From: Mesorhizobium sp. L-8-3
GTDB taxonomy: Bacteria; Pseudomonadota; Alphaproteobacteria; Rhizobiales; Rhizobiaceae
Direction of reading: 5' to 3'
NCBI RefSeq assembly: GCF_016756615.1
Contig: NZ_AP023262.1
Location: 3,473,501-3,537,500, forward strand
Length of the DNA stretch: 64,000 nt
A program made the position numbers and the translations under genes. Positions within the stretch are counted from its first letter, which is position 1. Each line of letters starts with the position of its first letter. Below, piece by piece: positions 1-64,000 of this stretch. The notes below the pieces were generated by a model. That model had not been told where the DNA came from, did no database searches, and saw nothing but the letters and a program-made list of their open reading frames with translations.

Positions 1-233
1 TTGTCCGCCTCGTCGAGCATGCGCCGGCCGTAGCCGGTCGATACCGTACGTCCCATGTCGGCCTGCGTCAGCCCGACGCGCTCGAGCGCGTCCTTCATCG
101 ATTGCTTGACGCCGTTGCCCGAGACCGCGCCCATATGGGCGACTGCGTGGGCGACGATGTTGCCCTTCAGGTCGAGGATGACCGTCTTGGCCGTGGTGGA
201 GCCGAAGTCGACGCCCATCACATGCTGTTTCAT
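1..233 (-). CDS. 2-hydroxyacyl-CoA dehydratase activator ATPase (BadF/BcrA/HgdC type), truncated by window edge
   Basis: The first 77 codons of a leftward gene are in the window, starting at the ATG whose complement is at 231-233. The N-terminus reads MKQHVMGVDFGSTTAKTVIL, the phosphate-1 signature of the ASKHA-fold ATPases that activate 2-hydroxyacyl-CoA dehydratases and benzoyl-CoA reductases. Known members hydrolyse ATP to push a low-potential electron from a bridging [4Fe-4S] cluster into the partner dehydratase. The two genes immediately upstream in the same direction encode dehydratase subunits, which supports the assignment. The cluster-binding cysteines lie outside the window, so whether this is an HgdC-like homodimer or one half of a BcrA/BcrD-type pair cannot be decided. 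Confidence 0.85.
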   Translation of the reverse strand, partial: MKQHVMGVDFGSTTAKTVILDLKGNIVAHAVAHMGAVSGNGVKQSMKDALERVGLTQADMGRTVSTGYGRRMLDEAD

Positions 234-264
234 TCGTCCGCTCCTCTTGCTGTCCGTTCGCCGC

Positions 265-1596
265 TCACGCTGCGACCATGCGGCGGGACTCGATCGCCTC
301 CAGCATCGCTTCGACGCGGCTGTTCAATAGTTCGTCCTTGTAGAAGCTCTCGTCGGTCACATCGCCCTCGAACATCGAGCTCGGGATGCCGAGCTGCCTG
401 TGGGCCGCGTCCGCGATCATGAACTGCGGGTTGGTGAAGGCGCGGCAGGTGCGCGAGGCGTGGATGACCATGCCGTCGACCTTGAACTTCCGGCAGAGCC
501 CCATGATCAGGTCGATAAGAATGGGCGCGGCGTGGTTGTTGGGGCAGATCAGGTAGTTCTGCGCCATGCCCCGCACCGGCTTGCCCGGATCGATGAGGCC
601 GGGCTCCTGCCAGAAGGCCATATGAGTATAGCGCCCCGCCACGACCGCGGCGTCCCAGCGGGCGAACTTGTTGGCGAGCCAGCCGACCTTGTTCCAGTTC
701 ATGATGCCGTCGAAGAACAGGCGGTACTTCTCGTCCGGCACCGCGCCCTCGCCGTCGCGCACGCGCTGCTTGACCTCTTCGAGGACCGTCTCGAAATAAT
801 GCTTCACGCCCGGCACGGGCAGGTTGTTGATCGGGGCGATGGAGACGACCCAGTCGAAGAAGCTCGCAGGTGCGGGCTGCGCCGTGCACAGGTCCATCGC
901 TTCAAGGCGCAGTTCGGATGCGCGCTTGATGTCGGCCATCAGTTCGTGGAGCCTGTCCCAAGGATAAGGCTTTCCGGTGCGCTCCTCGATGAACTTCACC
1001 ATGTCGTGGAGCTGGCGCTCGACATAGTCCGACGTCTCTTCCCATTCCTGGCCGCGCAGATAGCCCGCGTCCGGCTTGGAGCCCCAGATCCACGGCAGTG
1101 AGACGTTGAAGATCGGGATCTTCTTGCCGAAGACGCGGCTGGTCATCTCGTCCCATTGCTGGCCCGTCGAGCAATAGGCATAGGCCGAGATGATCATGTC
1201 GGGTGCCGGCAGCTTCCAGGTGAGATCGTCCTCGTCGGGCGTGGCGCCGGCATTGTCGCCGCGCAGGCGCTGGTTCGACACCGCGCACCCCAGATGCGTG
1301 CGGGCATAGGAACAGAGCTCGCGCATGTAGCCGCGCTCCTCCGCGACGCGCTGTGCCGTTCCTTCCTGGTGACGGGCGGCCAGCATGGCGGAGTAGGCCT
1401 CGCCATGAACCCAGCAGATGTCGGCCGCCTCGAGGAAGGGGTTGATGGCCGAGCCTTCGTACCAGCAGACCAGCTTGCCCTCTTCCTTGGCACGCCAGAC
1501 CATCTCCCAATAATCGTTGACGAGCTTGCCGGCGATCCGAGTCGACTGCAGCTTGTTGGCCTTCTTCTCTTCGAAAGGTCTGACAGCGATGTTCAT
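265..1596 (-). CDS. 2-hydroxyacyl-CoA dehydratase / benzoyl-CoA reductase-type subunit (443 aa)
   Basis: 443 residues of the HgdA/HgdB-BcrB/BcrC family. Conserved cysteine blocks are visible: LCSYARTHLG near residue 95, LICPNNHAAP near 350 and HASRTCRAFTNPQ near 385, followed by the C-terminal GDVTDESF and SRVEAMLEAI segments typical of the family. In known members these cysteines bind a [4Fe-4S] cluster that removes the hydroxyl of a 2-hydroxyacyl-CoA or reduces an aromatic ring. The gene lies 12 bp downstream of the companion subunit and 31 bp upstream of the activator ATPase, so the three form one operon. The substrate cannot be read from sequence. At about 440 aa it is the longer, BcrB-like partner. 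Confidence 0.85.
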   Translation of the reverse strand: MNIAVRPFEEKKANKLQSTRIAGKLVNDYWEMVWRAKEEGKLVCWYEGSAINPFLEAADICWVHGEAYSAMLAARHQEGTAQRVAEERGYMRELCSYARTHLGCAVSNQRLRGDNAGATPDEDDLTWKLPAPDMIISAYAYCSTGQQWDEMTSRVFGKKIPIFNVSLPWIWGSKPDAGYLRGQEWEETSDYVERQLHDMVKFIEERTGKPYPWDRLHELMADIKRASELRLEAMDLCTAQPAPASFFDWVVSIAPINNLPVPGVKHYFETVLEEVKQRVRDGEGAVPDEKYRLFFDGIMNWNKVGWLANKFARWDAAVVAGRYTHMAFWQEPGLIDPGKPVRGMAQNYLICPNNHAAPILIDLIMGLCRKFKVDGMVIHASRTCRAFTNPQFMIADAAHRQLGIPSSMFEGDVTDESFYKDELLNSRVEAMLEAIESRRMVAA

Positions 1597-1608
1597 CTGG
1601 CGGGCTCC

Positions 1609-2766
1609 TCAGGCGGCTTGACGGTGCTTGACGACTTCGACGAAAGTTTCGACCCGGGTCTTCAGGCTCTCCAGCGCCATGCTTTCATGCTCCGTCTCGA
1701 TGAGCAGATGCGGCATGCCGGCCTTCTCGAAGGCCTCCTTGACCTCGGGGTAGTAATACATGTGCGGTTCGCAGAACTTGGCCATCAGGACGATCATGCC
1801 CTGGGCCCGCTCGTCGCGCATGGCGTTGATGAGATAGGCGTCCCAGTCGACATTGTTCTGGACGCGGGTCGGGCAGGGTACGCCGGTGTTGCGGTCCATG
1901 TACCACCGCGCCAGACCCTTGATCGGGTCGCCTTCTTCGGGAACGTCCGTCGAGATGTAGCGGAAGCCGTGATAGAGATCGTCGCCGACGACCGTCACGC
2001 CGCATTCCTCGATCATCTCCAGCACTTCCGGCTTCGGCGCCTGGCAGAAATGACCCGACAGATGGAGGCGGACATTGCGGGTGGCGACGGCCGGCGCGGT
2101 TTCGTATTGGTGCAGAAGCTCCTCCAGCAGGGCCGTGTGCTCGCCCTTGTCCATGATCATCGAGGACTTGACCACATGCTGCATCTCGACCGATCCCATC
2201 GGCGCCGCGCCTGACTTGCGCATTTCGTAGAGCCGCCGGATCAGGCTGCGGTTCCTATTGAAGAGGCGGATCGAGCCGTGGAGCGCTTCGGTGGTGACGG
2301 GCCTGCCGACAAAGTCCTCCAACTCGGCCTTGAGCTTCGCGAAGCTCTCTTCCGAGCGGCCCTGCGTCCAGGGATCGCACATCGACGAGATGAGCTGGAA
2401 GAAGATGACCCGCGTGTTGGTGAGCTGCATGCGGATCGCATCGGCTGCGCCGAGCAGTTGCACGCAGTGATCGCCGAACATGATGGCGTCGAGCACGTCG
2501 AAATCACCGCGCACGGCCTGGTCCACCATGGAGCGGGTGTAGCCGCAATAGAACGGGAACAGCAGACCGTGGCCGACGGTGATCTGGTCCTCGCTCTCCT
2601 GCAGGATCATCGGCAGCGTGTCGGCGGCATGGGCGAGTTCCCCGGGAAAGTTCATGGGAAAAGACCCGATCACTTTCCGTCCGGTTCTCTCCTTCCATGC
2701 TCTCGCGTAGCCGAGCGGGTCCCGGGCGGCTTCCGCAAAGCGGTCGATGATCGTTCGTCTGTCCAA
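1609..2766 (-). CDS. 2-hydroxyacyl-CoA dehydratase / benzoyl-CoA reductase-type subunit (385 aa)
   Basis: 385 residues, the shorter BcrC/HgdB-like partner and first gene of the leftward operon. Family hallmarks in order are SFPMNFPGELAHAAD near residue 35, FPFYCGYTRSMVDQ near 70, FGDHCVQLLGA near 95, HLSGHFCQAPKPE near 230, MAKFCEPHMYYYPEVKEAF near 330 and the C-terminal IETEHESMALESLKTRVE stretch. The regularly placed cysteines are the expected iron-sulfur ligands. Together with the next two genes it should form an oxygen-sensitive heterodimer plus ATP-driven activator. The nearby CoA-transferase, thioesterase, crotonase and ETF genes fit a CoA-thioester pathway, but the acid handled is unknown. 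Confidence 0.85.
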   Translation of the reverse strand: MDRRTIIDRFAEAARDPLGYARAWKERTGRKVIGSFPMNFPGELAHAADTLPMILQESEDQITVGHGLLFPFYCGYTRSMVDQAVRGDFDVLDAIMFGDHCVQLLGAADAIRMQLTNTRVIFFQLISSMCDPWTQGRSEESFAKLKAELEDFVGRPVTTEALHGSIRLFNRNRSLIRRLYEMRKSGAAPMGSVEMQHVVKSSMIMDKGEHTALLEELLHQYETAPAVATRNVRLHLSGHFCQAPKPEVLEMIEECGVTVVGDDLYHGFRYISTDVPEEGDPIKGLARWYMDRNTGVPCPTRVQNNVDWDAYLINAMRDERAQGMIVLMAKFCEPHMYYYPEVKEAFEKAGMPHLLIETEHESMALESLKTRVETFVEVVKHRQAA

Positions 2767-2972
2767 GGCTGGCTCCGGAATTTGTCGTCTGGCTCGCTCT
2801 AGTACGAAGTGAGTTTAAATCACTTAATGTAGGAGTCAAGAGAGATAGTACGCTAGATATACAATTGACATATGGCGGCATCAATGGCCAGATGCGTGGC
2901 TAAGTCCAAATTCGCCGCCGCGTGTGGAAGACAGGAATCCAGGTGGTTAGTCAAACTCAACAGGAGAATTCC
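2767..2972. promoter_or_regulatory. Divergent promoter region with a TetR-type palindrome
   Basis: This gap separates the leftward dehydratase operon from the rightward CoA-transferase gene. It is clearly AT-richer than its surroundings. At 2807-2825 it holds an interrupted palindrome, AAGTGA-7 bp-TCACTT, a plausible operator for the TetR regulator encoded at 4128-4832. A TTGACA hexamer lies at 2865-2870 without an obvious -10 partner. An AGGAG ribosome-binding site at 2962-2966 sets the CoA-transferase start at 2973. Operator function is inference. Confidence 0.4.
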
Positions 2973-4127
2973 ATGGGCCCCTTGAAGGGTGTGCGGGTGG
3001 TCGAGATGTCGAACATCGGACCGGGGCCGTTCTGCGGCATGCTGTTCGCCGATCTCGGGGCGGAGGTCGTCAGCGTGCAGCGTCTCGCCGCCGACGATCT
3101 CGGCTTCGACATCGCGCGGCGCTACGATCTCCTCAACCGTTCCAAGCAGGCGGTGGCGGTGGACCTGAAAGCGCCCGAAGGCGTGGCGGCGGTCATGGAC
3201 ATGATCGCCACGGCCGACGTCCTCGTCGAGGGCTTCCGGCCCGGCGTGATGGAGCGTCTGGGATTGGGGCCGGAGACCTGCCTGGCGACCAATCCGAAGC
3301 TCGTCTACGGCCGCATGACGGGCTGGGGGCAAGAGGGGCCACTCGCGCAGACGGCCGGTCACGACATCAACTACATCGCAATGGCGGGCGCGCTCGCGGC
3401 GATCGGGCCGAAGGGCCAGAAGCCGGCGGTTCCGCTCAATCTGGTGGGCGATTTCGCCGGCGGCTCGCTCTATCTCGCCATGGGGCTTCTGGCGGCTCTC
3501 ATCGAAGCGCGCCAGTCGGGCAAGGGGCAGGTGGTCGACGCCGCCATGATCGACGGCGCGGCGAACCTGATGACGATGCATCTCGGCTACCGGCAGGCGA
3601 GTTTCTGGAACCTCGAACGTGGCACCAATTCGGTCGACGGCGGATCGCCGTGGTATACGACCTACGAAACGAAGGATAACCGCTGGATGGCAGTCGGCGC
3701 GGTGGAGAAGCGCTTCTATCGCGAGTTCATCCGGAGGCTGGGGCTGGAAGACGCCTCACTGCCCGGGCAGTACGATCAGTCGCGCTGGGATGAATTGCAC
3801 AACATCATCGCGGCGGAATTCGCCAAGAGGACGCGTTCGGAATGGGAAGCTGTGTTTGAGGGGTCGGATGCTTGCGTCTCTCCTGTCCTCGACATGGACG
3901 AGGCGCCCAAGCACCCGGCCGCCAATGCCCGCGCGACATTCGTCGATCGCGAAGGCGTGACGGAGCCGGCGCCTGCGCCGAGATTCAGTCGCACGCCCGC
4001 CTCGATCAGAAACGCGCCGCCGGATGCGCGCGCGACCACGCCATCGGTTCTCTCGGCCTGGGGAATCTCAGGGAAGCGAATCGAGCAGCTCGCCGCTGCG
4101 GGCGTGATTCCACCGCTGCCGGGCTGA
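2973..4127 (+). CDS. Family III CoA-transferase (CaiB/BaiF type)
   Basis: 384 residues if begun at the ATG preceded by AGGAG at 2962-2966. An in-frame ATG 51 bp upstream lacks this site. The N-terminus GVRVVEMSNIGPGPFCGMLF, then LADLGAEVV, the VDLKAPEG block near residue 65, and GRMTGWGQEGPLAQTAGHDI with the catalytic-type aspartate near 130 are diagnostic of the CaiB/BaiF superfamily, including alpha-methylacyl-CoA racemases. Members move CoA between carboxylic acids or epimerise 2-methylacyl-CoA. The AGHDINYIAMAGAL stretch is especially racemase-like. It diverges from the dehydratase operon and ends directly against the TetR gene. It may activate or racemise the acid whose CoA ester the dehydratase handles. 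Confidence 0.85.
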   Translation: MGPLKGVRVVEMSNIGPGPFCGMLFADLGAEVVSVQRLAADDLGFDIARRYDLLNRSKQAVAVDLKAPEGVAAVMDMIATADVLVEGFRPGVMERLGLGPETCLATNPKLVYGRMTGWGQEGPLAQTAGHDINYIAMAGALAAIGPKGQKPAVPLNLVGDFAGGSLYLAMGLLAALIEARQSGKGQVVDAAMIDGAANLMTMHLGYRQASFWNLERGTNSVDGGSPWYTTYETKDNRWMAVGAVEKRFYREFIRRLGLEDASLPGQYDQSRWDELHNIIAAEFAKRTRSEWEAVFEGSDACVSPVLDMDEAPKHPAANARATFVDREGVTEPAPAPRFSRTPASIRNAPPDARATTPSVLSAWGISGKRIEQLAAAGVIPPLPG

Positions 4128-4832
4128 TCAGCGTTTTGCGCCGACCTGCTTCTTTAGCGAAGCTGTGACCTTCTCGAGCATGGCGACCGCTTCGGAAAGG
4201 TGTTCGCCTTCGGGCTGCGGGGCCATGATGCCGCCGAGGATGACGTCGGTGATCCAGTCCGCCGAGTCGTCGACCGAGAAATCGCCCTCGCGTCGCAGGT
4301 AGGCCCAGGTCTGGTGCTCGATCGCGCCGAAGACCATGTCTCGCATGAGCCGGAGAGGGATGTCCGTCCGCACGAGCCCCTTGGCACGGCCGTCCTCGAC
4401 GACGCTCATCACCCGTGCGACGACCTCCCGGTTCTGTAGGTAGATGCGCATGGTCCTGTAGGCGGGATCCGCCCGCAGCTCCATCAGCACAAAGCGCGAC
4501 AAGGCAGGCTCGCGGCGAATGAAGGACAGCGCCCACCAGATCGCGTGGTAGAGCCGATCCCGAAGTGGGCCGCTGGTCCGCGCGGGATAGTCCTCGGTCA
4601 GGAACTCCTCGAACCAGTCCTCCGTCAGCTTGATGAGCAGGTCGCGTTTGGTCGGGAAATATTTGTAGATGGTCGCCTCGGAGGTGCCGCAGCGTTCCGC
4701 CACTTCCGACGTGAGGAATTGTTCGAAGCCCCGATCGCGCAGCACCGAGCGCGCGGTCTGAAGTATGACGGCGACGCGCTGGTCTCGCGGCAAACGCCGC
4801 GCGGCGGCGCGGAGGGCGGGCTTGGGCTGCAT
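4128..4832 (-). CDS. TetR/AcrR family transcriptional regulator
   Basis: 234 residues from the ATG preceded by CCGGAG about 8 bp upstream. The open frame extends further but would overlap the next gene. The helix-turn-helix is clear: VILQTARSVLRDRGFEQFLT, then SEVAERCGTSEATIYKYFPTKRDLL at about residues 20-60. The rest is a helical ligand-binding domain without recognisable specificity. It sits between the CoA-transferase and thioesterase genes. Such regulators in CoA pathways commonly sense an acyl-CoA. The palindrome at 2807-2825 is a candidate target. Both flanking intergenic regions are AT-rich, as expected for controlled promoters. Confidence 0.85.
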   Translation of the reverse strand: MQPKPALRAAARRLPRDQRVAVILQTARSVLRDRGFEQFLTSEVAERCGTSEATIYKYFPTKRDLLIKLTEDWFEEFLTEDYPARTSGPLRDRLYHAIWWALSFIRREPALSRFVLMELRADPAYRTMRIYLQNREVVARVMSVVEDGRAKGLVRTDIPLRLMRDMVFGAIEHQTWAYLRREGDFSVDDSADWITDVILGGIMAPQPEGEHLSEAVAMLEKVTASLKKQVGAKR

Positions 4833-4923
4833 CGGTGACTCCGGTCGGCTTCGGCTGGAGAATCCATGCACCACGCGGCCGCGCCTGTCCATCACGCCGC
4901 GGGGCTGGCCTCCCGTACGTCCT

Positions 4924-5421
4924 TCATGCGTTGGGGAACAAATCCCCCAGGGTGCTGCCGCTCGGTGCCTTATGACCGCTGATGCGGTAAATGCTGCTTG
5001 AACGGAAGACAAGCCTGTCGCCTGCTGTCGCCACCGTCTGCTGGAAAAGCGTCATCTTCGTTGCCCGAAGCAGGGTGGAACTGCTCTCCAGCCAATCGCC
5101 CAATATGGCGGGGGAGATATAGTCGATGGACATGTTGATCGTCGGCATCAGCACATACCGCAAAGAGGGTTCCTGCTGCTGACTGACATAGACCTGCATG
5201 TCGGCAAACGAGGCGAGGACGCCGCCGTGGCAGGTGTCGTGCGGGTTGATATGACGACGGCCGATGCGCATGCCGAGCCGCAGTTTCCCATCCACCAACT
5301 TCCCGTAGATCGGACCAAAGTAGACATTGAATCCCGTCCCGGTCGGCAAGGGTTCGAAGCCCGGCGGGGGATCGTCGGAGATTTCATTCGCCAAGAGTTC
5401 GCCGATATACCGTTCGTTCAT
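4924..5421 (-). CDS. Hot-dog fold acyl-CoA thioesterase (PaaI/YbgC-like)
   Basis: 165 residues from the ATG with GGAAGGA just upstream; an earlier in-frame ATG 30 bp upstream has no such site. The motif RRHINPHDTCHGGVLASFAD near residue 70 is the helix and HGG loop of the hot-dog thioesterase fold, followed by the expected beta-strands (PTINMSIDYISPA). Such enzymes cleave acyl-CoA thioesters to acid and free CoA. The gene is leftward, upstream of the TetR gene and divergent from the operon starting at 5579. In this cluster it could release the pathway product or prevent CoA trapping. The acyl group is not predictable. Confidence 0.8.
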   Translation of the reverse strand: MNERYIGELLANEISDDPPPGFEPLPTGTGFNVYFGPIYGKLVDGKLRLGMRIGRRHINPHDTCHGGVLASFADMQVYVSQQQEPSLRYVLMPTINMSIDYISPAILGDWLESSSTLLRATKMTLFQQTVATAGDRLVFRSSSIYRISGHKAPSGSTLGDLFPNA

Positions 5422-5578
5422 GACCGTTCCTTCCCGCAATGTGGTCGGCATGAAATCGTGATGGCCGCGATCTGTCCAGAAATTAATTCGCTAGATCACT
5501 GTACGCATACGAATATATCTTGACCTTTGCCGACCTGGAAGGCAGATAGGTTGCCACCCGTGCACAGGAGGCTCCGGC

Positions 5579-6538
5579 ATGATCGAGTGGATCAAAAGCG
5601 CCCCCGAACTCACAGATCCGGGCTACAGGCCAAGTGATGATCTCCGCCACCGGCCCGACGAGGGCGGCAAGGCGCGTGACTCGCTCTTCTGGCAGGTCAT
5701 CATGCCGGATCATGAGCTGGGATTTCAGTGCTATCTCTATCTCACCGGCACAGGCAAGGCCGGCTTCAACCTCATCCTGTGGGGCAAGGACAGGAGACCG
5801 TATGTCCTGGAACTGGTGCAGGGCGACGTGCCCGAAACGATGGATTTCGATGATTTCCAACTTGCCGGCCTTCGCGTCCGACAGCCGGCCGACCAGAAGA
5901 CCGCGCACATCTCTTTCGAAAGCGAGAAGGTGAGGCTGGACTACGGTTTCGAAGGCTTCCATGCCCCATTCAGCTATCGTTCCAATCCGGACGGTTTGCC
6001 GTCGTGGTTCGCCGACAACCGCCTGGAGCAGTCCGGCTGGGTGAAGGGTTTCATCGAGTGGGACGGCAGGCGCATCGAACTCGACCGCATCGGTCACCGT
6101 GATCATTCCTGGGGCGTGCGTCACTGGCAGGTGCCCCAGCACTGGAAATGGCTCGTCGCCTACACGCCCGACGCGTCCCGGATCGTCAATGCCTGGATCT
6201 GGATGGCCAAGGGCGAGTGGGGCGTGGGCGGCTATATCGTGCGCGACGGCGAACTGCTGCCGATCGCTTCCGTCAATCAGAAAGCCGTATTCGATGACGA
6301 CATGACCCAGCGCAGCATCGACGTCACGATGACAGACATAAGGGGTGGCATCTGCGAAATGCAGATGGAGCGTTTCGGGCTGGTGAAACTGCCGACCGGC
6401 GGTCGTTACGCGACGATGATCATGGAGGCCGCCTGCCGTGCGACGATCGACGGAAGGCCGGCGGCGGGTCAGTTCGAATGCCAGTGGCCGCAATACTATC
6501 TCGACGCGATGATCGAGTTGAACAAGCAGGCGCCATGA
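5579..6538 (+). CDS. Conserved protein of unknown function, AttH/CrtC-like beta fold (DUF7064/7065-type)
   Basis: 319 residues, no signal peptide. CAGGAGG lies about 8 bp before the ATG. The recognisable feature is IGHRDHSWGVRHWQVPQHWK near residue 180, the conserved H-D-S-W-G-x-R block of lipocalin-like proteins related to AttH and hydroxyneurosporene synthase. Proteins of this kind often sit beside APH-like kinases, crotonases and acyl-CoA dehydrogenases in acyl-CoA degradation clusters, as here. Its stop overlaps the next start by 4 bp (ATGA), so translation is probably coupled to the kinase-like protein. A hydratase or binding role is possible but unproven, and the family name is my recollection rather than a search result. 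Confidence 0.6.
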   Translation: MIEWIKSAPELTDPGYRPSDDLRHRPDEGGKARDSLFWQVIMPDHELGFQCYLYLTGTGKAGFNLILWGKDRRPYVLELVQGDVPETMDFDDFQLAGLRVRQPADQKTAHISFESEKVRLDYGFEGFHAPFSYRSNPDGLPSWFADNRLEQSGWVKGFIEWDGRRIELDRIGHRDHSWGVRHWQVPQHWKWLVAYTPDASRIVNAWIWMAKGEWGVGGYIVRDGELLPIASVNQKAVFDDDMTQRSIDVTMTDIRGGICEMQMERFGLVKLPTGGRYATMIMEAACRATIDGRPAAGQFECQWPQYYLDAMIELNKQAP

Positions 6539-7545
6539 GCTGGAATTGGGATCAGGCGACGCTTGCCGCTCTCGAAGCCTTCCTTGCAGCCAGTGATCTG
6601 CTGGACGGGCCGCCGCAGCCGCGTCGCATCGGGGACGGCCATTCCAATCTCACCTATCTCATTCGGGTGCGCGGCGGCAACGCGGTGCTGCGCCGGCCCC
6701 CGCCTCCACCCGTGCCGAAGGGCGCCAACGACGTGTTGCGCGAGGCGCGTGTGCTGAAGGCGCTCCAGGGGCAGGACGTTCCGGCGCCGCGCGTGCTTGC
6801 TGTCGCGCAGGTCGGCGACGTGCTCGATGTGCCGTTCTATGTCATGGAGCATGTGCCGGGCCATGTCATAACCGACCGGCTGCCGGCGGCGTTCGATGGC
6901 GAGCGCGACGGAAGTGCCATCGCCTTCGGCCTTATCGAAGGGCTGGCGCGCCTGCATGCGGTCGACTGGCGCGCCTGCGGGTTGGAGGATTTCGGCCGAC
7001 CGGCCGACTTCAACGCGCGCCATCTGAACCGGCTGGAAGGGCTGATGAACATGCGTGAGGGCTCCGCTCCCGCATGGCTGGCTGATATGGCCGCGCATCT
7101 CAAGTCGTCCGTGCCTCCGGAAGCGGGCGACGCCATCGTGCACAACGACTTCCGACTCGGCAATGTGATCTGGTCGCCATCCGGCCCGCCGCGGCTCCTA
7201 GCGATCCTCGACTGGGAACTCGCCACGATCGGCGACCCCTTGCTCGATCTCGGCTATACCGTCTGCTGCTATCCGGTGCGCGGCGAACAGATGAACCCGA
7301 CACAGGAGTTGTCCGCAGCGATGCTCGCCACGAGCTTCCCGCCGCGGGAGGAGATCGTGGAACGTTATTGCACGATCACCGGCCGCGACGTCACAAGGCT
7401 CGGCTGGTACGCCGCGATGGCGGCATGGAAACTCGCAGTGCTGTACGATTATCAGCACCGGTTGGGGCGCGACGTATATTATGCCGATGCCACGCAAGGG
7501 CCCCGCTTCATCGCCTCGGCGGAGAAGTTTGCGCGCTATTTCTGA
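6535..7545 (+). CDS. APH-family phosphotransferase (ACAD10/11 kinase-like)
   Basis: 336 residues, starting at the ATG that overlaps the preceding stop. It is a protein-kinase-like fold of the aminoglycoside/choline phosphotransferase type. It shows a nucleotide-loop-like stretch RRIGDGHSNLTYLIR, the catalytic HNDFRLGNVIW motif near residue 205 and the metal-binding LDWELATIGDPLLDLG near 230. In acyl-CoA clusters such proteins are linked to phosphorylation of 4-hydroxyacyl-CoAs before elimination (ACAD10/11), so a hydroxyacyl substrate is more likely than an antibiotic. Its position between the AttH-like gene and a crotonase agrees. The specific substrate is inference. Confidence 0.8.
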   Translation: MSWNWDQATLAALEAFLAASDLLDGPPQPRRIGDGHSNLTYLIRVRGGNAVLRRPPPPPVPKGANDVLREARVLKALQGQDVPAPRVLAVAQVGDVLDVPFYVMEHVPGHVITDRLPAAFDGERDGSAIAFGLIEGLARLHAVDWRACGLEDFGRPADFNARHLNRLEGLMNMREGSAPAWLADMAAHLKSSVPPEAGDAIVHNDFRLGNVIWSPSGPPRLLAILDWELATIGDPLLDLGYTVCCYPVRGEQMNPTQELSAAMLATSFPPREEIVERYCTITGRDVTRLGWYAAMAAWKLAVLYDYQHRLGRDVYYADATQGPRFIASAEKFARYF

Positions 7546-7551
7546 AGGGGA

Positions 7552-8295
7552 ATGGAGGAGATCGTGGACGAAGCGCCCTTGCTCATCGAACTGGCCGACG
7601 GCGTCGCCACGCTTGCGCTCGATCGGCCGGCCGCCCTGAACGCGCTCAATCGTGCCTTGCGCGCGACGCTGGTGGACAGCCTGCTGGAAATGGATGCGCG
7701 CCCCGACATCCGCGCCATCGTCTTGACTGGACGCGGACGGGCGTTCTGTGCGGGGCTCGACGTGAAGGAACTCGGCCAGTCGGGAAACAATGTGACCGAC
7801 AATATCGGGGACCGAGACATCGGCGCGACTGTCACCGCGTTGAAGACACCGATTATTGCCGCGGTCAACGGGCTTGCCGTGACCGGGGGATTCGAGATCG
7901 CCTTGTCGTGCGACATCGTGTTGGCCGCCCGCTCCGCCTGGTTCCAGGACACGCATGCGAAGATCGGCCTCTTGCCCGGCTGGGGCCTTTCGCAGCGCTT
8001 GCCGCGCGTCATCGGCCCCTACAGGGCCAAGGAGATCTCGCTCAGCGCGCGCAAGGTAACGGCGGATGAGGCGGCGCAACTCGGCTTCGTATCGCGTGTG
8101 GTGTCCGATGACGAACTGCCGGGCGAGGCGCGCGCCGTGGCCATGGCGATTGCCCAGTGGCCGGCGGAGCATGTCGCGCGCATCAAGTCCCTCATCGACC
8201 GGGGATATGCGATGCCCTTCGGCGAGGCCTTGCGGTTCGAGGCGGAGGAAGCGCGTAAGCGGAACGCCAAGGTGACGCTGCCGGCTCGGGCGTGA
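7552..8295 (+). CDS. Enoyl-CoA hydratase/isomerase family protein (crotonase)
   Basis: 247 residues if begun at the ATG at 7552. A GTG at 7564 has a better spaced GGAGGAG and may be the true start. Crotonase motifs are the oxyanion-hole [16 protein letters not shown] near residue 60 and [20 protein letters not shown] near 105. The first catalytic glutamate (GGFE) is present. The second, normally in a PEIxLG segment, is replaced in [15 protein letters not shown], so simple hydratase chemistry may be altered. It lies 6 bp after the kinase-like gene and before etfB, within one apparent operon. Hydratase, isomerase or lyase activity cannot be distinguished. Confidence 0.85.
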
Positions 8296-8350
8296 TGTCC
8301 TCGCACCTTCGTGTCGGCGGTGCGCCGGAGTGAAAACGGGAGATATGGTC

Positions 8351-9100
8351 ATGAAAGTTCTGGTGCCCGTGAAGCGGGTGGTCGACTACAACGTGAAGAT
8401 CCGGGTGAAGTCGGACGGCTCGGGCGTCGAGCTGGCCAATGTGAAGATGTCGATGAACCCGTTCGACGAGATCGCGGTCGAGGAGGCGATCCGGCTGAAG
8501 GAGGCCGGCAAGGTCGAGGAGATCGTGGTGGTGTCGATCGGCCCGGCGCAGGCGCAGGAGACGCTCAGGACGGCGCTGGCGATGGGCGCCGACCGGGCGA
8601 TCCTGGTCAAGGTCGACGAGGCGGTCGAGCCGCTGGGCGTGGCCAAGGTGCTGAAGGGCGTGGTCGAGGCCGAGACGCCTGAACTGGTGATCCTCGGCAA
8701 GCAGGCGATCGACGACGACGCCAACCAGACCGGCCAGATGCTGGCGGCCCTTCTGGGCTGGGCGCAGGGCACCTTCGCCTCCAAGGTCGAGATAGCGGGC
8801 GATCATGCAACGGTGACGCGCGAGGTCGACGGCGGCCTGCAGACGGTCGACCTGAAGCTGCCGGCGATCGTGACGACGGACCTCAGGCTGAACCAGCCGC
8901 GTTATGCCTCTTTGCCCAACATCATGAAGGCCAAGAAGAAGCCGCTCGACGAGAAGAGCCCGGCCGATTTCGGCGCCGACGTGAAGCCCAGGCTGAAGGT
9001 GTTGAAGACCGAGGAGCCGGGTGGCCGCAAGGCGGGCGTCAAGGTCAAGACGGTGGCCGAGCTGGTCGACAAGCTCAAGAACGAAGCCGGCGTGCTCTGA
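8351..9100 (+). CDS. etfB: Electron transfer flavoprotein subunit beta
   Basis: 249 residues, the usual length, from the ATG preceded by GGGAGA at 8337-8342. The N-terminus [20 protein letters not shown], the [19 protein letters not shown] block and the [20 protein letters not shown] region are classic group I EtfB. EtfB with EtfA carries FAD and AMP and passes electrons from acyl-CoA dehydrogenases to ETF:quinone oxidoreductase at the membrane. It would reoxidise a dehydrogenase of the preceding acyl-CoA genes, although no such dehydrogenase is in the window. It is separated from etfA by about 620 bp occupied by a repeat element, unusual for a pair normally nearly adjacent. Confidence 0.95.
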
Positions 9101-9106
9101 GGGCTC

Positions 9107-9684
9107 GGTGCGTCCTTCGAGGCTCGCCCTGCGAAGGACGCACCTTTCCTGCAACGGGCTGCGGGCTCGCACCTCAGGATGAGGACCGTGAGCGCCGAGG
9201 GCCAGCCGGGAATGCCGGCAAGGCACCGAGGGTCCTCATCCTGAGGAGCAAGGGCGCCGAGGGCCAGCCGGGAATGCCGGCAAGGCACCGAGGGTCCTCA
9301 TCCTGAGGAGCAAGGGCGCCGAGGGCCAGCCGGGAATGCCGGCAAGGCACCGAGGGTCCTCATCCTGAGGAGCAAGGGCGCCGAGGGCCAGCCGGGAATG
9401 CCGGCAAGGCACCGAGGGTCCTCATCCTGAGGAGCAAAGGCGCCGAGGGCCAGCCGAGAATGCCGGCAAGGCACCGAGGGTCCTCATCCTGAGGAGCAAG
9501 GGCGCCGAGGGCCAGCCGGGAATGCCGGCAAGGCACCGAGGGTCCTCATTGTGAGGAGCGAGGGCGCCGAGGGTTAGCCGGGAATGCCGGCAAGGCACCG
9601 AGGGTCCTCATCCTGAGGAGCGAGCCCGGCAGGAGCTGGACGATTGGACAATTCCCTTGGCGGGCGAGCCTCGAAGGACGCACC
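9107..9684. repeat. 62-bp tandem repeat array bounded by a perfect 23-bp inverted repeat
   Basis: A 62-bp unit beginning ACCGAGGGTCCTCATCC recurs head to tail with exact spacing at 9225, 9287, 9349, 9411, 9473, 9535 and 9597; the last copy and one before 9225 are partial. Each unit contains the palindrome CCTCATCCTGAGG and a GCCGGGAATGCCGGC arm. The array is enclosed by a 23-bp sequence at 9107-9129 whose exact reverse complement lies at 9662-9684. The left arm also folds locally (9107-9119 with 9132-9144, 13 bp), a possible terminator or RNA-processing hairpin after etfB. No credible gene lies inside. Related palindromic intergenic repeats are common in Rhizobiales. Confidence 0.9.
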
Positions 9685-9726
9685 CAAGGCAGCAGGCGCT
9701 AAGGCGCGCCAGAGAAGGAAACGGAA

Positions 9727-10656
9727 ATGGCTATTCTTCTGATTGCCGAACACGACAACGCCACCCTGTCGGACCAGACCGCCAAGGCGCTGACGGCCGC
9801 GACCAGGATCGGCGCGGACGTGCATGTGCTGGTGGCCGGCAAGGGCGCCAAGGCAGCCGCCGATGCCGCCGCCAGGCTGACGGGCGTGTCGAAGGTGCTT
9901 CTGGCCGAGGCGGCCGAGCTCGAGCAGCGGCTGGCCGAGCCGCTGGCCGCGCTGGTGGTTTCGCTGGCCGGCGCCTACGACACGATCATGGCGCCGGCGA
10001 CCTCGTCGGGCAAGAACGTCGCCCCGCGCATCGCCGCGCTGCTCGACGTCGCCCAGGTGTCGGAGATCATCGAGGTTGTTTCATCCGACACCTTCAAGCG
10101 TCCGATCTATGCCGGCAACGCCATCCAGACGGTGCAGACGACGGAGCCCAAGCGGGTGATCACCGTGCGCACGGCCTCGTTCCAGGCCGCGCCCGACGGC
10201 GGCTCGGCCGCGGTCGAGACGGCCAATGCGGCGACCGATCCCGGCCTGTCGAGCTTCGTCGAGAACAGGCTGTCGGAGAGCGATCGTCCGGAGCTGACCT
10301 CGGCCCGGATCATCATCTCGGGCGGCCGCGCGCTGGGCTCGTCGGAGAAGTTCCAGGAGGTCATCCTGCCGGTCGCCGACAAGCTGGGCGCCGCGGTCGG
10401 CGCTTCCCGCGCCGCGGTCGACGCCGGCTATGCGCCGAACGATTGGCAGGTCGGCCAGACCGGCAAGGTGGTGGCGCCGGAACTCTACATCGCGGTCGGC
10501 ATTTCCGGCGCGATCCAGCATCTGGCCGGCATGAAGGACAGCAAGGTCATCGTCGCCATCAACAAGGACGAGGAAGCGCCGATCTTCCAGGTGGCCGACT
10601 ACGGCATCGTCGGCGACCTCTTCACCATCCTGCCCGAGCTCCAAAAGGCGCTTTGA
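9727..10656 (+). CDS. etfA: Electron transfer flavoprotein subunit alpha
   Basis: 309 residues, standard length, starting ATGGCTATTCTTCTGATTGC with GAAGGAAACGG upstream. The C-terminal FAD domain is evident: [19 protein letters not shown] near residue 195, then [40 protein letters not shown] and the final [15 protein letters not shown]. It forms the heterodimer with EtfB and delivers electrons from acyl-CoA or related dehydrogenases to the quinone pool. The repeat array upstream may hold or separate transcription signals for this gene. Nothing in the sequence suggests it is inactive. Confidence 0.95.
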
Positions 10657-10933
10657 CCGTCAGCAATCGCCAGGAGAACAGTCCTGCAACGCTCCGCGTG
10701 AAGAAGGTTCTGCGGAGACATGTGCTGAGCCAAGTGGCGGGGAACCTGCGTCGGCACGCCCCTGGCGGCGAGCCCGGCTGGCGAACTGTGGCAGGCTCAG
10801 GTTCGCCACTACCGAGCGGATCGTCGCCAGACCGAGCGGCGGGTGTTGCAAGGTGGCAGTCTCCGGGCTAGCTCAGTTCCAACGATGGGGAGCGCTGCGA
10901 GCCGCAGCGTTTCCCGATGAGCCCTCGTCGTAC

Positions 10934-11695
10934 CTACCCAGATACCAGTTTGCCGAACGCCACCGCGCGTCGGTGAATCTCAGGCGCGTCGTAGTCCAGG
11001 GTCGCGACATGGAAACTCTTGTCGAGCGTCGCGTATTCGACGGTGCCGCCCAGCCTTGCCCTCAGCAGTTCGACCGAACCCGGCGGGATGACGTGGTCCT
11101 GCTGGCTATGCAAGATGAGGGCCGGTGACTTGATGCGCGAAAGTCCGGCTTCGTTTGCTTTCACGCCATCGAGGAGCGACAGAAGGCATTGCGCGGGTGT
11201 CTTGTCGTAACCGAGTTCCTTCGAGCTGGGGTCAGCTATATCGCCTGCGATCGCAGGCAGAAACCGCTCGCCCGCGGCTAGCGTCGCTTTCGCGCCCTCG
11301 GCGAAGGGGCCGAAGTCGTCTGCCTTGACCGCCGGATTGATGAGGACGATGCCCTTGATCTCCGGGTGCTGCTGGGCGAGCCAGAGAGTCAGCGATCCGC
11401 CCATCGATAGTCCGGCGACGACCACAGAGTCGGCTCGCGCCGCCAGGTCACGATAGGCCGCGTCGGCGGCGGCGGTCCATGCACCCCACCCGGTCCTGTT
11501 CATATCCTCAGGCGTCGTGCCGTGGCCCGGCAACCGGGGGACCTCCACCGTGAACCCGGCATCCGCGAAGGCCTTACCCAGCGGCCGCATAGACTGCGGG
11601 CAACCTGTAAATCCGTGGATCACCAACGCACCGTGCCGGCCACCCTTCGCAGAGTACGGCTCCGCACCCGCCATGATCCCAGGTTCAATTCCCAT
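10934..11695 (-). CDS. Alpha/beta-hydrolase, carboxylesterase / monoacylglycerol lipase-like
   Basis: 253 residues from the ATG preceded by GGAGGAACCGAC. Oxyanion region ALVIHGFTGCPQSMRPLG, nucleophile elbow VVAGLSMGGSLT (Ser about residue 98), acid LHSQQDHVIPPGS (Asp about 200) and histidine DKSFHVATLDYD (about 230) give a complete triad. Length and order match Est30-type carboxylesterases and thermophilic monoglyceride lipases acting on short acyl esters in the cytoplasm. It faces leftward, convergent with etfA. The 277 bp between them contain only an 8-bp inverted repeat (10779-10786 with 10801-10808) and no gene. The natural substrate is unknown. Confidence 0.85.
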   Translation of the reverse strand: MGIEPGIMAGAEPYSAKGGRHGALVIHGFTGCPQSMRPLGKAFADAGFTVEVPRLPGHGTTPEDMNRTGWGAWTAAADAAYRDLAARADSVVVAGLSMGGSLTLWLAQQHPEIKGIVLINPAVKADDFGPFAEGAKATLAAGERFLPAIAGDIADPSSKELGYDKTPAQCLLSLLDGVKANEAGLSRIKSPALILHSQQDHVIPPGSVELLRARLGGTVEYATLDKSFHVATLDYDAPEIHRRAVAFGKLVSG

Positions 11696-11836
11696 GTCGG
11701 TTCCTCCGTTCCAAGATCACGCGGCACCGAAGCATCGCAACGGCAATCCGTATAGTAGCGTATCGTATGCAAGCAAGAAAGAAAGAAGGATCGACCACTC
11801 ACGCACGCGAAACTCACTGGGAGATTTCGCGCTTCC

Positions 11837-12080
11837 TCAAGCGCGAGCGTACGACGCAATAGCGAGATCCTCTTCCCGGAACGCCGCAAGTGGCGGACCT
11901 TTCGGCGTCTGCCCGGATTGAAACCTGGCCCGGTAGCCTCGCGGCGGCTTGGAAATCTGAAGACGGGCACATAGCTTGGCGATTGCGACATCCGAAAACG
12001 CCAAGTTCCTTGGCCACCTCCTGCGTCGGCTTCCCCCAAACCAGCGCGAACAGTTCCTCGCGCGAGAGCTCTTTTGACGA
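11837..12080 (-). pseudogene. Frameshifted helix-turn-helix protein fragment
   Basis: Read leftward, the first part encodes ELSREELFALVWGKPTQEVA followed by KELG. One base later, in the next frame, it continues SDVAIAKLCARLQISKPPRG followed by YRARFQSGQTPKG. A single extra T in the GTTTTCGG run near 12000 explains the switch. The two halves match the N-terminal HTH-like segment (LYxLVW, LAKxxGxSDVxLAKxCxR, PPRGYWA) of a conserved bacterial family of unknown function. No start codon or C-terminal part is recognisable, so this is a decayed fragment. The remaining 11.7-12.5 kb shows no intact gene. Confidence 0.65.
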
Positions 12081-12113
12081 TCGTGTCCCACCAAGTGGTG
12101 TAGCTCGTCGTAG

Positions 12114-12170
12114 GCGAAGCCGCTCGCTCGCGCGCCCCTCAATAGCGCTGTAGCGAGCGAGCGGCTTCGC
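12114..12170. repeat. Perfect 18-bp inverted repeat (hairpin)
   Basis: 12114-12131 (GCGAAGCCGCTCGCTCGC) is the exact reverse complement of 12153-12170, with a 21-bp loop. It lies between the HTH remnant and the transposase remnant. There is no T-run on either side, so it is not a standard intrinsic terminator. It may be a repeat-element end. Confidence 0.8.
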
Positions 12171-12237
12171 GGGCGATCATCGATGTTTCCCGGTAGGGTC
12201 GGGTTGCTGAGTCCAACCGGATTCGAAGGAACGATCG

Positions 12238-12282
12238 ATGACCGACGACATGATGAACTTCCGCACGCTGGTGGAGAAGAGC
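12238..12282 (+). pseudogene. IS256-family transposase, N-terminal remnant
   Basis: From the ATG at 12238 the translation begins MTDDMMNFRTLVEKS, the characteristic opening of many IS256-family (Mutator-like) transposases in Rhizobiales. It then runs into unrelated sequence and a stop. No catalytic DDE segment follows, so only about 15 codons survive next to a deletion or recombination junction. The short length limits certainty. Confidence 0.5.
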
Positions 12283-12523
12283 TGCGCTGGGGCACGCAAA
12301 GCACGATCAGTGCGGCGACAGGAGCAGCCTCCGAGATCGTGCGGGTGACCGACGATGTCCACTATCGTGAGACGGGCACGGACCAGGCCGTCGAAAACGT
12401 TCCTGCGGTTGACCGCGAACCACGTTTAAGAGCCTCTATCTCCGCTGCGATCGGGCAAAAATGAACCCCATGACGACTGTTGCGGACGTGCAGCGCGCTG
12501 ATCCCGCGCAGTTGGAACCACCG

Positions 12524-12697
12524 CTACGATGCGTACTGTGTCGCGATCTTCATCTGGAGGTCTTCATCTGCAGTGCGGAAGTCGACCTTGCCTACTCCGT
12601 CGCACGTTTGACAGGTGGTTGTTCTGTCTTTGGTCGGCCGTATCTTCCCGGCGCCTTTGCAAACCGGGCAGACGGCTAACAAGGGGCTGACCTCCAT
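12524..12697 (-). CDS. Small zinc-ribbon protein with DnaJ-type CxxCxGxG motifs
   Basis: 57 residues from the second ATG, preceded by GAGAGGAG; a start 39 bp upstream is also open. Two DnaJ-like zinc motifs are present: CPVCKGAGKI and CQTCDGVGKV, separated by 14 residues, enough to bind one Zn. Free-standing mini-DnaJ zinc fingers like this occur in rhizobial accessory regions, with no established role beyond likely protein or nucleic-acid binding. It lies alone between the IS256 remnant and the broken endolysin. Confidence 0.6.
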   Translation of the reverse strand: MEVSPLLAVCPVCKGAGKIRPTKDRTTTCQTCDGVGKVDFRTADEDLQMKIATQYAS

Positions 12698-12823
12698 TTC
12701 ATCTCCTCTCTCAGAATCCCTCCTGGTCACCGGCATCTTTCATCGAACCTGGAGTTGTTGCAACCGCTGATAGTCGCGGTCGCGTTCTGGCTCGGCATCT
12801 TCGCAACTCAAAGGAACAACCAC

Positions 12824-13330
12824 ATGACAACGACGCTGGATGTCCAGCGCGCGCTGCTTGCGCGCGGCTATGATCTCGGGCCGAGCGGGGCGGACGGAAT
12901 TCCTGGCCCGCCGCACGACCGCCGCGGTGCGGCAGTTCCAGGCGGATCGGGGCCATGCGGTCAAATGGCCCGGCACTGTCGGGCCGGATCACGCTTTCGG
13001 CGCTCGGGGTTTTCGGGCGATGCTGCGCCGGAACTGGGCGTGCCGGCCGGCGAGGTCGTCCCGCCGTGGATCGCGATTGCGCGCGCCAAGATCGGCCAGC
13101 ACGAAAAGATCTACAACAAGAAGCTGCGCGACTGGCTCAAGAGCGACGGACACGCGCTCGGCGATCCGGCGAAGCTGCCGTGGTGTGGCGATTTTTGTTG
13201 AGACGTGCCTGGCGCTGGCGCTGCCCGGCAATCCCTACTGGGCGCGCTCAACTGGCGCCAGTTCGGGCAGGGCGTATGTCCATTCGGGCCTCGGCATTGC
13301 CGCTATGCTCCCAACAGTACCAGACAACCG
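12824..13330 (+). pseudogene. Phage-type endolysin (peptidoglycan-binding plus C-terminal hydrolase), multiply frameshifted
   Basis: Starting at the ATG at 12824, pieces of one protein appear in alternating frames: TLDVQRALLARGYDLGPSGA and, in another frame, TTAAVRQFQADRGHAVKWPG (peptidoglycan-binding repeat); then PPWIAIARAKIGQHEKIYNK and KLPWCGDF in the first frame, then VETCLALALPGNPYWAR after a further shift. This order matches TIGR02594-type phage lysozymes or amidases with an N-terminal PG-binding domain. At least three frame changes show that the gene is dead. It marks an old prophage in the 12-14 kb scrap region. Confidence 0.7.
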
Positions 13331-13439
13331 TTCGTCCGACAGTCCGCATTACGCCCGGGCTCGGGCTCGGGCTCGGGAAATTGGCGATCACGCGATGGCC
13401 GATGAAGCGCTTGAAATCGGTCGTGGTGTGTCACTATCA

Positions 13440-13745
13440 GCAGTAACCGCGCAAGCAGGTTCCGAACGCTCGACACCTGCCCAGCGTCCGCCTCGTCCAG
13501 TTCTGACGCCGCGGTTGTTCAAAGCAGCTGCAATCCCTCTGAGGCTGGCTACGCCATAGCGCTGGATTGTCTGCACGATCGGCAGGACGGATTCAGCAAA
13601 GCGCTCTGCTTCGCGAATAGAGACCTCGCGCCCCTTCGCGGCGGCTAGGATGTGTTGCGCGGGGTTGCCGAGCCTCGTCCCACCCTGCTTGTGCGATGCG
13701 AGGGCGGCCCTGGTCCGCTCGGAGATGAACCGCCTTTCTCGGCCA
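13440..13745 (-). pseudogene. Serine recombinase (resolvase/invertase), C-terminal remnant
   Basis: Leftward translation gives [40 protein letters not shown] and [17 protein letters not shown], closely matching the C-terminal half of the intact recombinase at 44444-45124. The catalytic N-terminal domain with its serine is missing. A frameshift after GGRW disrupts the last residues (the alternate frame reads [11 protein letters not shown]). It is a truncated paralogue, probably left by a former mobile element. Confidence 0.75.
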
Positions 13746-13808
13746 GTGCTGCGTTCTCAGCGGTGGTCACCGTGGCGAGAGTGTGCCAATGGCTGAGCCG
13801 GAGCAGGG

Positions 13809-14291
13809 TCATTCGCCCCAAATGACGAAAGCGATCAGGAAGGCGATGGTGCCGTACCAGACGATCGTGCCGAGCGCCTTCGTCAGCGTCCGCCTGGCCT
13901 CGCGGGCTCGATTCGGGTTGACTGGGTCGTAGATGACCGCAACCTCGGCGCCGACCGTCGCGGTCGTACTGTTCACTGCAAGGCCCGAATGGAACCGCTG
14001 CCGCTTGCCGGCCCGATCGGTGAACTCAATTACGGGCGTATCAGGACCGTCGCCCGAAGTGTCGAGCCTCACGACCTTGCGCGTTGTGTAGGCGCGTCGC
14101 CGCATTAGGACGAGGTCGCCATAGGTCTCCGGAACGACCAGTGCGCCAAGGAAAACGACGCAGATCAGGCACCAGATCTGGATGTCGCTCGGAGCGTAAC
14201 CGGATTGGTCGGCAAGGGCGCGGAACGGCCAGAGCGCCTCATGCGCCCAGTCACCGACACGCATCCAGAATGCTTCCCACTGCTCCCGCAT
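13809..14291 (-). CDS. DUF3592-type membrane protein
   Basis: 160 residues from the ATG at MREQWEAFWMRV. The frame is open further upstream, but that part is Arg/Pro/Ser-rich and looks non-coding. Predicted membrane segments are IQIWCLICVVFLGALVV (about residues 35-52) and the C-terminal TIVWYGTIAFLIAFVIWG. Between them is a beta-rich domain with VIEFTDRAGKRQRFHSGLAV and AEVAVIYDPVNPNRAR, the typical DUF3592 pattern of small two-TM proteins of unknown function. No strong ribosome-binding site is visible. Confidence 0.65.
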   Translation of the reverse strand: MREQWEAFWMRVGDWAHEALWPFRALADQSGYAPSDIQIWCLICVVFLGALVVPETYGDLVLMRRRAYTTRKVVRLDTSGDGPDTPVIEFTDRAGKRQRFHSGLAVNSTTATVGAEVAVIYDPVNPNRAREARRTLTKALGTIVWYGTIAFLIAFVIWGE

Positions 14292-14370
14292 CGCCCAGCC
14301 CGTATCCGCGGATCGGCGGAACGATAGCCGGCAATGGCGACAAAACGGTAAAAGCGGATCGAAATGACCT

Positions 14371-15366
14371 TTAGCCCGAAGTTTGCGAGTTAGGCGCGGT
14401 GCCGGTCTTCCTGAGGACCGGCTCGCCGTGAAAGCGCCTGGCCGATGGACGCGAGACGCCATAGGCGATTTCCATCATCAGCCGCGGGTTTTTCCTGGGC
14501 ACCGAGCCCATGTGGAATCCGAACGGGTCTTCCACGAAACCGGTTCCTGCCTTACCAGTCATCGTGACCCGGTTCTCTGCGCCATAAATGCGGAGCACCT
14601 CGTCGACCGGGTGCCCGACCAGAAGCGTGTACTGGTGCTTCAGGGCGCGCTTGCGGTGGCTTCCAAACACATAGACATGGGCGCCGTCCTCCTCTCCGAC
14701 ATCCGAAATGTAGAAGAAGAACTTCAGCATGCGCCAATCATCGAGGTCGAAGTGGAGATTCAGGGACGTGAGATGGAGATCGGCCACGGTGACGTTCTTG
14801 GTCGGGAATGTCCACCAGATCCTGGTTGTCGCGAGAGTCGCCTGACCGCCGAGATATCGCTGGGCGATTCCGAGCAGCAGCGGGTCTTGCTGAACAGCTC
14901 GAACAGCCGCGCACCCCATCGATCTTCCAAAGAAATGGCCGCTGAGAATGGAGCGGCCGAACTGCTTCTCGGCGACCTGGTGTTCCGGGGCCAGGAACTC
15001 CAGCTGCCGGTCGAAATTGGCGAAACAGGGCGTAGATCTGGCGAAGCCGGCAATCTCCTCATGAACGGCAGGAGGCAAGTTCAAGCCCCGGCAAAACCCG
15101 TCGGTGCGCAAGGCGGCCGCCGCATCCGATGCGGTTACGGCATCGCCGAAGAGCGACGACCCGGCACCCGAACCGGCCGGGACGCGCCTCGCCGTCATCC
15201 AATGCGCCCTTCGAAAGGGCATCGTGCGCGCGAGCAGGAACATCGGCAGCCACGCCGGGTTCTCGCGAATATCGGATACATAGGTCGGAATTCTCGCCGC
15301 GATCCGCCGAAGAACTCTAACTGTCCGCTGGGATCGATTGGCAGCGGGCATCAACTGCTCGGACAT
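14371..15366 (-). CDS. Phytanoyl-CoA dioxygenase (PhyH)-like Fe(II)/2-oxoglutarate oxygenase
   Basis: 331 residues. The jelly-roll iron site is recognisable: LNLHFDLDDWRMLKFFFYIS near residue 215 supplies the H-x-D pair, EDGAHVYVFGSH follows, and DPFGFHMGSVPRKNPRLMME near 300 gives the distal histidine and the arginine for 2-oxoglutarate. PhyH-like enzymes hydroxylate acyl chains or secondary metabolites; similar bacterial proteins also occur beside glycan or nucleotide-sugar genes. No pathway partners are adjacent (DUF3592 gene downstream, small unknown genes upstream), so the substrate is open. Some members of the family are inactive, but the ligands here look complete. Confidence 0.75.
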   Translation of the reverse strand: MSEQLMPAANRSQRTVRVLRRIAARIPTYVSDIRENPAWLPMFLLARTMPFRRAHWMTARRVPAGSGAGSSLFGDAVTASDAAAALRTDGFCRGLNLPPAVHEEIAGFARSTPCFANFDRQLEFLAPEHQVAEKQFGRSILSGHFFGRSMGCAAVRAVQQDPLLLGIAQRYLGGQATLATTRIWWTFPTKNVTVADLHLTSLNLHFDLDDWRMLKFFFYISDVGEEDGAHVYVFGSHRKRALKHQYTLLVGHPVDEVLRIYGAENRVTMTGKAGTGFVEDPFGFHMGSVPRKNPRLMMEIAYGVSRPSARRFHGEPVLRKTGTAPNSQTSG

Positions 15367-15570
15367 GCATTCTTCCTTGCTTGTGTCGGGTTGTTACCTG
15401 TGCCCTGCCGCCCACAGCAGAAACCAAAGGTACCGATTTTTTTGCAATGCACAATAGGCCCGCCGATCCTGCTTGCCGGGGGCTTGGGCGCCCTTCCGGG
15501 GGCTCTGTAACGCCGGACGCTCGAGTTCCTCGAACTCGTCCTGTCGCCGCTCTGCGGGCTGCTCGGGGCG

Positions 15571-15744
15571 ATGTGCCTGACGAAGCCAGTCGTGCTCTTG
15601 GTCCGGTACTATGGATGGCCCCCGGTCGCTTCGGACGATTCCGCCGCTTTCGCCGCGGCGTTCGTCGTCGGGACGTGCTCCATGTGGCTGTCCGACTGGA
15701 TCTTCGAGTTCATCGTCCGGAAGCAGCGACCGCCCCCGGCATAA
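15571..15744 (+). CDS. Small hydrophobic protein, hypothetical
   Basis: 57 codons from the ATG at 15571, stop TAA at 15742-15744, with strong G/C third-position bias. The translation contains LTKPVVLLVRYYGW and AAAFVVGTCSMWLSDWIFEF, suggestive of one or two membrane-interacting helices and a basic tail. The frame is open back to a stop at 15508, without a better start. No family is recognised. It occupies an otherwise geneless 15367-15927 interval. Confidence 0.35.
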   Translation: MCLTKPVVLLVRYYGWPPVASDDSAAFAAAFVVGTCSMWLSDWIFEFIVRKQRPPPA

Positions 15745-15927
15745 TCGTCCGGAGTTTCCGGACACTCTCGACCGATGGCTGCCCCGCTGGCGCCAGCCGG
15801 CGGGCTTTCTGAGTTCTGAAACGTAGAACGGAAGCTATCTCGGCACCAGGCACGGGCTGGCACCTAATTCCTGGCCAGATGGCGTCGCGCACGATAGTCT
15901 TGGATCCGCAAAATCAGGACCGCGACA

Positions 15928-16197
15928 ATGCTCGATCTAGGTGAAGTTCTCGATCCGTTTCGAAAAAAGGTAATCGACATCAAGGACGCGCTTGCGGGCG
16001 CCCGCTATCTCTATGACGGTATCGACCTGATCTTGGAGAGCGTCGATGACCCCAAGGTTCGTGGAGCTTCGCAAGAGGTGTTCTCGTCTGCCAGCGAAAA
16101 GATGAACGCGATCGACGGTATGCTTGACGAATTCTATCGTCAATTGTCTTCGACGGATCGGGTGTTGGAGACGTACAAGGCCAACCTGAAACCCTGA
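15928..16197 (+). CDS. Small helical protein, hypothetical
   Basis: 89 residues with CAGGAC 8 bp before the ATG. It is mostly amphipathic helix, for example KKVIDIKDALAGARYLYDGI and KMNAIDGMLDEFYRQLSSTD, without cysteines, signal peptide or membrane segment. No family is recognised. Its stop codon TGA lies inside the 5-bp direct repeat flanking the IS5-family element, so the insertion separated the gene from the hairpin at 17434-17455 (its likely original terminator) while leaving the coding sequence intact. Confidence 0.55.
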   Translation: MLDLGEVLDPFRKKVIDIKDALAGARYLYDGIDLILESVDDPKVRGASQEVFSSASEKMNAIDGMLDEFYRQLSSTDRVLETYKANLKP

Positions 16198-16198
16198 T

Positions 16199-17406
16199 GA
16201 GTGCTTTTCTAAAGTTGGGGCGTCCCGCCCTTAGACGTTCTTCGCCCGTATGTGGCGGGCATCAGCGGCCCGTCGCCGCCGATCCGCGCAACTTTCTCCA
16301 GCCTATCGGCTCAGTTTCTGCTCACTTGCTCCCGATTTTGCCCTCGATTTCCTGATTTTGGACGCAGCCTTCCCCTCAGGCCGTGCCGGCCTTGACGAGA
16401 ACGAGCGCCCGTTTGGCATTTATCGCGCAGGCGACAAGCTGCAGATGGCAGTGGTTGCGCGCCAGGCCGAGATAGCGAACCCGGGCCATGCCGTACCAGT
16501 TCTTCATCGTCGCGTTGGTCCGCTCGATGCCGGCCCGCACGCTGGCGGCGACCTTGTTCATCCACTTCTGCCAATTCGGCTGCTGCTTGCCCCGCTTGGC
16601 CTTGTAGGCAATCCGGTCCTTGATGCCTCGATCCGCCAGTTCGTCGCGCAGCGCCTGACTGTCATAGGCCTTGTCGGCGTAATAGGCCTCTTCGTCACCT
16701 TGAATGAGCACAGCGCCCATCTGGCTGTCATGCAGATCGGCCGAGCTCATCTCCGCCTGGCGTATCAGCCCGCTCTCCGCGTCGCCGGCGAGATGGGCCT
16801 TGTAGCCGAAATAGGTCTTGCCGTGCTTGTGCGTGAAGCCTGCATCCGGATCGCGCGCCGACACCTGGCCCTTCTCGTAGTCGGGCCTGGCCACCGCCGC
16901 CGAGATGATGGTGGCGTCAACCAGCGTGCCGCGCCTTACCAGAAGACCGCGCCCTTCCAACTGCCGGTTCAATTCGGCAAGCAGCTTATCTTGAAGCGCC
17001 AGTTCGACCAGCCTCTGGCGGAAGCGCCAGATCGACATGTGGTCCGGTGTCTTTTGATCGAGCGGAAACCCACAGAAGCGGCGGAACGACAGCCGGTCGG
17101 CCACCGCTTCTTCCGCCGCCGGATCGGACAGGCCGTACCATTGCTGCAAGAGCGCAATCTTGAACATTGCTATCGGCGGGTAGCCGGGCGCCCCCAGAGC
17201 ATCGTTATGGATTTCCCGGAACAGCACCTCGAAAGCCGACCAATCGATCAACTTCTGCACTTCTTCCAGAAACTTGTTACCCCTGCTCACGTCACGCACC
17301 AATGCATCGGCGAGTGAAGGTTGCGCCAAGTTACGACGAGACATAGCCGAATCAATCCTAACTTTTCTCTATTGAATCATAGAGTTGGGACTTTTGAAAA
17401 GCGCTC
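16199..17406. mobile_element. IS5-family insertion sequence, apparently intact
   Basis: A 1208-bp element carries one transposase gene. Its ends are imperfect inverted repeats: GAGTGCTTTTCTAAAGT at 16199-16215 and the complement of GAGCGCTTTTCAAAAGT at 17390-17406, with 15 of 17 positions matching. CTGAT occurs immediately outside both ends (16194-16198 and 17407-17411), consistent with a target-site duplication. The complete repeats and open transposase frame suggest a recent insertion. Confidence 0.85.
16376..17344 (-). CDS. IS5-family transposase
   Basis: 322 residues, full length for the group. N-terminal DUF772-type domain: GAPGYPPIAMFKIALLQQWY, then SFRRFCGFPLDQKTPDHMSI. The DDE catalytic residues are placed as expected: LVDATIISAAVA (first Asp near residue 155), YYADKAYDSQALRDEL (second Asp near 225) and VRAGIERTNATMKNWYGMAR (Glu near 280). 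The enzyme would cut and paste the element defined by the 16199-17406 inverted repeats. No frameshift is present, so it is probably functional. Confidence 0.92.
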   Translation of the reverse strand: MSRRNLAQPSLADALVRDVSRGNKFLEEVQKLIDWSAFEVLFREIHNDALGAPGYPPIAMFKIALLQQWYGLSDPAAEEAVADRLSFRRFCGFPLDQKTPDHMSIWRFRQRLVELALQDKLLAELNRQLEGRGLLVRRGTLVDATIISAAVARPDYEKGQVSARDPDAGFTHKHGKTYFGYKAHLAGDAESGLIRQAEMSSADLHDSQMGAVLIQGDEEAYYADKAYDSQALRDELADRGIKDRIAYKAKRGKQQPNWQKWMNKVAASVRAGIERTNATMKNWYGMARVRYLGLARNHCHLQLVACAINAKRALVLVKAGTA

Positions 17407-17433
17407 CTGATGTTGGCAGGCGCCTGAAACGAA

Positions 17434-17455
17434 AACCCCGGCCGGAGCCGGGGTT
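17434..17455. terminator. Strong GC hairpin, probable terminator
   Basis: AACCCCGGC-CGGA-GCCGGGGTT is a perfect 9-bp stem with a tetraloop, followed by TCTCCCTTTGG. It lies just outside the right end of the IS. Without the IS it would sit about 23 bp downstream of the 89-residue gene, so it is probably that gene's displaced terminator. Confidence 0.7.
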
Positions 17456-17805
17456 CTCCCTTTGGCAAAGGGGGGTGCTACGCGCTGGGGCGGGTGCGCC
17501 CCCGGAAGCTGCGCCCGATTTGCCTAAACAGATCCAACTGTTTTTTCGCAAACTTGTCGGCGTCGTCGCAGGCTCTTGATTTGACATAGGTGCGAAACAG
17601 GCGGCCCAATCACCTATTGTCGGCACATCGACAAGGGTGCCGACAGCTGGAAGAGCCTACAGATGCTTTCGCCCCAACAGGAGGGTTGAAAGTGATGAGC
17701 GCTCCAAACCTCAATGCCCACCACAGACCAGATGAAATGCAACTGATCGAGGTGGTCGGTGGATGGATCGTGCGCGTGGTCGAGAACGGCTTGGCGGATC
17801 GCCGC
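17456..17805. other. Intergenic stretch without a supported gene
   Basis: Between the displaced terminator and the end of the amidohydrolase gene I see no convincing coding region. A 9-bp inverted repeat (TGTCGGCAC at 17618-17626, complement at 17637-17645) could be an operator or weak hairpin. Confidence 0.5.
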
Positions 17806-19044
17806 TCATCTCACAAGCTGCTCGACCGCTTGCGCGAGGACCCTGGCGCCGGCAAGGGCGTCGGTGGGCTCTATCCGTTCTGAAGGGTGATGACTCACTC
17901 CTTTCCAGCAGGGAATGAAAAGCATTCCTGTCGGACAGATCGCCTGGAGATGGCGGGCGTCGTGGCCGGCGCCCGATGCAATTCTCATCGCGGGAACATC
18001 TGCGCTGGATGCCGACTGAGCCAGCAGGTCCTGCATCTTCCCGGAAAAGGCCAGCGGCGCATCGTGGAGCAACTGCGTGACCCTGACATCGCACGCGCCG
18101 GCATGGTCTTTTGCGAGGGGTTCGACCAGGTCGCCGAGGCGAGCAAGAATGTCCGGGTCCGGGTGACGCAGGTCGATGGAAAACTCCACCCTGGCAGGCA
18201 CGACGGAGGGTGCGTTGGGCGAAACGGTGAAGTGACCGACGGTAAAGCGGACGATGTCTTCCTTGTCCCAGATGGCTTTCTGCAACGCGTCGACAATCGC
18301 GATCGCGGCAACGAGAGCGTCCTTGCGCGCCGACCTTGGCGACGTTCCCGCATGATTCTCCTCGCCTTCTATCGCCACCCGGAAGGTTCGCTTGCCCTGG
18401 ATGCCGGTCACAATTCCGACCGGAATGCCGAGACTTTCAAGGATCGGGCCCTGCTCGATATGCGCTTCGAGATAGCCTAGCGCCGGACGCTCCAACGGCC
18501 GTCGCGGCACATCCTTGTCACTGGCGAGAACACGCCCGACGGCGTCGCCGGCCGTGATTCCGTTCGCATCCTTGAGTCCATGGATCGCCTCCACGCTTCG
18601 CAGACCCGCGTAGCCGGCCGAACCCATCATGCCCGGTGCGAAACGGGAGCCTTCCTCATTCGTCCAGGCGACGACCTCGATGGCGCGTTTCGCGACGATG
18701 CCGGAGGATCTGATGGCTTCGGCGACCTCGAGCGCGGCGAGAACCCCGTAGACCCCGTCGAAGCGCCCGCCGGTCGGCTGGCTGTCGATGTGCGAACCGA
18801 TCAGGAGTGGCGGCAGGTCAGGGTCCTCTGCCTCAAGGCGCAGAAAGAGGTTGGCCAGACTGTCGGTGTAGGGAACGAGTCCGATATTCCGGCCCCATGC
18901 GACAAGCTGCGCCCTCGCTTCTATTTCCGTGTCGGAGAGGGCCGGGCGGTCGACGCCGCCCTCCGTCGTCTCGCCGAATCGGGCAAGCTGCATGAGGCGC
19001 CGCCACAGCCGCTCACCGTCGATGAAGTCCGATACCGCAGCCAC
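17806..19044 (-). CDS. M20-family amidohydrolase, N-carbamoyl-L-amino-acid hydrolase / beta-ureidopropionase type
   Basis: 412 residues with a GTG start 6 bp after the preceding stop. Dinuclear metal motifs are complete: IGSHIDSQPTGGRFDGVYGV near residue 85, AWTNEEGSRFAPGMMGSAGY near 130, LGYLEAHIEQGPILE near 195, and ASGAGHDARHLQA with GVSHHPSERIEP near the C-terminus. These define the hydantoinase/carbamoylase branch of M20 (N-carbamoyl-amino acid, ureidopropionate, allantoate or ureidoglycolate hydrolysis). It is the last gene of a tight four-gene operon. The choice among amide substrates cannot be made from sequence. Confidence 0.88.
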   Translation of the reverse strand: MAAVSDFIDGERLWRRLMQLARFGETTEGGVDRPALSDTEIEARAQLVAWGRNIGLVPYTDSLANLFLRLEAEDPDLPPLLIGSHIDSQPTGGRFDGVYGVLAALEVAEAIRSSGIVAKRAIEVVAWTNEEGSRFAPGMMGSAGYAGLRSVEAIHGLKDANGITAGDAVGRVLASDKDVPRRPLERPALGYLEAHIEQGPILESLGIPVGIVTGIQGKRTFRVAIEGEENHAGTSPRSARKDALVAAIAIVDALQKAIWDKEDIVRFTVGHFTVSPNAPSVVPARVEFSIDLRHPDPDILARLGDLVEPLAKDHAGACDVRVTQLLHDAPLAFSGKMQDLLAQSASSADVPAMRIASGAGHDARHLQAICPTGMLFIPCWKGVSHHPSERIEPTDALAGARVLAQAVEQLVR

Positions 19045-19050
19045 GACAGA

Positions 19051-19932
19051 TCAACTCGTGCGCATGATCTGTGCGGGGTTGGCGCGCGGGTCGCGCGGCA
19101 GCCACCGTTTCTGTTCCACCTGCGCCAGGAATTCTGCGACGAACTGGTTGAAAAGCGCGGGCTCTTCCAGATTGAGCGTATGACCGCTCTTGGGCAGGAT
19201 CGCGAGACCGCAGGCCTGGATGGTTTTCTTCATGAAGATGCCCGGCTGAAGGCAGTGGTCGTCCTCGTCGCCCACAAGAACCAGCGTTGGCGCAACCATG
19301 GCTTTCAGCTCCTCCTCCAGATCGTAGATCGAGGGGCGGCGGGCCTGCACCCCGCGCATGGTGTTGGCCGAGCCCACGGCGTCGTGCTCGCCAAGCTGCT
19401 TTCGGAATTCCTGCCAGCCGCGAGGGTCCTTCAGGAGATAGGCGATCCGCGATGCAGCCATGCCATAGACATGGGAAAACGCTTCCGAACCCTGCTCCTC
19501 GAACTGCCGAGCAACTTCCATGGAAACGTCGCGGAAATACTCCTCGAACTCCTTCTCCGCTCCGTAGCCCGCACCCGCTACCACGAGCGAAAGCACGCGT
19601 TCCGGATAGGCGAGGCCGAAGTGAAGCGTCGCGAAACCGCCCATCGACAGGCCAACCACATGCGCCCTGGCTATTTCGAGAGCGTCGAGGACATCGCGAA
19701 TGTCGTCGACGGCGCGCTTCTGGGAATATTTCCCGACGTCGGCGGGCACCTCGGAAGGGCTGTACCCGCGCGCGTTGAAGGTGATGCAGCGGTGCCGGCG
19801 GCTGAAGTGGCGCACCTGCGGCTCCCAGCTGCGCTGGTCTCCGCCGAACTCGTGCACGAAAATGATCGGCGCGCCTTCGCCGGCCTCTTCCACATGCAGA
19901 TTCACTCCATCGGTGGTGGTGATGAATGCCAT
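19051..19932 (-). CDS. Alpha/beta-hydrolase (3-oxoadipate enol-lactonase / haloalkane-type fold)
   Basis: 293 residues. Oxyanion PIIFVHEFGGDQRSWEPQVR near residue 25, nucleophile VVGLSMGGFATLH (Ser about 95), acid LVLVGDEDDHCLQPG (Asp about 220) and histidine ILPKSGHTLNLEEPALF (about 253) form a complete triad with the spacing of small-molecule alpha/beta hydrolases. It is third in the operon, 8 bp after the SDR gene. In this context it probably opens a lactone or cleaves an ester or amide intermediate before the M20 enzyme acts. A C-C hydrolase or dehalogenase cannot be excluded. Confidence 0.85.
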   Translation of the reverse strand: MAFITTTDGVNLHVEEAGEGAPIIFVHEFGGDQRSWEPQVRHFSRRHRCITFNARGYSPSEVPADVGKYSQKRAVDDIRDVLDALEIARAHVVGLSMGGFATLHFGLAYPERVLSLVVAGAGYGAEKEFEEYFRDVSMEVARQFEEQGSEAFSHVYGMAASRIAYLLKDPRGWQEFRKQLGEHDAVGSANTMRGVQARRPSIYDLEEELKAMVAPTLVLVGDEDDHCLQPGIFMKKTIQACGLAILPKSGHTLNLEEPALFNQFVAEFLAQVEQKRWLPRDPRANPAQIMRTS

Positions 19933-19940
19933 GGCGGGCC

Positions 19941-20723
19941 TCAGATGATCGAGCGACGGGAGGCGATGCCGCCATCCACGGTAACGATGGTGCCGGTCGT
20001 GTAGCCGGAGCGGTCGGAGGCCAGGAACACGATCGTGTCGACCACCTCGTCGACATGAGCGGGACGGCCGAGCGGATAGGTTGCGGCAAGCTCCATGTAG
20101 CGGCTTTCATCGCCATACATGCTCCTGGCCCGCTTCTTCAGCATGTTGTAGATGCGTCCCGTGTCCACAGGTCCTGGATTAACGCCGATCACGCGGATGT
20201 TGTCGTCGAGGCTGGCGCCGCCGAGAGCTTTGGTGAAGGCCATGAGGGAGGCGTTTCCCGTTACGCCGGCGATGTAGCGCGGGTCGAAAACCTCGCCGCC
20301 ATTGCCGATATTGTTGATGATCACGCCGCCGCCCCGGGCCTTGAGCCGCGCATAGACGAGCCGGCACAGGTTGATGTAGCCGAAAACCTTCAGCTCCCAG
20401 CCCGCGCGCCAGGCATCCTCATCCACGTCATACATGGTGCCGCTCGGGATGACGCCGGCATTGTTGACGAGGATGTCGATGTCGCCCGCTGCATCCACCA
20501 GGCGTTCGCATGCGCCTTTCTCGGTGATATCCATGGGGTGCACATGGACTGCGACATCGTGCTTGCGGGTGATCTCGCGAGCGAGTTGCTCGAGACGATC
20601 GGCGCTGCGCGCCGTCAGGTGCAGGTTCACGCCCTCTGCGGCCAGAGTGTAGGCAAGCCCCTCGCCAATGCCCTGCGAAGCGCCAGTGACGAGTGCCGTC
20701 TTGCCGGCCATACGAAGATCCAT
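19941..20723 (-). CDS. SDR-family oxidoreductase with non-canonical active site
   Basis: 260 residues with a strong AAGGAGG 8 bp before the ATG. Classical Rossmann signature ALVTGASQGIGEGLAY near residue 12, the DILVNNAGVIPSG block near 85, the IRVIGVNPGPVDTGR loop near 190 and a C-terminal YTTGTIVTVDGG are all clear. The usual Y-x-x-x-K is replaced: the site reads DPRYIAGVTGNASLMAFTKA, so no lysine follows the tyrosine. A subset of SDRs shares this pattern, so the enzyme may use a modified proton relay. It lies between the aminotransferase and the hydrolase, presumably acting on the aldehyde or keto intermediate. Confidence 0.85.
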   Translation of the reverse strand: MDLRMAGKTALVTGASQGIGEGLAYTLAAEGVNLHLTARSADRLEQLAREITRKHDVAVHVHPMDITEKGACERLVDAAGDIDILVNNAGVIPSGTMYDVDEDAWRAGWELKVFGYINLCRLVYARLKARGGGVIINNIGNGGEVFDPRYIAGVTGNASLMAFTKALGGASLDDNIRVIGVNPGPVDTGRIYNMLKKRARSMYGDESRYMELAATYPLGRPAHVDEVVDTIVFLASDRSGYTTGTIVTVDGGIASRRSII

Positions 20724-20761
20724 GGAAAATTCCTCCTTCTTGTTCTTTCAGGTAAAGGTGC

Positions 20762-21895
20762 TCAAAACAGCTTGACGTCTTCGTTCATTCCGCGGGCTTC
20801 TTCCACGGCCTTCGGCAGCAGAGCGCAGAATTCTTCCACCCACCCGGTCGGAACCGAAACGCTGACCTTGATGAACTGGTCGCCAAAAGCCTGGGTGTGA
20901 TAGCGGCCATGCCGGATCATGATGTTGTGGCGGTCCATCACCGCGCAGATCGCTTCCGGCCGTACGCCGGCTTCCTTGCATTCGATGACCAGGAAATTGC
21001 CGCTGGAGGGGTAGACCGGAACCGAGAGGCCGGGTATCGCCTCGGCCGCCTGACGGACCATCTCCTGGTTCTTGCGCAGTTCCGCGAGGACCTCGGGAAA
21101 CCACTCCTTCTTCACCTTCAGGCCGGCAATTGCGCCGCGCTGTGCGATGATGCTTGAACCAAGATTGTTGGGGGGCCCATCGGCCAGCATCTCGATCGTG
21201 TCGGGGGAGGCGACAAGCGCCCCCACGCGCAGGCCTGCAAATCCCAGCCACTTTGAGAAGCTCCAGACCGTGATCGTGCGTTCGGCATAGAACTGCGCGG
21301 CCAGCGTGTGGCTGTGCGCGAAATCGCGATAGGTGCAGTCCTGGATCAGCCAGCAGCCGGCCTTGCGCGCGATGTCCGCGATGACGCGGATTTCCTCTTC
21401 GGTCGCCGCGCAGCCGAGCGGGTTGTTCGGGTCGACGAGGTAGATGACTTTCGTTCGCTCCGTGATGGCGGCGGCAAGCCTTTCGGGAGCCAGCCGATAG
21501 TTGAATTCGGGACCGTAAATCGGAACCTGCACGACCGAAGCGCCGGCGGCCTTGGCGAACTTCATCGGCCACGCCCAGGTCGGATCGGTAGTAAGGAACT
21601 CGTCTCCCGGACCGCAAAGCATACGGCAGACATGATACAGACCCTGCACGGCGCCGTCGGTGACGAGCGTCGACATCCCGTTAAGACCAATGTCCTCAAG
21701 GATGAGATTGCGCAGTTCTTCAAGACCGAGAGGCGGCGCGTAAGCGTGGAACTCTTCGCCTCGCAGCGCGTCGATCATCGCCTGGATTACCGATTTGTGC
21801 GCGGGATGATGATTGGTGTTCTGGCCCATCCATCGAAGGTCGCCGTTGTTGACCAGCCGGTCGAAGTGGCTGTTTCTAAGCTCGAAATCACGCAT
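20762..21895 (-). CDS. PLP-dependent aminotransferase, class I/II
   Basis: 377 residues from the ATG at MRDFELRNSHFDRL. The open frame continues 99 bp upstream but through the operator region. Fold type I motifs are visible: PPLGLEELRNLILEDIG near residue 60, LVDPNNPLGCAATEEEI near 155, the aspartate contacting the PLP nitrogen in CWLIQDCTYRDFAH near 185, the Schiff-base lysine in ITVWSFSKWLGFAGLRVGAL near 215, and the C-terminal arginine region. It is the first gene of the operon, directly downstream of the triple operator, so it probably performs an early step on an imported amino compound. The donor and acceptor are unknown. Confidence 0.88.
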   Translation of the reverse strand: MRDFELRNSHFDRLVNNGDLRWMGQNTNHHPAHKSVIQAMIDALRGEEFHAYAPPLGLEELRNLILEDIGLNGMSTLVTDGAVQGLYHVCRMLCGPGDEFLTTDPTWAWPMKFAKAAGASVVQVPIYGPEFNYRLAPERLAAAITERTKVIYLVDPNNPLGCAATEEEIRVIADIARKAGCWLIQDCTYRDFAHSHTLAAQFYAERTITVWSFSKWLGFAGLRVGALVASPDTIEMLADGPPNNLGSSIIAQRGAIAGLKVKKEWFPEVLAELRKNQEMVRQAAEAIPGLSVPVYPSSGNFLVIECKEAGVRPEAICAVMDRHNIMIRHGRYHTQAFGDQFIKVSVSVPTGWVEEFCALLPKAVEEARGMNEDVKLF

Positions 21896-21950
21896 GCCTG
21901 CCGGTCTCCTCGCGCCCTCTGTGCGTTCGTTCTTCTGTGCCTCCGCGCCA

Positions 21951-22037
21951 TTTGGTATCCCAAATTCGCGATTTGGCATGCCAAAAGATTTCATTGGTGC
22001 GATTTTTTTTCAAGAGTTTATTGCTTGGTACGCCAAA
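21951..22037. promoter_or_regulatory. Three-copy GntR-type operator between divergent operons
   Basis: Three 14-bp dyads of the form YTTGGYANSCCAAA lie at 21951-21964 (TTTGGTATCCCAAA), 21972-21985 (TTTGGCATGCCAAA, a perfect palindrome) and 22024-22037 (CTTGGTACGCCAAA). The first two are 21 bp apart, on the same DNA face. The spacing and TTGG-N4-CCAA core resemble sites of FCD-type GntR regulators, and such a regulator is the last gene of the rightward operon (25262-25936). The region is AT-rich and must hold both divergent promoters. Confidence 0.75.
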
Positions 22038-22142
22038 ATCGATAATCATGATGCCGCAAAATCAAAAAGGGGACCGGTGTCTCTCCCGGACATCGGCAAA
22101 ACATCAAGTTCGGCAAAGCCGGCTTTTCAAATGGAGAACGAC

Positions 22143-23123
22143 ATGCGAATTCCATCTATCCTCGGTGCGCTCGGCCTTGGCCTCGCACTCGGCGCAGCGG
22201 CCTTCTCGGCTCCGGCAGCAGCACAAGATTTCCCCTCCGGGCCGATCACGCTGGTGGTCAACTGGCCGGCCGGTGGCGGCATGGATCGAGCCGGTCGCCT
22301 GGTCGCCGAATATGCCAAGAAGCACGTGAATGTTCCGATCGCTGTCATCAATGTGGATGGCGCGGGCGGCGCGACCGGGGTGCGTCATGTGGCCGACGCC
22401 AAGCCGGACGGCTATACGATCGGCATATTGGGGGCGAGCATCATCTCCAGCCAGTATGTGAACCAGAACGCGAACGCCATCGACGACATCGATTACCTGG
22501 CATTCTTCGGTCCAGATCCCGCAGCGCTCGAGGTGCGCTCCGATCTCGGCGTGAACTCGGTGGATGAGTTCATTGCCAAGCTCAAGGAAGCGTCCGGCAG
22601 CGTCAAGAATGGCAATGACGCCCCTGGCGGCGTTTCGCACATCGCCGCCGCCCTTCTCGAAGCCGAGACGGGCGTGAAGCTCTCCAAGGTTCCCTATCAG
22701 GGTTACGCGCCGACCGTGGCCGCGATCCTGTCGGGTGAGGTCAATTCCGCCACGCTTCCGGTGCACCAACTGATCGACCAGCACAAATCCGGCGAGGTGA
22801 AGATCCTTGGCGTGATGAGCACCGAACGCCATTTCATGGCGCCGGATGTGCCTACCTTCCAGGAGCTCGGCGTCGACCTCGTCGCCGGCGACTGGCGTGC
22901 GCTTTACGTTCCGAAGGGCATTCCCGAGGAACACAAGGCGGCATTGGAAAAGATGCTGGCCGACACGACCAACGATCCGGAATTTCAGGACGCCGCCAAG
23001 AAGATGGGATTTGTCATCACGCCTATGGACGCGGCGGAGACGACCGAGTTCGTGAAGAAATCCGACGCCGAACTCTATCCGATCCTGGTAGAAGCCGGTC
23101 TTGTGAAGGTCCGCGAGAAATAG
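22143..23123 (+). CDS. Tripartite tricarboxylate transporter solute-binding protein (TctC/Bug family)
   Basis: 326 residues from the ATG preceded by GGAGAACGAC. A signal peptide is evident: MRIPSILGALGLGLALG with an AFSAPAAAQ cleavage region near residue 28. The mature protein starts with the Bug signature FPSGPITLVVNWPAGGGMD, followed by GATGVRHVADAKPDGYTIG and the NDAPGGVSHIAAALLEAETG ligand loop. It captures a carboxylated solute in the periplasm and hands it to TctA/TctB. Position downstream of the triple operator and divergent from the catabolic genes suggests induction by the same ligand. Ligands of this very large family cannot be read from sequence. Confidence 0.92.
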   Translation: MRIPSILGALGLGLALGAAAFSAPAAAQDFPSGPITLVVNWPAGGGMDRAGRLVAEYAKKHVNVPIAVINVDGAGGATGVRHVADAKPDGYTIGILGASIISSQYVNQNANAIDDIDYLAFFGPDPAALEVRSDLGVNSVDEFIAKLKEASGSVKNGNDAPGGVSHIAAALLEAETGVKLSKVPYQGYAPTVAAILSGEVNSATLPVHQLIDQHKSGEVKILGVMSTERHFMAPDVPTFQELGVDLVAGDWRALYVPKGIPEEHKAALEKMLADTTNDPEFQDAAKKMGFVITPMDAAETTEFVKKSDAELYPILVEAGLVKVREK

Positions 23124-23158
23124 GCTATGCCAGGCGCTGGCCCCACAGGGAGACAGTC

Positions 23159-23674
23159 ATGATCGACTCGACGGAAAACGCAGGCTCGCGCAAGACGCGC
23201 CTGCATCTGGGGGGCGGGATCTTCTTCGGCCTGTGGGCCGGCTTCGGGTGGTATGGTCATCTCGGGAACGCCCAGCTTGGAGAGGATTTCGGCCTCGATC
23301 CGGGGCCGGGGCTTCTCCCGTCGATCGTTCTTTCCATGCTGACCCTGGGGGCGCTCGTTCTGGCCGGTATGGGCCTCGTTGAGCGCGTCAAATCGGGAGG
23401 ACCACTTCCCATCGATTGGGGAGCGATCCTGCGTGGCTCGGTCGCACCGGCGCTTTTGTGCCTTTCGCTTGCGGCCTACCTGCCGCTCGTCTGGGCGATC
23501 GGCTTCGTTCCGGCCACAATGCTCTATTCCGGACTTCTGATGGCTGCGCTCAGCCGCAACCAGCTCCGAGCCGCGCCCGGATCGGCACTTTTGTCGATCG
23601 TTGTCGGCGTTCTCGTATGCACCTCGCTAACATATGCGCTCTTCATCTATTGGATTGGCGTGCCGCTACGCTGA
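23159..23674 (+). CDS. Tripartite tricarboxylate transporter small membrane subunit (TctB)
   Basis: 171 residues with GGGAGA before the ATG. Four hydrophobic segments: LGGGIFFGLWAGFGWYG, LLPSIVLSMLTLGALVLAGM, APALLCLSLAAYLPLVWAIG/FVPATMLYSGLLMAAL and LLSIVVGVLVCTSLTYALF, as expected for TctB. The LGEDFGLDPGPGLLPSIV stretch between the first two is characteristic. It partners with the large subunit encoded next to form the sodium- or proton-coupled importer. Confidence 0.9.
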   Translation: MIDSTENAGSRKTRLHLGGGIFFGLWAGFGWYGHLGNAQLGEDFGLDPGPGLLPSIVLSMLTLGALVLAGMGLVERVKSGGPLPIDWGAILRGSVAPALLCLSLAAYLPLVWAIGFVPATMLYSGLLMAALSRNQLRAAPGSALLSIVVGVLVCTSLTYALFIYWIGVPLR

Positions 23675-23710
23675 GACAGCAGCGCCAAAACCGGAAATGG
23701 AAGGGGGCTC

Positions 23711-25219
23711 GTGGCCGTGTTCTTTGAATTCGCAAGCCAATTCGCTAATATCTTCTCCGATCCCCACATGCTGTTTCTCGGCGCCGCGGGCACCGCGCTG
23801 GGCATCGTGTTCGGCTGCCTGCCAGGTATCTCTTCAACCATGGCGCTGGCGATCCTGCTGCCCATCTCCTTTTCGCTCACCCCGTTGGGGGCGATCATCT
23901 TCTTGATCGCCGTGTTTTCGGCAAGCGTGTTCGGCGGTTCCATTTCCGCGATCCTGATCAACATTCCAGGCACGCCTGGAGCGATTGTCACGCAACTTGA
24001 CGGATATCCCATGGCGCGCTCGGGCAGGGCGGGCGAGGCACTCTTCTATGCGCTTGGCGCTTCCACCCTCGGCGGCGTGATCGGCCTCGTCGCCCTGATC
24101 CTGATTGCTCCGATCGTCGCGGGAGCCGCGATGCAGTTTCGCAGCCCGGAATTCGCCATGGCCACGGTCTTTGGCCTGACCTTGCTTGCCTATTCCACTC
24201 CCGGCGCCACTTTCCTGGGCATCCTCAGCGGCTGCATCGGGCTGATCTGCGGAATGGTCGGTTTCGACAGCCTCACGGATATCCCGCGCTTCGATTTCGG
24301 CACCAGCTGGCTGCAAAACGGCATCAACCTCGTGCCGGTGACCATCGGTCTCTTCGGCATCGCCGAGATCATGCGAAACCTGAATGTCGCCTCGCAAAGC
24401 GGAGCAACGGTGGCGCGTCGTATTGGCCGTGTCGTGCCGCCATGGAAGGAAATGCGCCGTCTCTGGAAGGCGGTTCTGCGCGGCTCGGGCATCGGAATCG
24501 CCGTTGGCGCCATACCGGCTGCAGGGTCTGCCATCGCGGTCGCGGTTTCCTATGCGCAGGAACAGCGCCTTTCCCCGCGAGGCAAGGATTTTGGGAAAGG
24601 CATTCCCGACGGGATCGTAGCGCCGGAGGCATCCAACAACGCCGCCGTCGGTGGTGCGCTCGTTCCGATGATGACCCTTGGCATTCCCGGCGACACCATG
24701 ACGGCGGTGCTGATGGGCGCGCTTTTGATCCATGGTCTGAGGCCAGGGCCGCAGCTTTTTGTAGAACACGCGGACTTCGTCGCTTCCGTCTATGTGGGGC
24801 TGTTCCTGGCCATACTCCTGACAGCGGCGATGGGCTTGCTGCTCATGCAGCAGTTCGTCCGGCTGATGCAGGCGCCGCGCCACATTCTCGTGGCGGCGAT
24901 CATTCTTCTGTGTGTGATCGGCTCCTTCACCATCCGCAACAACGTGGCGGATGTGGGCGTGATGATCGCCTTCTCAGTAATCGGTTTCGTCATGTACAAG
25001 CTGGAGATCCCGGTGGCTCCGCTGGCATTCGGCCTGATCCTTGGACCCATTCTGGAGGAAAACCTGCGCCGCTCTCTGATTGTGAGCGACGGCAGCTGGA
25101 TGGTATTCGTGGGGCGCCCCATCGCTTTGGCTATGCTCTTGCTCTCGCTAGCGGCGGTGCTGTATCCAGTTTTCGTGGCGTTGCGCCCGAAACGGGTAAG
25201 CGCCGACGCAGGAGAGTAG
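23711..25219 (+). CDS. Tripartite tricarboxylate transporter large membrane subunit (TctA)
   Basis: 502 residues, GTG start with AAGGGGG 4 bp upstream. About twelve membrane helices. Two hallmark loops are present: GTALGIVFGCLPGISSTMAL near residue 25 and the inverted-repeat partner GIGIAVGAIPAAGSAIAVAV near 265, plus the STLGGVIGLVALILIAPIV, PEASNNAAVGGALVPMMTLG and GIPGDTMTAVLMGALL segments typical of TctA. It is the transport channel of the TctCBA system. Full length and intact. Confidence 0.95.
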   Translation: MAVFFEFASQFANIFSDPHMLFLGAAGTALGIVFGCLPGISSTMALAILLPISFSLTPLGAIIFLIAVFSASVFGGSISAILINIPGTPGAIVTQLDGYPMARSGRAGEALFYALGASTLGGVIGLVALILIAPIVAGAAMQFRSPEFAMATVFGLTLLAYSTPGATFLGILSGCIGLICGMVGFDSLTDIPRFDFGTSWLQNGINLVPVTIGLFGIAEIMRNLNVASQSGATVARRIGRVVPPWKEMRRLWKAVLRGSGIGIAVGAIPAAGSAIAVAVSYAQEQRLSPRGKDFGKGIPDGIVAPEASNNAAVGGALVPMMTLGIPGDTMTAVLMGALLIHGLRPGPQLFVEHADFVASVYVGLFLAILLTAAMGLLLMQQFVRLMQAPRHILVAAIILLCVIGSFTIRNNVADVGVMIAFSVIGFVMYKLEIPVAPLAFGLILGPILEENLRRSLIVSDGSWMVFVGRPIALAMLLLSLAAVLYPVFVALRPKRVSADAGE

Positions 25220-25261
25220 CGATTTGTTGCTCTTGCTGTATCCGACAGGGTGGAGTGAACG

Positions 25262-25936
25262 GTGACCGATATGACTTCCCAGGCGAGCGAAATTGCTCGC
25301 CGCCTCGAAGATCAGATCGTTCGCGGAGAGCGCTCACCAGGCGCCCGTCTGGATGAACGTTCCCTTGCCGAGCATTTCGGCGTGTCGCGTACGCCGGTGC
25401 GCGAGGCGCTGCAATGGTTGGCGGCCCATGGCCTTGTCAGCCAGCGTGGCCGGCAGGGCGCACGTGTGGCCCAGCTCTCGGTTCCCGATCTGCTAGACGC
25501 GTTCTTCGTGATTGCCGAAATGGAGAGTATGGCTGCCCGTCAGGCGGCCCGGCGCATACGTCCCAACCAGCGCGAGCAACTCGTCGAATGCCATGAACGG
25601 TGCTCGGCGCTCGTTGAGGCCAATGATGCGGAAGGCTTCTATATCGAGAATCTCCGTTTTCACGCGCTGGTTCTGGAAGCTTCTCACAACCGGATTCTCA
25701 AAGAACAGATGGGAACCGTACGTGCGCTTACGGCTCCCTACCGCCGCTACGTCACGCATCAGCCCGGCCGCATGAAGGCTTCGATCACCGAGCATGGCAA
25801 CATTATCGAGGCGATCCTTGCCAGTGACGGAGAGACCGCAGCCCAGATGATGCGCGATCATGTCAATCTGCTCGGCGATGGCCTGAGCGATCTCCTGCAT
25901 CTGATGGCCTCTGAAAAGGAAGCCATGATGGGCTGA
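25262..25936 (+). CDS. GntR-family transcriptional regulator with FCD domain
   Basis: 224 residues, GTG start with GGTGGAG upstream. The winged HTH is clear: IARRLEDQIVRGERSPGARL, DERSLAEHFGVSRTPVREAL and GLVSQRGRQGARVAQLS at residues 10-75. The C-terminal FCD helical domain binds a small acid, usually with a metal ion held by residues such as D(x)3H and HxxH; NLRFHALVLEASHNR near 140 and EHGNIIEAIL near 180 fit. Last gene of the transporter operon, it is the likely ligand of the three dyads at 21951-22037, controlling both divergent operons and itself. Confidence 0.88.
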   Translation: MTDMTSQASEIARRLEDQIVRGERSPGARLDERSLAEHFGVSRTPVREALQWLAAHGLVSQRGRQGARVAQLSVPDLLDAFFVIAEMESMAARQAARRIRPNQREQLVECHERCSALVEANDAEGFYIENLRFHALVLEASHNRILKEQMGTVRALTAPYRRYVTHQPGRMKASITEHGNIIEAILASDGETAAQMMRDHVNLLGDGLSDLLHLMASEKEAMMG

Positions 25937-26152
25937 CATGCGGGATTATTCCCTCCCCATCTGCGCGGCGGCAACAAGCCTCCCGCCCAATGGCCCGCCG
26001 CAACGGCCCGCGTCTGACTTGCACCAGGCGCGGGCTTTTCTGCGTCAATACCAAGATCTGGCGATAGAGGCGCCCGAGCAAAAAACTTGCGCTATCGCGC
26101 GAGCGATGCACGCCAAGCGCGAACGGCTGCCGGAACCAGGAACCCGGCAGGC

Positions 26153-27106
26153 TCAGTTCGCCGCGACAAAACGATGCGCCGTCCCATTCTTTTCGGCGAA
26201 GCCAACGCCTGGATAAGGCCAGTGGAATCCAAGCATCTTCAGCTTGTCTGCTGCAGCACGATCGGCCAGCGCTTTGCGATTCTTCACTGCCTGATCGTGA
26301 TCGGCGTCAAACCCGAACTTCCATTCGGGGTGCTCGAACGAAACGATCGGATTGACCATCGCATCGACGGGCATGATCAGACCCTCGCCTCCGGCTAGCT
26401 CCAGAGAGATATGGCCGGGCGTATGGCCGGGCGTATCGAGGACGGTGAGCCCGGGAGCCACTTCCTGTCCTCCCTTGACCATCGTCACCTTGTCCTTCAC
26501 CGCTGCGAGGTCGCGCTGCGCGCCCTTGACGAAATCGCCCATCTCTGCTGGCATTTTTGCAAGTAGCCCCGGATCGGTCCAGAAATTCCACTCCGTCTCC
26601 CCGACATAATAGGCCGCGTTCGGAAAGAGCAGCGTCCCATCCACTTTTGATGTCCCCCAGATATGGTCCGGATGGGCATGGCTAAAGACGACCTTTGTCA
26701 CCGATGCAGGATCGATCCCAGCTGCCGAAAGGTTCTCGGCAAGCTTCCCGGCGGTCGGCTGAAACTTGTTGCCGGAGCCGTTGTCCACGACAATCACGTC
26801 GTTCGCAATTTTTATTACTGGGACGTTCGCGTGCGGCTTGGCGGTATCTGCCGGCCAGCCCATGTGCTTGGCAATTTCGGCAAGCTGTTCGGGTGAGGCA
26901 TCGACAGCCATGACGTTGAGTGGCAATGCCAACTCTCCATCGCTGACCACGGTAATCTCCGCGTCTCCCTGCTTGAAAACGAAAGGCGCGGCCGACTGTG
27001 CCAGAGCTTTCCAAGACATCAGAGGCACCGCTGCCAGCGCGGTACTGCCTGCCAGGAAGCGGCGTCGGTTCAGCAGGTGGAGCAATTCTTCAGTAGCGAT
27101 TGCCAT
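26153..27106 (-). CDS. Exported metallo-beta-lactamase-fold hydrolase (Tat substrate)
   Basis: 317 residues with GGAGGTTACC before the ATG. The N-terminus holds a twin-arginine signal, LNRRRFLAGSTALAAVPLMS, ending near ALAQS at residue 37. The MBL fold follows: KVVFSHAHPDHIWGTSKVDG near residue 140, VLDTPGHTPGHISLELAG near 225, MPVDAMV near 248 and GFHWPYPGVGFAE near the C-terminus, providing the two-metal ligands. Relatives include periplasmic lactonase-like and quorum-quenching-type enzymes. It is isolated, facing left away from the GntR gene. The 25937-26152 gap shows no gene. Substrate unknown. Confidence 0.85.
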   Translation of the reverse strand: MAIATEELLHLLNRRRFLAGSTALAAVPLMSWKALAQSAAPFVFKQGDAEITVVSDGELALPLNVMAVDASPEQLAEIAKHMGWPADTAKPHANVPVIKIANDVIVVDNGSGNKFQPTAGKLAENLSAAGIDPASVTKVVFSHAHPDHIWGTSKVDGTLLFPNAAYYVGETEWNFWTDPGLLAKMPAEMGDFVKGAQRDLAAVKDKVTMVKGGQEVAPGLTVLDTPGHTPGHISLELAGGEGLIMPVDAMVNPIVSFEHPEWKFGFDADHDQAVKNRKALADRAAADKLKMLGFHWPYPGVGFAEKNGTAHRFVAAN

Positions 27107-27285
27107 GGTAACCTCCTCGAGCCCCTGCCCTCACACTAACGCACCGTAGTGGAAGCTATTCCCGAAAAGAGGTTCGAGAAAATCAAATCTGGCCTACCTG
27201 ACAGATCGATCGTTGCTATGCCGGTCGCCCAGGGAGCTATGTCCGCACGCTGCAGCGGATGGTCATGCTCTTGACGATCAACCTG

Positions 27286-27456
27286 CTACAACAACGAACC
27301 TTGCGCCGCGGCGGCCGGGTATTTGATCTGTGTGGCCGGCTTGTCGATGATCACGAGCTGATCGTCGGGGAGAGGCCGCTGCAGGGCCTTGGCCTCGGAC
27401 CACGGCGCGCGTAACCAGGTGTCGATCTCTTGCGTGGTGAAGATCACCAAGCAGGA
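27286..27456 (-). pseudogene. SOS response-associated peptidase (SRAP), C-terminal fragment
   Basis: Leftward translation gives [20 protein letters not shown] and [20 protein letters not shown] ending in a stop, nearly identical to the last 50 residues of the intact SRAP at 40577-41278. The catalytic cysteine end is missing. A recombination remnant next to the first copy of the GGDEF module. Confidence 0.8.
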
Positions 27457-27914
27457 TCTCGGCTTTTGTTGCGCTGCAAAAGATCTCTACAGGTTCGATT
27501 GTCTCTAATTCGACCGTGACCGTCATTTGTGCTTTGCTGTTTTCTGGGAAGGATGGGTATTGCGGTGGGGAAACCAGTCTACACTGGTTAGGAAGTCTGC
27601 ATGGCGAAGAGGCTATCGAGCGGTCTATCGCCGGCTCGACAGGCAAGCACGGGGCTACGCAAGCAGAGAAGGACTGTGCGGCGCGCTTAAACTGTGGCCG
27701 CAATGACACACACGACGAGAGATTCCCTCCGCAGGCGGTTTGTTGGGGATCATTCCCTGCGGAGTTCTGTCAGCGCAAGAGGTTTCCGGATAGCTTAATT
27801 GATGCAGCGGGCCTGACAGGGCTTAGGCGCCCGGCACTTGAGAATAGTGGCGGGCGTATCCTTTGCGACGCCCAAGCGAGGGTTTGTTCCTTCAGGCCTG
27901 CGCTGGAGCAAGGA

Positions 27915-28685
27915 ATGGACTTTTCTGCCTTCGGCTGGGGACGAGTGGTGCTGCTGAGCTTTCTCGGAACGCTCTGCTGCATCGCCGTGGCGTTTGCAAT
28001 CGACAGCTATTCCTTTGAGACAGGCACATGGAGATGGGGCGAAAAGCCCCTCAACAACCTGATCATCCCCCTTATTCTTGCCCCTCCTTTCTTTTTCTAC
28101 CTCCTCAGTAAGCAACGTGAGCTTGCCATTGCGCATCGCGAGCTGATGATCGTCGCCTCCACCGATTCCCTCACCTCTTGCCTGAACCGGCGGGCCTTCA
28201 CCGCCATGGTGGACCGCTACCTTGACCGTATCGCCGACCAGAAGGCTGACCACCACGGCGCGCTTCTGATTATCGACGTCGATCACTTCAAAAACATCAA
28301 TGACGTGTTCGGTCACGATTGCGGTGATGAAGCGCTCAAGGCCATCGCACGCACGATCAAGGGCACATTGCGCGACCCCGACTTCGTCGGCCGAATTGGC
28401 GGAGAAGAGTTCAGCGTCTTTTTGCCCGGCGTCAGTCCCGAGCGCGTAGGCAGGATCGCAGAGCGTATCAGGGTCGAGGTTTCAGCCACTGAACTGAACC
28501 TCAACGGAAAATCCTGCAAGCTCTCCGTGAGCGTCGGCGGCGTCACTTTTGATCGGAATGCTTCCTTCAGCGAACTCTATCGCCACGCCGATCAGTTGCT
28601 CTACGCGGCGAAACGCGGCGGCCGCAATCGCGTGGAAATCCAGCACGCGTCTGCAGGCTCTGATAAGCAAATTCAGATTCATTGA
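27915..28685 (+). CDS. Membrane-anchored diguanylate cyclase (GGDEF), copy 1
   Basis: 256 residues. Two N-terminal membrane helices (VVLLSFLGTLCCIAVAFAID and NNLIIPLILAPPFFFYLL) are followed directly by a GGDEF domain: DSLTSCLNRRAFTAMVDRYL near residue 82, ALLIIDVDHFKNINDVFGHD near 115, and an active site GRIGGEEFSVFLPG near 158. The allosteric I-site RxxD is present (RDPD five residues before GGEEF). It should synthesise cyclic di-GMP from GTP at the inner membrane. There is no sensory domain beyond the helices. Two nearly identical copies lie at 47184 and 54986; this one is slightly diverged but intact. Confidence 0.9.
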   Translation: MDFSAFGWGRVVLLSFLGTLCCIAVAFAIDSYSFETGTWRWGEKPLNNLIIPLILAPPFFFYLLSKQRELAIAHRELMIVASTDSLTSCLNRRAFTAMVDRYLDRIADQKADHHGALLIIDVDHFKNINDVFGHDCGDEALKAIARTIKGTLRDPDFVGRIGGEEFSVFLPGVSPERVGRIAERIRVEVSATELNLNGKSCKLSVSVGGVTFDRNASFSELYRHADQLLYAAKRGGRNRVEIQHASAGSDKQIQIH

Positions 28686-28881
28686 TCTGAACGTCTCCTT
28701 GCGAGCTGGTATTGTCTGCCCCGGGCAACCGAAAGGGCAGAGAATACTTGACCGAGCACCGATAGCAGGTCAGCAGGCGCGCTGAGCAGCCTGCCAGGAT
28801 GGTTGCGCGGATTACCGAACCCATGTTGTGAATTCATTCCTGCTCTATTCTATCGTCGCGTTGTTTTCGCCAGGGGGCGAC

Positions 28882-29060
28882 ATGACGGTGGTAACAATCC
28901 GATGATCTTTTCCATCGAGGAAATCAGTGAATCAAAGAGCAGGATAAGCCCTGACAAGCGGCCGGTTGAATACGTGGCAGGCCCGCTTCTTGACGGATAT
29001 GCACCAACGACTCGAAACATACGGGCCACACGTTCGTCTAAGCGACAAACAGTCAACAGG
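28882..29060 (+). pseudogene. Broken copy of the SIEEISE domain frame
   Basis: The DNA matches the start of the nuclease-linked gene at 48150 and the chimera at 55952, but a base change after the ATG puts it out of frame (ATG then a stop 7 codons later). A second ATG at 28902 opens SIEEISESKSRISPDKRPVE before a further shift. It cannot make the intact domain. Confidence 0.7.
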
Positions 29061-29396
29061 TCCGGAGAATTTCGGGCCACAAGAGAACGAAAATTGGGGG
29101 TATCCGGCGGATGGGAGGTAAACAGGTCTGTGGCGAAAACCCCACGTTTCCCGGGCTTTTAAACCGTTGTAAGCGGCGCGGGAGAACGGTTAGCGAAAAT
29201 GGATGGTAGAGGGCAGGGACCTGGAATCCAACATTCTCCATTTTTCCGACTTGAACGGAGTGGCTAATAGACCTTTGCCTCTGGCCGCTCGAGGCTCCGC
29301 GTTTGATTTCGCCGCGTTCGCGGCTCGCCGGGATCTGTGCGGGAGGCGCCGAGCAATTGTCGTGCCCTACCTCGACGTTCTTGCGCCACAGTGAGT
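29061..29396. other. Intergenic stretch, no gene seen
   Basis: No frame with convincing codon use or a recognised protein. It lies between the degraded GGDEF module and the stop of the large WD40 gene. Confidence 0.4.
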
Positions 29397-32300
29397 CTAC
29401 TGCAAGTTCGCCTGATCGACTGGCATCGGCGGACGATCGCCGCAGATTGGCGGTAGCTTGTCGAGGCCATAGCGTCTTTGGACGTCGGAGAGACCGGTGT
29501 CGTTGCCGAGCCATGCGCACGCGACCTGAAACGCGTCGCCTGTCGGGAGGGCGGTGTCCCACACCCGCGCGGTACTGTCAGACGATGCGGTGAGGACGCG
29601 CGTGCCGTCCGGCGAGAAGACGGCGATGTTGACGGGACCCATGTGTCCACTCAACGCCGCGAGCTGGGCGCCGGTGGCGGTATCCCAGATGCGCGCGGTG
29701 TGGTCGTAGGATGAGGTTGCGATGCGTGTCCCGTCTGGCGAGAAGACGGCCGATTTAATTATGTCTGTGTGTCCGATCAGCATCGTGAGCTGGTCGCCGG
29801 TGCCGACGTCCCAGACCACGGCCGTGGAGTTAGCGAACGCGGGCATAACGATCCACGTTTCGTTGGGGGAAAAGGCGGCTGAGGTGACGTTGTACTCAAA
29901 CCCCTCCAGCAGCACGAGCTGGGCGCCGGTGGTGGCATCCCAGACGCGTGCGGTCTCGTCGTTGGAAGCAGTGATGATGCGCGTTCCTGCAGGCGAAAAG
30001 GCAGCGGACGAGACGCTGCTCTCATGGCCCTTGAGCAGCGCGACCTGGTCACCAGTAACAGCTTCCCAGACCCGCGCGGTTTTGTCGTCGGAGGCTGTGA
30101 CGATGCGGCTGCCGTCCAGGGAGAAGGCTGCAGACGCAACCGTATCCTCATGGCCCTTGAGCAGCGCCACTTGGTCACCAGTGATAGCATCCCAGACTCG
30201 CGCGGTCCTGTCATTGGATGCGGTGACGACGCGCGTGCCGTCCGGGGAGAAGGCAGCAGACGAGACCCTGTCCTCATGGCCCTTGAGCAGCGCCACCTGG
30301 TCACCAGTGACAGCATCCCAGACCCGCGCGGTTTTGTCATCGGAGGCTGTGACGATGCGCCTGCCGTCCGGGGAGAAGGCAGCAGACGAGATCCAGTCGT
30401 CGTGACCTTTCAACGCCGCGAGCTGGACGCCAGTGGCGGTCTCCAACACCCACGCGCCGTTATCTGTTGACGCAGTAGTGACGATGCGTGCGCCGTCCGG
30501 CGAAAAGGCAGCGGACCAGCCCCCGCTATCGTGCACGGTCAGCTGGGTGCCGGTGGCAGCATCCCAAACTCTTGCCGTTTCGTCGCCGGACACGGTGATG
30601 ATGCGCTTGCCGTCCGGCGAGAACGCGGCCGAACGTACGATATTCTGATGCCCCTTCATTAGCGCGAGCTGGGTGCCGGTGGCACTATCCCAGACGCGTC
30701 CGGTGTTGTCCCACGACGCGGTGATGATGCGCTTGCCGTCCGGCGAGAACGCTGCCGAACGGAGGGCTTTTTTATGCCCCTTCATTAACGCGAGCTGGGC
30801 GCCGGTGGCAGCATTCCAGACCCGTGCGGTGTCGTCCCACGATCCGGTGACGACGCGCGTGCCGTTCGGGGAGAAGGCAGCGGACGAGACGCTGCTCTCA
30901 TGGCCCTTGAGCAGCGCAACCTGGTCACCAGTAACAGCATCCCAGACCCGCGCGGTTTTGTCATCGGCTGCGGTGACGATGCGCCTCCCGTCGGGGGAGA
31001 AGGCTGCGGACCAGACCGTATCCGCATGACCCTTGAGCAGAGCCAGTTGTTCACCAGTGACAGCATCCCAGACCCGCGCGGTTTTGTCATCGGCTGCGGT
31101 GACGATGCGGCTGCCGTCCGAGGAGAACGCTGCCGAACGGACGTAACCCTCATGCCCTTTCATCACCGCGAGCTGTGCACCGGTTGCGGCATCCCAGACC
31201 CGAGGGGTTTTGTCATCGGCTGCGGTGACGACGCGCCTCCCGTCCGGGGAGAAAGCAGCGGACAAGACCCTGTCCTCATGGCCCTTGAGCAGCGCCACTT
31301 GGTCACCAGTGATAGCATCCCAGACTCGCGCGGTCCTGTCATTGGATGCGGTGACGACGCGCGTGCCGTCCGGGGAGAAGGCAGCAGACGAGACCCTGTC
31401 CTCATGGCCCTTGAGCAGCATTAACTGCTCGCCGGTAGCGGCATCCCAGACCCGCGCCGTATGATCAGATGAGGCGGTGAGGATGCGACTGCCGTCTGCT
31501 GAGAACATACCGGATCCAACTGACCCCTTGTGGCCACGGAGAAGCAAACTTTGGCCGAAATCCTGAAACGCCAGATCTAGGCTATTGATCGTGCGCAGGA
31601 GAGCTGGCCGCCCCTCGTCACCGCGGCGCGGCCACGCGGCAAGGGCCAACTTAATCGCCGCCACAGGCGATCCTTCCGATTCGGCAACATGCGACAGGGC
31701 GGCGAGGCTGATCGTTTCGTTCAGCTTCGCTTTCGTGGCCTTTGCTTCTGCTTCTGCTTTCTGTCGGTCGGCCTCCCCCCGCTGGCGGTTCGCTTCCTCT
31801 GCTGCGGCCACGGCATCCACTCGAGCGTCCTCCGCCAGATTAGCCTGCCAGTATCCATAGACCGCCCCCAAGACGGCAAGGAAAGCCGCAATGCTCACTG
31901 CGACCAGCTCCCGTCGTGTGACGCGTGCCCGATGACGAGCCTCATCGGCCTGTTTCCGCTGCGCATCAGCACGCCAACTCGCCTCTATCGCTAGTTTTTT
32001 CTGTATCTCTGCCACTCTCTGCTGCTCGGCTGCACGCTGGCTCTCTGCCTCGGCCCGCCGCTTTTGCTCCTCGGCCAGCGCCTTCAGCGCGTCGACCTTT
32101 TTCCGCTGCTCTTCTGCTGCGACGCGCCGCGCCTCTTCGTCAGCCTTGATGCTGGCCTCGATGAAGGCACGATCTGAGGTCGGGATGTCCTCCCCGTCTA
32201 TTTCAAGAAAACTCCTTGCTCGTTCCAAAGGCCTGCCGGTCAGGAGGGCGGAGCTTACCTTGCCTTGGTGCTCCCAATCCTTCCGATCGTTCTCGTTAAG

Positions 32301-33881
32301 CGTTATCCAGGCATAGAAGGCACGGCGGGACACAATCCAGTCTCGTAGCTTCCGCCAACCTGTGAAGAGGGCTTCGTGCGCGACTTCGGCCGTGGCCCTG
32401 CCGTCGCGTTCTCCGGTGACCACGATTCGCTGCTCAGGGCCCGCAAGTTCGGCGACGAACGCACGCTCAGGTTCTGTCAGTTCATCAAGAAGAGCCGTGC
32501 GGCGGGTAGCTTCGCCCTGCAGGGGAACGTAGGCCAACCGGACGCAGAAGAGCCGCCTCAGCAGGGCCTCCTCAGATGCACGCGCCTTCACAAAACCGTC
32601 AGCGCGCTCGCCCAATTTCAAGGCCACATCGACGCCCTTCTTTAGTGGCCTTGACCACACAAGGATTGGTTTGCCGCGCGCTTGCATCTCCTTCCAAAGG
32701 ATACCGAGGGTGTCGGACAGTAGCGGCAGGCCGCCGGGTTGCGCGCGCGTCGCCTCGATAAGCGCCTCGTCAAGGCCAGGCTCGAAAGCAACATCGAGCG
32801 CCTTGGCCGGCCGCCGGACCACCTCGGAGAGCCCCTCCGGCGAAAGCGGCGCAATGTCGATCTGCTGCTTTATGGCATGCAAGGGGGCGTCCGCCTGCAA
32901 CCGGCCGAGAAAGTCCGAGCGAGCGCTCATAATGGCGACGAGCCGGGGATGGCGGGCAGCGTCTGCCAGGATCTCCGAGAAACGGCGCGCCTCCTTTTGC
33001 GCTTGGGTCTCTTTGGCTGTGTTATCGTGGCCAGGCTCCCGGCCACCTCTTGTATAGAGTTCCTCGCCCTGATCGATATACAGAAGGTAGCGTGGTGGCC
33101 GGTCACCCCTCTTTTGTAAAAGAAAGGCATCGAGGGCTTCGACCAGACCATCGAGGCTGTCGCCTTTGAGGAGCAGCTCTCGCCAGCTGTTGGTCTCTTC
33201 TCTGAACTTCGCCTCTTTCGGGTCAAGCCACTGGCTAAGAAAGGCTCCGGCAAGGCTGCGCAACGGCTCCGGCCCTGGCGCTAAGCTCAGGCGCGGCCAG
33301 GTGCGGCTTTGAGACAACTGCGCAGGCCAAGGCCTGCCGCCGCGCAAGCTCTGCCGGTCGAGAGCAGCAAAGATGCCACCAAAAATGAGCGAGCTCTTAC
33401 CAACTCCTGAGGCGCCGAAGGCAAGGAACAGCTTAGATGGGTTTTCCGCCAACGTCGCAATAAAGCGCGCGATGTCATCATCGCGGCCGAACAGGAAGTT
33501 GGCATCCTGCTCGCGCACCACCTGAAGGCCCCGGTAGGGATTGAGGATTTGCCAAAGTGGCGGCTCACGACGAACAGGACCAGCGGGCTCAAGTGCGCTG
33601 ATGTCGATCTCAATTCCGATGGCCTTCGCGATGTCAGCGATTTTCCGGTTCTTGGGGCGCGCTTCATAGGCTTTCGATACGAGCTCACTGAGCCAGCCTT
33701 CGGCCTGCGCACCCTCGATCAGCTTGAATGCCGCGATTGGAAACGGGTCATCTCCTCCCGCATAGAAATTGAGGTGTTTGTCGAGTTCCTCGCGCAGGAA
33801 TAAATCCAACGCGTCGCTTCCGACAAAAGCGGATTGCAATCCAGTCCGAAAAACCTTGATCTGTGACCCGTGGAGATCCAA
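29397..33881 (-). CDS. EAD1 - nSTAND NTPase - coiled coil - TM - WD40 protein (1494 aa)
   Basis: Domains in order: EAD1-like death-fold adaptor (residues about 1-90, VFRTGLQSAFVGSDALDLFL, LIEGAQAEGWLSELVSKAYE); nSTAND1-type NTPase (about 115-560) with NPYRGLQVVREQDANFLFGR, Walker A FGASGVGKSSL near 157 and Walker B RYLLYIDQGEELYTRG near 265; an Ala/Glu/Arg-rich coiled coil (about 575-650); one membrane helix LVAVSIAAFLAVLGAVYGYW near 660; and 16 WD40 repeats (about 775-1445), two propellers' worth. STAND proteins with WD40 sensors are NTP-driven switches in bacterial conflict and immunity. The start is TTG, placed 10 bp after GGAG and equivalent to the start of its paralogue. The membrane anchor suggests an envelope-linked sensor. 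Effector role is inference. Confidence 0.9.
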   Translation of the reverse strand: MDLHGSQIKVFRTGLQSAFVGSDALDLFLREELDKHLNFYAGGDDPFPIAAFKLIEGAQAEGWLSELVSKAYEARPKNRKIADIAKAIGIEIDISALEPAGPVRREPPLWQILNPYRGLQVVREQDANFLFGRDDDIARFIATLAENPSKLFLAFGASGVGKSSLIFGGIFAALDRQSLRGGRPWPAQLSQSRTWPRLSLAPGPEPLRSLAGAFLSQWLDPKEAKFREETNSWRELLLKGDSLDGLVEALDAFLLQKRGDRPPRYLLYIDQGEELYTRGGREPGHDNTAKETQAQKEARRFSEILADAARHPRLVAIMSARSDFLGRLQADAPLHAIKQQIDIAPLSPEGLSEVVRRPAKALDVAFEPGLDEALIEATRAQPGGLPLLSDTLGILWKEMQARGKPILVWSRPLKKGVDVALKLGERADGFVKARASEEALLRRLFCVRLAYVPLQGEATRRTALLDELTEPERAFVAELAGPEQRIVVTGERDGRATAEVAHEALFTGWRKLRDWIVSRRAFYAWITLNENDRKDWEHQGKVSSALLTGRPLERARSFLEIDGEDIPTSDRAFIEASIKADEEARRVAAEEQRKKVDALKALAEEQKRRAEAESQRAAEQQRVAEIQKKLAIEASWRADAQRKQADEARHRARVTRRELVAVSIAAFLAVLGAVYGYWQANLAEDARVDAVAAAEEANRQRGEADRQKAEAEAKATKAKLNETISLAALSHVAESEGSPVAAIKLALAAWPRRGDEGRPALLRTINSLDLAFQDFGQSLLLRGHKGSVGSGMFSADGSRILTASSDHTARVWDAATGEQLMLLKGHEDRVSSAAFSPDGTRVVTASNDRTARVWDAITGDQVALLKGHEDRVLSAAFSPDGRRVVTAADDKTPRVWDAATGAQLAVMKGHEGYVRSAAFSSDGSRIVTAADDKTARVWDAVTGEQLALLKGHADTVWSAAFSPDGRRIVTAADDKTARVWDAVTGDQVALLKGHESSVSSAAFSPNGTRVVTGSWDDTARVWNAATGAQLALMKGHKKALRSAAFSPDGKRIITASWDNTGRVWDSATGTQLALMKGHQNIVRSAAFSPDGKRIITVSGDETARVWDAATGTQLTVHDSGGWSAAFSPDGARIVTTASTDNGAWVLETATGVQLAALKGHDDWISSAAFSPDGRRIVTASDDKTARVWDAVTGDQVALLKGHEDRVSSAAFSPDGTRVVTASNDRTARVWDAITGDQVALLKGHEDTVASAAFSLDGSRIVTASDDKTARVWEAVTGDQVALLKGHESSVSSAAFSPAGTRIITASNDETARVWDATTGAQLVLLEGFEYNVTSAAFSPNETWIVMPAFANSTAVVWDVGTGDQLTMLIGHTDIIKSAVFSPDGTRIATSSYDHTARIWDTATGAQLAALSGHMGPVNIAVFSPDGTRVLTASSDSTARVWDTALPTGDAFQVACAWLGNDTGLSDVQRRYGLDKLPPICGDRPPMPVDQANLQ

Positions 33882-33950
33882 TGTCAGCTAGCTCCAATGA
33901 ACTAACAAGGGACATGTACCCCGCCAGTCGCAATAGCGCTAGTTTGCTAA
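32137..33950. repeat. Left arm of a 1.8-kb inverted repeat (shared STAND 5' half)
   Basis: Reading leftward from about 33950, this arm matches 36775-38590 read rightward. Shared parts are the roughly 65-bp promoter/leader (AGCAAACTAGCG, GCGACTGGCGGGGT-like and GTTAGTTCATTGGAGCTAGC blocks) and about 600 codons up to IEASIKADEE. Beyond that the two proteins diverge completely (coiled coil/WD40 against linker/subtilase). Confidence 0.85.
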
Positions 33951-34268
33951 GCGAACATGAGATACACTAGTTTGGCTCTCCGGCCGCCGTGCATACAGCT
34001 CCCGCTAACCTCGCTGTCGCACGGCGGCGTTCCCATCCTGCCATCGCGACCGCGGGAGGCGACCTTCCCACCGGGAGCCAACAGAGCATTCAAGCATGTG
34101 CGCATGCGCCGAAACTCGATACCCGATAGGCGTCAGCGTCGTGTCTGGTACGAGGGCGCGAGGACCTGCTGTGGATGGCCGAGCTGGCGCAGCCAAACCG
34201 GATCTAACACCTGCACGGACGGTCACTTCAATGCGCGTTGACAGGCCGGAGCAAGGAAAGTCCTCGAC
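33882..34268. promoter_or_regulatory. Divergent promoter region between WD40-STAND and EAD1-protease genes
   Basis: 387 bp without a gene. The first 65-70 bp next to the STAND gene (to about 33950) repeat, inverted, the leader of the other STAND gene, including GTTAGTTCATTGGAGCTAGC with the GGAG ribosome-binding site. The rest shows no recognised motif. GGAGCAAGGAAAG at about 34250-34262 is the ribosome-binding region of the protease gene. Confidence 0.5.
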
Positions 34269-35408
34269 ATGACCGACCTCACAGGCGAGCAAATCGAAAC
34301 GCTCCGCCGAGGCCTGCAGAAGGGTTATCCTCAGCCGGCGCGTTTCGCTATGTTCTTGAGGGAGCAGCTCGACAAGCGGCTTACCGACTACGCCGGGAAC
34401 GTGCCTCTTCCGGATGCCATCTTCAGTGTCATCGAGGGAGCCGAGGCCGAGGGCTGGGTCAAACCGCTTGTCCTCGCTGCATATCGCACCCGCAGGAATC
34501 ATCCGGAAATTGAGCAGATTGCGATGGAGCTCGGCACAGCGCTTTTTGGCAGCGAGGTGACAAATGAACGGCCGCTCCCACAGGATGGTAAAAGGCGGCC
34601 TCCTGCAATTCAGGAATTGCAAGACCTTATCAATCCGAAAAGGCCGTTCATCGACTCGGCGCAGCTTTGGAAGCTTGCGGTGGAGTATCCCGCACGAATT
34701 TGCAAAGTGGAAGGTGTGGCAAAGAATGGAACAGGCTTCCTGGTGGGTCCAGACCTTGTGCTAACCAATCATCATGTAGTGAGCCAGGCGATCCAAGGAG
34801 AGGTACGGGCAGAGGATGTAGTCTGCCGTTTTGACTACGCTGCAAGGAGGGATGGATCTCCGATCAACAAAGGATTGGAATGCCGCCTCAAAAGGGAGGC
34901 GTGGCTCGTTGCAAGTAGTCCTCCCGGTGATCGCGAGGATGAGATAAGCGCTCCAGATCCGGCGCCCGATGAACTAGACTTCTGTCTTTTGCGTCTTGAG
35001 TCTCGTATCGGGTCGGAAAGGCTTGGCGGATCTAGCGACGAGAGCGTTCCACTTCGTGGCTGGTTCAGCATGAATGAGCGGCAGCCCCTAGGTCAGAATG
35101 GACAGCAATTGTTTGTTTGGCAGCACCCGCAAGGGGCCGTCTTGAAGCTCGCAATTGGAGATCAGGTCGGCATCAACCATGGCGGCAACAGGTTCAGCTA
35201 CAATGTGAATACCCTGAAAGGCTCGTCCGGAGCGCCGGTTTTCAACGCCGCCATGGAGCTTATCGGCCTGCATCAAAGTGGCCAAAAGGATGCTACTGAG
35301 CTTGAAGAGGCGGGCAAGTCCAATGAGGGCGTCCCGATCTCCAATATTGTTCGCCTAATCCGCCAAGGCGGCTTTGACTATCGTGGGAGTGTCGGTAGTC
35401 CCGAATAG
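34269..35408 (+). CDS. EAD1 - trypsin-like serine protease effector (379 aa)
   Basis: The first about 95 residues are an EAD1-like domain (IETLRRGLQKGYPQPARFAM, then VIEGAEAEGWVKPLVLAAYR) homologous to the N-termini of both STAND proteins here. A linker leads to a chymotrypsin-fold protease with complete triad: VLTNHHVVSQ (His about 166), DELDFCLLRLESRIG (Asp about 236) and LKGSSGAPVFNAAMELIGLH (Ser about 319). No signal peptide, so it acts in the cytoplasm. In known conflict systems a shared EAD on an NTPase and on a protease indicates recruitment by homotypic contact. A suicide or target-cleaving protease released by STAND activation is the leading inference. Confidence 0.88.
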   Translation: MTDLTGEQIETLRRGLQKGYPQPARFAMFLREQLDKRLTDYAGNVPLPDAIFSVIEGAEAEGWVKPLVLAAYRTRRNHPEIEQIAMELGTALFGSEVTNERPLPQDGKRRPPAIQELQDLINPKRPFIDSAQLWKLAVEYPARICKVEGVAKNGTGFLVGPDLVLTNHHVVSQAIQGEVRAEDVVCRFDYAARRDGSPINKGLECRLKREAWLVASSPPGDREDEISAPDPAPDELDFCLLRLESRIGSERLGGSSDESVPLRGWFSMNERQPLGQNGQQLFVWQHPQGAVLKLAIGDQVGINHGGNRFSYNVNTLKGSSGAPVFNAAMELIGLHQSGQKDATELEEAGKSNEGVPISNIVRLIRQGGFDYRGSVGSPE

Positions 35409-35506
35409 CTCGTAGGCAGCGAGCCCACGAAGGAGGACGTTTGATACCGCGACTGGCATTCCATATAAGCTGGCCAGTCGCCGGGAGCTCGGCAATTGGG
35501 CTTAAG

Positions 35507-36679
35507 TCATTGGATCCCAGGCTCTAAGAATGCCTGCAGAACGTCCCGGGCCGCAAAGGCAGAATGTGCGAAGTTGCTTTCAGCTGTGACACCCGAGAAA
35601 TGGATGCCGAATGCGCGGCCGCCATCGAGCCAGGCAATCATGGGCGATCCTGAGCTGCCACGAAGCGTCGTGAGGTCGTGGCCGAAGACCCACTTCTTGA
35701 GTTCGTTACTCACCGTACTGATCGGACGATGCACCTTGCCTGGTGCAAGACGCTTCAACCCGTAGCGACCCCCAAACAACTGATTGTGCACCCAGCCGAA
35801 ATCAACCCCGCTATGGAGCCCGAACGTAGCACCAGGTGGGCCAGGGAAGCCTATCGCGCAAAGCGAGATAAGCGAGCCATCCGCCTTCTCAGAGCTCATG
35901 TCGAGCGTTAACGCCGGAGGCAGATCAGGTGACGTTGGAACTGCTTCGAGTTTTAGCAGCGAAACGTCTAGTCCCTCGGCAGGCGTGGGACGCGCCTGAA
36001 CCACTTTAAAGAGTTTTGACTCAGGACGATCGGCTTCGCCGCCAAATTCTGCAAAAACGCCTTCATAAATGCGGTAGTCCGGGCCAACCCGCTCCCACTT
36101 GGTGGAAGACCGCGCAAGGACAGCTCCGAGCACATGTTGGTTTGTCAGAACAAGAGCCTCATCCCGATCTACGAGAAAGCCGGTCCCGAAATAGACCTCT
36201 GACGAACCACCTGCCGGCTGAACCCGACACACGGCTGAGGCGGCGGTGACGATTTGCTCCTGCAAAGGCCCGATCACGTCATGCCAATCGCCGATCATGG
36301 GGTGATCGAGGGGCACCTGGCCGTCGCGCAACAGGAGCGTGGGTCTTGATCCGTCAGCGCAAACCACAGCCTCTAACGAGGCCAACTCTGCCTCAGAGAC
36401 TGAGCCGAGATCTCCGCGGCGCACCTTCTCGATTCCGCCTTTGACAAAGCGCGACACTGCTTCGGCGGCGTCCTTCGTGGATTGAGGATCAGCCATATCC
36501 AACGCTGGCAAGCGATCAGGAAGACGTTTCAGCCGTTCGATAAGTTGATCGGCATCGTAGTTTCTTGCCGCGGCCTCAAAACTGCTGGTGGCTTCGAGCG
36601 CTTCGCGTCCGCCCCGGGTTGCCCGGACGATTTGCGAGAAAAGCCGTCTAGTCCTTTCCTCAACGGATGCGTTGGACAT
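35507..36679 (-). CDS. Second trypsin-like serine protease, without EAD1 (390 aa)
   Basis: The N-terminal about 130 residues are helical and unrecognised (RRLFSQIVRATRGGREALEA, QLIERLKRLPDRLPALDMAD). The C-terminal domain is a chymotrypsin-fold protease: LVLTNQHVLGAVL (His about 178), EGLDVSLLKLEAVPTS (Asp about 238) and TTLRGSSGSPMIAWLDGGRA (Ser about 341). No export signal. It faces left between the EAD1-protease and the STAND-subtilase gene, inside the inverted repeat, so it is probably part of the same locus. Its start lies 158 bp from the divergent STAND-subtilase start. Substrate unknown; the novel N-terminus may be its own adaptor. Confidence 0.85.
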   Translation of the reverse strand: MSNASVEERTRRLFSQIVRATRGGREALEATSSFEAAARNYDADQLIERLKRLPDRLPALDMADPQSTKDAAEAVSRFVKGGIEKVRRGDLGSVSEAELASLEAVVCADGSRPTLLLRDGQVPLDHPMIGDWHDVIGPLQEQIVTAASAVCRVQPAGGSSEVYFGTGFLVDRDEALVLTNQHVLGAVLARSSTKWERVGPDYRIYEGVFAEFGGEADRPESKLFKVVQARPTPAEGLDVSLLKLEAVPTSPDLPPALTLDMSSEKADGSLISLCAIGFPGPPGATFGLHSGVDFGWVHNQLFGGRYGLKRLAPGKVHRPISTVSNELKKWVFGHDLTTLRGSSGSPMIAWLDGGRAFGIHFSGVTAESNFAHSAFAARDVLQAFLEPGIQ

Positions 36680-36774
36680 TTCTCGAGCTCCCTAGTAACC
36701 ATGGCCCGGATAAAACGGCAGGGCAGGGACAGTGTGATAGCGAAAGCGGCATGCGAGCAGCAGCCGGAGAACGG

Positions 36775-38590
36775 AGCAAACTAGCGTTATTACGACTGGC
36801 GGGGTCATTTCTCGTGTTAGTTCATTGGAGCTAGCTGATGTTGGATCTTGACGGATCGCAGATCAAGGTTTTTCGAACTGGATTGCAATCCGCTTTTGTC
36901 CAAAGCGACGCGTTGAGTTTGTTCTTGCGCGAGGAACTCGACAGGCATCTCAATTTCTATGCGGGAGGAAATGATCCGCTTCCAGACGCCGTATTCAAGC
37001 TGATAGAGGGAGCGCAGGCTGAAGGTTGGATCATTGAGCTTGCCTCGAAGGCCTATGAAGCGCGTCCCAAGAACCGCTATCTCGCTGAAATCGCAAACGC
37101 CCTTGGAATTGAGATCGACGCCAGCAAACTGGAACCTGCTAGTCCCGTTCGCTCCGAGCCACCGCTTTGGCAAAGCCTCAATCCCTACCGGGGCCTTCAG
37201 GTGGTGCGCGAGCAGGATGCCAACTTCCTGTTCGGCCGCGACGATGACATCGCGCGCTTCATTGCGACCTTGGCGGAAAACCCATCTAAGCTCTTCCTTG
37301 CCTTGGGCGCCTCAGGAGTCGGTAAGAGCTCGCTGGTTTTTGCTGGCATCTTCGCTGCTCTCGACCGGCAGAGCTTGCGCGGCGGCAAGCCTTGGCCTGC
37401 ACAGTTGTCTCAAAGCCGCACCTGGCCGCGCCTGATCTTAACGCCAGGGCCGGAGCCTTTGCGCAGCCTTGCCGGAGCCTTTCTTCGTCAATGGCATGAC
37501 CCGAAAGAGGCGAAGTTCAGAGAAGAGACCAACAGCTGGCGAGAGCTGCTCCTCAAAGGCGACAGCCTCGACGGTCTGGTCGAAGCCCTCGATGCCTTTC
37601 TTTCAAAAGAAAAGGGCGACCAACCATCACGCTATCTTCTCTATATCGACCAGGGCGAGGAGCTTTATACAAGAGGCGGCCGGGAGCCTGGCCAGGATAA
37701 CACCACCAAAGAGACGCAAGCGCAAAAGGAGGCACGCCGCTTCTCGGAGCTCGTGGCAATCGCTGCCCGCCATCCTCGTATTGTCGTCATAATGAGCGCC
37801 CGCTCGGACTTTCTCGGCCGGCTGCAGGCGGATGCCCCGTTGCATGCCGCAAAGCAGCAGATCGACATTGCTCCGCTTTCACCTGAGGGGCTCTCCGAGG
37901 TGGTCCGGCGGCCGGCCAAAGCGCTCGATGTTGCTTTCGAGCCTGGCCTTGACGAGGCACTTATCGAGGCGACGCGCGCGCAACCTGGCGGGCTGCCGCT
38001 ACTGTCCGACACCCTCGATATCCTGTGGAAGGAGATGCAGGCACGCGGCAAACCCACCCTTCAGTGGTCAAGACCGCTCAAGGAGGGCGTCGATGTGACC
38101 CTGAAATTGGGCGAGCGGGCCGACGGATTTGTAAAAGCGCGTGCATCTGAGGAGCCCCTGCTAAGGCGACTCTTTTGCGTCCGTTTGGCCTACGTCCCCC
38201 TGCAGGGCGAAGCTACACGCCGCACAGCTCTTCTTGAGGAATTGACCGAACCTGAGCGTTCGTTCGTCGCTGAACTCGCGGGCTCCGAGCTGCGAACCGT
38301 GGTCACCGGAGAACGCGATGGCAAGGCCACGGCCGAAGTCGCCCACGAAGCCCTCTTCACAGGTTGGCAGAAGCTGCGAGACTGGATTGTGTCCCGCCGT
38401 GCCTTTTATGCTTGGATAGCGCTTAACGAGAACGATCGGAAGGATTGGGAGGACCAAGGCAAGGCAAGCACTGCGCTCCTGACCGGCAGGCCATTGGAGC
38501 GAGCAAAGAGCTTTCTTGAAACAGACGGAGAGGATGTCCCGACTGCAGATCGCGCCTTTATCGAGGCCAGTATCAAGGCCGACGAAGAGA
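36775..38590. repeat. Right arm of the 1.8-kb inverted repeat
   Basis: Matches the left arm at 32137-33950 in opposite orientation: shared leader from about 36775, EAD1 and the whole nSTAND domain to IEASIKADEE at about 38590. The DNA after this point is visibly lower in GC, marking a domain-swap junction. Confidence 0.85.
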
Positions 38591-39738
38591 TGCACTTGCG
38601 TGCAAAAGAACAGGAAAACCGGCTTCGTGAAGCGGAGTTAGAACGAAAAGCCTATCGAGAGTTAAGCACGGAGATCGTCAGTCTCCGGGCGCTCTATAGT
38701 GAGAGTGGCATCGAGACAGAGAGCACTGGTGCTCAAGACAGTCCCGTGGAGATCATTCAGAATAATATTGCCCCTCCCAAAAGCAGGCGCAGGTCACTGG
38801 CAACGAACTGGGGATTGCGCGCGCTTCGGACGAGTGAAACGCCGTTTGACGGGCAAGGAACTGTTGTCGCAGTGCTCGACACCGGAATAGAAGCCACTCA
38901 TCCGGCTTTTCGAGGAATGAAGCTCATCCAAAAAGATTTTACCGGCTCTGGCAACGGCGACAATCAGGGCCATGGAACCTTTGTAGCTAGTTTGATCGCT
39001 GGACGCGACATTAGAAATGAACGTTATGGAGTAGCGCGTGGCGTTAGGGAAATGCTAGTCGCCAAGGTCCTTGATGACCGAGGAGCAGGAAAGCAAGAGG
39101 ACTTGGTAAGGGCACTCCAGTGGGTATCGTCATATGATAACGGTCGGGTAGATATTATTTGTGTTTCGATAGGATTTGACTATCCAAGCTATGCTCGCAG
39201 ACTAATAGATTCGGGACATGATCCGACAGTCGCAACCTCTATTGCTCTTAGAAGTACTATTCAACTATTGCGCGTTTACGAGCGACTCAGCGTCTCGATC
39301 TCGACAATTGGGAAAGGCGCGCTCATCGTTGCGCCGTCAGGAAACGAAAGTACAGAGAGGTGGCGTGCGGCGATGACATCGCCGGTATCGGTGGCAAGGG
39401 GAGTTATGTCGGTCGGAGCGATAGCGCCGACGGATGTTGGCAATCAAGTGGCAGTGTTTTCAAACTCGCACCCTACCTTGTGCGCACCTGGCGTTGATTG
39501 CACTGCAGCCCAGTTAGGTGGGGGCCTGCAAAAAATATCCGGAACTAGCCCAGCCTGTGCCTACGTTGCTGGTGTCGCAGCGCTCTGGTGGCAAGCTTTG
39601 AGGGATCGCAATCCGAAGACGGTTGTTACGAGCAGTTCGGTGTCGAAGGCGATATTGGAATCAGCCAAAACGGAAGGTTTCGCCCCAGACACGCGCGAGA
39701 TCGACCGCGGCGCAGGATTGATACAAGCGCCGATCTGA
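36838..39738 (+). CDS. EAD1 - nSTAND NTPase - subtilisin-like protease fusion (966 aa)
   Basis: EAD1 (residues 1-90) and nSTAND (about 115-580; Walker A LGASGVGKSSL near 157, Walker B LLYIDQGEELYTRG near 265) closely match the WD40 protein. A charged helical linker follows, then an S8 peptidase: TVVAVLDTGIEATHPAFRGM (Asp about 680), NQGHGTFVASLIAGRDI (His about 712), IVAPSGNEST (oxyanion Asn about 840) and KISGTSPACAYVAGVAALWW (Ser about 902). All catalytic residues are present; there is no signal peptide. NTPase and protease are fused, so activation could directly switch on proteolysis. ATG at 36838 is used here; TTG at 36841 is the site equivalent to the paralogue's start. The C-terminal part is AT-richer, suggesting separate origin. 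Confidence 0.9.
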   Translation: MLDLDGSQIKVFRTGLQSAFVQSDALSLFLREELDRHLNFYAGGNDPLPDAVFKLIEGAQAEGWIIELASKAYEARPKNRYLAEIANALGIEIDASKLEPASPVRSEPPLWQSLNPYRGLQVVREQDANFLFGRDDDIARFIATLAENPSKLFLALGASGVGKSSLVFAGIFAALDRQSLRGGKPWPAQLSQSRTWPRLILTPGPEPLRSLAGAFLRQWHDPKEAKFREETNSWRELLLKGDSLDGLVEALDAFLSKEKGDQPSRYLLYIDQGEELYTRGGREPGQDNTTKETQAQKEARRFSELVAIAARHPRIVVIMSARSDFLGRLQADAPLHAAKQQIDIAPLSPEGLSEVVRRPAKALDVAFEPGLDEALIEATRAQPGGLPLLSDTLDILWKEMQARGKPTLQWSRPLKEGVDVTLKLGERADGFVKARASEEPLLRRLFCVRLAYVPLQGEATRRTALLEELTEPERSFVAELAGSELRTVVTGERDGKATAEVAHEALFTGWQKLRDWIVSRRAFYAWIALNENDRKDWEDQGKASTALLTGRPLERAKSFLETDGEDVPTADRAFIEASIKADEEMHLRAKEQENRLREAELERKAYRELSTEIVSLRALYSESGIETESTGAQDSPVEIIQNNIAPPKSRRRSLATNWGLRALRTSETPFDGQGTVVAVLDTGIEATHPAFRGMKLIQKDFTGSGNGDNQGHGTFVASLIAGRDIRNERYGVARGVREMLVAKVLDDRGAGKQEDLVRALQWVSSYDNGRVDIICVSIGFDYPSYARRLIDSGHDPTVATSIALRSTIQLLRVYERLSVSISTIGKGALIVAPSGNESTERWRAAMTSPVSVARGVMSVGAIAPTDVGNQVAVFSNSHPTLCAPGVDCTAAQLGGGLQKISGTSPACAYVAGVAALWWQALRDRNPKTVVTSSSVSKAILESAKTEGFAPDTREIDRGAGLIQAPI

Positions 39739-40083
39739 TGGGCTAACTGATATTTCCAGGGCCGTCGGGACCAACCCCACAGCGAAACGCGGTTTGCATA
39801 AAAAAAATCGGCCGAAACAGCGGTCTCAGGCCGTTGCACGTTAAACCCCCGGCACGTTCATTCCGTCCCCCGTCGCATAGGGTCCACGCCGCCTTGGCGT
39901 AGGGGTGCGTCAGCGTGACGGTGCCGTCTTCCCACCGCCTGGTTACCTCCCATCGGGTGATGACCCTGTCGCCTGATCTGAGCTTGCCATTGGCGGAATC
40001 GAATTCCGGCCGCAGGCGGCGTCGAGTCCGACGTATAGGCGCGGGCGACCGTGAGCCGGGTGCGTCTGCGTTGCCGCCGAGGC
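39739..40083. other. Intergenic stretch, decayed sequence
   Basis: No intact gene. Read leftward, one frame contains LRSGDRVITRWEVTRRWEDG followed by TVTLTHPY, which looks protein-like but has no clear start. About 34 bp at 39759-39792 (GGGCCGTCGGGACCAAC...) recur with few changes at 42892-42924, a short dispersed repeat of unknown nature. Confidence 0.4.
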
Positions 40084-40473
40084 TTAGAGGAACAGTAGTT
40101 TCACAGCGATGATGATGGTCACACCTAAAGTCGCTGCTGACAGCCACAGTAATTTCGTCAGGAGTGTCTCCACGCGCAGAGTAGCGTCGAGCGTCTGGGC
40201 CGAGTTCAGTTTCGCTTCGAGGGCGTCCGATCGACCGCGAACAAGCAAGCCCTTCTTCCGTTCTTCGTTGAAGGGCGGGTTCGCGAAGGCGCCTCGCTCG
40301 CTTTCGAATACGCCCAATTCCTCGGCAACGGTGTTGTGCGCAATATAGTGGTTCCGCGCAGCCTGCCCATCTGACGGACTCCAGTCCTTTAGGTTGTTGG
40401 CAAGAGCCTTCGTCTGCCGCTCACGCTGCTGGAGCAGTTCTGCAAGCTCGTGTTCAGCTTCGCTTGTCGACAT
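40084..40473 (-). CDS. Small C-terminally anchored membrane protein, hypothetical
   Basis: 129 residues. Largely charged and helical (HELAELLQQRERQTKALANN, ERGAFANPPFNEERKKGLLV), ending in one membrane helix LWLSAATLGVTIIIAVKLLF. No family recognised. Codon use matches chromosomal genes. It may be a tail-anchored protein with its body in the cytoplasm. Leftward, 100 bp downstream of the SRAP gene. Confidence 0.6.
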   Translation of the reverse strand: MSTSEAEHELAELLQQRERQTKALANNLKDWSPSDGQAARNHYIAHNTVAEELGVFESERGAFANPPFNEERKKGLLVRGRSDALEAKLNSAQTLDATLRVETLLTKLLWLSAATLGVTIIIAVKLLFL

Positions 40474-40576
40474 GCCGTCCTCCCAACCGATCTGCCATCT
40501 TCCTTACCCTGCTCTGGCGCAGGGCGTGCATCAAACCTATCTTGGCCGGTCGAGGCGACAGCGGATCGTCCGACAT

Positions 40577-41278
40577 CTACAGCAGCGAGCCCTGCGCCGT
40601 AGCTGCGGGATATTTGATCTGCGTCGCCGGCTTGTCGACGATCACAAGTTGATCGTCAGGGAGGGGACGCTGCAGGGCCTTGGCCTCGCTCCACGGCGCG
40701 CGCAACCAGGTGTCGATCTCCTCTTGCGTGGTGAGGATCACCGGCATTGCCTTTTCGTGGATCGGTTTCACAACGCCATTCGGGTTGGTGGTGAAGAAGC
40801 CGAAGAGCTCGAAATCCTGCTCTCCGTCCCGAACCTTGCGAACGCCGCGCCATTTGGTCCATAGCCCGGCGAAGAAGAACAGTGGCCGATCCGGATTGAG
40901 CGCGAACCAATAGTTCCGCTGGACGCCGGTTTCGGGGTCCTTGTCGCCGGGTGTGGGCGACGGCTCCGCGAAACTCGTCACCGGCACAATGCAGCGATTG
41001 GCAACTTCGAGATATGGCCGCCAGTGCGCATACTGCGGATTGCGGATGTTGGTGGTGCCGTAATCGGCTTTGCCTCTGACCCTATCGTGTGGCGTCGGCA
41101 TGCCCCACTGCAGCGGCACGATCTCGCGCTGGCCATCCTCGCCGACGCGGACGACGGGCGCCAGGAAGTTGGGATAGACGTCGCGGCTCGGTTCGTTGAA
41201 GCCGGTGAGGTCCCGCATTGCCTTGGTCCATTCGAGGATCGCCCGCTGCGTCGTCGTCAGATTGTACAGATTGCACAC
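40577..41278 (-). CDS. SOS response-associated peptidase (SRAP/YedK/HMCES family)
   Basis: 233 residues with a GTG start preceded by AGAGGAGGG. The mature N-terminus after Met removal begins with the conserved Cys2 ([20 protein letters not shown]), which in YedK/HMCES crosslinks to abasic sites in single-stranded DNA. Further conserved blocks are [27 protein letters not shown] (catalytic Glu near 120) and [20 protein letters not shown] (His near 185). Full length. A C-terminal fragment of a second copy lies at 27286-27456. The adjacent leftward 200-residue gene upstream is unknown but may be co-transcribed. Confidence 0.92.
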
Positions 41279-41297
41279 GGGCGATCCCTCCTCTTGG

Positions 41298-41900
41298 TCA
41301 ATGTGTAGTCAGCGTCCCAGCCCGCTCCAGCTCATCGACAGCGCCCAACGCTCGCTTGCGGGCGATTTCGATCGACATCCCCGACACGCGCCCGGCACAT
41401 CGCAGATCGGTATAGGCCATAGCCACTGCATCGACCAAGTCCCGCGCTCTCAACCTGTCCTCAACGTTTCCGGCGAGCCTGGCGGCGAGGACAAAGACGC
41501 GGGTATCGAGTTGACCGGGGGTGCCGTCGACAGCGTTGATGCGTGCGCGGATCATCGACAACGCGGTGTCGCGATCGGCCAACTGGGTCTCAGGGTCGGT
41601 GACTAGCGCCAGATCGGCGTGACTGGGCTTCGTTCGATCGTCCGGCCACGCTGAGCACGCGGCATCGCGCGCTGCGTGGTCGGCGCGATCCCATACCTTC
41701 GCAGCGGCGAGTTCAGACTTCGTGATTTCGAACTCATCGTTAAATCCGCTCAGGTCCCATGCCTCGCGCTTGGAGAGCCCGATCGCCGCGGCGAGCGGCT
41801 GGATGCCGGCCCGTTCAAACTCGGCCATTGCTGCTTGGACGCCCCGCTGGATTTCGGCAGGTGTGGCTCTGGGTATCGTGATGGTGACAGCCTGTTGCAT
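41298..41900 (-). CDS. Hypothetical protein, 200 aa
   Basis: 200 residues, soluble, helical, no signal peptide. It includes [40 protein letters not shown] and [20 protein letters not shown]. No family recognised. It ends 19 bp before the start of the SRAP gene in the same direction, suggesting one transcription unit and possibly a role in the same DNA-damage or mobile-element context. Confidence 0.6.
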
Positions 41901-42040
41901 GACATTCTCCTCGGAAAACCCGTGCGGCTATCATGTGAACAAAAAGAGAACAAAGAGTCAATCCGGGGCTTGTCAGGAGGGTAGGGAGGCGAATATCTCC
42001 GATGGAGCGGCGCGATATCTGAAACTGGCGGAGGCTCAGC

Positions 42041-42352
42041 GTGCCGGAACCCTATTGGCCGAAGAAAGGGGAATTCCCCCTGTCGAGATTGAACGAGCAT
42101 ATGCAGCTCGTGCGGGTCAGGTGCGCATACTGCAAGCGCGTCAACCACTACCGCCCGGATGATCTGATCCAGATATTCGGCGATGTCGACGTCGATTCGC
42201 TGATTCTGCGGATGAAGTGCGAGGGTGGCACGGATCACGGCATTCTCGAGGTGAAAGCGTTCATACCGACGGGCAGCGAGGCGGTCGGGCTTCGCATCCG
42301 GCGGTTGGCAGCGATCAAGATCAAGCGTGTCCCAGTCTGGCGGGATGACTAA
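42041..42352 (+). CDS. Small protein with CxxC motif, hypothetical
   Basis: 103 residues. A CAYCKRVNHYRPDDLIQIFG segment near residue 27, followed by LRMKCEGGTDHGILEVKAF, resembles a treble-clef or zinc-ribbon start with a third cysteine. The C-terminus is basic (RIRRLAAIKIKRV). Similar short proteins are frequent in Mesorhizobium-like genomes, but I know no function. Confidence 0.6.
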   Translation: MPEPYWPKKGEFPLSRLNEHMQLVRVRCAYCKRVNHYRPDDLIQIFGDVDVDSLILRMKCEGGTDHGILEVKAFIPTGSEAVGLRIRRLAAIKIKRVPVWRDD

Positions 42353-42482
42353 AGCCCCGGCTGCCGCCGCTGCTTGCGGTATTCCCAAGGCTCCAAGCGA
42401 TCGACGAGACCCAACGCCACAACCGGGTGACAGATACCCTTCGTCTCTGCCAGTATCTTTGTCAGGAACGGAAGGGACCGAA

Positions 42483-42887
42483 ATGCCACTCAAGGAACAA
42501 GCGGTAGTCGACGCGGTCGAGGTGTGGTTGAAGGTCAACGGCTATTCGGACGTCAAGGCAATCCCCGCGGGGCGACGGGGATTCGACATAACTGCGCTCA
42601 GATCCTCGTCAGGTGAGCGCTGGCTTATTGAAGCAAAAGGCGGATCTCACAACGGCGTAGACTCCACCAACACGGCCTGGGTCAGGACTGGAGCCGCATT
42701 CCTGATGACCGCCGGATGGAGGTTCCAGGACGGTATCCCGGGTGACAGGTTTGCCATCGCGATCCCGTCATCGAGGTGGTTTGACATCCACGTCGGTCGA
42801 ATATGGGCGGCCCTTCGAAGCCTCGGAATCTCGGTGTTTCAAGTGCGCGATGATGGGACTGTGGTCTTCACGGAAAACCGGCCGTAG
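42483..42887 (+). CDS. Small PD-(D/E)xK-like nuclease-fold protein
   Basis: 134 residues from the ATG preceded by GGAAGGGACC. The pattern GRRGFDITALRSSSGERWLI followed by EAKGG gives D-(12)-E-x-K, the catalytic core of restriction-endonuclease-like and Holliday-resolvase-like folds; an upstream helix with a glutamate (EVWLKVNGY) fits motif I. Later SRWFDIHVGRIWAALRSLGI completes a small alpha/beta protein. It could be a solitary Mrr-like or restriction-type nuclease. Function not established. Confidence 0.55.
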   Translation: MPLKEQAVVDAVEVWLKVNGYSDVKAIPAGRRGFDITALRSSSGERWLIEAKGGSHNGVDSTNTAWVRTGAAFLMTAGWRFQDGIPGDRFAIAIPSSRWFDIHVGRIWAALRSLGISVFQVRDDGTVVFTENRP

Positions 42888-42999
42888 CCCGGGGCCGTCG
42901 GGACCAACTTCACAGCAAACGCGGACAATGCTGGCATGGCGCTCTGCTCGAGATCGCCGCCCGGTTGATGCCATGCAATCAGTTGCAGGAGGTCCGGGA

Positions 43000-43239
43000 C
43001 TACGGCAGATCGTAGGTGGTGACAAGCGGCACTGAACCGTACGGAGCACGGAGCCGCGCGCGAGCCAGTGACTGCCGTCGCACCGCCATCGGATGCTGCG
43101 CAAACAGCTGCTGCAGTGTTCGAGACAAGCGAAACTGGCCGCAATCGGAGCACGTCACTTCGCCGTAGTCACCGTTGCGTACGGCCGACTGCTGTGCAGG
43201 CTGCTTGCAGACCGGACAGGGCGCTTTCTTTCGAGCCAT
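43000..43239 (-). CDS. Small zinc-ribbon protein, hypothetical
   Basis: 79 residues from the ATG preceded by GGAGAGG. Cysteine pairs CPVCKQP near residue 8 and CSDCGQFRLS near 30 form a zinc ribbon. The rest is basic (AVRRQSLARARLRAPYG), suggesting nucleic-acid binding. No partner gene is obvious. Confidence 0.55.
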   Translation of the reverse strand: MARKKAPCPVCKQPAQQSAVRNGDYGEVTCSDCGQFRLSRTLQQLFAQHPMAVRRQSLARARLRAPYGSVPLVTTYDLP

Positions 43240-43355
43240 TCCAATAACCTCTCCTCCTGTGGAATGAGGCAGGAGAACAGAATTGGCGTCAACCGACAAG
43301 CAGGGCGCCGATAGATGCCCCTCGGCGAAAGGCACTGTAGCCGGGACTAGCTTGG

Positions 43356-43979
43356 TCAGGCCGCCGGCTTCTTCTTGCATCCCACGAACGCAGCCGTGAA
43401 AGCGGGCCCGGCGCAGAGGATGAAGGCCGCGATCGTCACCGGGTTCGGACCGCCGGCAAGGAAGAAGAGGGCGCAGATGCCGCCCACGCTGAGGACAATG
43501 CTGAGCAGGCACTTGAGATCGTAGCTTTCGGGATCGTCGCTCGCGAGGAAGACCATCGTCTCAGCCGGGGTCAGCGGATGGAACTTCTCGTCGGGCAGAT
43601 CGAGCAGGTTCGGCTCGGTCGCGACCAGCCAGCGCCGGCGCACGTCGTAGTCGAGGGTCAGCACATCCAGGCCCGGCACCCTCGGCTCGTGGAACTCGAC
43701 GGAGAGCCGAAGCATATCGCCCGAGCCGGTCCCCTCAATCGTGTAGTCGAACCGTTCTCCGCCGACATCGCCGATGAAGCGACGCTTGGCTCCCTGATCC
43801 GGGCAGTCGTCCATGGCGACCGAATAGAGCCGCGCCGAGTCGAGCGGAACTCCGTTCGACGAACCGACGAAGCGATGGATCATCAGATCCGACTCCGCGA
43901 TGCCCGCCATCTCCTTCCTCGACCTGGAGAACGTCGGGAAAAATTTGGCTATCGCGCTCAGTTCTTCGCTCAGGGGCAT
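43356..43979 (-). CDS. Membrane protein with cytoplasmic domain, hypothetical
   Basis: 207 residues from the ATG at MPLSEELSAIAK, with AGGACG upstream. The first about 145 residues are soluble and beta-rich (GDVGGERFDYTIEGTGSGDM, VEFHEPRVPGLDVLTLDYDV). Two membrane helices follow (LLSIVLSVGGICALFFLAGG and VTIAAFILCAGPAFTAAFVG) before a CKKKPAA tail. No family recognised. Confidence 0.6.
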   Translation of the reverse strand: MPLSEELSAIAKFFPTFSRSRKEMAGIAESDLMIHRFVGSSNGVPLDSARLYSVAMDDCPDQGAKRRFIGDVGGERFDYTIEGTGSGDMLRLSVEFHEPRVPGLDVLTLDYDVRRRWLVATEPNLLDLPDEKFHPLTPAETMVFLASDDPESYDLKCLLSIVLSVGGICALFFLAGGPNPVTIAAFILCAGPAFTAAFVGCKKKPAA

Positions 43980-44286
43980 CGTGATCGTCCTAAACTCACC
44001 GCCACCCGTGGCGGCATTGCATGCGCACAGCATCATCGCCTCCCAATCTGTCTACGCCCGGGGGGACGTCGTCACCGAGAAATCGGGTTCCGAGAATCGG
44101 GGCACGACCGAAATCTCGCCCGGGTTATCGCTATAGCTTGGCACTTGAAGCCTCCTCGTCTCTGATGCATTGACCCGAGATACGGCGCCCGAGCCGAGGA
44201 GGTTTCACAAGACGAAACCGCCGGACACATCGTGTGAACCCCGAAGAACCTATCCCTGCCGACCCACCCGCGCTCATCACGGCCCG

Positions 44287-44385
44287 TTGAAGGTCAAGGA
44301 CGAACGAGTGATCAACCTTCTGTCCTCGCTGCGGTTTGCCGCGTCGGGAATCGCATTCCTGTTGTTGCTGCTGCTTTTCAAGTAA
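44287..44385 (+). CDS. Possible one-helix membrane peptide
   Basis: 32 codons from a TTG start. The sequence KVKDERVINLLSSLRFAASG then IAFLLLLLLF is a basic segment followed by a membrane helix. No ribosome-binding site is convincing and there is no homologue I recognise. Reported because the hydrophobic pattern is unlikely by chance. Confidence 0.25.
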   Translation: MKVKDERVINLLSSLRFAASGIAFLLLLLLFK

Positions 44386-44443
44386 TGGCTTGTGAACCGG
44401 GGGGCACGTAACGAGAGAGTTAGTTCCCGGCTATAAAAGCTCG

Positions 44444-45124
44444 TCAGAGCTGATCGCCGATCCTAGATATCAGGTTCCGAACGTTCGATACCTGCCATCG
44501 CCCGCCCCGCGCAGTTCGGACGCCACGGTTGTTCAGCGCTGTCGCAATGCCCCTGAGACTTGTCACGCCAGAGTGTTGGATGGCGTGCACGATCGGAAGC
44601 ACGGTCTCGGCGAAACGCTGTGCTTCCCGGATCGAAACCTCTCGGCCCTTTGCGGCGGCGTCGGCAGTGTTGCGCGGATTTCCGAGCCGGGTCCCGCTTT
44701 GCTTGCGGGAGGCGAGGGCGGCTCTGGTCCGTTCCGATATCAGCCGCCGCTCCTTCTCGGCCAAAGCGGCGTATAGGTGCAGCATGAACGGATCCGCATC
44801 GGAACCAAGCTCGGCCACGATAAAGGCAACGCGCTGGACCATCAGGCCGGATATGAACGCTACGTCGCGAGAGAGCCGGTCGAGCTTGGCGACAACGACG
44901 GGGCATTTCGCTTGGCGGGCCGTCGCCAGCGCTGCTGCAAGCTGTGGTCGCCGGTCGAGTGCATCGGCGCCCTTGCCGGTTTCCACTTCAGTGAACTCGT
45001 GGGCGATCGTTAAGCCTTCGGCCTCGGCGAAGCGTGCGATAGCCGTCCGTTGCGCTTCCAGGCCGAGACCTGATCGACCCTGTCGCTGAGTGGAAACGCG
45101 ATAGTAGGCGACTGCCGAATTCAT
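44444..45124 (-). CDS. Serine recombinase (resolvase/invertase family)
   Basis: 226 residues from the ATG at [12 protein letters not shown]. The frame is open upstream but would run through the palindrome. The catalytic serine is in [20 protein letters not shown] near residue 9; the arginine-containing active-site helix [19 protein letters not shown] is near 68. The E-helix/dimer region ([20 protein letters not shown]) and a C-terminal DNA-binding segment ([20 protein letters not shown]) follow. The length matches small resolvases. A perfect 12-bp inverted repeat lies 22 bp upstream and is a good candidate operator or crossover site. A truncated paralogue lies at 13440-13745. Confidence 0.9.
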
Positions 45125-45145
45125 GGCGCTGATCCTGGGGGTGTT

Positions 45146-45173
45146 CAAACTGCAAACCACCGTTTGCAGTTTG
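45146..45173. promoter_or_regulatory. Perfect palindrome upstream of the serine recombinase
   Basis: CAAACTGCAAAC-CACC-GTTTGCAGTTTG: 12-bp arms with a 4-bp centre, 21 bp upstream of the recombinase start. AT-rich relative to the surroundings. Probably an autoregulatory operator or part of a recombination site. Confidence 0.65.
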
Positions 45174-45599
45174 CTCACTCCGCCCGAATAGCCAAGTTGT
45201 TTCATTAGTTTAGGCGGAAATCCTTGTTGCACCGCAACGTGGGGTCAGCCAGTGACTTGGTACCCGCACCGAGAAAGCCAAGCTGGAATTCTACCCGGCT
45301 CTACACTGTTTTCCGGAAGAGTAAGGAGCGCCAGAGGCAGTCATGCGCTTTCGGCTTGTCGCAGCCGCTTCGACCTGAACTGCGAGATTCAGAATGCAGG
45401 CTCAGTCGCGACCATCCGTCGAGCCTACGAAGACCGAACGCCTTGGACCAGACCGGCTAGTGTTCGTCGGCCACAAATATGTTAGCATTTTCTTATAGAC
45501 AGGGGCCAGCGTGGCATTCGCTAGGTCAACCGGCGGATGTGCTCCCTGCACCAAGGTCCGGTCGAAGGCCGCGCTGTCCCGAGGATTCAGGAGATCCAC
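45174..45599. other. Intergenic stretch, no gene seen
   Basis: Between the recombinase palindrome and the methyltransferase start no frame is convincing. AGGAGATCCAC at 45589-45599 is the methyltransferase ribosome-binding site; the rest shows no recognised motif. Confidence 0.45.
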
Positions 45600-46658
45600 A
45601 TGCCACAGCCTAATCAGGAGAAGCTGGACGCGTTTCTGGGAAAGATGGTGGGTGATCTGGGAGCGATCGCGACAGGCGCCGGGGTGGTGCTGGGGGATAG
45701 GCTAGGCCTGTACACAGCTATGCGCGAGGGCGGCAAGATGACCGCCGCCGAGCTTGCGGCGCGAACCGGCACTCAGGAACGCCTAGTCCGAGAATGGCTC
45801 TCTGGGCAGGCTGCGGCCGGTTACATAGAATACGAGGAAATGACCGACCGCTTCTATCTTAGCCCAGAGCAGGAATTGGTATTCGCGGATGAAGATAGCC
45901 CAGCCTTTATGGCGGGCGCATTCGAGGTTCTATCCGCCTTGTGGCTCGATGAGGAGAAGGTAAGTCAGGCGTTTCGCTCCGGCAAAGGCGTCGCTTGGCA
46001 TGAACACAGCGCCTGCCTATTTCGCGGCACGGAGCGGTTCTTCCGTCCGGGTTACAATGCCAACTTGATCGAATCCTGGTTACCTTCCCTTGACGGTGTG
46101 ATCGAAAAGCTCGAACTGGGCGCTGAAGTAGCGGATGTCGGATGCGGCCACGGCGCGTCAACCATACTCATGGCGCGCGCATTTCCGCGTTCCCGCTTCG
46201 TTGGCTTCGACTATCACGGTCCTTCGATCGAGCGCGCGCGTAAGGCGGCCGAAGAAGCCGGGGTTTCTGGCAACACGCGGTTCGAGGTCGCGTCGGCCAA
46301 GGCCTATCCAGGAACCTACGATCTTGTGGCCTTCTTCGACTGTCTTCACGACATGGGAGACCCGGAGGGGGCAGCAGCGCACGTCCACGTATCGCTGAAG
46401 CCAGATGGCACGTGGATGATCGTCGAGCCCTTCGCGCATGATCATCTGTCGGCCAACCTCAATCCCGTGGGAAGAGTCTATTATGCCGCTTCTACCTTCG
46501 TCTGCACGCCCGCGTCTCTTTCTCAGGAAGTCGGCCTCGGGCTTGGCGCGCAAGCCGGAGAGGCGAAATTGCGCCAGGTGGTGACAAGCGGTGGCTTTAC
46601 CCGTTTCCGTCGCGCCGCCGAGACGCCGTTCAATATCGTTCTAGAAGCGCGTCCCTGA
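45600..46658 (+). CDS. SAM-dependent methyltransferase with N-terminal winged-helix domain
   Basis: 352 residues from the ATG after AGGAG. An N-terminal dimerisation/winged-helix region (LGDRLGLYTAMREGGKMTAA, ELAARTGTQERLVREWLSGQ) resembles that of small-molecule O- or N-methyltransferases. The Rossmann SAM site is ELGAEVADVGCGHGASTILM near residue 180, followed by RFVGFDYHGPSIERARKAAE and YDLVAFFDCLHDMGDPEGAA. No adjacent biosynthetic genes point to a substrate. Full length. Confidence 0.85.
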   Translation: MPQPNQEKLDAFLGKMVGDLGAIATGAGVVLGDRLGLYTAMREGGKMTAAELAARTGTQERLVREWLSGQAAAGYIEYEEMTDRFYLSPEQELVFADEDSPAFMAGAFEVLSALWLDEEKVSQAFRSGKGVAWHEHSACLFRGTERFFRPGYNANLIESWLPSLDGVIEKLELGAEVADVGCGHGASTILMARAFPRSRFVGFDYHGPSIERARKAAEEAGVSGNTRFEVASAKAYPGTYDLVAFFDCLHDMGDPEGAAAHVHVSLKPDGTWMIVEPFAHDHLSANLNPVGRVYYAASTFVCTPASLSQEVGLGLGAQAGEAKLRQVVTSGGFTRFRRAAETPFNIVLEARP

Positions 46659-46686
46659 GCGCCATTCGCACAATGCCCAAGCGCGC

Positions 46687-46830
46687 CTGATCACCAAAGG
46701 TCTAGTCGAGGAGGTCCAGGCCGAGCTCGGCGACCCGGTCTGGCGCACTGCCGAGGACGATCAGCGCTGACACTGACGCTGATGCCGCGGGTCTTCGAGG
46801 CTCTCTGCATCGGGCCGGAGGAAGGCCGGA
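46687..46830 (+). pseudogene. DUF3489 gene, middle fragment (a)
   Basis: ITKGLVEEVQAELGDPVWRT then AEDDQR match residues about 40-70 of the intact DUF3489 proteins. A base change gives a stop after DQR, and the other frame continues with VFEALCIGPEEG-like codons. The fragment ends where the GGDEF module begins, so the gene was probably split there. A matching C-terminal piece lies at 50574-50691. Confidence 0.7.
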
Positions 46831-46832
46831 GC

Positions 46833-48449
46833 GAGCCGTCTATCGCCGGCTGGTCACGCAAGCAGAGAAGGACTGTGCGGCGGCCATCAAACTGTGACCG
46901 CAATGACACACGACCACGACAGATTTCCTCTGCAGGCGGTTTTGTTGGGGATCATGCCGAGCAGAGTTCTGTCAGCGCGAGAGGTTCCCGGATAGCGTAG
47001 TTGACGCAGCGGGCTTGGTGCGCAAGGGGCCTTCAAGCGCCCGGCACTTGAAGAGGTGGCGGGCGCTTCCTTTGTGAACGCCCCAGGCGAGGGTTTGCTT
47101 CTCTAGGCGTGGGCTGGCGACCAAAGTCCGTTGCGTATTTTTGAGCGGCTGTGTGCAAGATTGCCGGCATTCGAAAGCAAGAAATGGACTTTTCTGCCTT
47201 CGGCTGGGGACGAGTGGTGCTGCTGAGCTTTCTCGGAACGCTCTGTTGCATCGCCGTGGCATTTGCAATCGACAGCTATTCCTTTGAGACAGGCACATGG
47301 AGATGGGGTGAAAAGCCGCTCAACAATCTGATCATCCCCCTCATTCTTGCCCCTCCCTTCTTTTTCTATCTCCTCAGTAAGCAACGCGAGCTTGCCATTG
47401 CGCATCGCGAGCTGATGATCGTCGCCTCTACCGATTCCCTCACCTCATGCCTGAACCGGCGGGCCTTCACCGCCATGGTGGACCGCTACCTTGACCGCAT
47501 CGCCGACCAGAAGGCTGACCACCACGGCGCGCTTCTGATTATCGACGTCGATCACTTCAAAGACATCAATGATGTGTTCGGTCATGAGTGCGGTGATGAA
47601 GCGCTCAAGGTCATCGCACACACGATCAAGGGCACATTGCGCGACCTCGACCTCGTCGGCCGCATTGGCGGAGAAGAGTTCAGCGTCTTTTTGCCCGGTG
47701 TCAGTCCCGAGCGCGTAGGCAGGGTCGCAGAGCGTATCAGGGTCGAGGTTTCGGCCACTGAACTGAACCTCAACGGAAAATCCTGCAAGCTCTCCGTGAG
47801 CGTCGGCGGCGTCACTTTTGATCGGAATGCTTCCTTCAGCGAACTCTATCGCCACGCCGATCAGTTGCTCTACGCGGCGAAACGTGGCGGCCGCAATCGC
47901 GTGGAAATCCAGCACGCGTCCGCAGGCCCTGATAAGCAAATTCAGATCCATTGATCTGAACGCCTCCTTGCGAGCTGGTCGCGTTTGCCCGGGCAACCGA
48001 AAGGGCAGAGAATACTTGACCAAGCTCGGATAGCAGGTCAGCAGGCGCCCTGAGGAGCCTGCCAAGATGGTCGCGCGGACTATCGAGCATAGGTTGTGAA
48101 TTCGTTCGTGCTCTATGCTATCGTCTCGTTGTTTTCGCCAGGGGGCGACATGGGCGGTGGCAACAATCCGATGGTCCTTTCCATCGAGGAAATCAGTGAA
48201 TTAAGGAGCAGGATACGTTCCGCCTTGGCAAGCGGCCGGTTGAATGCGTGGCAGGCCCGCTTCTTGACGGACATGCAGCAACGACTCGAAACATACGGGC
48301 CGCAAGTTCGTCTGAGCGTTAAGCAACTCAGCAAACTTCGCGAGATCGTTGGCACCGGAACATCACCCGGCCGGGTGGTGCAGCCTGTTCGTCCTTCAAG
48401 AAGCCGCCGGCGGCGAAGGGGCGGCGTTCTCGCGCGTGAAGGTCGCTGG
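46833..48449 (+). repeat. GGDEF module, copy 2
   Basis: About 1.6 kb, nearly identical to 54643-56258 and more distantly related to 27617-29060: leader, GGDEF gene, 195-bp spacer and the first about 100 codons of the next frame. Identity with copy 3 stops within GCGTGAAGGTCGCTGGTTTG. Leader bases 46833-47183 contain no separate gene. Confidence 0.85.
47184..47954 (+). CDS. Membrane-anchored diguanylate cyclase (GGDEF), copy 2
   Basis: 256 residues, almost identical to the protein at 54986 and about 95% similar to that at 27915. Two membrane helices, then GGDEF domain with GRIGGEEFSVFLPG and I-site RDLD. Differences from copy 1 are conservative (for example KDINDVFGHECGDE for KNINDVFGHDCGDE). 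All catalytic residues are kept, so three active cyclases may be made from this window. Followed by the nuclease-domain gene 195 bp downstream in the same direction. Confidence 0.9.
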   Translation: MDFSAFGWGRVVLLSFLGTLCCIAVAFAIDSYSFETGTWRWGEKPLNNLIIPLILAPPFFFYLLSKQRELAIAHRELMIVASTDSLTSCLNRRAFTAMVDRYLDRIADQKADHHGALLIIDVDHFKDINDVFGHECGDEALKVIAHTIKGTLRDLDLVGRIGGEEFSVFLPGVSPERVGRVAERIRVEVSATELNLNGKSCKLSVSVGGVTFDRNASFSELYRHADQLLYAAKRGGRNRVEIQHASAGPDKQIQIH

Positions 48450-48971
48450 TTTGCCCGGCGACTCATGCGTGACGTCTCGCTGCTCGCCGCAATTCTTGTG
48501 GCTGTGTCTATTGCCTCATACTTGCGGGAGACACCATGGCAGACAGTGAGCAGCTTTTTCTCGGCGGCGGCGCCCTCCTATTCCACTGTATCAATCACCC
48601 GGGACCAGTTCAGTGTGACCGACGGAGACACGATCCGAATGGCAGGAGACCGCAAAGGTACGCGCCTCGTCGGCTTCAACACCCCGGAAAGCATCGAGCC
48701 GCGATGCGAAGAGGAACGGACATTGGGCTTGCGCGCAAAGGCGCGGCTCAAGGAGCTCGTTGCGAACGGCAGCCTGGAACTCCGGCGCATGCCGTGTTCC
48801 TGTGATCCGGGCACGGAGGGAACCGAGGCTTGTAACTATGGGCGCAGCTGCGCGATCTTGCGGATCGACGGTCGCGATGTCGGCCAGATCCTCATTTCCG
48901 AGGGATTGGCCGTTTCATTTCGGTGCGGCACGACCAGCTGTCCACCAACGCCGCGACCATGGTGCAGCTAA
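48150..48971 (+). CDS. Membrane-anchored staphylococcal-nuclease-like (SNase) protein
   Basis: 273 residues from the ATG after AGGGGGCGAC; an in-frame start 54 bp upstream is possible. N-terminal helical domain SIEEISELRSRIRSALASGR, FLTDMQQRLETYG and LSVKQLSKLREIVG (residues about 8-70); Arg-rich linker; membrane helix SLLAAILVAVSIASYL near 115; then an SNase fold: FSVTDGDTIRMAGDRKGTRL, VGFNTPESIEPRCEEERTLG, KARLKELVANGSLELRR, ending CGTTSCPPTPRPWC. D-G-D-T and the R/E residues of the active site are present. The protein is probably a secreted-side, membrane-tethered nuclease. Its N-terminal domain is also in the chimera at 55952. Confidence 0.75.
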   Translation: MGGGNNPMVLSIEEISELRSRIRSALASGRLNAWQARFLTDMQQRLETYGPQVRLSVKQLSKLREIVGTGTSPGRVVQPVRPSRSRRRRRGGVLAREGRWFARRLMRDVSLLAAILVAVSIASYLRETPWQTVSSFFSAAAPSYSTVSITRDQFSVTDGDTIRMAGDRKGTRLVGFNTPESIEPRCEEERTLGLRAKARLKELVANGSLELRRMPCSCDPGTEGTEACNYGRSCAILRIDGRDVGQILISEGLAVSFRCGTTSCPPTPRPWCS

Positions 48972-49087
48972 CGGAGCGCGAAGCTCAAAGCCCGATGCGA
49001 CAAAGCAATCAAATGATCCACCTGGCCGTTGATGTTCCTGCCGATCGGAGCATGAGTAGGGTCACGGAAGAAAGAGGATCACGCTCC

Positions 49088-49276
49088 ATGAACAGCCATC
49101 TGTTCGCGACCACGCCCAGGATGCAGATCGTCTGGGACGTGCTCGAAGCCGCCAAGGACAACGCCGACGAGATGGTGATCGCCGCCTGCCGCCGGCTGAT
49201 CGTCGCCGACCGGCTGGGCTGGAAGAAGCATGCCAAGCGCGGCGACATCGAACTCGTGATGAGCATAGCAGGCTAG
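49088..49276 (+). CDS. 62-residue conserved small protein, copy 1
   Basis: 62 residues: NSHLFATTPRMQIVWDVLEA, ADEMVIAACRRLIVADRLGW and a C-terminal IELVMSIAG. A paralogue at 52949-53137 differs at few positions. In both places it lies about 100 bp upstream of a full DUF3489 gene, so the pair behaves as a unit. Helical and soluble; function unknown. Confidence 0.65.
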   Translation: MNSHLFATTPRMQIVWDVLEAAKDNADEMVIAACRRLIVADRLGWKKHAKRGDIELVMSIAG

Positions 49277-49378
49277 CCGCATAAACAACCTCGCCCCGCA
49301 TCGACCCCGCCGCAGCCGGGGCTTCAGGCGCTAGCAGCGGCGGGATGGTCCCGCCGCCATTCTAGCGGGAGCACCCCG

Positions 49379-49945
49379 ATGAAACTCTCTGATACGCAGC
49401 TTGTCATCCTCAATGCCGCCTGCCGGCGCGCCGACCGCCGTGTCCTGCCTCTGCCCACCAAGCTGAAGGGCGGCGCTGCCGAAAAGGTGATCACCAGCCT
49501 CGTTACGAAGGGCCTGGTGGCAGAGATTCAGGCCGAACTCAGCGACCCGGTCTGGCGCGTTGCCGAGGACGATCAGCGCCTGACGCTGGTGCCGACGCTG
49601 CGCGCCTTCGAAGCGCTCGGCATCGAGCCCGACGCGGCCACGAGCGCACCTCAGCCGGCTACTGCAAGGCCGGGCAAGGCCAAGGCCAACCGACCTAAGA
49701 GGGCCTCCGTCGCCCGCCCGGAGCCGCAGGCGCCGAAGACCCGGAGCGGCACAAAGCAAGCGGTCCTGATCGACATGCTGCGGGCTCCAAACGGCGCCAC
49801 CGTCGAGGAGGTTATGAGCGCCACCGGATGGTTGTCTCACACGGTGCGGGGCGCCATTGCCGGTGCGCTGAAGAAGAAGCTTGGCCTCAACGTGACGTCG
49901 GAAAAGGTCGAGGATCGCGGACGCATCTACAGGATAATAGACTGA
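49379..49945 (+). CDS. DUF3489 protein, copy 1 (intact)
   Basis: 188 residues with GCGGGAGCACCCCG before the ATG. N-terminal KLSDTQLVILNAACRRADRR, a winged-helix-like LKGGAAEKVITSLVTKGLVA, an Ala/Pro/Lys linker (TARPGKAKANRPKRASVARP), and C-terminal second HTH-like domain KQAVLIDMLRAPNGATVEEV, MSATGWLSHTVRGAIAGALK, GLNVTSEKVEDRGRIYRI. These are the features of DUF3489, small rhizobial proteins with predicted DNA-binding folds and no known function. Followed by a strong terminator. Another intact copy is at 53241. Confidence 0.8.
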   Translation: MKLSDTQLVILNAACRRADRRVLPLPTKLKGGAAEKVITSLVTKGLVAEIQAELSDPVWRVAEDDQRLTLVPTLRAFEALGIEPDAATSAPQPATARPGKAKANRPKRASVARPEPQAPKTRSGTKQAVLIDMLRAPNGATVEEVMSATGWLSHTVRGAIAGALKKKLGLNVTSEKVEDRGRIYRIID

Positions 49946-49962
49946 ATTGGGGCCAACGTTGA

Positions 49963-49995
49963 GCGCCGGCCGATTTCCTGGCCGGCGCATTTTTG
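49963..49995 (+). terminator. Intrinsic terminator after DUF3489 copy 1
   Basis: GCGCCGGCC-8 nt-GGCCGGCGC (49963-49971 with 49980-49988) followed by ATTTTTGTC: a perfect 9-bp stem and T-run. Confidence 0.85.
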
Positions 49996-50264
49996 TCAAG
50001 CCGACAAGTCCTCGACTCTCGGCGATTGAAGGTTGCAACAATTTTGGTTAGCTTCAGCGAGCGGGAGCGATGTTTCTAGTCGCTCGGAAGCCGGTCTAGG
50101 CAACTGTATGGATGTCGCATCTTGTTGCGACATCTACCGCTCACATACTGCGGAGTGGCGTTCCATTGGACGCTGTCTCGTGCGAGGGATCTCCCTTCCA
50201 ATTGAGGGGCGCCGTGTTTCGGTCGCTGCACATCCGCTTCACGTTGGTGAAGAAAGGATATGCA

Positions 50265-50573
50265 ATGTCGAACAGAATCCGAATGATCCGTATTTCTCGC
50301 GCGGCCGCCCAGGACTGGAAGTGTTTCTACTGTGAACGCCTGATGTGGTCGGACGGACGAATCCCTAACAAGGAGCCTCAGCTGCAATGTACGGCGGAGC
50401 ACCTTATCCCCAAGTCGGAAGGGGGCGGTGATGATCAGAACAACATCGTAGCAGCCTGTCTGTACTGCAACAGGATCCGGCACCGCGGTTCGAAGTTAAA
50501 GTCGCCGGAGGTGTTCCGCGTGTTCGTGAAGCAGCGGCTCAGAGTTGGCCGTTGGTATCGGGCTCAACATTGA
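50265..50573 (+). CDS. HNH endonuclease
   Basis: 102 residues from the ATG preceded by AAAGGATATGC. Zinc and HNH motifs: WKCFYCERLMW (first CxxC), TAEHLIPKSEGGGDDQNNIV (the H of HNH and the conserved N-N), AACLYCNRIRHRG (second CxxC with final N). The fold is complete; no partner domain. Such free-standing HNH proteins are common in phage and mobile regions as nicking or packaging-linked nucleases. Region 49996-50264 upstream shows no gene. Confidence 0.85.
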   Translation: MSNRIRMIRISRAAAQDWKCFYCERLMWSDGRIPNKEPQLQCTAEHLIPKSEGGGDDQNNIVAACLYCNRIRHRGSKLKSPEVFRVFVKQRLRVGRWYRAQH

Positions 50574-50691
50574 GCGCCACCGAATGACTATCCCACACGC
50601 CGCAATCGCGGGTGCGCTGAAGAAGAATCTCGGTTTTGAGGTGACCTCGGAAAAGGTCGAGGACTGCGGACGCGTCTACAGGTTATGCTGA
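50574..50691 (+). pseudogene. DUF3489 gene, C-terminal fragment (c)
   Basis: AIAGALKKNLGFEVTSEKVE then DCGRVYR continue the DUF3489 C-terminal domain, but a shift and the TGA in SATE-stop break the join with what precedes. It begins where fragment (a) at 46687-46830 would resume after the 3.7-kb interruption. Confidence 0.7.
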
Positions 50692-50824
50692 GCTCAGCAT
50701 AACCGGTAATATGCGGAGCGTATGGTTAGGTGCTTCGTATTTTGTCGCCTAACGGCGCTCGCCAAAGCGGAATTGCAGAGGAAGGCAGGAGTTCGTAACC
50801 TCCAGTGACGGAATACCGTCAACA

Positions 50825-52645
50825 ATGCCCATCGCCGAGGAGGAAATGGCATCCATCGCGGAACGTCGGCTCGCCGCGATCTTGGCGGCTGATGTCGTCG
50901 GCTACTCGCGTTTGATAGAAGCTGATGAGGCCGGAACGCTCGGCGACCTAAAAGTCATTCGGCAGAAGATCCTGGAGCCGCTCCTCGCCGAGAACCGCGG
51001 ACGCATCGTGAAGCTGATGGGCGACGGGGTCATCGCGGAGTTCGGCTCGATTGTGACCGCAGTCGCCTGCGCAGCGGCGATCCAGTCGCAGCTAGCCACG
51101 ACACAGGCCGACACCCCGCCTGATCGCCGTATCGTGCTCCGCATCGGCGTACATCTCGGCGACGTTGTGGTGGAAGGCGAGGACCTCCTGGGCGACGGCG
51201 TGAACATCGCCGCTCGCCTCGAGCAATTGTGCCCTCCCGGCGCCGTCTTGATCTCGGGCGCTGCCCACGAGCAGCTGTCGGGCAAGCTCGATCTTCCATT
51301 CACCGATGCGGGCGAACAGCGCCTGAAAAATATCGTGCGGCCGGTCCGTGCTTTCCAGCTGGCACCCGAAGGCGCCAACGACCAGCTGCCGCCGCAGCCG
51401 GTCCAGGCAGATAAACCCGCAGTCGCCGTCCTGCCCTTCCAGAACCTCAGCGACGACCCGGATCAGGTCTATTTCAGCGACGGTATAACGGAAGACATCA
51501 TCACCGAGCTTTCCCGCTTCCGTGAACTCCTGGTCATTGCCCGGAACTCCTCGTTTGCCTTCCGCGGGAAGAGTATTGACGTGCGCGAGATCGGACGCGC
51601 CCTCGGGGCAAGTCACGTGATTGAAGGCAACGTTCGTCGTGCCGGAGACCGGGTGCGCATCAACGCTCAACTCGTGGACGCGTCGACCGGCACCCACATT
51701 TGGGCAGAACGCTATGACCGCGCACTGGCGGATGTCTTTGCCGTCCAGGAAGAGATCGCGCAGAGCATCGTTGCCAGGGTCGCGCAGCGCGTCATCGACG
51801 AGCGTGAGATGGCAGCCCGCAGGCGTCCGCCGCAGGATCTAAGAGCATACGACGTTTTCTTGAGAGCCCTTCGTTTGGGTGGGACCTCGTTCACCCCCGA
51901 AGTGGGCGTGCAGCTCGAAGCGCTCTATCAGCAGGTCCTCGCCATCGATCCCACCTTCGCGCGCGCCTATTCCGGGCTCGCGTTCATCCATGTCGACCGA
52001 TCCTGGCGCGTTATCGCCGGGGTTAGGTCCCAGCCGGACGAAGAGATGCTTCTGGCCCTGGATTTTGGGGAGAAGGCGCTTGCGCTCGACCCGAACGATC
52101 CGCGTGTTCAATCCACGTGTGGCCTGATGTATGCATATGGGCGGCGTGATTTTGACCGGGCGGAGCGGCACTTCGATCTCGCGCGGTCGATGAACCCCAA
52201 CGATGCCGTCGTCCAGATCCTGTATGCCTCGCTGCAGCGCATGAGAGGCAAGCCTGAACGGGGTTTGGCAGCTGTCGAGATCGCCCGTCGGCTCAATCCG
52301 CGCTATCCGCCTTGGTACAACTCATCTCGCGCTCACCTGCTGTTTCAACGGGGCGACTACGACGATGCAGCTGCTCTGCTCGAGACCCGAATGTGGGACG
52401 ATCCCGCCCGGTACCTGCGAGACCTGGGTTGGCGCGTGGCAGCGAACGCACACGCCGGCCATTTGGATCAGGCGGCGCGACGGGGTGAGGAACTGGTGCG
52501 TGAGATCGGCTCGCATTGGCAGGGCGATCCGCGAGCAAGCGCGTCGGCCTATGTCGACTGGGTCGTCTGGTTCTCTGTTCTTGAGCAAGCGTCTGACGAG
52601 GAGCACCTCCGAGCGGGGTTGCGCCTGGCGGGCTTGCCGGCCTGA
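50825..52645 (+). CDS. Class III adenylate/guanylate cyclase with TolB-like and TPR regions
   Basis: 606 residues; a second in-frame ATG at 50846 follows GAGGAGGAA and may be used instead. Cyclase domain residues about 10-180: AAILAADVVGYSRLIEADEA with first metal Asp, IVKLMGDGVIAEFGS with second Asp, LRIGVHLGDVVVEGEDLLGD and GDGVNIAARLEQLC. Next a TolB-N-like domain (AVLPFQNLSDDPDQVYFSDG, TEDIITELSRFREL, ALGASHVIEGNVRRAGDRV). The C-terminal about 250 residues are TPR-like helical repeats. This architecture is widely multiplied in rhizobia and makes cAMP or cGMP in response to unknown cues. Catalytic residues look complete. Confidence 0.88.
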   Translation: MPIAEEEMASIAERRLAAILAADVVGYSRLIEADEAGTLGDLKVIRQKILEPLLAENRGRIVKLMGDGVIAEFGSIVTAVACAAAIQSQLATTQADTPPDRRIVLRIGVHLGDVVVEGEDLLGDGVNIAARLEQLCPPGAVLISGAAHEQLSGKLDLPFTDAGEQRLKNIVRPVRAFQLAPEGANDQLPPQPVQADKPAVAVLPFQNLSDDPDQVYFSDGITEDIITELSRFRELLVIARNSSFAFRGKSIDVREIGRALGASHVIEGNVRRAGDRVRINAQLVDASTGTHIWAERYDRALADVFAVQEEIAQSIVARVAQRVIDEREMAARRRPPQDLRAYDVFLRALRLGGTSFTPEVGVQLEALYQQVLAIDPTFARAYSGLAFIHVDRSWRVIAGVRSQPDEEMLLALDFGEKALALDPNDPRVQSTCGLMYAYGRRDFDRAERHFDLARSMNPNDAVVQILYASLQRMRGKPERGLAAVEIARRLNPRYPPWYNSSRAHLLFQRGDYDDAAALLETRMWDDPARYLRDLGWRVAANAHAGHLDQAARRGEELVREIGSHWQGDPRASASAYVDWVVWFSVLEQASDEEHLRAGLRLAGLPA

Positions 52646-52948
52646 CGCCACGTATACAATCGTCCGCTTGCGGCTCTACTATGGCCATTCGCCGGTCGAG
52701 ACGCGAGCGTCGCCTCAGGGTCAATTCTTCGCTTTCAGATAGGGCTCGCCACTGGCACCGTTCCTCTGAACGAGGACTTAGTTTCGCCGAAAGCGGCCCC
52801 AGGCTGTCAAACGTCAGGTTCTCGCTGTAGGCGTATCGGGCGCAGCTTTCGAAGAAAGAAGAAAGCAATGAAATGATCCACTCTGCCGTTGATGTTGTTC
52901 GCGGTCCGAGCATGAGTGGTGTCACCAACCAGTGAGGACTAGGTTCGC
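52646..52948. other. Intergenic stretch, no gene seen
   Basis: No frame is convincing. The 3' part (from about 52870) resembles 49010-49085 upstream of the first 62-residue gene, so it belongs to the duplicated small-protein/DUF3489 unit. Confidence 0.5.
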
Positions 52949-53137
52949 ATGAACAGCCACCTGCTCGCCACCACGCCCAGGATGCAGATCGTCTGGGACG
53001 TGCTCGAAGCCGCCAAGGATAACAGCGACGAGATGGTGATTGCCGCATGCCGCCGGCTGATTGTCGCCGACCGGCTGGGCTGGAAGAAGCATGCCGAGCG
53101 CCGCGATGTCGAATTGGTGATGAGCTTGGCAGGCTAG
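52949..53137 (+). CDS. 62-residue conserved small protein, copy 2
   Basis: Paralogue of 49088-49276, same length, with NSHLLATTPRMQIVWDVLEA and SDEMVIAACRRLIVADRLGW, and C-terminus VELVMSLAG. Only a few substitutions. Again about 100 bp upstream of a complete DUF3489 gene, confirming duplication of the pair. Function unknown. Confidence 0.65.
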   Translation: MNSHLLATTPRMQIVWDVLEAAKDNSDEMVIAACRRLIVADRLGWKKHAERRDVELVMSLAG

Positions 53138-53240
53138 CCGCTTAAACAACCTCGCTCCCGCATCGACCCCGCCGCCGTCGGGCCTTCAGGCACTAGGAGC
53201 GACGGGATGGTCCCGCCGCATTTCTAGCGGGAGCATCCCG

Positions 53241-53819
53241 ATGAAACTCTCCGATACGCAACTCGTCATCCTCAACACCGTCTGCCGGCGCGCCGATCGC
53301 CGTGTGCTGCCCTTGCCTGCCAACCTGAAGGGCGGTGCCGCCGAGAAGGTGATCGTGAGCCTCATCACCAAGGGGCTGGTCGAAGAGGTCCAGGCCGAGC
53401 TCGGCGACCCGGTCTGGCGCGTTGCCGAGGACGATCAGCGCCTGACGCTGGTGCCGACGCTGCGCGCCTTCGAAGCGCTGGGCATCGAGCCGGAAGAGGA
53501 GCCCGACGAGGCCACGGGCGCCCCTCAGCCGGCAACTGCAAGGCCGGGCAAAGCCAAGGCCAACCGACCGAAGAAGGCCTCCGCCGCCCGCCCGGAGCCG
53601 CAGGCGCCGAAGACCCGGAGCGGCACAAAGCAAGCGGTCCTGATCGACATGCTGCGTGCTCCGGAAGGTGCCACGATCGAGGAGGTCATGAGCGCCACCG
53701 GATGGCTGTCGCACACGGTGCGCGGTGCCATTGCCGGGGCGTTGACGAAGAAGTTCGGCCTGACGGTGACGTCGGAGAAGGTCGATGGCCGCGGACGCGT
53801 GTACAGGATCCAAGACTGA
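53241..53819 (+). CDS. DUF3489 protein, copy 2 (intact)
   Basis: 192 residues, very similar to copy 1 (KLSDTQLVILNTVCRRADRR, LVEEVQAELGDPVWRVAEDD, GTKQAVLIDMLRAPEGATIE, VMSATGWLSHTVRGAIAGAL). A four-residue insertion (EEPD) lies in the linker. Putative DNA-binding N- and C-terminal domains joined by a basic Ala/Pro-rich linker. Followed by a hairpin terminator like that of copy 1. Confidence 0.8.
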   Translation: MKLSDTQLVILNTVCRRADRRVLPLPANLKGGAAEKVIVSLITKGLVEEVQAELGDPVWRVAEDDQRLTLVPTLRAFEALGIEPEEEPDEATGAPQPATARPGKAKANRPKKASAARPEPQAPKTRSGTKQAVLIDMLRAPEGATIEEVMSATGWLSHTVRGAIAGALTKKFGLTVTSEKVDGRGRVYRIQD

Positions 53820-53840
53820 TTTTCGCAGCATTATCGCTTT

Positions 53841-53876
53841 GCGCTGGCCGGGTGGACCCTGGCCGGCGCATTCTTC
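53841..53876 (+). terminator. Hairpin terminator after DUF3489 copy 2
   Basis: GCGCTGGCC (53841-53849) pairs with GGCCGGCGC (53861-53869) with one G-T wobble, 11-nt loop, then ATTCTTCT. Homologous to the terminator at 49963. Confidence 0.75.
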
Positions 53877-53965
53877 TCAGCCGATAGTCCTGCGCGTTCC
53901 GGCTGCGCGTGAAGTCATTACATTTCTGTTTTGACAGTCATCTTCCGGATTCGACGGCAACCTTG

Positions 53966-54372
53966 ATTTGTGCTTTGCTGTTCTGGGGAAGGTTGGGCAT
54001 TGCGGTGGGGAAAGCAGCTTACTCCGGTAGGAAGTCTGCACGGCGAAGAGGCTATCAAGGCCACTATCGCCGGCGACGGAGGGTGCCCGTTTGGCTGCAG
54101 TTGGCAGGGCTTATTGCCGGGGCCGGGGCGCTCCATCTGGTGACCGGCATCGACGCTCCCGACTGGCTTCGACAAACGTTTGATGCTGCGGTCACTGCGC
54201 CGCAACATTCGACGCCGCTCGAGGAGCCTGCGGTCGCTTTCGGTCGCCAGGTTACTGCGCCCGCAGAAAAGACCACCTCCCCGGGAGTAGAGCGCGGGTT
54301 GCTGCAAACGACCGCGAGCGTACGCCTTCGCGAGCCCCCTTCAACAGATGCTCCCATCCGGTGCAACATGGC
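53966..54372 (+). pseudogene. SH3-like membrane protein, truncated and fused to a DUF3489 remnant
   Basis: The frame reads GKAAYSGRKSARRRGYQGHY, then membrane helix VWLQLAGLIAGAGALHLVTG, then PDWLRQTFDAAVTAPQHSTP and TASVRLREPPSTDAPI, the beginning of a bacterial SH3-like (SLNVRxGPSTxxPI) repeat. The protein is cut there and the DNA continues into DUF3489 sequence. The 5' segment (53965-54060) is repeated at 27523-27616. A decayed gene, not a functional one. Confidence 0.6.
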
Positions 54373-54390
54373 GTCATGGACGAGTGGATC

Positions 54391-54640
54391 GCGCCGAGGA
54401 CGATCAGCGCCTCACGCCGGTACTGACGCTGCGAGCGTTCGAGGTTCTCCACATCAAGCCGGGGAGGGGCCGGGGGCCGGCCACAGACGCCCCACAGGCG
54501 GCCCCGGCGAAGCCAACGAAGGCCAAGGCCAGCCGAGGGAAGAAGGCCTGCGTTGCCCGCCGCAAACCCAACGCGACGAAGACCCGGGTCGGGACGAAGC
54601 AGGCGAGCCTGATCGAGATGCTGCGTGCTCCGAGCAGCTA
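54391..54640 (+). pseudogene. DUF3489 gene, middle fragment (e)
   Basis: AEDDQRLTPVLTLRAFEVLH, the Ala/Pro/Lys linker and GTKQASLIEMLRAPSS correspond to residues about 60-150 of the intact DUF3489 proteins. Start and N-terminus are missing. It ends after LRAP exactly where the GGDEF module copy 3 starts; the C-terminal domain reappears at 56258-56371. Confidence 0.75.
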
Positions 54641-54642
54641 TC

Positions 54643-56258
54643 GAGCCGTCTATCGCCAGCTGTCACGTAAGCAGAGAAGGACTGCGCGGCGGCCATAAAC
54701 TGTGACCGCAATGACACACGACCACGACAGATTTCCTCTGCAGGCGGTTTTGTTGGGGATCATTCCGAGCGGAGTTCTGTCAGCGCGAGAGGTTCCCGGA
54801 TAGCGTAGTTGACGCAGCGGGCCTGATGCGCAAGGGGCCTTCAAGCGCCCGGCACTTGAACAGGTGGCGGGCGCTTCCTTTGTGAATGCCCCAGGCGAGG
54901 GTTTGCTCTTTGGGGCTGGCGACCAACGCCCGTTGCGCATTTTTAAGCGGCTGCGTGCAAGATTGCCGGCATTTGAAAGCAAGAAATGGACTTTTCTGCC
55001 TTCGGCTGGGGACGAGTGGTGCTGCTGAGCTTTCTCGGAACGCTCTGTTGCATCGCCGTGGCATTTGCAATCGACAGCTATTCCTTTGAGACAGGCATAT
55101 GGAGATGGGGTGAAAAGCCGCTCAACAATCTGATCATCCCCCTCATTCTTGCCCCTCCCTTCTTTTTCTATCTCCTCAGTAAGCAGCGTGAGCTTGCCAT
55201 TGCGCATCGCGAGCTGATGGTCGTCGCCTCTACCGATTCCCTCACCTCATGCCTGAACCGGCGGGCCTTCACCGCCATGGTGGACCGCTACCTTGACCGC
55301 ATCGCCGACCAGAAGGCTGGACACCACGGCGCGCTTCTGATTATCGACGTCGATCACTTCAAAGACATCAATGATGTGTTCGGTCATGAGTGCGGCGATG
55401 AAGCGCTCAAGGTCATCGCACACACGATCAAGGGCACACTGCGCGACCTCGACCTCGTCGGCCGCATTGGCGGAGAAGAGTTCAGCGTCTTTTTGCCCGG
55501 TGTCAGTCCCGAGCGCGTAGGCAGGGTCGCAGAGCGTATCAGGGTCGAGGTTTCGGCCACTGAACTGAACCTCAACGGAAAATCCTGCAAGCTCTCCGTG
55601 AGCGTCGGCGGCGTCACTTTTGATCGGAATGCTTCCTTCAGCGAACTCTATCGCCACGCCGATCAGTTGCTCTACGCGGCGAAACGTGGCGGCCGCAATC
55701 GCGTGGAAATCCAGCACGCGTCCGCAGGCCCTGATAAGCAAATTCAGATCCATTGATCTGAACGCCTCCTTGCGAGCTGGTCGCGTTTGCCCGGGCAACC
55801 GAAAGGGCAGAGAATACTTGACCAAGCTCGGATAGCAGGTCAGCAGGCGCCCTGAGGAGCCTGCCAAGATGGTCGCGCGGACTATCGAGCATAGGTTGTG
55901 AATTCGTTCGTGCTCTATGCTATCGTCTCGTTGTTTTCGCCAGGGGGCGACATGGGCGGTGGCAACAATCCGATGGTCCTTTCCATCGAGGAAATCAGTG
56001 AATTAAGGAGCAGGATACGTTCCGCCTTGGCAAGCGGCCGGTTGAATGCGTGGCAGGCCCGCTTCTTGACGGACATGCAGCAACGACTCGAAACATACGG
56101 GCCGCAAGTTCGTCTGAGCGTTAAGCAACTCAGCAAACTTCGCGAGATCGTTGGCACCGGAACATCACCCGGCCGGGTGGTGCAGCCTTCCCATCCTTCA
56201 AGAAGCCGTCGGCGGCGAGGGGGCGGCGGCCTACTCGCGCGTGAAGGTCGCTGGTTTG
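54643..56258 (+). repeat. GGDEF module, copy 3
   Basis: Almost identical to 46833-48449 over its whole length, including the 54643-54985 leader and the first 100 codons of the following frame. It lies between two parts of one DUF3489 gene. Confidence 0.85.
54986..55756 (+). CDS. Membrane-anchored diguanylate cyclase (GGDEF), copy 3
   Basis: 256 residues differing from copy 2 at only a few positions (for example TGIWRWGE for TGTWRWGE, QKAGHHGALL for QKADHHGALL). Two membrane helices, GGEEF active site and RDLD I-site intact. Near-identity with copy 2 over coding and flanking DNA indicates very recent duplication or gene conversion. Confidence 0.9.
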   Translation: MDFSAFGWGRVVLLSFLGTLCCIAVAFAIDSYSFETGIWRWGEKPLNNLIIPLILAPPFFFYLLSKQRELAIAHRELMVVASTDSLTSCLNRRAFTAMVDRYLDRIADQKAGHHGALLIIDVDHFKDINDVFGHECGDEALKVIAHTIKGTLRDLDLVGRIGGEEFSVFLPGVSPERVGRVAERIRVEVSATELNLNGKSCKLSVSVGGVTFDRNASFSELYRHADQLLYAAKRGGRNRVEIQHASAGPDKQIQIH

Positions 56259-56371
56259 GCTGTCACACAGTGCGAGGCGCGATTGCCGGCGCGCTGAAGA
56301 AGAAGCTTGGCCTCAAGGTGACGTCGGACAAGGTCGAGGGCCGCGGACACGTCTACAGGATCGAAGCTTGA
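55952..56371 (+). CDS. Chimeric protein: SNase-linked N-domain fused in frame to DUF3489 C-terminus
   Basis: 139 residues from the ATG after AGGGGGCGAC. Residues 1-100 equal the N-terminal domain of the nuclease-type protein at 48150 (SIEEISELRSRIRSALASGR, LSVKQLSKLREIVG, Arg-rich tail). At REGRWFG it switches to CHTVRGAIAGALKKKLGLKV then TSDKVEGRGHVYRIEA, the DUF3489 C-terminal domain, in frame and to its natural stop. The membrane helix and nuclease domain are absent. A recombination product; whether it is expressed or useful is unknown. Confidence 0.65.
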   Translation: MGGGNNPMVLSIEEISELRSRIRSALASGRLNAWQARFLTDMQQRLETYGPQVRLSVKQLSKLREIVGTGTSPGRVVQPSHPSRSRRRRGGGGLLAREGRWFGCHTVRGAIAGALKKKLGLKVTSDKVEGRGHVYRIEA

Positions 56372-56518
56372 GATTGCACCCCTTCTCCACGTCGGTCGAT
56401 TGATCTCCCGCTTTCGTTCTGGACCCACCTACGCAACGCATGGCGGCTGCGCGCATTACTTTTCGGACGGGCCGTGGTCCATGCGGTCGCGGCCTGCGCC
56501 AATCGGGAGGCAACCGAG

Positions 56519-56956
56519 ATGTCTAAGTTCAAAGATGCCCTTGAGCGCGGAAAGCAAGCGCGCCGTGAGCAGAAGCAGGAAGCCAGTGAGGCAGTAGCTG
56601 ACGGAGATGCCGCCCCAGCGGACTTTAACGTGCTGGCCCGGACGTGGCTGAACAATGTTGTTGTCGCATCTCTTGAGTCAGCCAAAGCTGACGTAGCGGG
56701 CGAGGTAACAATCGACATCGACACCGCCCCGCTCCGCATCCAGGGCGCCGTCCCATCTGTTCAATTTCAAATCTATTGGGCAGGAAGTTCGCGACCGCCG
56801 AGGACCTTCACGGTTGCCGTGCAGGTCGATGGAGGGGTGTCGGTTTCTGCACCAGGGATGGTGGCTAAAGACGCGGGAGGCATAGCAAACTCGTCGAACG
56901 AGCACTTTACCAATCTTGTGGCCGATCTGATCGAAGACGCTGCTAAGAACAGTTAG
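56519..56956 (+). CDS. Hypothetical protein, 145 aa
   Basis: 145 residues from the ATG with GGGAGG about 8 bp upstream. A charged N-terminal helix (DALERGKQARREQKQEASEA) is followed by a compact alpha/beta domain (EVTIDIDTAPLRIQGAVPSV, SSRPPRTFTVAVQVDGGVSV). No family recognised. Lower G/C at third positions than its neighbours suggests recent acquisition. Confidence 0.6.
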   Translation: MSKFKDALERGKQARREQKQEASEAVADGDAAPADFNVLARTWLNNVVVASLESAKADVAGEVTIDIDTAPLRIQGAVPSVQFQIYWAGSSRPPRTFTVAVQVDGGVSVSAPGMVAKDAGGIANSSNEHFTNLVADLIEDAAKNS

Positions 56957-57193
56957 CGACGAGAGTTCGGCGTCGCTATAGCGGGGAGTGCCCGTGGTCA
57001 GCGAAGGTGCGCAAGGGATCGCGGGAACGGCAGCCCCGGTCGAATGTGGACTGTCGGGATGCGAGCCGTGTTCCTCCATCCATCGGGCCAGCTCTTTCGT
57101 CAAAAGGATAACAGCCGTCATCGGCATGCGGCCATCACCATGGTTCGCCAGCGCTAGCGCGCTATATCGTTCTTCAGCAGAGGAGAGCGACGA

Positions 57194-57424
57194 ATGGGTT
57201 CCGAGCAGAACAGGGAGACACACGAATTCGTGGTCACGGATGTTCAGTTGGCCGACGAGACCAACGAGGGCGTGGCGTTGATGCTCACGGATGCCCGCAG
57301 CGCAGCGCGAAAAACCTCCAGCGCCACAGCCCAATCCGTATCCGTTATCTTCGTGGACATTGCCGACCTCCAGAATCAGTCGGCATTCCATGAATCAGAC
57401 CGGATTCCTCAAATTTATACCTGA
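57194..57424 (+). CDS. Hypothetical small protein, 76 aa
   Basis: 76 residues with GAGGAGAGCGACG before the ATG. Soluble; TNEGVALMLTDARSAARKTS and VSVIFVDIADLQNQSAFHES. No family recognised. Its last codons run into the 39-bp direct repeat at 57408-57446. Confidence 0.45.
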   Translation: MGSEQNRETHEFVVTDVQLADETNEGVALMLTDARSAARKTSSATAQSVSVIFVDIADLQNQSAFHESDRIPQIYT

Positions 57425-57446
57425 GTCAATTCGCCCACATCGCCTA
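57408..57446 (+). repeat. 39-bp direct repeat, left copy
   Basis: CTCAAATTTATACCTGAGTC... recurs at 58273-58311 with two C/T differences. The pair brackets a tRNA-like 3' end and one secreted-protein gene. Confidence 0.85.
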
Positions 57447-57477
57447 GTTGCAGCAAACGGAGTCGACCCGTGCTGCA

Positions 57478-57545
57478 AAGAGTAGTAGGTTAGTGGCAAG
57501 CTCCGGGGACCGTAGGATGCAGGTTCGATTCCTGCCTACCCGCTT
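57478..57545 (+). other. tRNA-like 3' end (T-arm and acceptor strand)
   Basis: GCAGG-TTCGATT-CCTGC followed by CTACCCGC is a perfect T-arm with a plausible acceptor 3' strand. Upstream, GTAGTAGGTTAGTGG could be the 5' half, but only part of the acceptor pairs and no proper anticodon stem forms. More likely a tRNA remnant, for example an attachment-site scar, than a working tRNA. Confidence 0.3.
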
Positions 57546-57557
57546 GGAGGGGATGCA

Positions 57558-58133
57558 ATGCGCATATTCTCTCAATTCGCTTTCTTACCGCTACTGCTCA
57601 CGCTCGCATTCCCAGCTAGCGCTCAGAACCCCACGCCCGCCGAGACGATCCAAAGCATCGCCCAGATGCAGAAGCTGATCAGCCAGACATACAAACTGGA
57701 AAGCGCCGGCGAAGGAATCGTGAATCTGGAGACTATCGCGCTGCTCGCAGCCTACGGCGGCTGGACGCGATACGAGGGAGAAGCCGCCACAGGTGGAATA
57801 CGGCCGAACGAGAACCAAAACATCGTCAAGTTCATCGGGCGAATAAAGCCAGACATGGCCAACGCATTGACGGCGGCGCAGCGAAACAAAGGCGCGACCG
57901 AAGACGAATTGAAACGATTCTTAGATATCCACGCTAGCATTGAGAAATTATCCGCAGTGGCAATGGAAGTGCATGATCTACTCGTAGCAGGCAAGAAGGA
58001 CGAAGCCAACGTCGTCTACCGTGACAAGTCGATCCCTCTGATACAGTCGGTAAACGCAGACGCATATACATTGATCACAGGCTTGGAGAAGAAAATCGAC
58101 AAGACAGCCCTCCAAGCCCGCCTCGCAAAGTAG
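57558..58133 (+). CDS. Secreted helical protein, hypothetical
   Basis: 191 residues with TTGGAGGGGATGCA upstream. Signal peptide MRIFSQFAFLPLLLTLAFPA with cleavage after ASA near residue 22. The mature protein is all-helical (ETIQSIAQMQKLISQTYKLE, MANALTAAQRNKGATEDELK, DIHASIEKLSAVAMEVHDLL), perhaps a four-helix bundle. No family recognised. Enclosed by the 39-bp direct repeats; relatively AT-rich. Confidence 0.65.
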   Translation: MRIFSQFAFLPLLLTLAFPASAQNPTPAETIQSIAQMQKLISQTYKLESAGEGIVNLETIALLAAYGGWTRYEGEAATGGIRPNENQNIVKFIGRIKPDMANALTAAQRNKGATEDELKRFLDIHASIEKLSAVAMEVHDLLVAGKKDEANVVYRDKSIPLIQSVNADAYTLITGLEKKIDKTALQARLAK

Positions 58134-58499
58134 ATGACCGACGGGGAACGACAAGAGTTACTGGACACAGTTCTGGTCCAATCAACCGACTTATTGCGAG
58201 TCAGTCCTTTCTGATTGCCGGCGTTCTGCACCGACGACGAGAGCGCGGCGAGGTGGATTCCTTGGCGGAACCCTCAAATTTATACCTGAGTCAATTCGTC
58301 CACATCGTCTAAATGGTGACATGGCCGAGTTGCTGCGCGAGAGGGTCGCATTTGCGCTCGACAGGAACACCGGACCAAAGGCTGGAGATCTGGCCGCACC
58401 CTGCGGAATGAGAGTTTCGACCTCGTGGGTCAGTTGGCGACAGCCGATACGAAGCGTCGCCTCAAACAACCGACAGATGCTCCTGGGTAGCGCGGAGTT
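58134..58499. other. Intergenic boundary region, no gene seen
   Basis: No credible frame. It contains the right 39-bp repeat (58273-58311) and then the end of the leftward prophage block. A large terminase would be expected here in a complete phage but is absent. Confidence 0.5.
58273..58311 (+). repeat. 39-bp direct repeat, right copy
   Basis: Matches 57408-57446 at 37 of 39 positions. It lies about 190 bp from the end of terS. Confidence 0.85.
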
Positions 58500-58973
58500 T
58501 CACGAAAAGAACTCGTCGTCTTCCTGGCCGGTGAACTCCCATGGCTTCGGACCCATGCTGCGCGTGGTCTCGACCCGACTGCGTGATACCGGCGAGAGCC
58601 CGAGCTCGCTCATGAACTTGTGCATCAGTTCGACGTTCTTGTTCGAGATCGCCAGCCAGGGAGATTGCTGAACATAACCGGCGGGCGTCCGAAGCAGGGG
58701 AGGAGTTTCCTTCAGCTTCTTTTCGGCCTCCACCCAGCGGCCGTAAGCCTGGCAATAGGCAGCGAGCGCCGCGCGGTCGAGTTCGCTGATCACACCGAGG
58801 TCATGGAGGTAGCGGGCCAGCCGTTTCCATTCGGTCTTGGCCGCCGGCATCAGATGCGCGGGGCAGGTGGGGATGGCGGTGACTGGCTTCGGCTCGCGCG
58901 TGTTGAGAGGCCGCTTGCTCGGATTGCCGGTCACCAATTTTAATGCCGTTGGGATTGGCTTGCGTCCGCGCAT
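58500..58973 (-). CDS. Phage terminase small subunit, P27 family
   Basis: 157 residues. The N-terminus RGRKPIPTALKLVTGNPSKR, then CPAHLMPAAKTEWKRLARYL, LDRAALAAYCQAYGRWVEAE and the C-terminal ELGLSPVSRSRVETTR are diagnostic of P27-like TerS, which recognises phage DNA and recruits the large terminase for packaging. Leftward, last recognisable gene of the prophage block; no TerL follows. Confidence 0.9.
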   Translation of the reverse strand: MRGRKPIPTALKLVTGNPSKRPLNTREPKPVTAIPTCPAHLMPAAKTEWKRLARYLHDLGVISELDRAALAAYCQAYGRWVEAEKKLKETPPLLRTPAGYVQQSPWLAISNKNVELMHKFMSELGLSPVSRSRVETTRSMGPKPWEFTGQEDDEFFS

Positions 58974-59204
58974 CGCTCGTTCCTTTCCATCCGCCGCCGC
59001 ACTGCCGGAGTTTGTCGACTACTTCGCGTCTTGTTTTCGGACAGCGGTCCTCCCGGAGCCCGGTATTCCGCCATTCCAGGCTTGCCGGGCAGTCCGACAC
59101 CCCCCTGCCAATTTCGCGGTTGTGCAAAGAAACCGACGGCACCGGTCCGCATATGAAAAGCTGTAGGGATCAGACCGCCCCCCCCCCGGGACCCATTGCT
59201 TTGT

Positions 59205-59597
59205 TCATGGCCCGTCATAAGTGACGTTGGTTGCTTGGCTCTGTTCGTTCCTTGGAACACCGCTGACGATCGTGACCGTCACTGGACTGTCGGGATGCTG
59301 GGCGTGCTCGTGAACCGAAGTCTCTTTCCAGCGGGCGCGGGTCTTCAGCCAGAAGATTGCAGCAGTCACCGCCTCGCGTCCGTCACCCAGGGCCTTGCGA
59401 TAGAGGCTTTCCGCCACCCGCGCATTGGCCTTGATCTGCCCTGCGCTAAGCTCGTGGGCGCAGCAAGACTTGAGAACCTCCAGATCGACGTCCAGCACGT
59501 GAGCGATGTCGGCTGGAGATAGCCCATAGCCCGCCATGGCCTCGACCTGGGCAGGTTGTGGCATGCGGCCGGCAGGACCATCGCAGTCGGTCGTCAT
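59205..59597 (-). CDS. Phage HTH protein, paralogue 1
   Basis: 130 residues. MAGYGLSPADIAHVLDVDLE looks like a helix-turn-helix; AESLYRKALGDGREAVTAAI then FWLKTRARWKET is shared with the upstream neighbour. Often found before terminase genes in Rhizobiales prophages, so probably regulatory or packaging-linked. It begins within the stop of the preceding gene (4-bp overlap). The gap 58974-59204 holds a run of ten C at about 59179 and no gene. Confidence 0.65.
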   Translation of the reverse strand: MTTDCDGPAGRMPQPAQVEAMAGYGLSPADIAHVLDVDLEVLKSCCAHELSAGQIKANARVAESLYRKALGDGREAVTAAIFWLKTRARWKETSVHEHAQHPDSPVTVTIVSGVPRNEQSQATNVTYDGP

Positions 59598-60025
59598 TCC
59601 TTATGGCCCTCTATCATCTGCGGGTATCTGGAGGAAGGCAGGGCGGCAGCAGGTGCGGCGTTGGCCTGGTCCTCCGGCCTGACAATGATACGCTTGATCG
59701 TGGTGACCTGCTCGATCGGCTGACCGGGAATACCGCCATGTTCGTTGACCAGAACCTCCTTCCAGCGGGCTCGCGCCTTCAGCCAGAAGATCGCCGCGGT
59801 GACCGACTCCCGGCCATCGCCGGTGGCCTTGCGGTAAAGGTTCTCGGCCACCTTGGCGTTCGCCTTGGTGTGGCCGTGGTCGAGTTCGTGGCGGTAGTGC
59901 TTGCGAAGCGTCTTGGCATCGATGCCAACCATTGCAGCGATCTCTGTTTCGGGAACGCCGTATCCGGCGAGCGCCTCGACCTGGCGGCGCTGGACGGGAT
60001 CGGGGGTATGTGCGCGCCTACCCAT
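59594..60025 (-). CDS. Phage HTH protein, paralogue 2
   Basis: 143 residues from the ATG at MGRRAHTPDPVQRRQVEALA. HTH-like GYGVPETEIAAMVGIDAKTL then RKHYRHELDHGHTKANAKVA, and the shared ENLYRKATGDGRESVTAAIF then WLKARARWKEV. About half identical to the next gene, a tandem duplication. Probably DNA-binding. Confidence 0.65.
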   Translation of the reverse strand: MGRRAHTPDPVQRRQVEALAGYGVPETEIAAMVGIDAKTLRKHYRHELDHGHTKANAKVAENLYRKATGDGRESVTAAIFWLKARARWKEVLVNEHGGIPGQPIEQVTTIKRIIVRPEDQANAAPAAALPSSRYPQMIEGHKE

Positions 60026-60026
60026 G

Positions 60027-60383
60027 TCAGTCGGCCTGTACGGTGCCGTGAGGCCGCACGTAGGCCAGGCTTTCCGAAAGACTCGCGTGCTGGAGGCCGA
60101 TTTCGGGTGGCGCGGGCATTTCTGCTGCCTGAGTGCCGTTTTGAGCGCGAGCCGCTGAATCGGCCTCCAGGAGGCGAGTTTTTGTGTAGGGATGCCTTCC
60201 GGCGCGGAACGGCCAGAGCGGACAGGCAACTGCTTCACACAGCCTGACCTCGATCGTCTGGCCAGCCGAGCAGTCGAGGCACTTGCGCCGGATCGCCTGC
60301 ATCGGGCTCATCGGCTTGTGGCCGGCGACCTTCGCAGCCGAGGCAGTGGGCGGCCAGATGGCGGCAAGCTCGGTCCGGTTCAT
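60027..60383 (-). CDS. Small phage zinc-finger-like protein
   Basis: 118 residues; ATG overlaps the methylase stop by 4 bp. PMSPMQAIRRKCLDCSAGQT followed by VRLCEAVACPLWPFRAGRHP carries four cysteines in the pattern of a widespread phage family often placed next to DNA methylases. Probably zinc-binding. Function unknown. Confidence 0.7.
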   Translation of the reverse strand: MNRTELAAIWPPTASAAKVAGHKPMSPMQAIRRKCLDCSAGQTIEVRLCEAVACPLWPFRAGRHPYTKTRLLEADSAARAQNGTQAAEMPAPPEIGLQHASLSESLAYVRPHGTVQAD

Positions 60384-61732
60384 TCTGCCACCCCAAGGCG
60401 AGTTGCTGTGACCTCTGCGAACGATTGGCCAGTGCCGTCCAGCACTGCGGACTCGCCGGTGAACTCCTGCCAGCGCTTCACCGCGACATCGACATAGGCC
60501 GGGTTCAGTTCGATGGCGTGGCAGGACCGTCCCGTCATCTCGGCAGCGATGATCGTCGTGCCGGATCCGCTGAACGGCTCGTAGACGGCCTGGCCGGGCG
60601 AGGAGTTGTTCTCGATCGGCCGCTTCATGCATTCGACCGGCTTTTGCGTGCCGTGGCCGGTGGCCGACTTCGTGTGCGGAATGGCCCAGACGGTGGTCTG
60701 TTTGCGGTCGCCCGACCAGTGGCCTTTCCTGCCCTTTCTGACACAATATAGAGCCGGCTCATGCTGCCAATGATAGTCCCCGCGGCCGATCACGAGCCGG
60801 GTCTTGTCCCAGATGATTTGAGAGCGGACGGCAAAGCCGCAGGCTTCGAGACCGGCGGCGACGGTGGTGGCGTGGAGGGCGCCGTGCCAGACGTATGCCA
60901 CATCGCCAGGAAATAGTACCCACGCTTCCCGCCAGTCGGCGCGGTCGTCGTTCAGCACCTTCCCCTTCGCGAGGTCGCCGGTGTTGCTGAACCGCTCCCG
61001 CCAGCTCGGATCGTAGTTGACGCCATATCGAGGATCCGACACGCATAGATGCGGCTTCACACCGTTCAGGACCCGAGCAACGTCATCAGCGCTGGTGCTG
61101 TCGCCGCAGATGAGCCGGTGCTGTCCGAGCAGCCAGAGGTCGCCCAGGACACTGACCGGTTGTTCCGGGACCTCGGGAACATCGTCCGGATCGGTGAGTC
61201 CCGGATTGCCGAGGCTCTTCAGAGCGGCGATCTCGTCGTCGCCGAAGCCGGTGAGGGCAAGGTCGAAGCCGAGCGCCTCCAGTTCACCCAGTTCGAGGCC
61301 GAGCAGCTCCGTGTCCCAGCCGGCGTTCAGCGCCATCTTGTTGTCGGCAATGACGTAGGCGCGCTTCTGCGCCTCGGACAGCCCGGCAAGCTCGATCACC
61401 GGCACTTCGCCCATCCCGAGCTTGTGGGCCGCCAGCAGTCTGCCATGGCCGGCTATGATCCCGTTCTCGCCGTCCACCAAAATTGGGTTCGTCCACCCGA
61501 ACTCGCGGATCGATGCCGCGATCTGTGCAACCTGGGCATCTGAGTGGGTGCGGGCGTTTCTGGCGTATGGGATCAGAGACGTGGCAGGACGATATTCCAC
61601 CGCGAGAGGAAGAGAACCCAGCGGGACGTCATTGCGCGCGCCGACAGGTGCAGCAGCGTTCGGTGCCTGGAATGAAACCTCGCCATCAGCATCGAAGTCC
61701 TGCCGCATTTTTCCCGCCAAAGACAATTCCAT
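60380..61732 (-). CDS. Phage DNA methyltransferase with ParB-like N-terminal domain
   Basis: 450 residues. ParB/sulfiredoxin-like domain about 45-150 (SLIPYARNARTHSDAQVAQI, NGIIAGHGRLLAAHKLGMGE), then an amino-methyltransferase (N6-A/N4-C) domain: motif IV region LCVSDPRYGVNYDPSWRER near 230, and motif I GQAVYEPFSGSGTTIIAAEM near 385, with ELNPAYVDVAVKRW. The expected DPPY reads DPRY, which could reduce catalysis or be a tolerated variant. Such proteins modify phage DNA against host restriction. Confidence 0.88.
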   Translation of the reverse strand: MELSLAGKMRQDFDADGEVSFQAPNAAAPVGARNDVPLGSLPLAVEYRPATSLIPYARNARTHSDAQVAQIAASIREFGWTNPILVDGENGIIAGHGRLLAAHKLGMGEVPVIELAGLSEAQKRAYVIADNKMALNAGWDTELLGLELGELEALGFDLALTGFGDDEIAALKSLGNPGLTDPDDVPEVPEQPVSVLGDLWLLGQHRLICGDSTSADDVARVLNGVKPHLCVSDPRYGVNYDPSWRERFSNTGDLAKGKVLNDDRADWREAWVLFPGDVAYVWHGALHATTVAAGLEACGFAVRSQIIWDKTRLVIGRGDYHWQHEPALYCVRKGRKGHWSGDRKQTTVWAIPHTKSATGHGTQKPVECMKRPIENNSSPGQAVYEPFSGSGTTIIAAEMTGRSCHAIELNPAYVDVAVKRWQEFTGESAVLDGTGQSFAEVTATRLGVAE

Positions 61733-61850
61733 GCGGGAACAATATCATTTGGCGCAAGCAATTGAAATCTATGCATATTTTCGCTGTTTTTCGCCGCTGT
61801 TCGCAGGACTTCGCGTCATGCCGCAAATGATCTGTGGCGATGCACGGCGC

Positions 61851-61982
61851 TCATGCGAACAGCACCACAGCCAGGATGAATCCTACCGCGAGAATGAACA
61901 CCATCATCGGCATCACCGTTCGGCCCCGCTGCCAAGGAAGCGCCGGGTGGACGTCATTCCAGTCCCCGGAGGGCCGGCCCAA
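61851..61982 (-). CDS. Possible small membrane peptide upstream of the methylase
   Basis: 43 codons from a TTG. DWNDVHPALPWQRGRTVMPM then MVFILAVGFILAVVLF: a short soluble part and a membrane helix. No good ribosome-binding site. Reported with low confidence because this 460-bp gap otherwise contains only repeats. Confidence 0.3.
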   Translation of the reverse strand: MGRPSGDWNDVHPALPWQRGRTVMPMMVFILAVGFILAVVLFA

Positions 61983-62045
61983 GGCGATATCAAGATAGGC
62001 CGCCTGTCAAGGGCGGCCATATCTTTAGATATGGGTATGCGAGGC

Positions 62046-62177
62046 CAGCAGTTGGAAGGCGGTTGGAACATTGATTTCATTGGGTTTTCATTCAGTTGGA
62101 AGCAGTTGGAATCCGGTATGGGAAGGCGGTTGGAAGGGCGGTTGGAAGGCAGTTGGAAGAGGCGGTTGGAAGGCCGG
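62046..62177. repeat. GGTTGGAAGG short degenerate repeats
   Basis: GGTTGGAAGG or close variants (CAGTTGGAAG, GGCGGTTGGAAG) recur about eight times at 10-20-bp spacing up to the end of the RepA-like gene at 62193. Could be iteron-like binding sites or simple slippage. Confidence 0.6.
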
Positions 62178-62192
62178 CGAAATCCCTTCGCC

Positions 62193-63380
62193 TCATGGTT
62201 CAACCGAGTCATGATCGACGAGTTCGAGCCGTCGACGAATCCGGGACAGCGGACCTTCCTCGACGATGCGAACGCGGTCCTGATCGAGTAACCTGTTCAT
62301 GGCGACTTCGAACGCACGGCTCTGGATGCCCTCGCTTTTCGGGTGCCTGGCAAAGATGGCCGGCGCGTAGGTTGGGCTCTTCAGTGGTGAGGCGGGCTTG
62401 TTCTTCTCGACGTGCCATCTCAGCAGTTCAAGGAATACCCGTTCGGCCTTTTGCGTCCCGGACAGCGTGTCCAGGAATCCCGCATCGTCGGCGTCAGTCC
62501 GGACAAAGCGGCCAGCCTCCCAACGCAGTGGTATCGTGCCACCGGTCGGCCCATAGTTCGCCTTCATGGTGGACAGCGTCCTGCGGTTCGCGTCCGATTC
62601 GCCTCCGTCCTGCTCACGATCCCGAACAAGATACAGTCGGGACCGGACCGAGTTGTTCCAGGCGGTGCTGCCGCTGGTCCCGGAGCCGCTCGTCAAGCCG
62701 GATAGCGAGGGGTGCGACAGCAGCAGCACCGTGCAGTCGAACTCGATGGCCAGCCCGCGAAGGGCGCCGATAAATTGCCGGGCCAAAGGACGGGAATTCT
62801 CGTTGCCGGAAAAAATGTCGGCGAGGTTGTCGAGCACCAGGAGCCGCGGCTTTGATCGCGCCATTCGAAGGCGGAGGCGCCCGAAAAGCGGTGTCAGTTT
62901 GATCTCGCCCGCGGTGCCGGATTCGGACGCCAGGACGGCTTCCTGGCCGGCGAGATCGCAAAGCTCCAGGTTGGTTAGCTGGGCAAGGTCCATATGCTCG
63001 GCCGAGCAGATTTCTTTCAGGCGAATGTGCGTTTCGTCGAGATCGTCCTCTGCCGAGACATAGAGCACGCCGCCTCGCTTGACCGCCGTGCCGAGCCAGT
63101 AGGTGCCTGCCGCGACGGCCACGGCCAATTGCATGGCAAGCAGGCTTTTGCCGCTGCCGCCGTCGCCGGAGAGCATCGTGACATTTCGTTCGGGCAAGAG
63201 GCCGGCGTCGTCCAGGAAGGAGCGCTGCGGGGTGGGCAGGACGGCCAGGTCAGCCGCACAGACCGTGGGAAGCGGCAGCACCGGTTTCCCATCCGTCGGT
63301 ACGGTGTCGCCGGGTCCGTAGTGCTCAAGGATCGCATTTCGGTCTTCCAGCCTATCTTCGGGGGAGCGATGTTCGGTCAC
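62193..63380 (-). CDS. RepA-like RecA-fold ATPase (AAA_25), phage replication
   Basis: 395 residues. Walker A NVTMLSGDGGSGKSLLAMQL near residue 65, GGVLYVSAEDDLDETHIRLK near 105, Walker B KPRLLVLDNLADIFSGNENS near 175 and the sensor TVLLLSHPSLSGLTSGSGTS near 215 match hexameric RepA helicases of the RSF1010 type used by phages and plasmids. The C-terminal RAFEVAMNRLLDQDRVRIVE looks like a winged helix. It follows the primase gene by about 10 bp, a typical replication pair. Confidence 0.88.
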   Translation of the reverse strand: MTEHRSPEDRLEDRNAILEHYGPGDTVPTDGKPVLPLPTVCAADLAVLPTPQRSFLDDAGLLPERNVTMLSGDGGSGKSLLAMQLAVAVAAGTYWLGTAVKRGGVLYVSAEDDLDETHIRLKEICSAEHMDLAQLTNLELCDLAGQEAVLASESGTAGEIKLTPLFGRLRLRMARSKPRLLVLDNLADIFSGNENSRPLARQFIGALRGLAIEFDCTVLLLSHPSLSGLTSGSGTSGSTAWNNSVRSRLYLVRDREQDGGESDANRRTLSTMKANYGPTGGTIPLRWEAGRFVRTDADDAGFLDTLSGTQKAERVFLELLRWHVEKNKPASPLKSPTYAPAIFARHPKSEGIQSRAFEVAMNRLLDQDRVRIVEEGPLSRIRRRLELVDHDSVEP

Positions 63381-63389
63381 CGATCGCTC

Positions 63390-64000
63390 CTACCTGTCGG
63401 CCCAATCGCGACCGGGTTCGGGAGGAGACGCAATGGTCACCTCACGACGCGTATCGGTCCAACGGGCGGCACACCGCCGAGCCGCGTTCAACCCGGCGCC
63501 GTTGACATCGTGGTCGGCGAAAATGGTGAGGGCCTCGACCCCACCGAGCACCGGGAACTCGGCGATGCCGCCGGACGACAATGCGGCCCAGACCGGAGCG
63601 AAACCCATGGCAAGGCAGGCCAGCGCCGTTTCGATGCCCTCGGCGATATGCAGGCCAGTCGTCACATCCTCGTCCGGCGAGAGCTTAACGCAGGCACCCG
63701 AGGCCGGCCCGAGCATCTTTTTCGGTTTGCCGAGGCCCGGTATATCGGCCTTGCCGTTGCCGCCGGGCGCCAGGGCGGTTCGATGGACGCCGCGGAACGC
63801 GCCGCTCTGGACGTCGACCATCGCTGCGACAAGGGCAGGCAATCGCACCACCGAGCCGTCGGCGAGACGGAAGGGACAATTCGGGTGAAAGCGCAGGCTT
63901 TGCTCATCGAACGGAATGCGCCGAAGATCGAGTCCGCGACTGCGCAGGTATCGTTCCGCGGGGGACCTGCCGATCGGCAACGTCTGGTGCCACAACCGCA
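63390..64000 (-). CDS. Toprim-domain primase, truncated by window edge
   Basis: The C-terminal about 200 residues are in the window and the frame runs off the edge. PAERYLRSRGLDLRRIPFDE and LRFHPNCPFRLADG resemble the DUF7146/zinc-primase linker; GLHIAEGIETALACLAMGFA, VWAALSSGGIAEFPVL and LTIFADHDVNGAGLNAA are the Toprim Glu and DxD motifs. It synthesises primers for the phage replicon with the RepA-like helicase. The N-terminal zinc finger is not visible here. Confidence 0.85.
   Translation of the reverse strand, partial: RLWHQTLPIGRSPAERYLRSRGLDLRRIPFDEQSLRFHPNCPFRLADGSVVRLPALVAAMVDVQSGAFRGVHRTALAPGGNGKADIPGLGKPKKMLGPASGACVKLSPDEDVTTGLHIAEGIETALACLAMGFAPVWAALSSGGIAEFPVLGGVEALTIFADHDVNGAGLNAARRCAARWTDTRREVTIASPPEPGRDWADR

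Follow-up and report, generated by a model that had tools for sequence, protein, structure and literature searches.

In Mesorhizobium sp. L-8-3, the genes etfB (8351-9100, + strand) and etfA (9727-10656, + strand) are separated by 626 bp, in which a tandem array lies enclosed by an inverted repeat; what this element is, how it acquired its array, and which enzyme might move it are the questions that the locus raises. Coordinates are those of the window, the whole stretch of 64,000 nucleotides that was analysed (NZ_AP023262.1, positions 3,473,501 to 3,537,500), unless stated otherwise. The products of the two genes match the EtfB and EtfA families, but under the curated cut-offs of those models, and an enoyl-CoA hydratase gene lies on the + strand, as do etfB and etfA.

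The whole element, one of a family termed X below, occupies 9107-9684 (578 bp): its 23-bp end is followed by an inner motif, then by the seven units of 62 bp, and is closed by the inverted copy of the end. The left terminal 23 bp, GGTGCGTCCTTCGAGGCTCGCCC (9107-9129, + strand), are the exact complement of the right terminal 23 bp (9662-9684, - strand), and begin a hairpin with a 13-bp perfect stem, read from the sequence at 9107-9144 (folding of 9107-9143 gave z -4.7). The left inner motif, GCACCTCAGGATGAGGAC, was located by motif search at 9169-9186 (+ strand). Tandem Repeats Finder (TRF) delimited the core array at 9192-9621 (period 62, 6.9 copies, 97% matches, no indels), and a listing of its units at 9192-9625 (+ strand) gave seven, varying at a handful of positions. 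Each unit contains one inner motif in the orientation opposite to the left one, so that the right inner motif (9604-9621, - strand), within the last unit, is inverted relative to it; a second inverted pair (9162-9196 and 9594-9628, 86%) is nested within the 23-bp pair. Thus, both the seven-fold array of exact 62-bp period and the perfect inverted ends described in the original prediction were recovered, but its claim that each unit is palindromic was not: the unit as a whole is no palindrome, and folds singly as two small hairpins (z -1.9). A 21-bp part of the end, at up to three mismatches, matches only the two ends of the element in the window, and nothing in 100 shuffles; matches to the inner motif and the unit core are likewise far above shuffled levels. 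Downstream of the element, AGAAGGA (9713-9719, + strand), which reads as the likely Shine-Dalgarno sequence of etfA, was spared by the insertion. Elsewhere in the window, at 29935-31496, we noted a long 126/378-bp tandem repeat (approximately 70-75% matches) that is possibly a coding repeat protein.

We identified further copies of X across the genome of the same strain (8.45 Mb in one contig). The 20-bp end matches 37 sites at up to three mismatches (reversed control, two), and the inner motif matches 36 sites at up to two mismatches (control, none), of which seven lie within the etf element. Many of these sites are inverted pairs of ends around site-specific cores, and a few are single ends. 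X is therefore dispersed, multi-copy and composed of short palindromes that are often in inverted pairs, as are REP/BIME (REPIN) elements, and the etf feature is a member of this REP/BIME-like family, with hairpin ends TCCTTCGAG...CTCAGGATGAGG inverted around a variable core. In the apical hairpins, facing positions pair in 58% of cases, versus 43% with shuffled 3' halves (maximum 49% in 500), for the 49 of 60 distinct X sequences whose lengths have at least three members and without control for relatedness, which suggests a hairpin that is conserved while its stem sequence changes. Seven of the 15 other X intervals carry tandem repeats (TRF threshold 30; periods 18, 29, 78 and 163/187 bp), indicating that an array inside an inverted repeat is common for X. 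At one of them (L096, G000:C1 2059159-2059804) a second long array, of 7.1 copies of 78 bp, lies within X ends, and at another (L102, G000:C1 7787933-7788670) ends and cores are themselves in tandem with periods of 163 and 187 bp.

We compared the spacing of etfB and etfA across relatives. No more than 38 bp separate the two genes at 93 of 111 loci, own copies included (the distant ETF homologue L112 having been left out of 112 rows), supporting the earlier view of the element as a REP-like insertion into a normally contiguous operon; the gap exceeds 100 bp in 13. By eye, the long gaps contain X twice in the own genome and at L113 and L204. A different palindromic element, GATGAGGCCG...CTCACGTAC, fills the gap at L116, L124, L197, L207, L217 and L320, and in genome G025 occupies only one of two etfBA copies; the gap at L138 contains a CGTC repeat by the test described below, and the long gaps at L119, L129 and L158 were not classed. 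At least three kinds of palindromic element, separated partly by eye, are thus present in this gap in different genomes, and the etfA ribosome-binding region appears intact by eye at the X-bearing loci. The original prediction was to be judged by such spacing and by copy number: the gap proved mostly short in relatives, and the unit number differs, as the X in relative G033 (L204) is similarly laid out within the gap and has no array.

The own genome encodes EtfB twice with 100% identity, alongside one distant homologue. At the second locus (G000:C1 2561388-2562131, minus strand), etfB and etfA flank a 206-bp X with one 62-bp unit, i.e., 578 minus 6 x 62 bp. The open reading frames of the two copies differ at one base (10593), and the homology starts at the etfB ATG and stops one base beyond the stop codon of etfA. 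Since a near-identical etfB-X-etfA segment has one unit, the array reflects a difference in the number of core units, which probably arose by expansion. The X without array in G033 favours growth of the window copy; a contraction of the other copy is a less probable alternative, raised by the array units having more substitutions than the etf reading frames. The seven units, each comprising the core with one inner motif, most likely arose by slippage or through unequal recombination. The gene following etfA at the second locus, which we take to encode a 3-hydroxyacyl-CoA dehydrogenase, has a match in 68 of 92 relatives' loci and none in window region 5001-16000, which makes the second locus the probable native copy. 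Several genomes contain etfBA in multiple copies (window 8351-10657 and L097; L316-L326), with homology that begins near the etfB start and ends near the etfA end, to within some 20 bp, at 83-99.6% identity; no homology beyond etfBA was found in the own genome and five other selected multi-copy genomes. The pattern resembles concerted evolution driven by gene conversion.

The original prediction had regarded array and ends as one element, MITE-like or REP-like. The ends occur elsewhere in the genome without this array, an outcome that it had itself named as counting against the idea, and the paralogous etf copy has a single unit, so array and ends are not one transposed unit; we accordingly rejected a single element with a built-in array. 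MITEs resemble X in being small and apparently non-coding, with terminal inverted repeats, but differ in that the X end is itself a hairpin and the core length is free; no adjacent direct repeat of at least 4 bp flanks any of 15 X pairs, six of which share a right end with another pair, and for want of a target duplication this candidate was rejected also. The REP-like half of the prediction fared better, given the 37 end sites and their many inverted pairs, but X has no GTAG on its conserved end or inner motif on either strand, and no adjacent RAYT in the own genome. That genome contains three partial matches to PF01797 (Y1_Tnp), two of them above cut-off; no X end (up to four mismatches) was found in the approximately 3-kb loci around them, although one contains an inner-motif match with four mismatches, and RAYTs were rejected as movers of X in this genome.

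We identified a different candidate enzyme within an X cluster of the own genome (L099, G000:C1:4435220-4436104), where a small gene lies between X pairs. Its product matches the GIY-YIG domain (PF01541, 55.5 bits; best sequence match among solved structures, 1zg2), and X-type GIY-YIG proteins in general are about 100 amino acids long. Among the four PF01541 matches of this genome, a second small gene (L222) has copies of another palindrome on both sides; the remaining two loci, one of them UvrC-like by length, have no shared flanking repeat. Following the L099 lead, we selected further GIY-YIG loci by protein similarity alone, and searched for a repeat of at least 36 bits common to the 600 bp on either side of the gene. 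Such a repeat was present at 23 of 34 loci (the four own and the best 30 from 151 genomes of the family), and at 0/316 random sites (79 named loci) and 1/28 ParE genes of the same sample (two of 30 ParE loci were dropped as short). Later GIY-YIG sets gave 19/30, 12/20, 10/31 and 12/16, the negative loci numbering 11/34 in the first set (including UvrC and one locus with no right flank) and 11/30, 8/20, 21/31 and 4/16 in the others.

The X motif itself was fixed from the own genome before the loci of relatives were tested. Among the 30 proteins listed as closest to that of L099 in 297 genomes of its order (one of the 30 is the own gene), it occurs within 600 bp of the gene for 27, and on both sides for 19. 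The three X-type loci with no X (L282, L284 and L285) are among the weakest protein matches. Beside other GIY-YIG genes, X was found at 3/31 (each one-sided) and at 0/20 in a further set selected from weaker matches in 14 genomes, each of them with the X pattern, i.e., at 3/51. Controls gave 1/28 for ParE, 3/28 for EtfB and 15/395 for random sites, none both-sided.

We additionally identified a reciprocal association of the other GIY-YIG genes with CGTC REPs, which are described as carrying a CGTC tag and 8-9 bp stems beginning with AT, often as inverted dimers, in the 2013 survey (PMC3733652). Our test was adapted from that published definition and loosened to admit loops of 3-25 bases and one stem mismatch. 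CGTC REPs occur beside 25/31 (10 both-sided) and 11/20 (6 both-sided) of the other GIY-YIG genes, or 36/51, and beside 2/30 and 2/30 of X-type genes, or 4/60, none both-sided; controls gave 1/28 (ParE), 0/28 (EtfB) and 13/395 (random). The Fisher values for this double dissociation of X and CGTC repeats (6e-15 and 8e-13) overstate its strength, because related sequences are not independent. We relied on the published definition rather than on a 27-bp pattern, Z, that had been derived from the loci on which it was counted.

A tree was built from 73 GIY-YIG sequences, eight of the 81 loci having been set aside for stops or an odd length. On few alignment columns, a long branch supported at 98/100 separates 46 of the 48 other GIY-YIG sequences from the X-type sequences; L226 and L228 stand apart from both groups, and the forks among the X-type sequences, on the far side of the branch, are only partly resolved. 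The presence of X requires four changes on this tree, versus a mean of 19.8 when shuffled (0/500 as low); clustering of the in-sample Z label is only slight (12 changes versus 14.8; 12/500 as low). Adjacency of GIY-YIG gene and repeat type is group-specific. At the level of whole genomes, the X pattern is present in 22 of 24 with a strong X-type hit, versus 38 of 273 others, at a strong-hit cut that we set ourselves (24/28 versus 36/269 on adding G393, G430, G176 and G312), and 38 of the 60 X-bearing genomes have no strong X-type hit. Mean X copy number is higher in genomes with the gene in 8 of 11 families, with the same trend in family f20 (p 0.007); in three of the 12 (f16, f34 and f35) genomes with the gene do not have more copies, and eight genomes of f35 that lack it carry 14-84 copies.

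The closest parallel is to REP/BIME/REPIN elements and their RAYT partners (TnpA-REP, REPtron). Both systems consist of short extragenic palindromes that are dispersed as inverted pairs and cluster around a single enzyme gene, both include tandem clusters, and in both each enzyme type has a repeat type of its own (PMC3116915, PMC6006769); RAYT genes in Pseudomonas adjoin clusters of their own REPINs (PMC3116915). X differs from a REPtron in that its partner gene encodes a GIY-YIG nuclease and not a tyrosine transposase, its ends lack GTAG, and no end lies near the three partial RAYT-like matches of its genome. Type-specific adjacency, as expected of a REPtron-like unit of nuclease and repeat, is present in the order tested and weaker in other orders. 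CGTC-tagged REPs (Di Nocera et al. 2013, PMC3733652) share with X their presence in Alphaproteobacteria and their frequent inverted dimers, but the X palindrome is a different one (TCCTTCGAG...CTCAGGATGAGG), and no CGTC repeat (tag plus 8-9 bp stem starting with AT) was found in any of 16 own-genome X intervals. RIME, Sm-repeats and Br-REP1/2 are also intergenic palindromes of Rhizobiales (PMC2573895, PMC5082802), RIME being likened to X by description; the Br-REP1 consensus was found in the repeat flanking the GIY-YIG gene at L328.

In the 2013 survey, CGTC REPs "apparently lack a dedicated transposase": they were found to flank no gene for a tyrosine transposase and to have few, fortuitous links with other transposase genes, and the text does not contain 'GIY' (PMC3733652). 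Because no tyrosine transposase gene was reported beside CGTC REPs, and because the repeats cluster around GIY-YIG genes as REPINs do around RAYTs, we propose GIY-YIG nucleases as the partners of these repeats. We consider it rather probable that the etf feature is a REP/BIME-like X with an expanded core, and that X and CGTC REPs are each paired with their own GIY-YIG group, which likely mobilises them. The anatomy of X, its dispersal, the paralogue with one unit and the group-specific adjacency were observed directly; recognition, cutting and mobilisation of the repeats by these nucleases are what we infer from the adjacency. Each nuclease would recognise the palindrome of its own family, perhaps folded into a hairpin or cruciform, and cut there, and repair would then excise, copy or insert the repeat, much as RAYTs are thought to act on GTAG REPs. 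The GIY-YIG domain is not known to have strand-transfer activity, so insertion would need host repair. More tentatively, small stand-alone GIY-YIG nucleases may be the dedicated mobilising enzymes of CGTC REPs and of the X family. Palindromic repeats are widespread in alphaproteobacterial genomes, and these nucleases, if so, would give REPs a second enzymatic means of spreading, in addition to RAYTs. With one small, expressible candidate enzyme and a matching repeat for each group, the question of the missing transposase can be approached by binding, cleavage and deletion experiments. No paper pairing GIY-YIG with repeats was among the literature matches listed, and one may exist elsewhere; among the matches listed for X and related repeat sequences, none concerned bacterial repeats by title.

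The main rival to mobilisation by the nuclease, which we regard as unlikely but to be taken seriously, is that the GIY-YIG genes are parasites of the homing type that exploit palindrome clusters already in place, cutting the repeat and inserting beside it but not spreading it. This predicts type-specific adjacency equally well, accommodates the 38 X-bearing genomes with no strong X-type hit, and could attribute the higher copy numbers to more frequent invasion of repeat-rich genomes. Read base by base, however, the genes at L099 and L386 lie between whole inverted pairs and not within a single split element, and the excess of X copies in genomes with the gene, in f20 (p 0.007) and 8 of 11 other families, also argues against it.

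The modulation of EtfA and EtfB expression raised in the original prediction is possible, but it is less probable still that X between etfB and etfA acts as a regulator, forming a long hairpin in the mRNA and, through its copy number, setting the stability of the etfB message and the level of etfA expression. The 578-nt element as RNA folds much better than shuffles (z -10.9), the insertion kept the ribosome-binding region of etfA, and the recurrence of different palindromic elements in this gap is also compatible with a function there. Good folding is natural to palindromes, however, the gap is short (up to 38 bp) at 93 of the 111 loci, and we found no terminator- or sigma-70-like sites in 9000-9800; a search of Rfam with 8300-10700 matched no RNA family at E up to 1. 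X probably plays a passive part in the operon or gives the mRNA mild stability, and the natural pair of one versus seven units in near-identical operons of one genome suits tests of the effect of the repeat. Least probable is that the array is a plain minisatellite inside an inert repeat, and that GIY-YIG genes and repeats only accumulate at the same permissive intergenic sites, since, common as tandem growth is in X and known as tandem REP clusters are from Pseudomonas (PMC3116915), this explains neither the double dissociation (X 27/30 versus 3/51; CGTC 36/51 versus 4/60) nor the ParE and random controls.

Returning to pairing of each repeat with its own nuclease, we investigated how far it extends. 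Relatives of the L222 protein from a plasmid collection (16 named loci hand-picked for diversity among 37 records) share a flanking repeat in 12/16 cases and have CGTC REPs in 9/16, six both-sided. Named examples of the CGTC type include Azospirillum lipoferum, where the GIY-YIG gene and its repeats lie between sufB and sufC, pSymB of Sinorhizobium meliloti, and Shinella. Repeats also flank the gene at one locus each in Neisseria (CGTC type), Aeromonas and Planktothrix, which hints at a reach beyond Alphaproteobacteria; such repeats are very abundant in Neisseria gonorrhoeae, so that flanking there is likelier to arise by chance. On the Planktothrix plasmid (L391), repeats of the TGTCATTCTGAGTGAAACGAAGAATC type flank a GIY-YIG gene whose neighbours are a type IIL restriction gene and drmA. 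The association of X with X-type genes weakens in other orders of the class: X is present at 17 of 28 X-type loci, six both-sided, and a shared flanking repeat at 10 of 31. X lies on both sides of the gene at two Methylobacterium plasmid loci and is absent from one Sphingomonas locus. At L365 and L366, X-type genes of other orders are flanked by CCTTCGACAAGCTCAGGATGA-like or CCCTTCGAC...CTCAGGGCGAGG repeats, which are possibly cousins of X.
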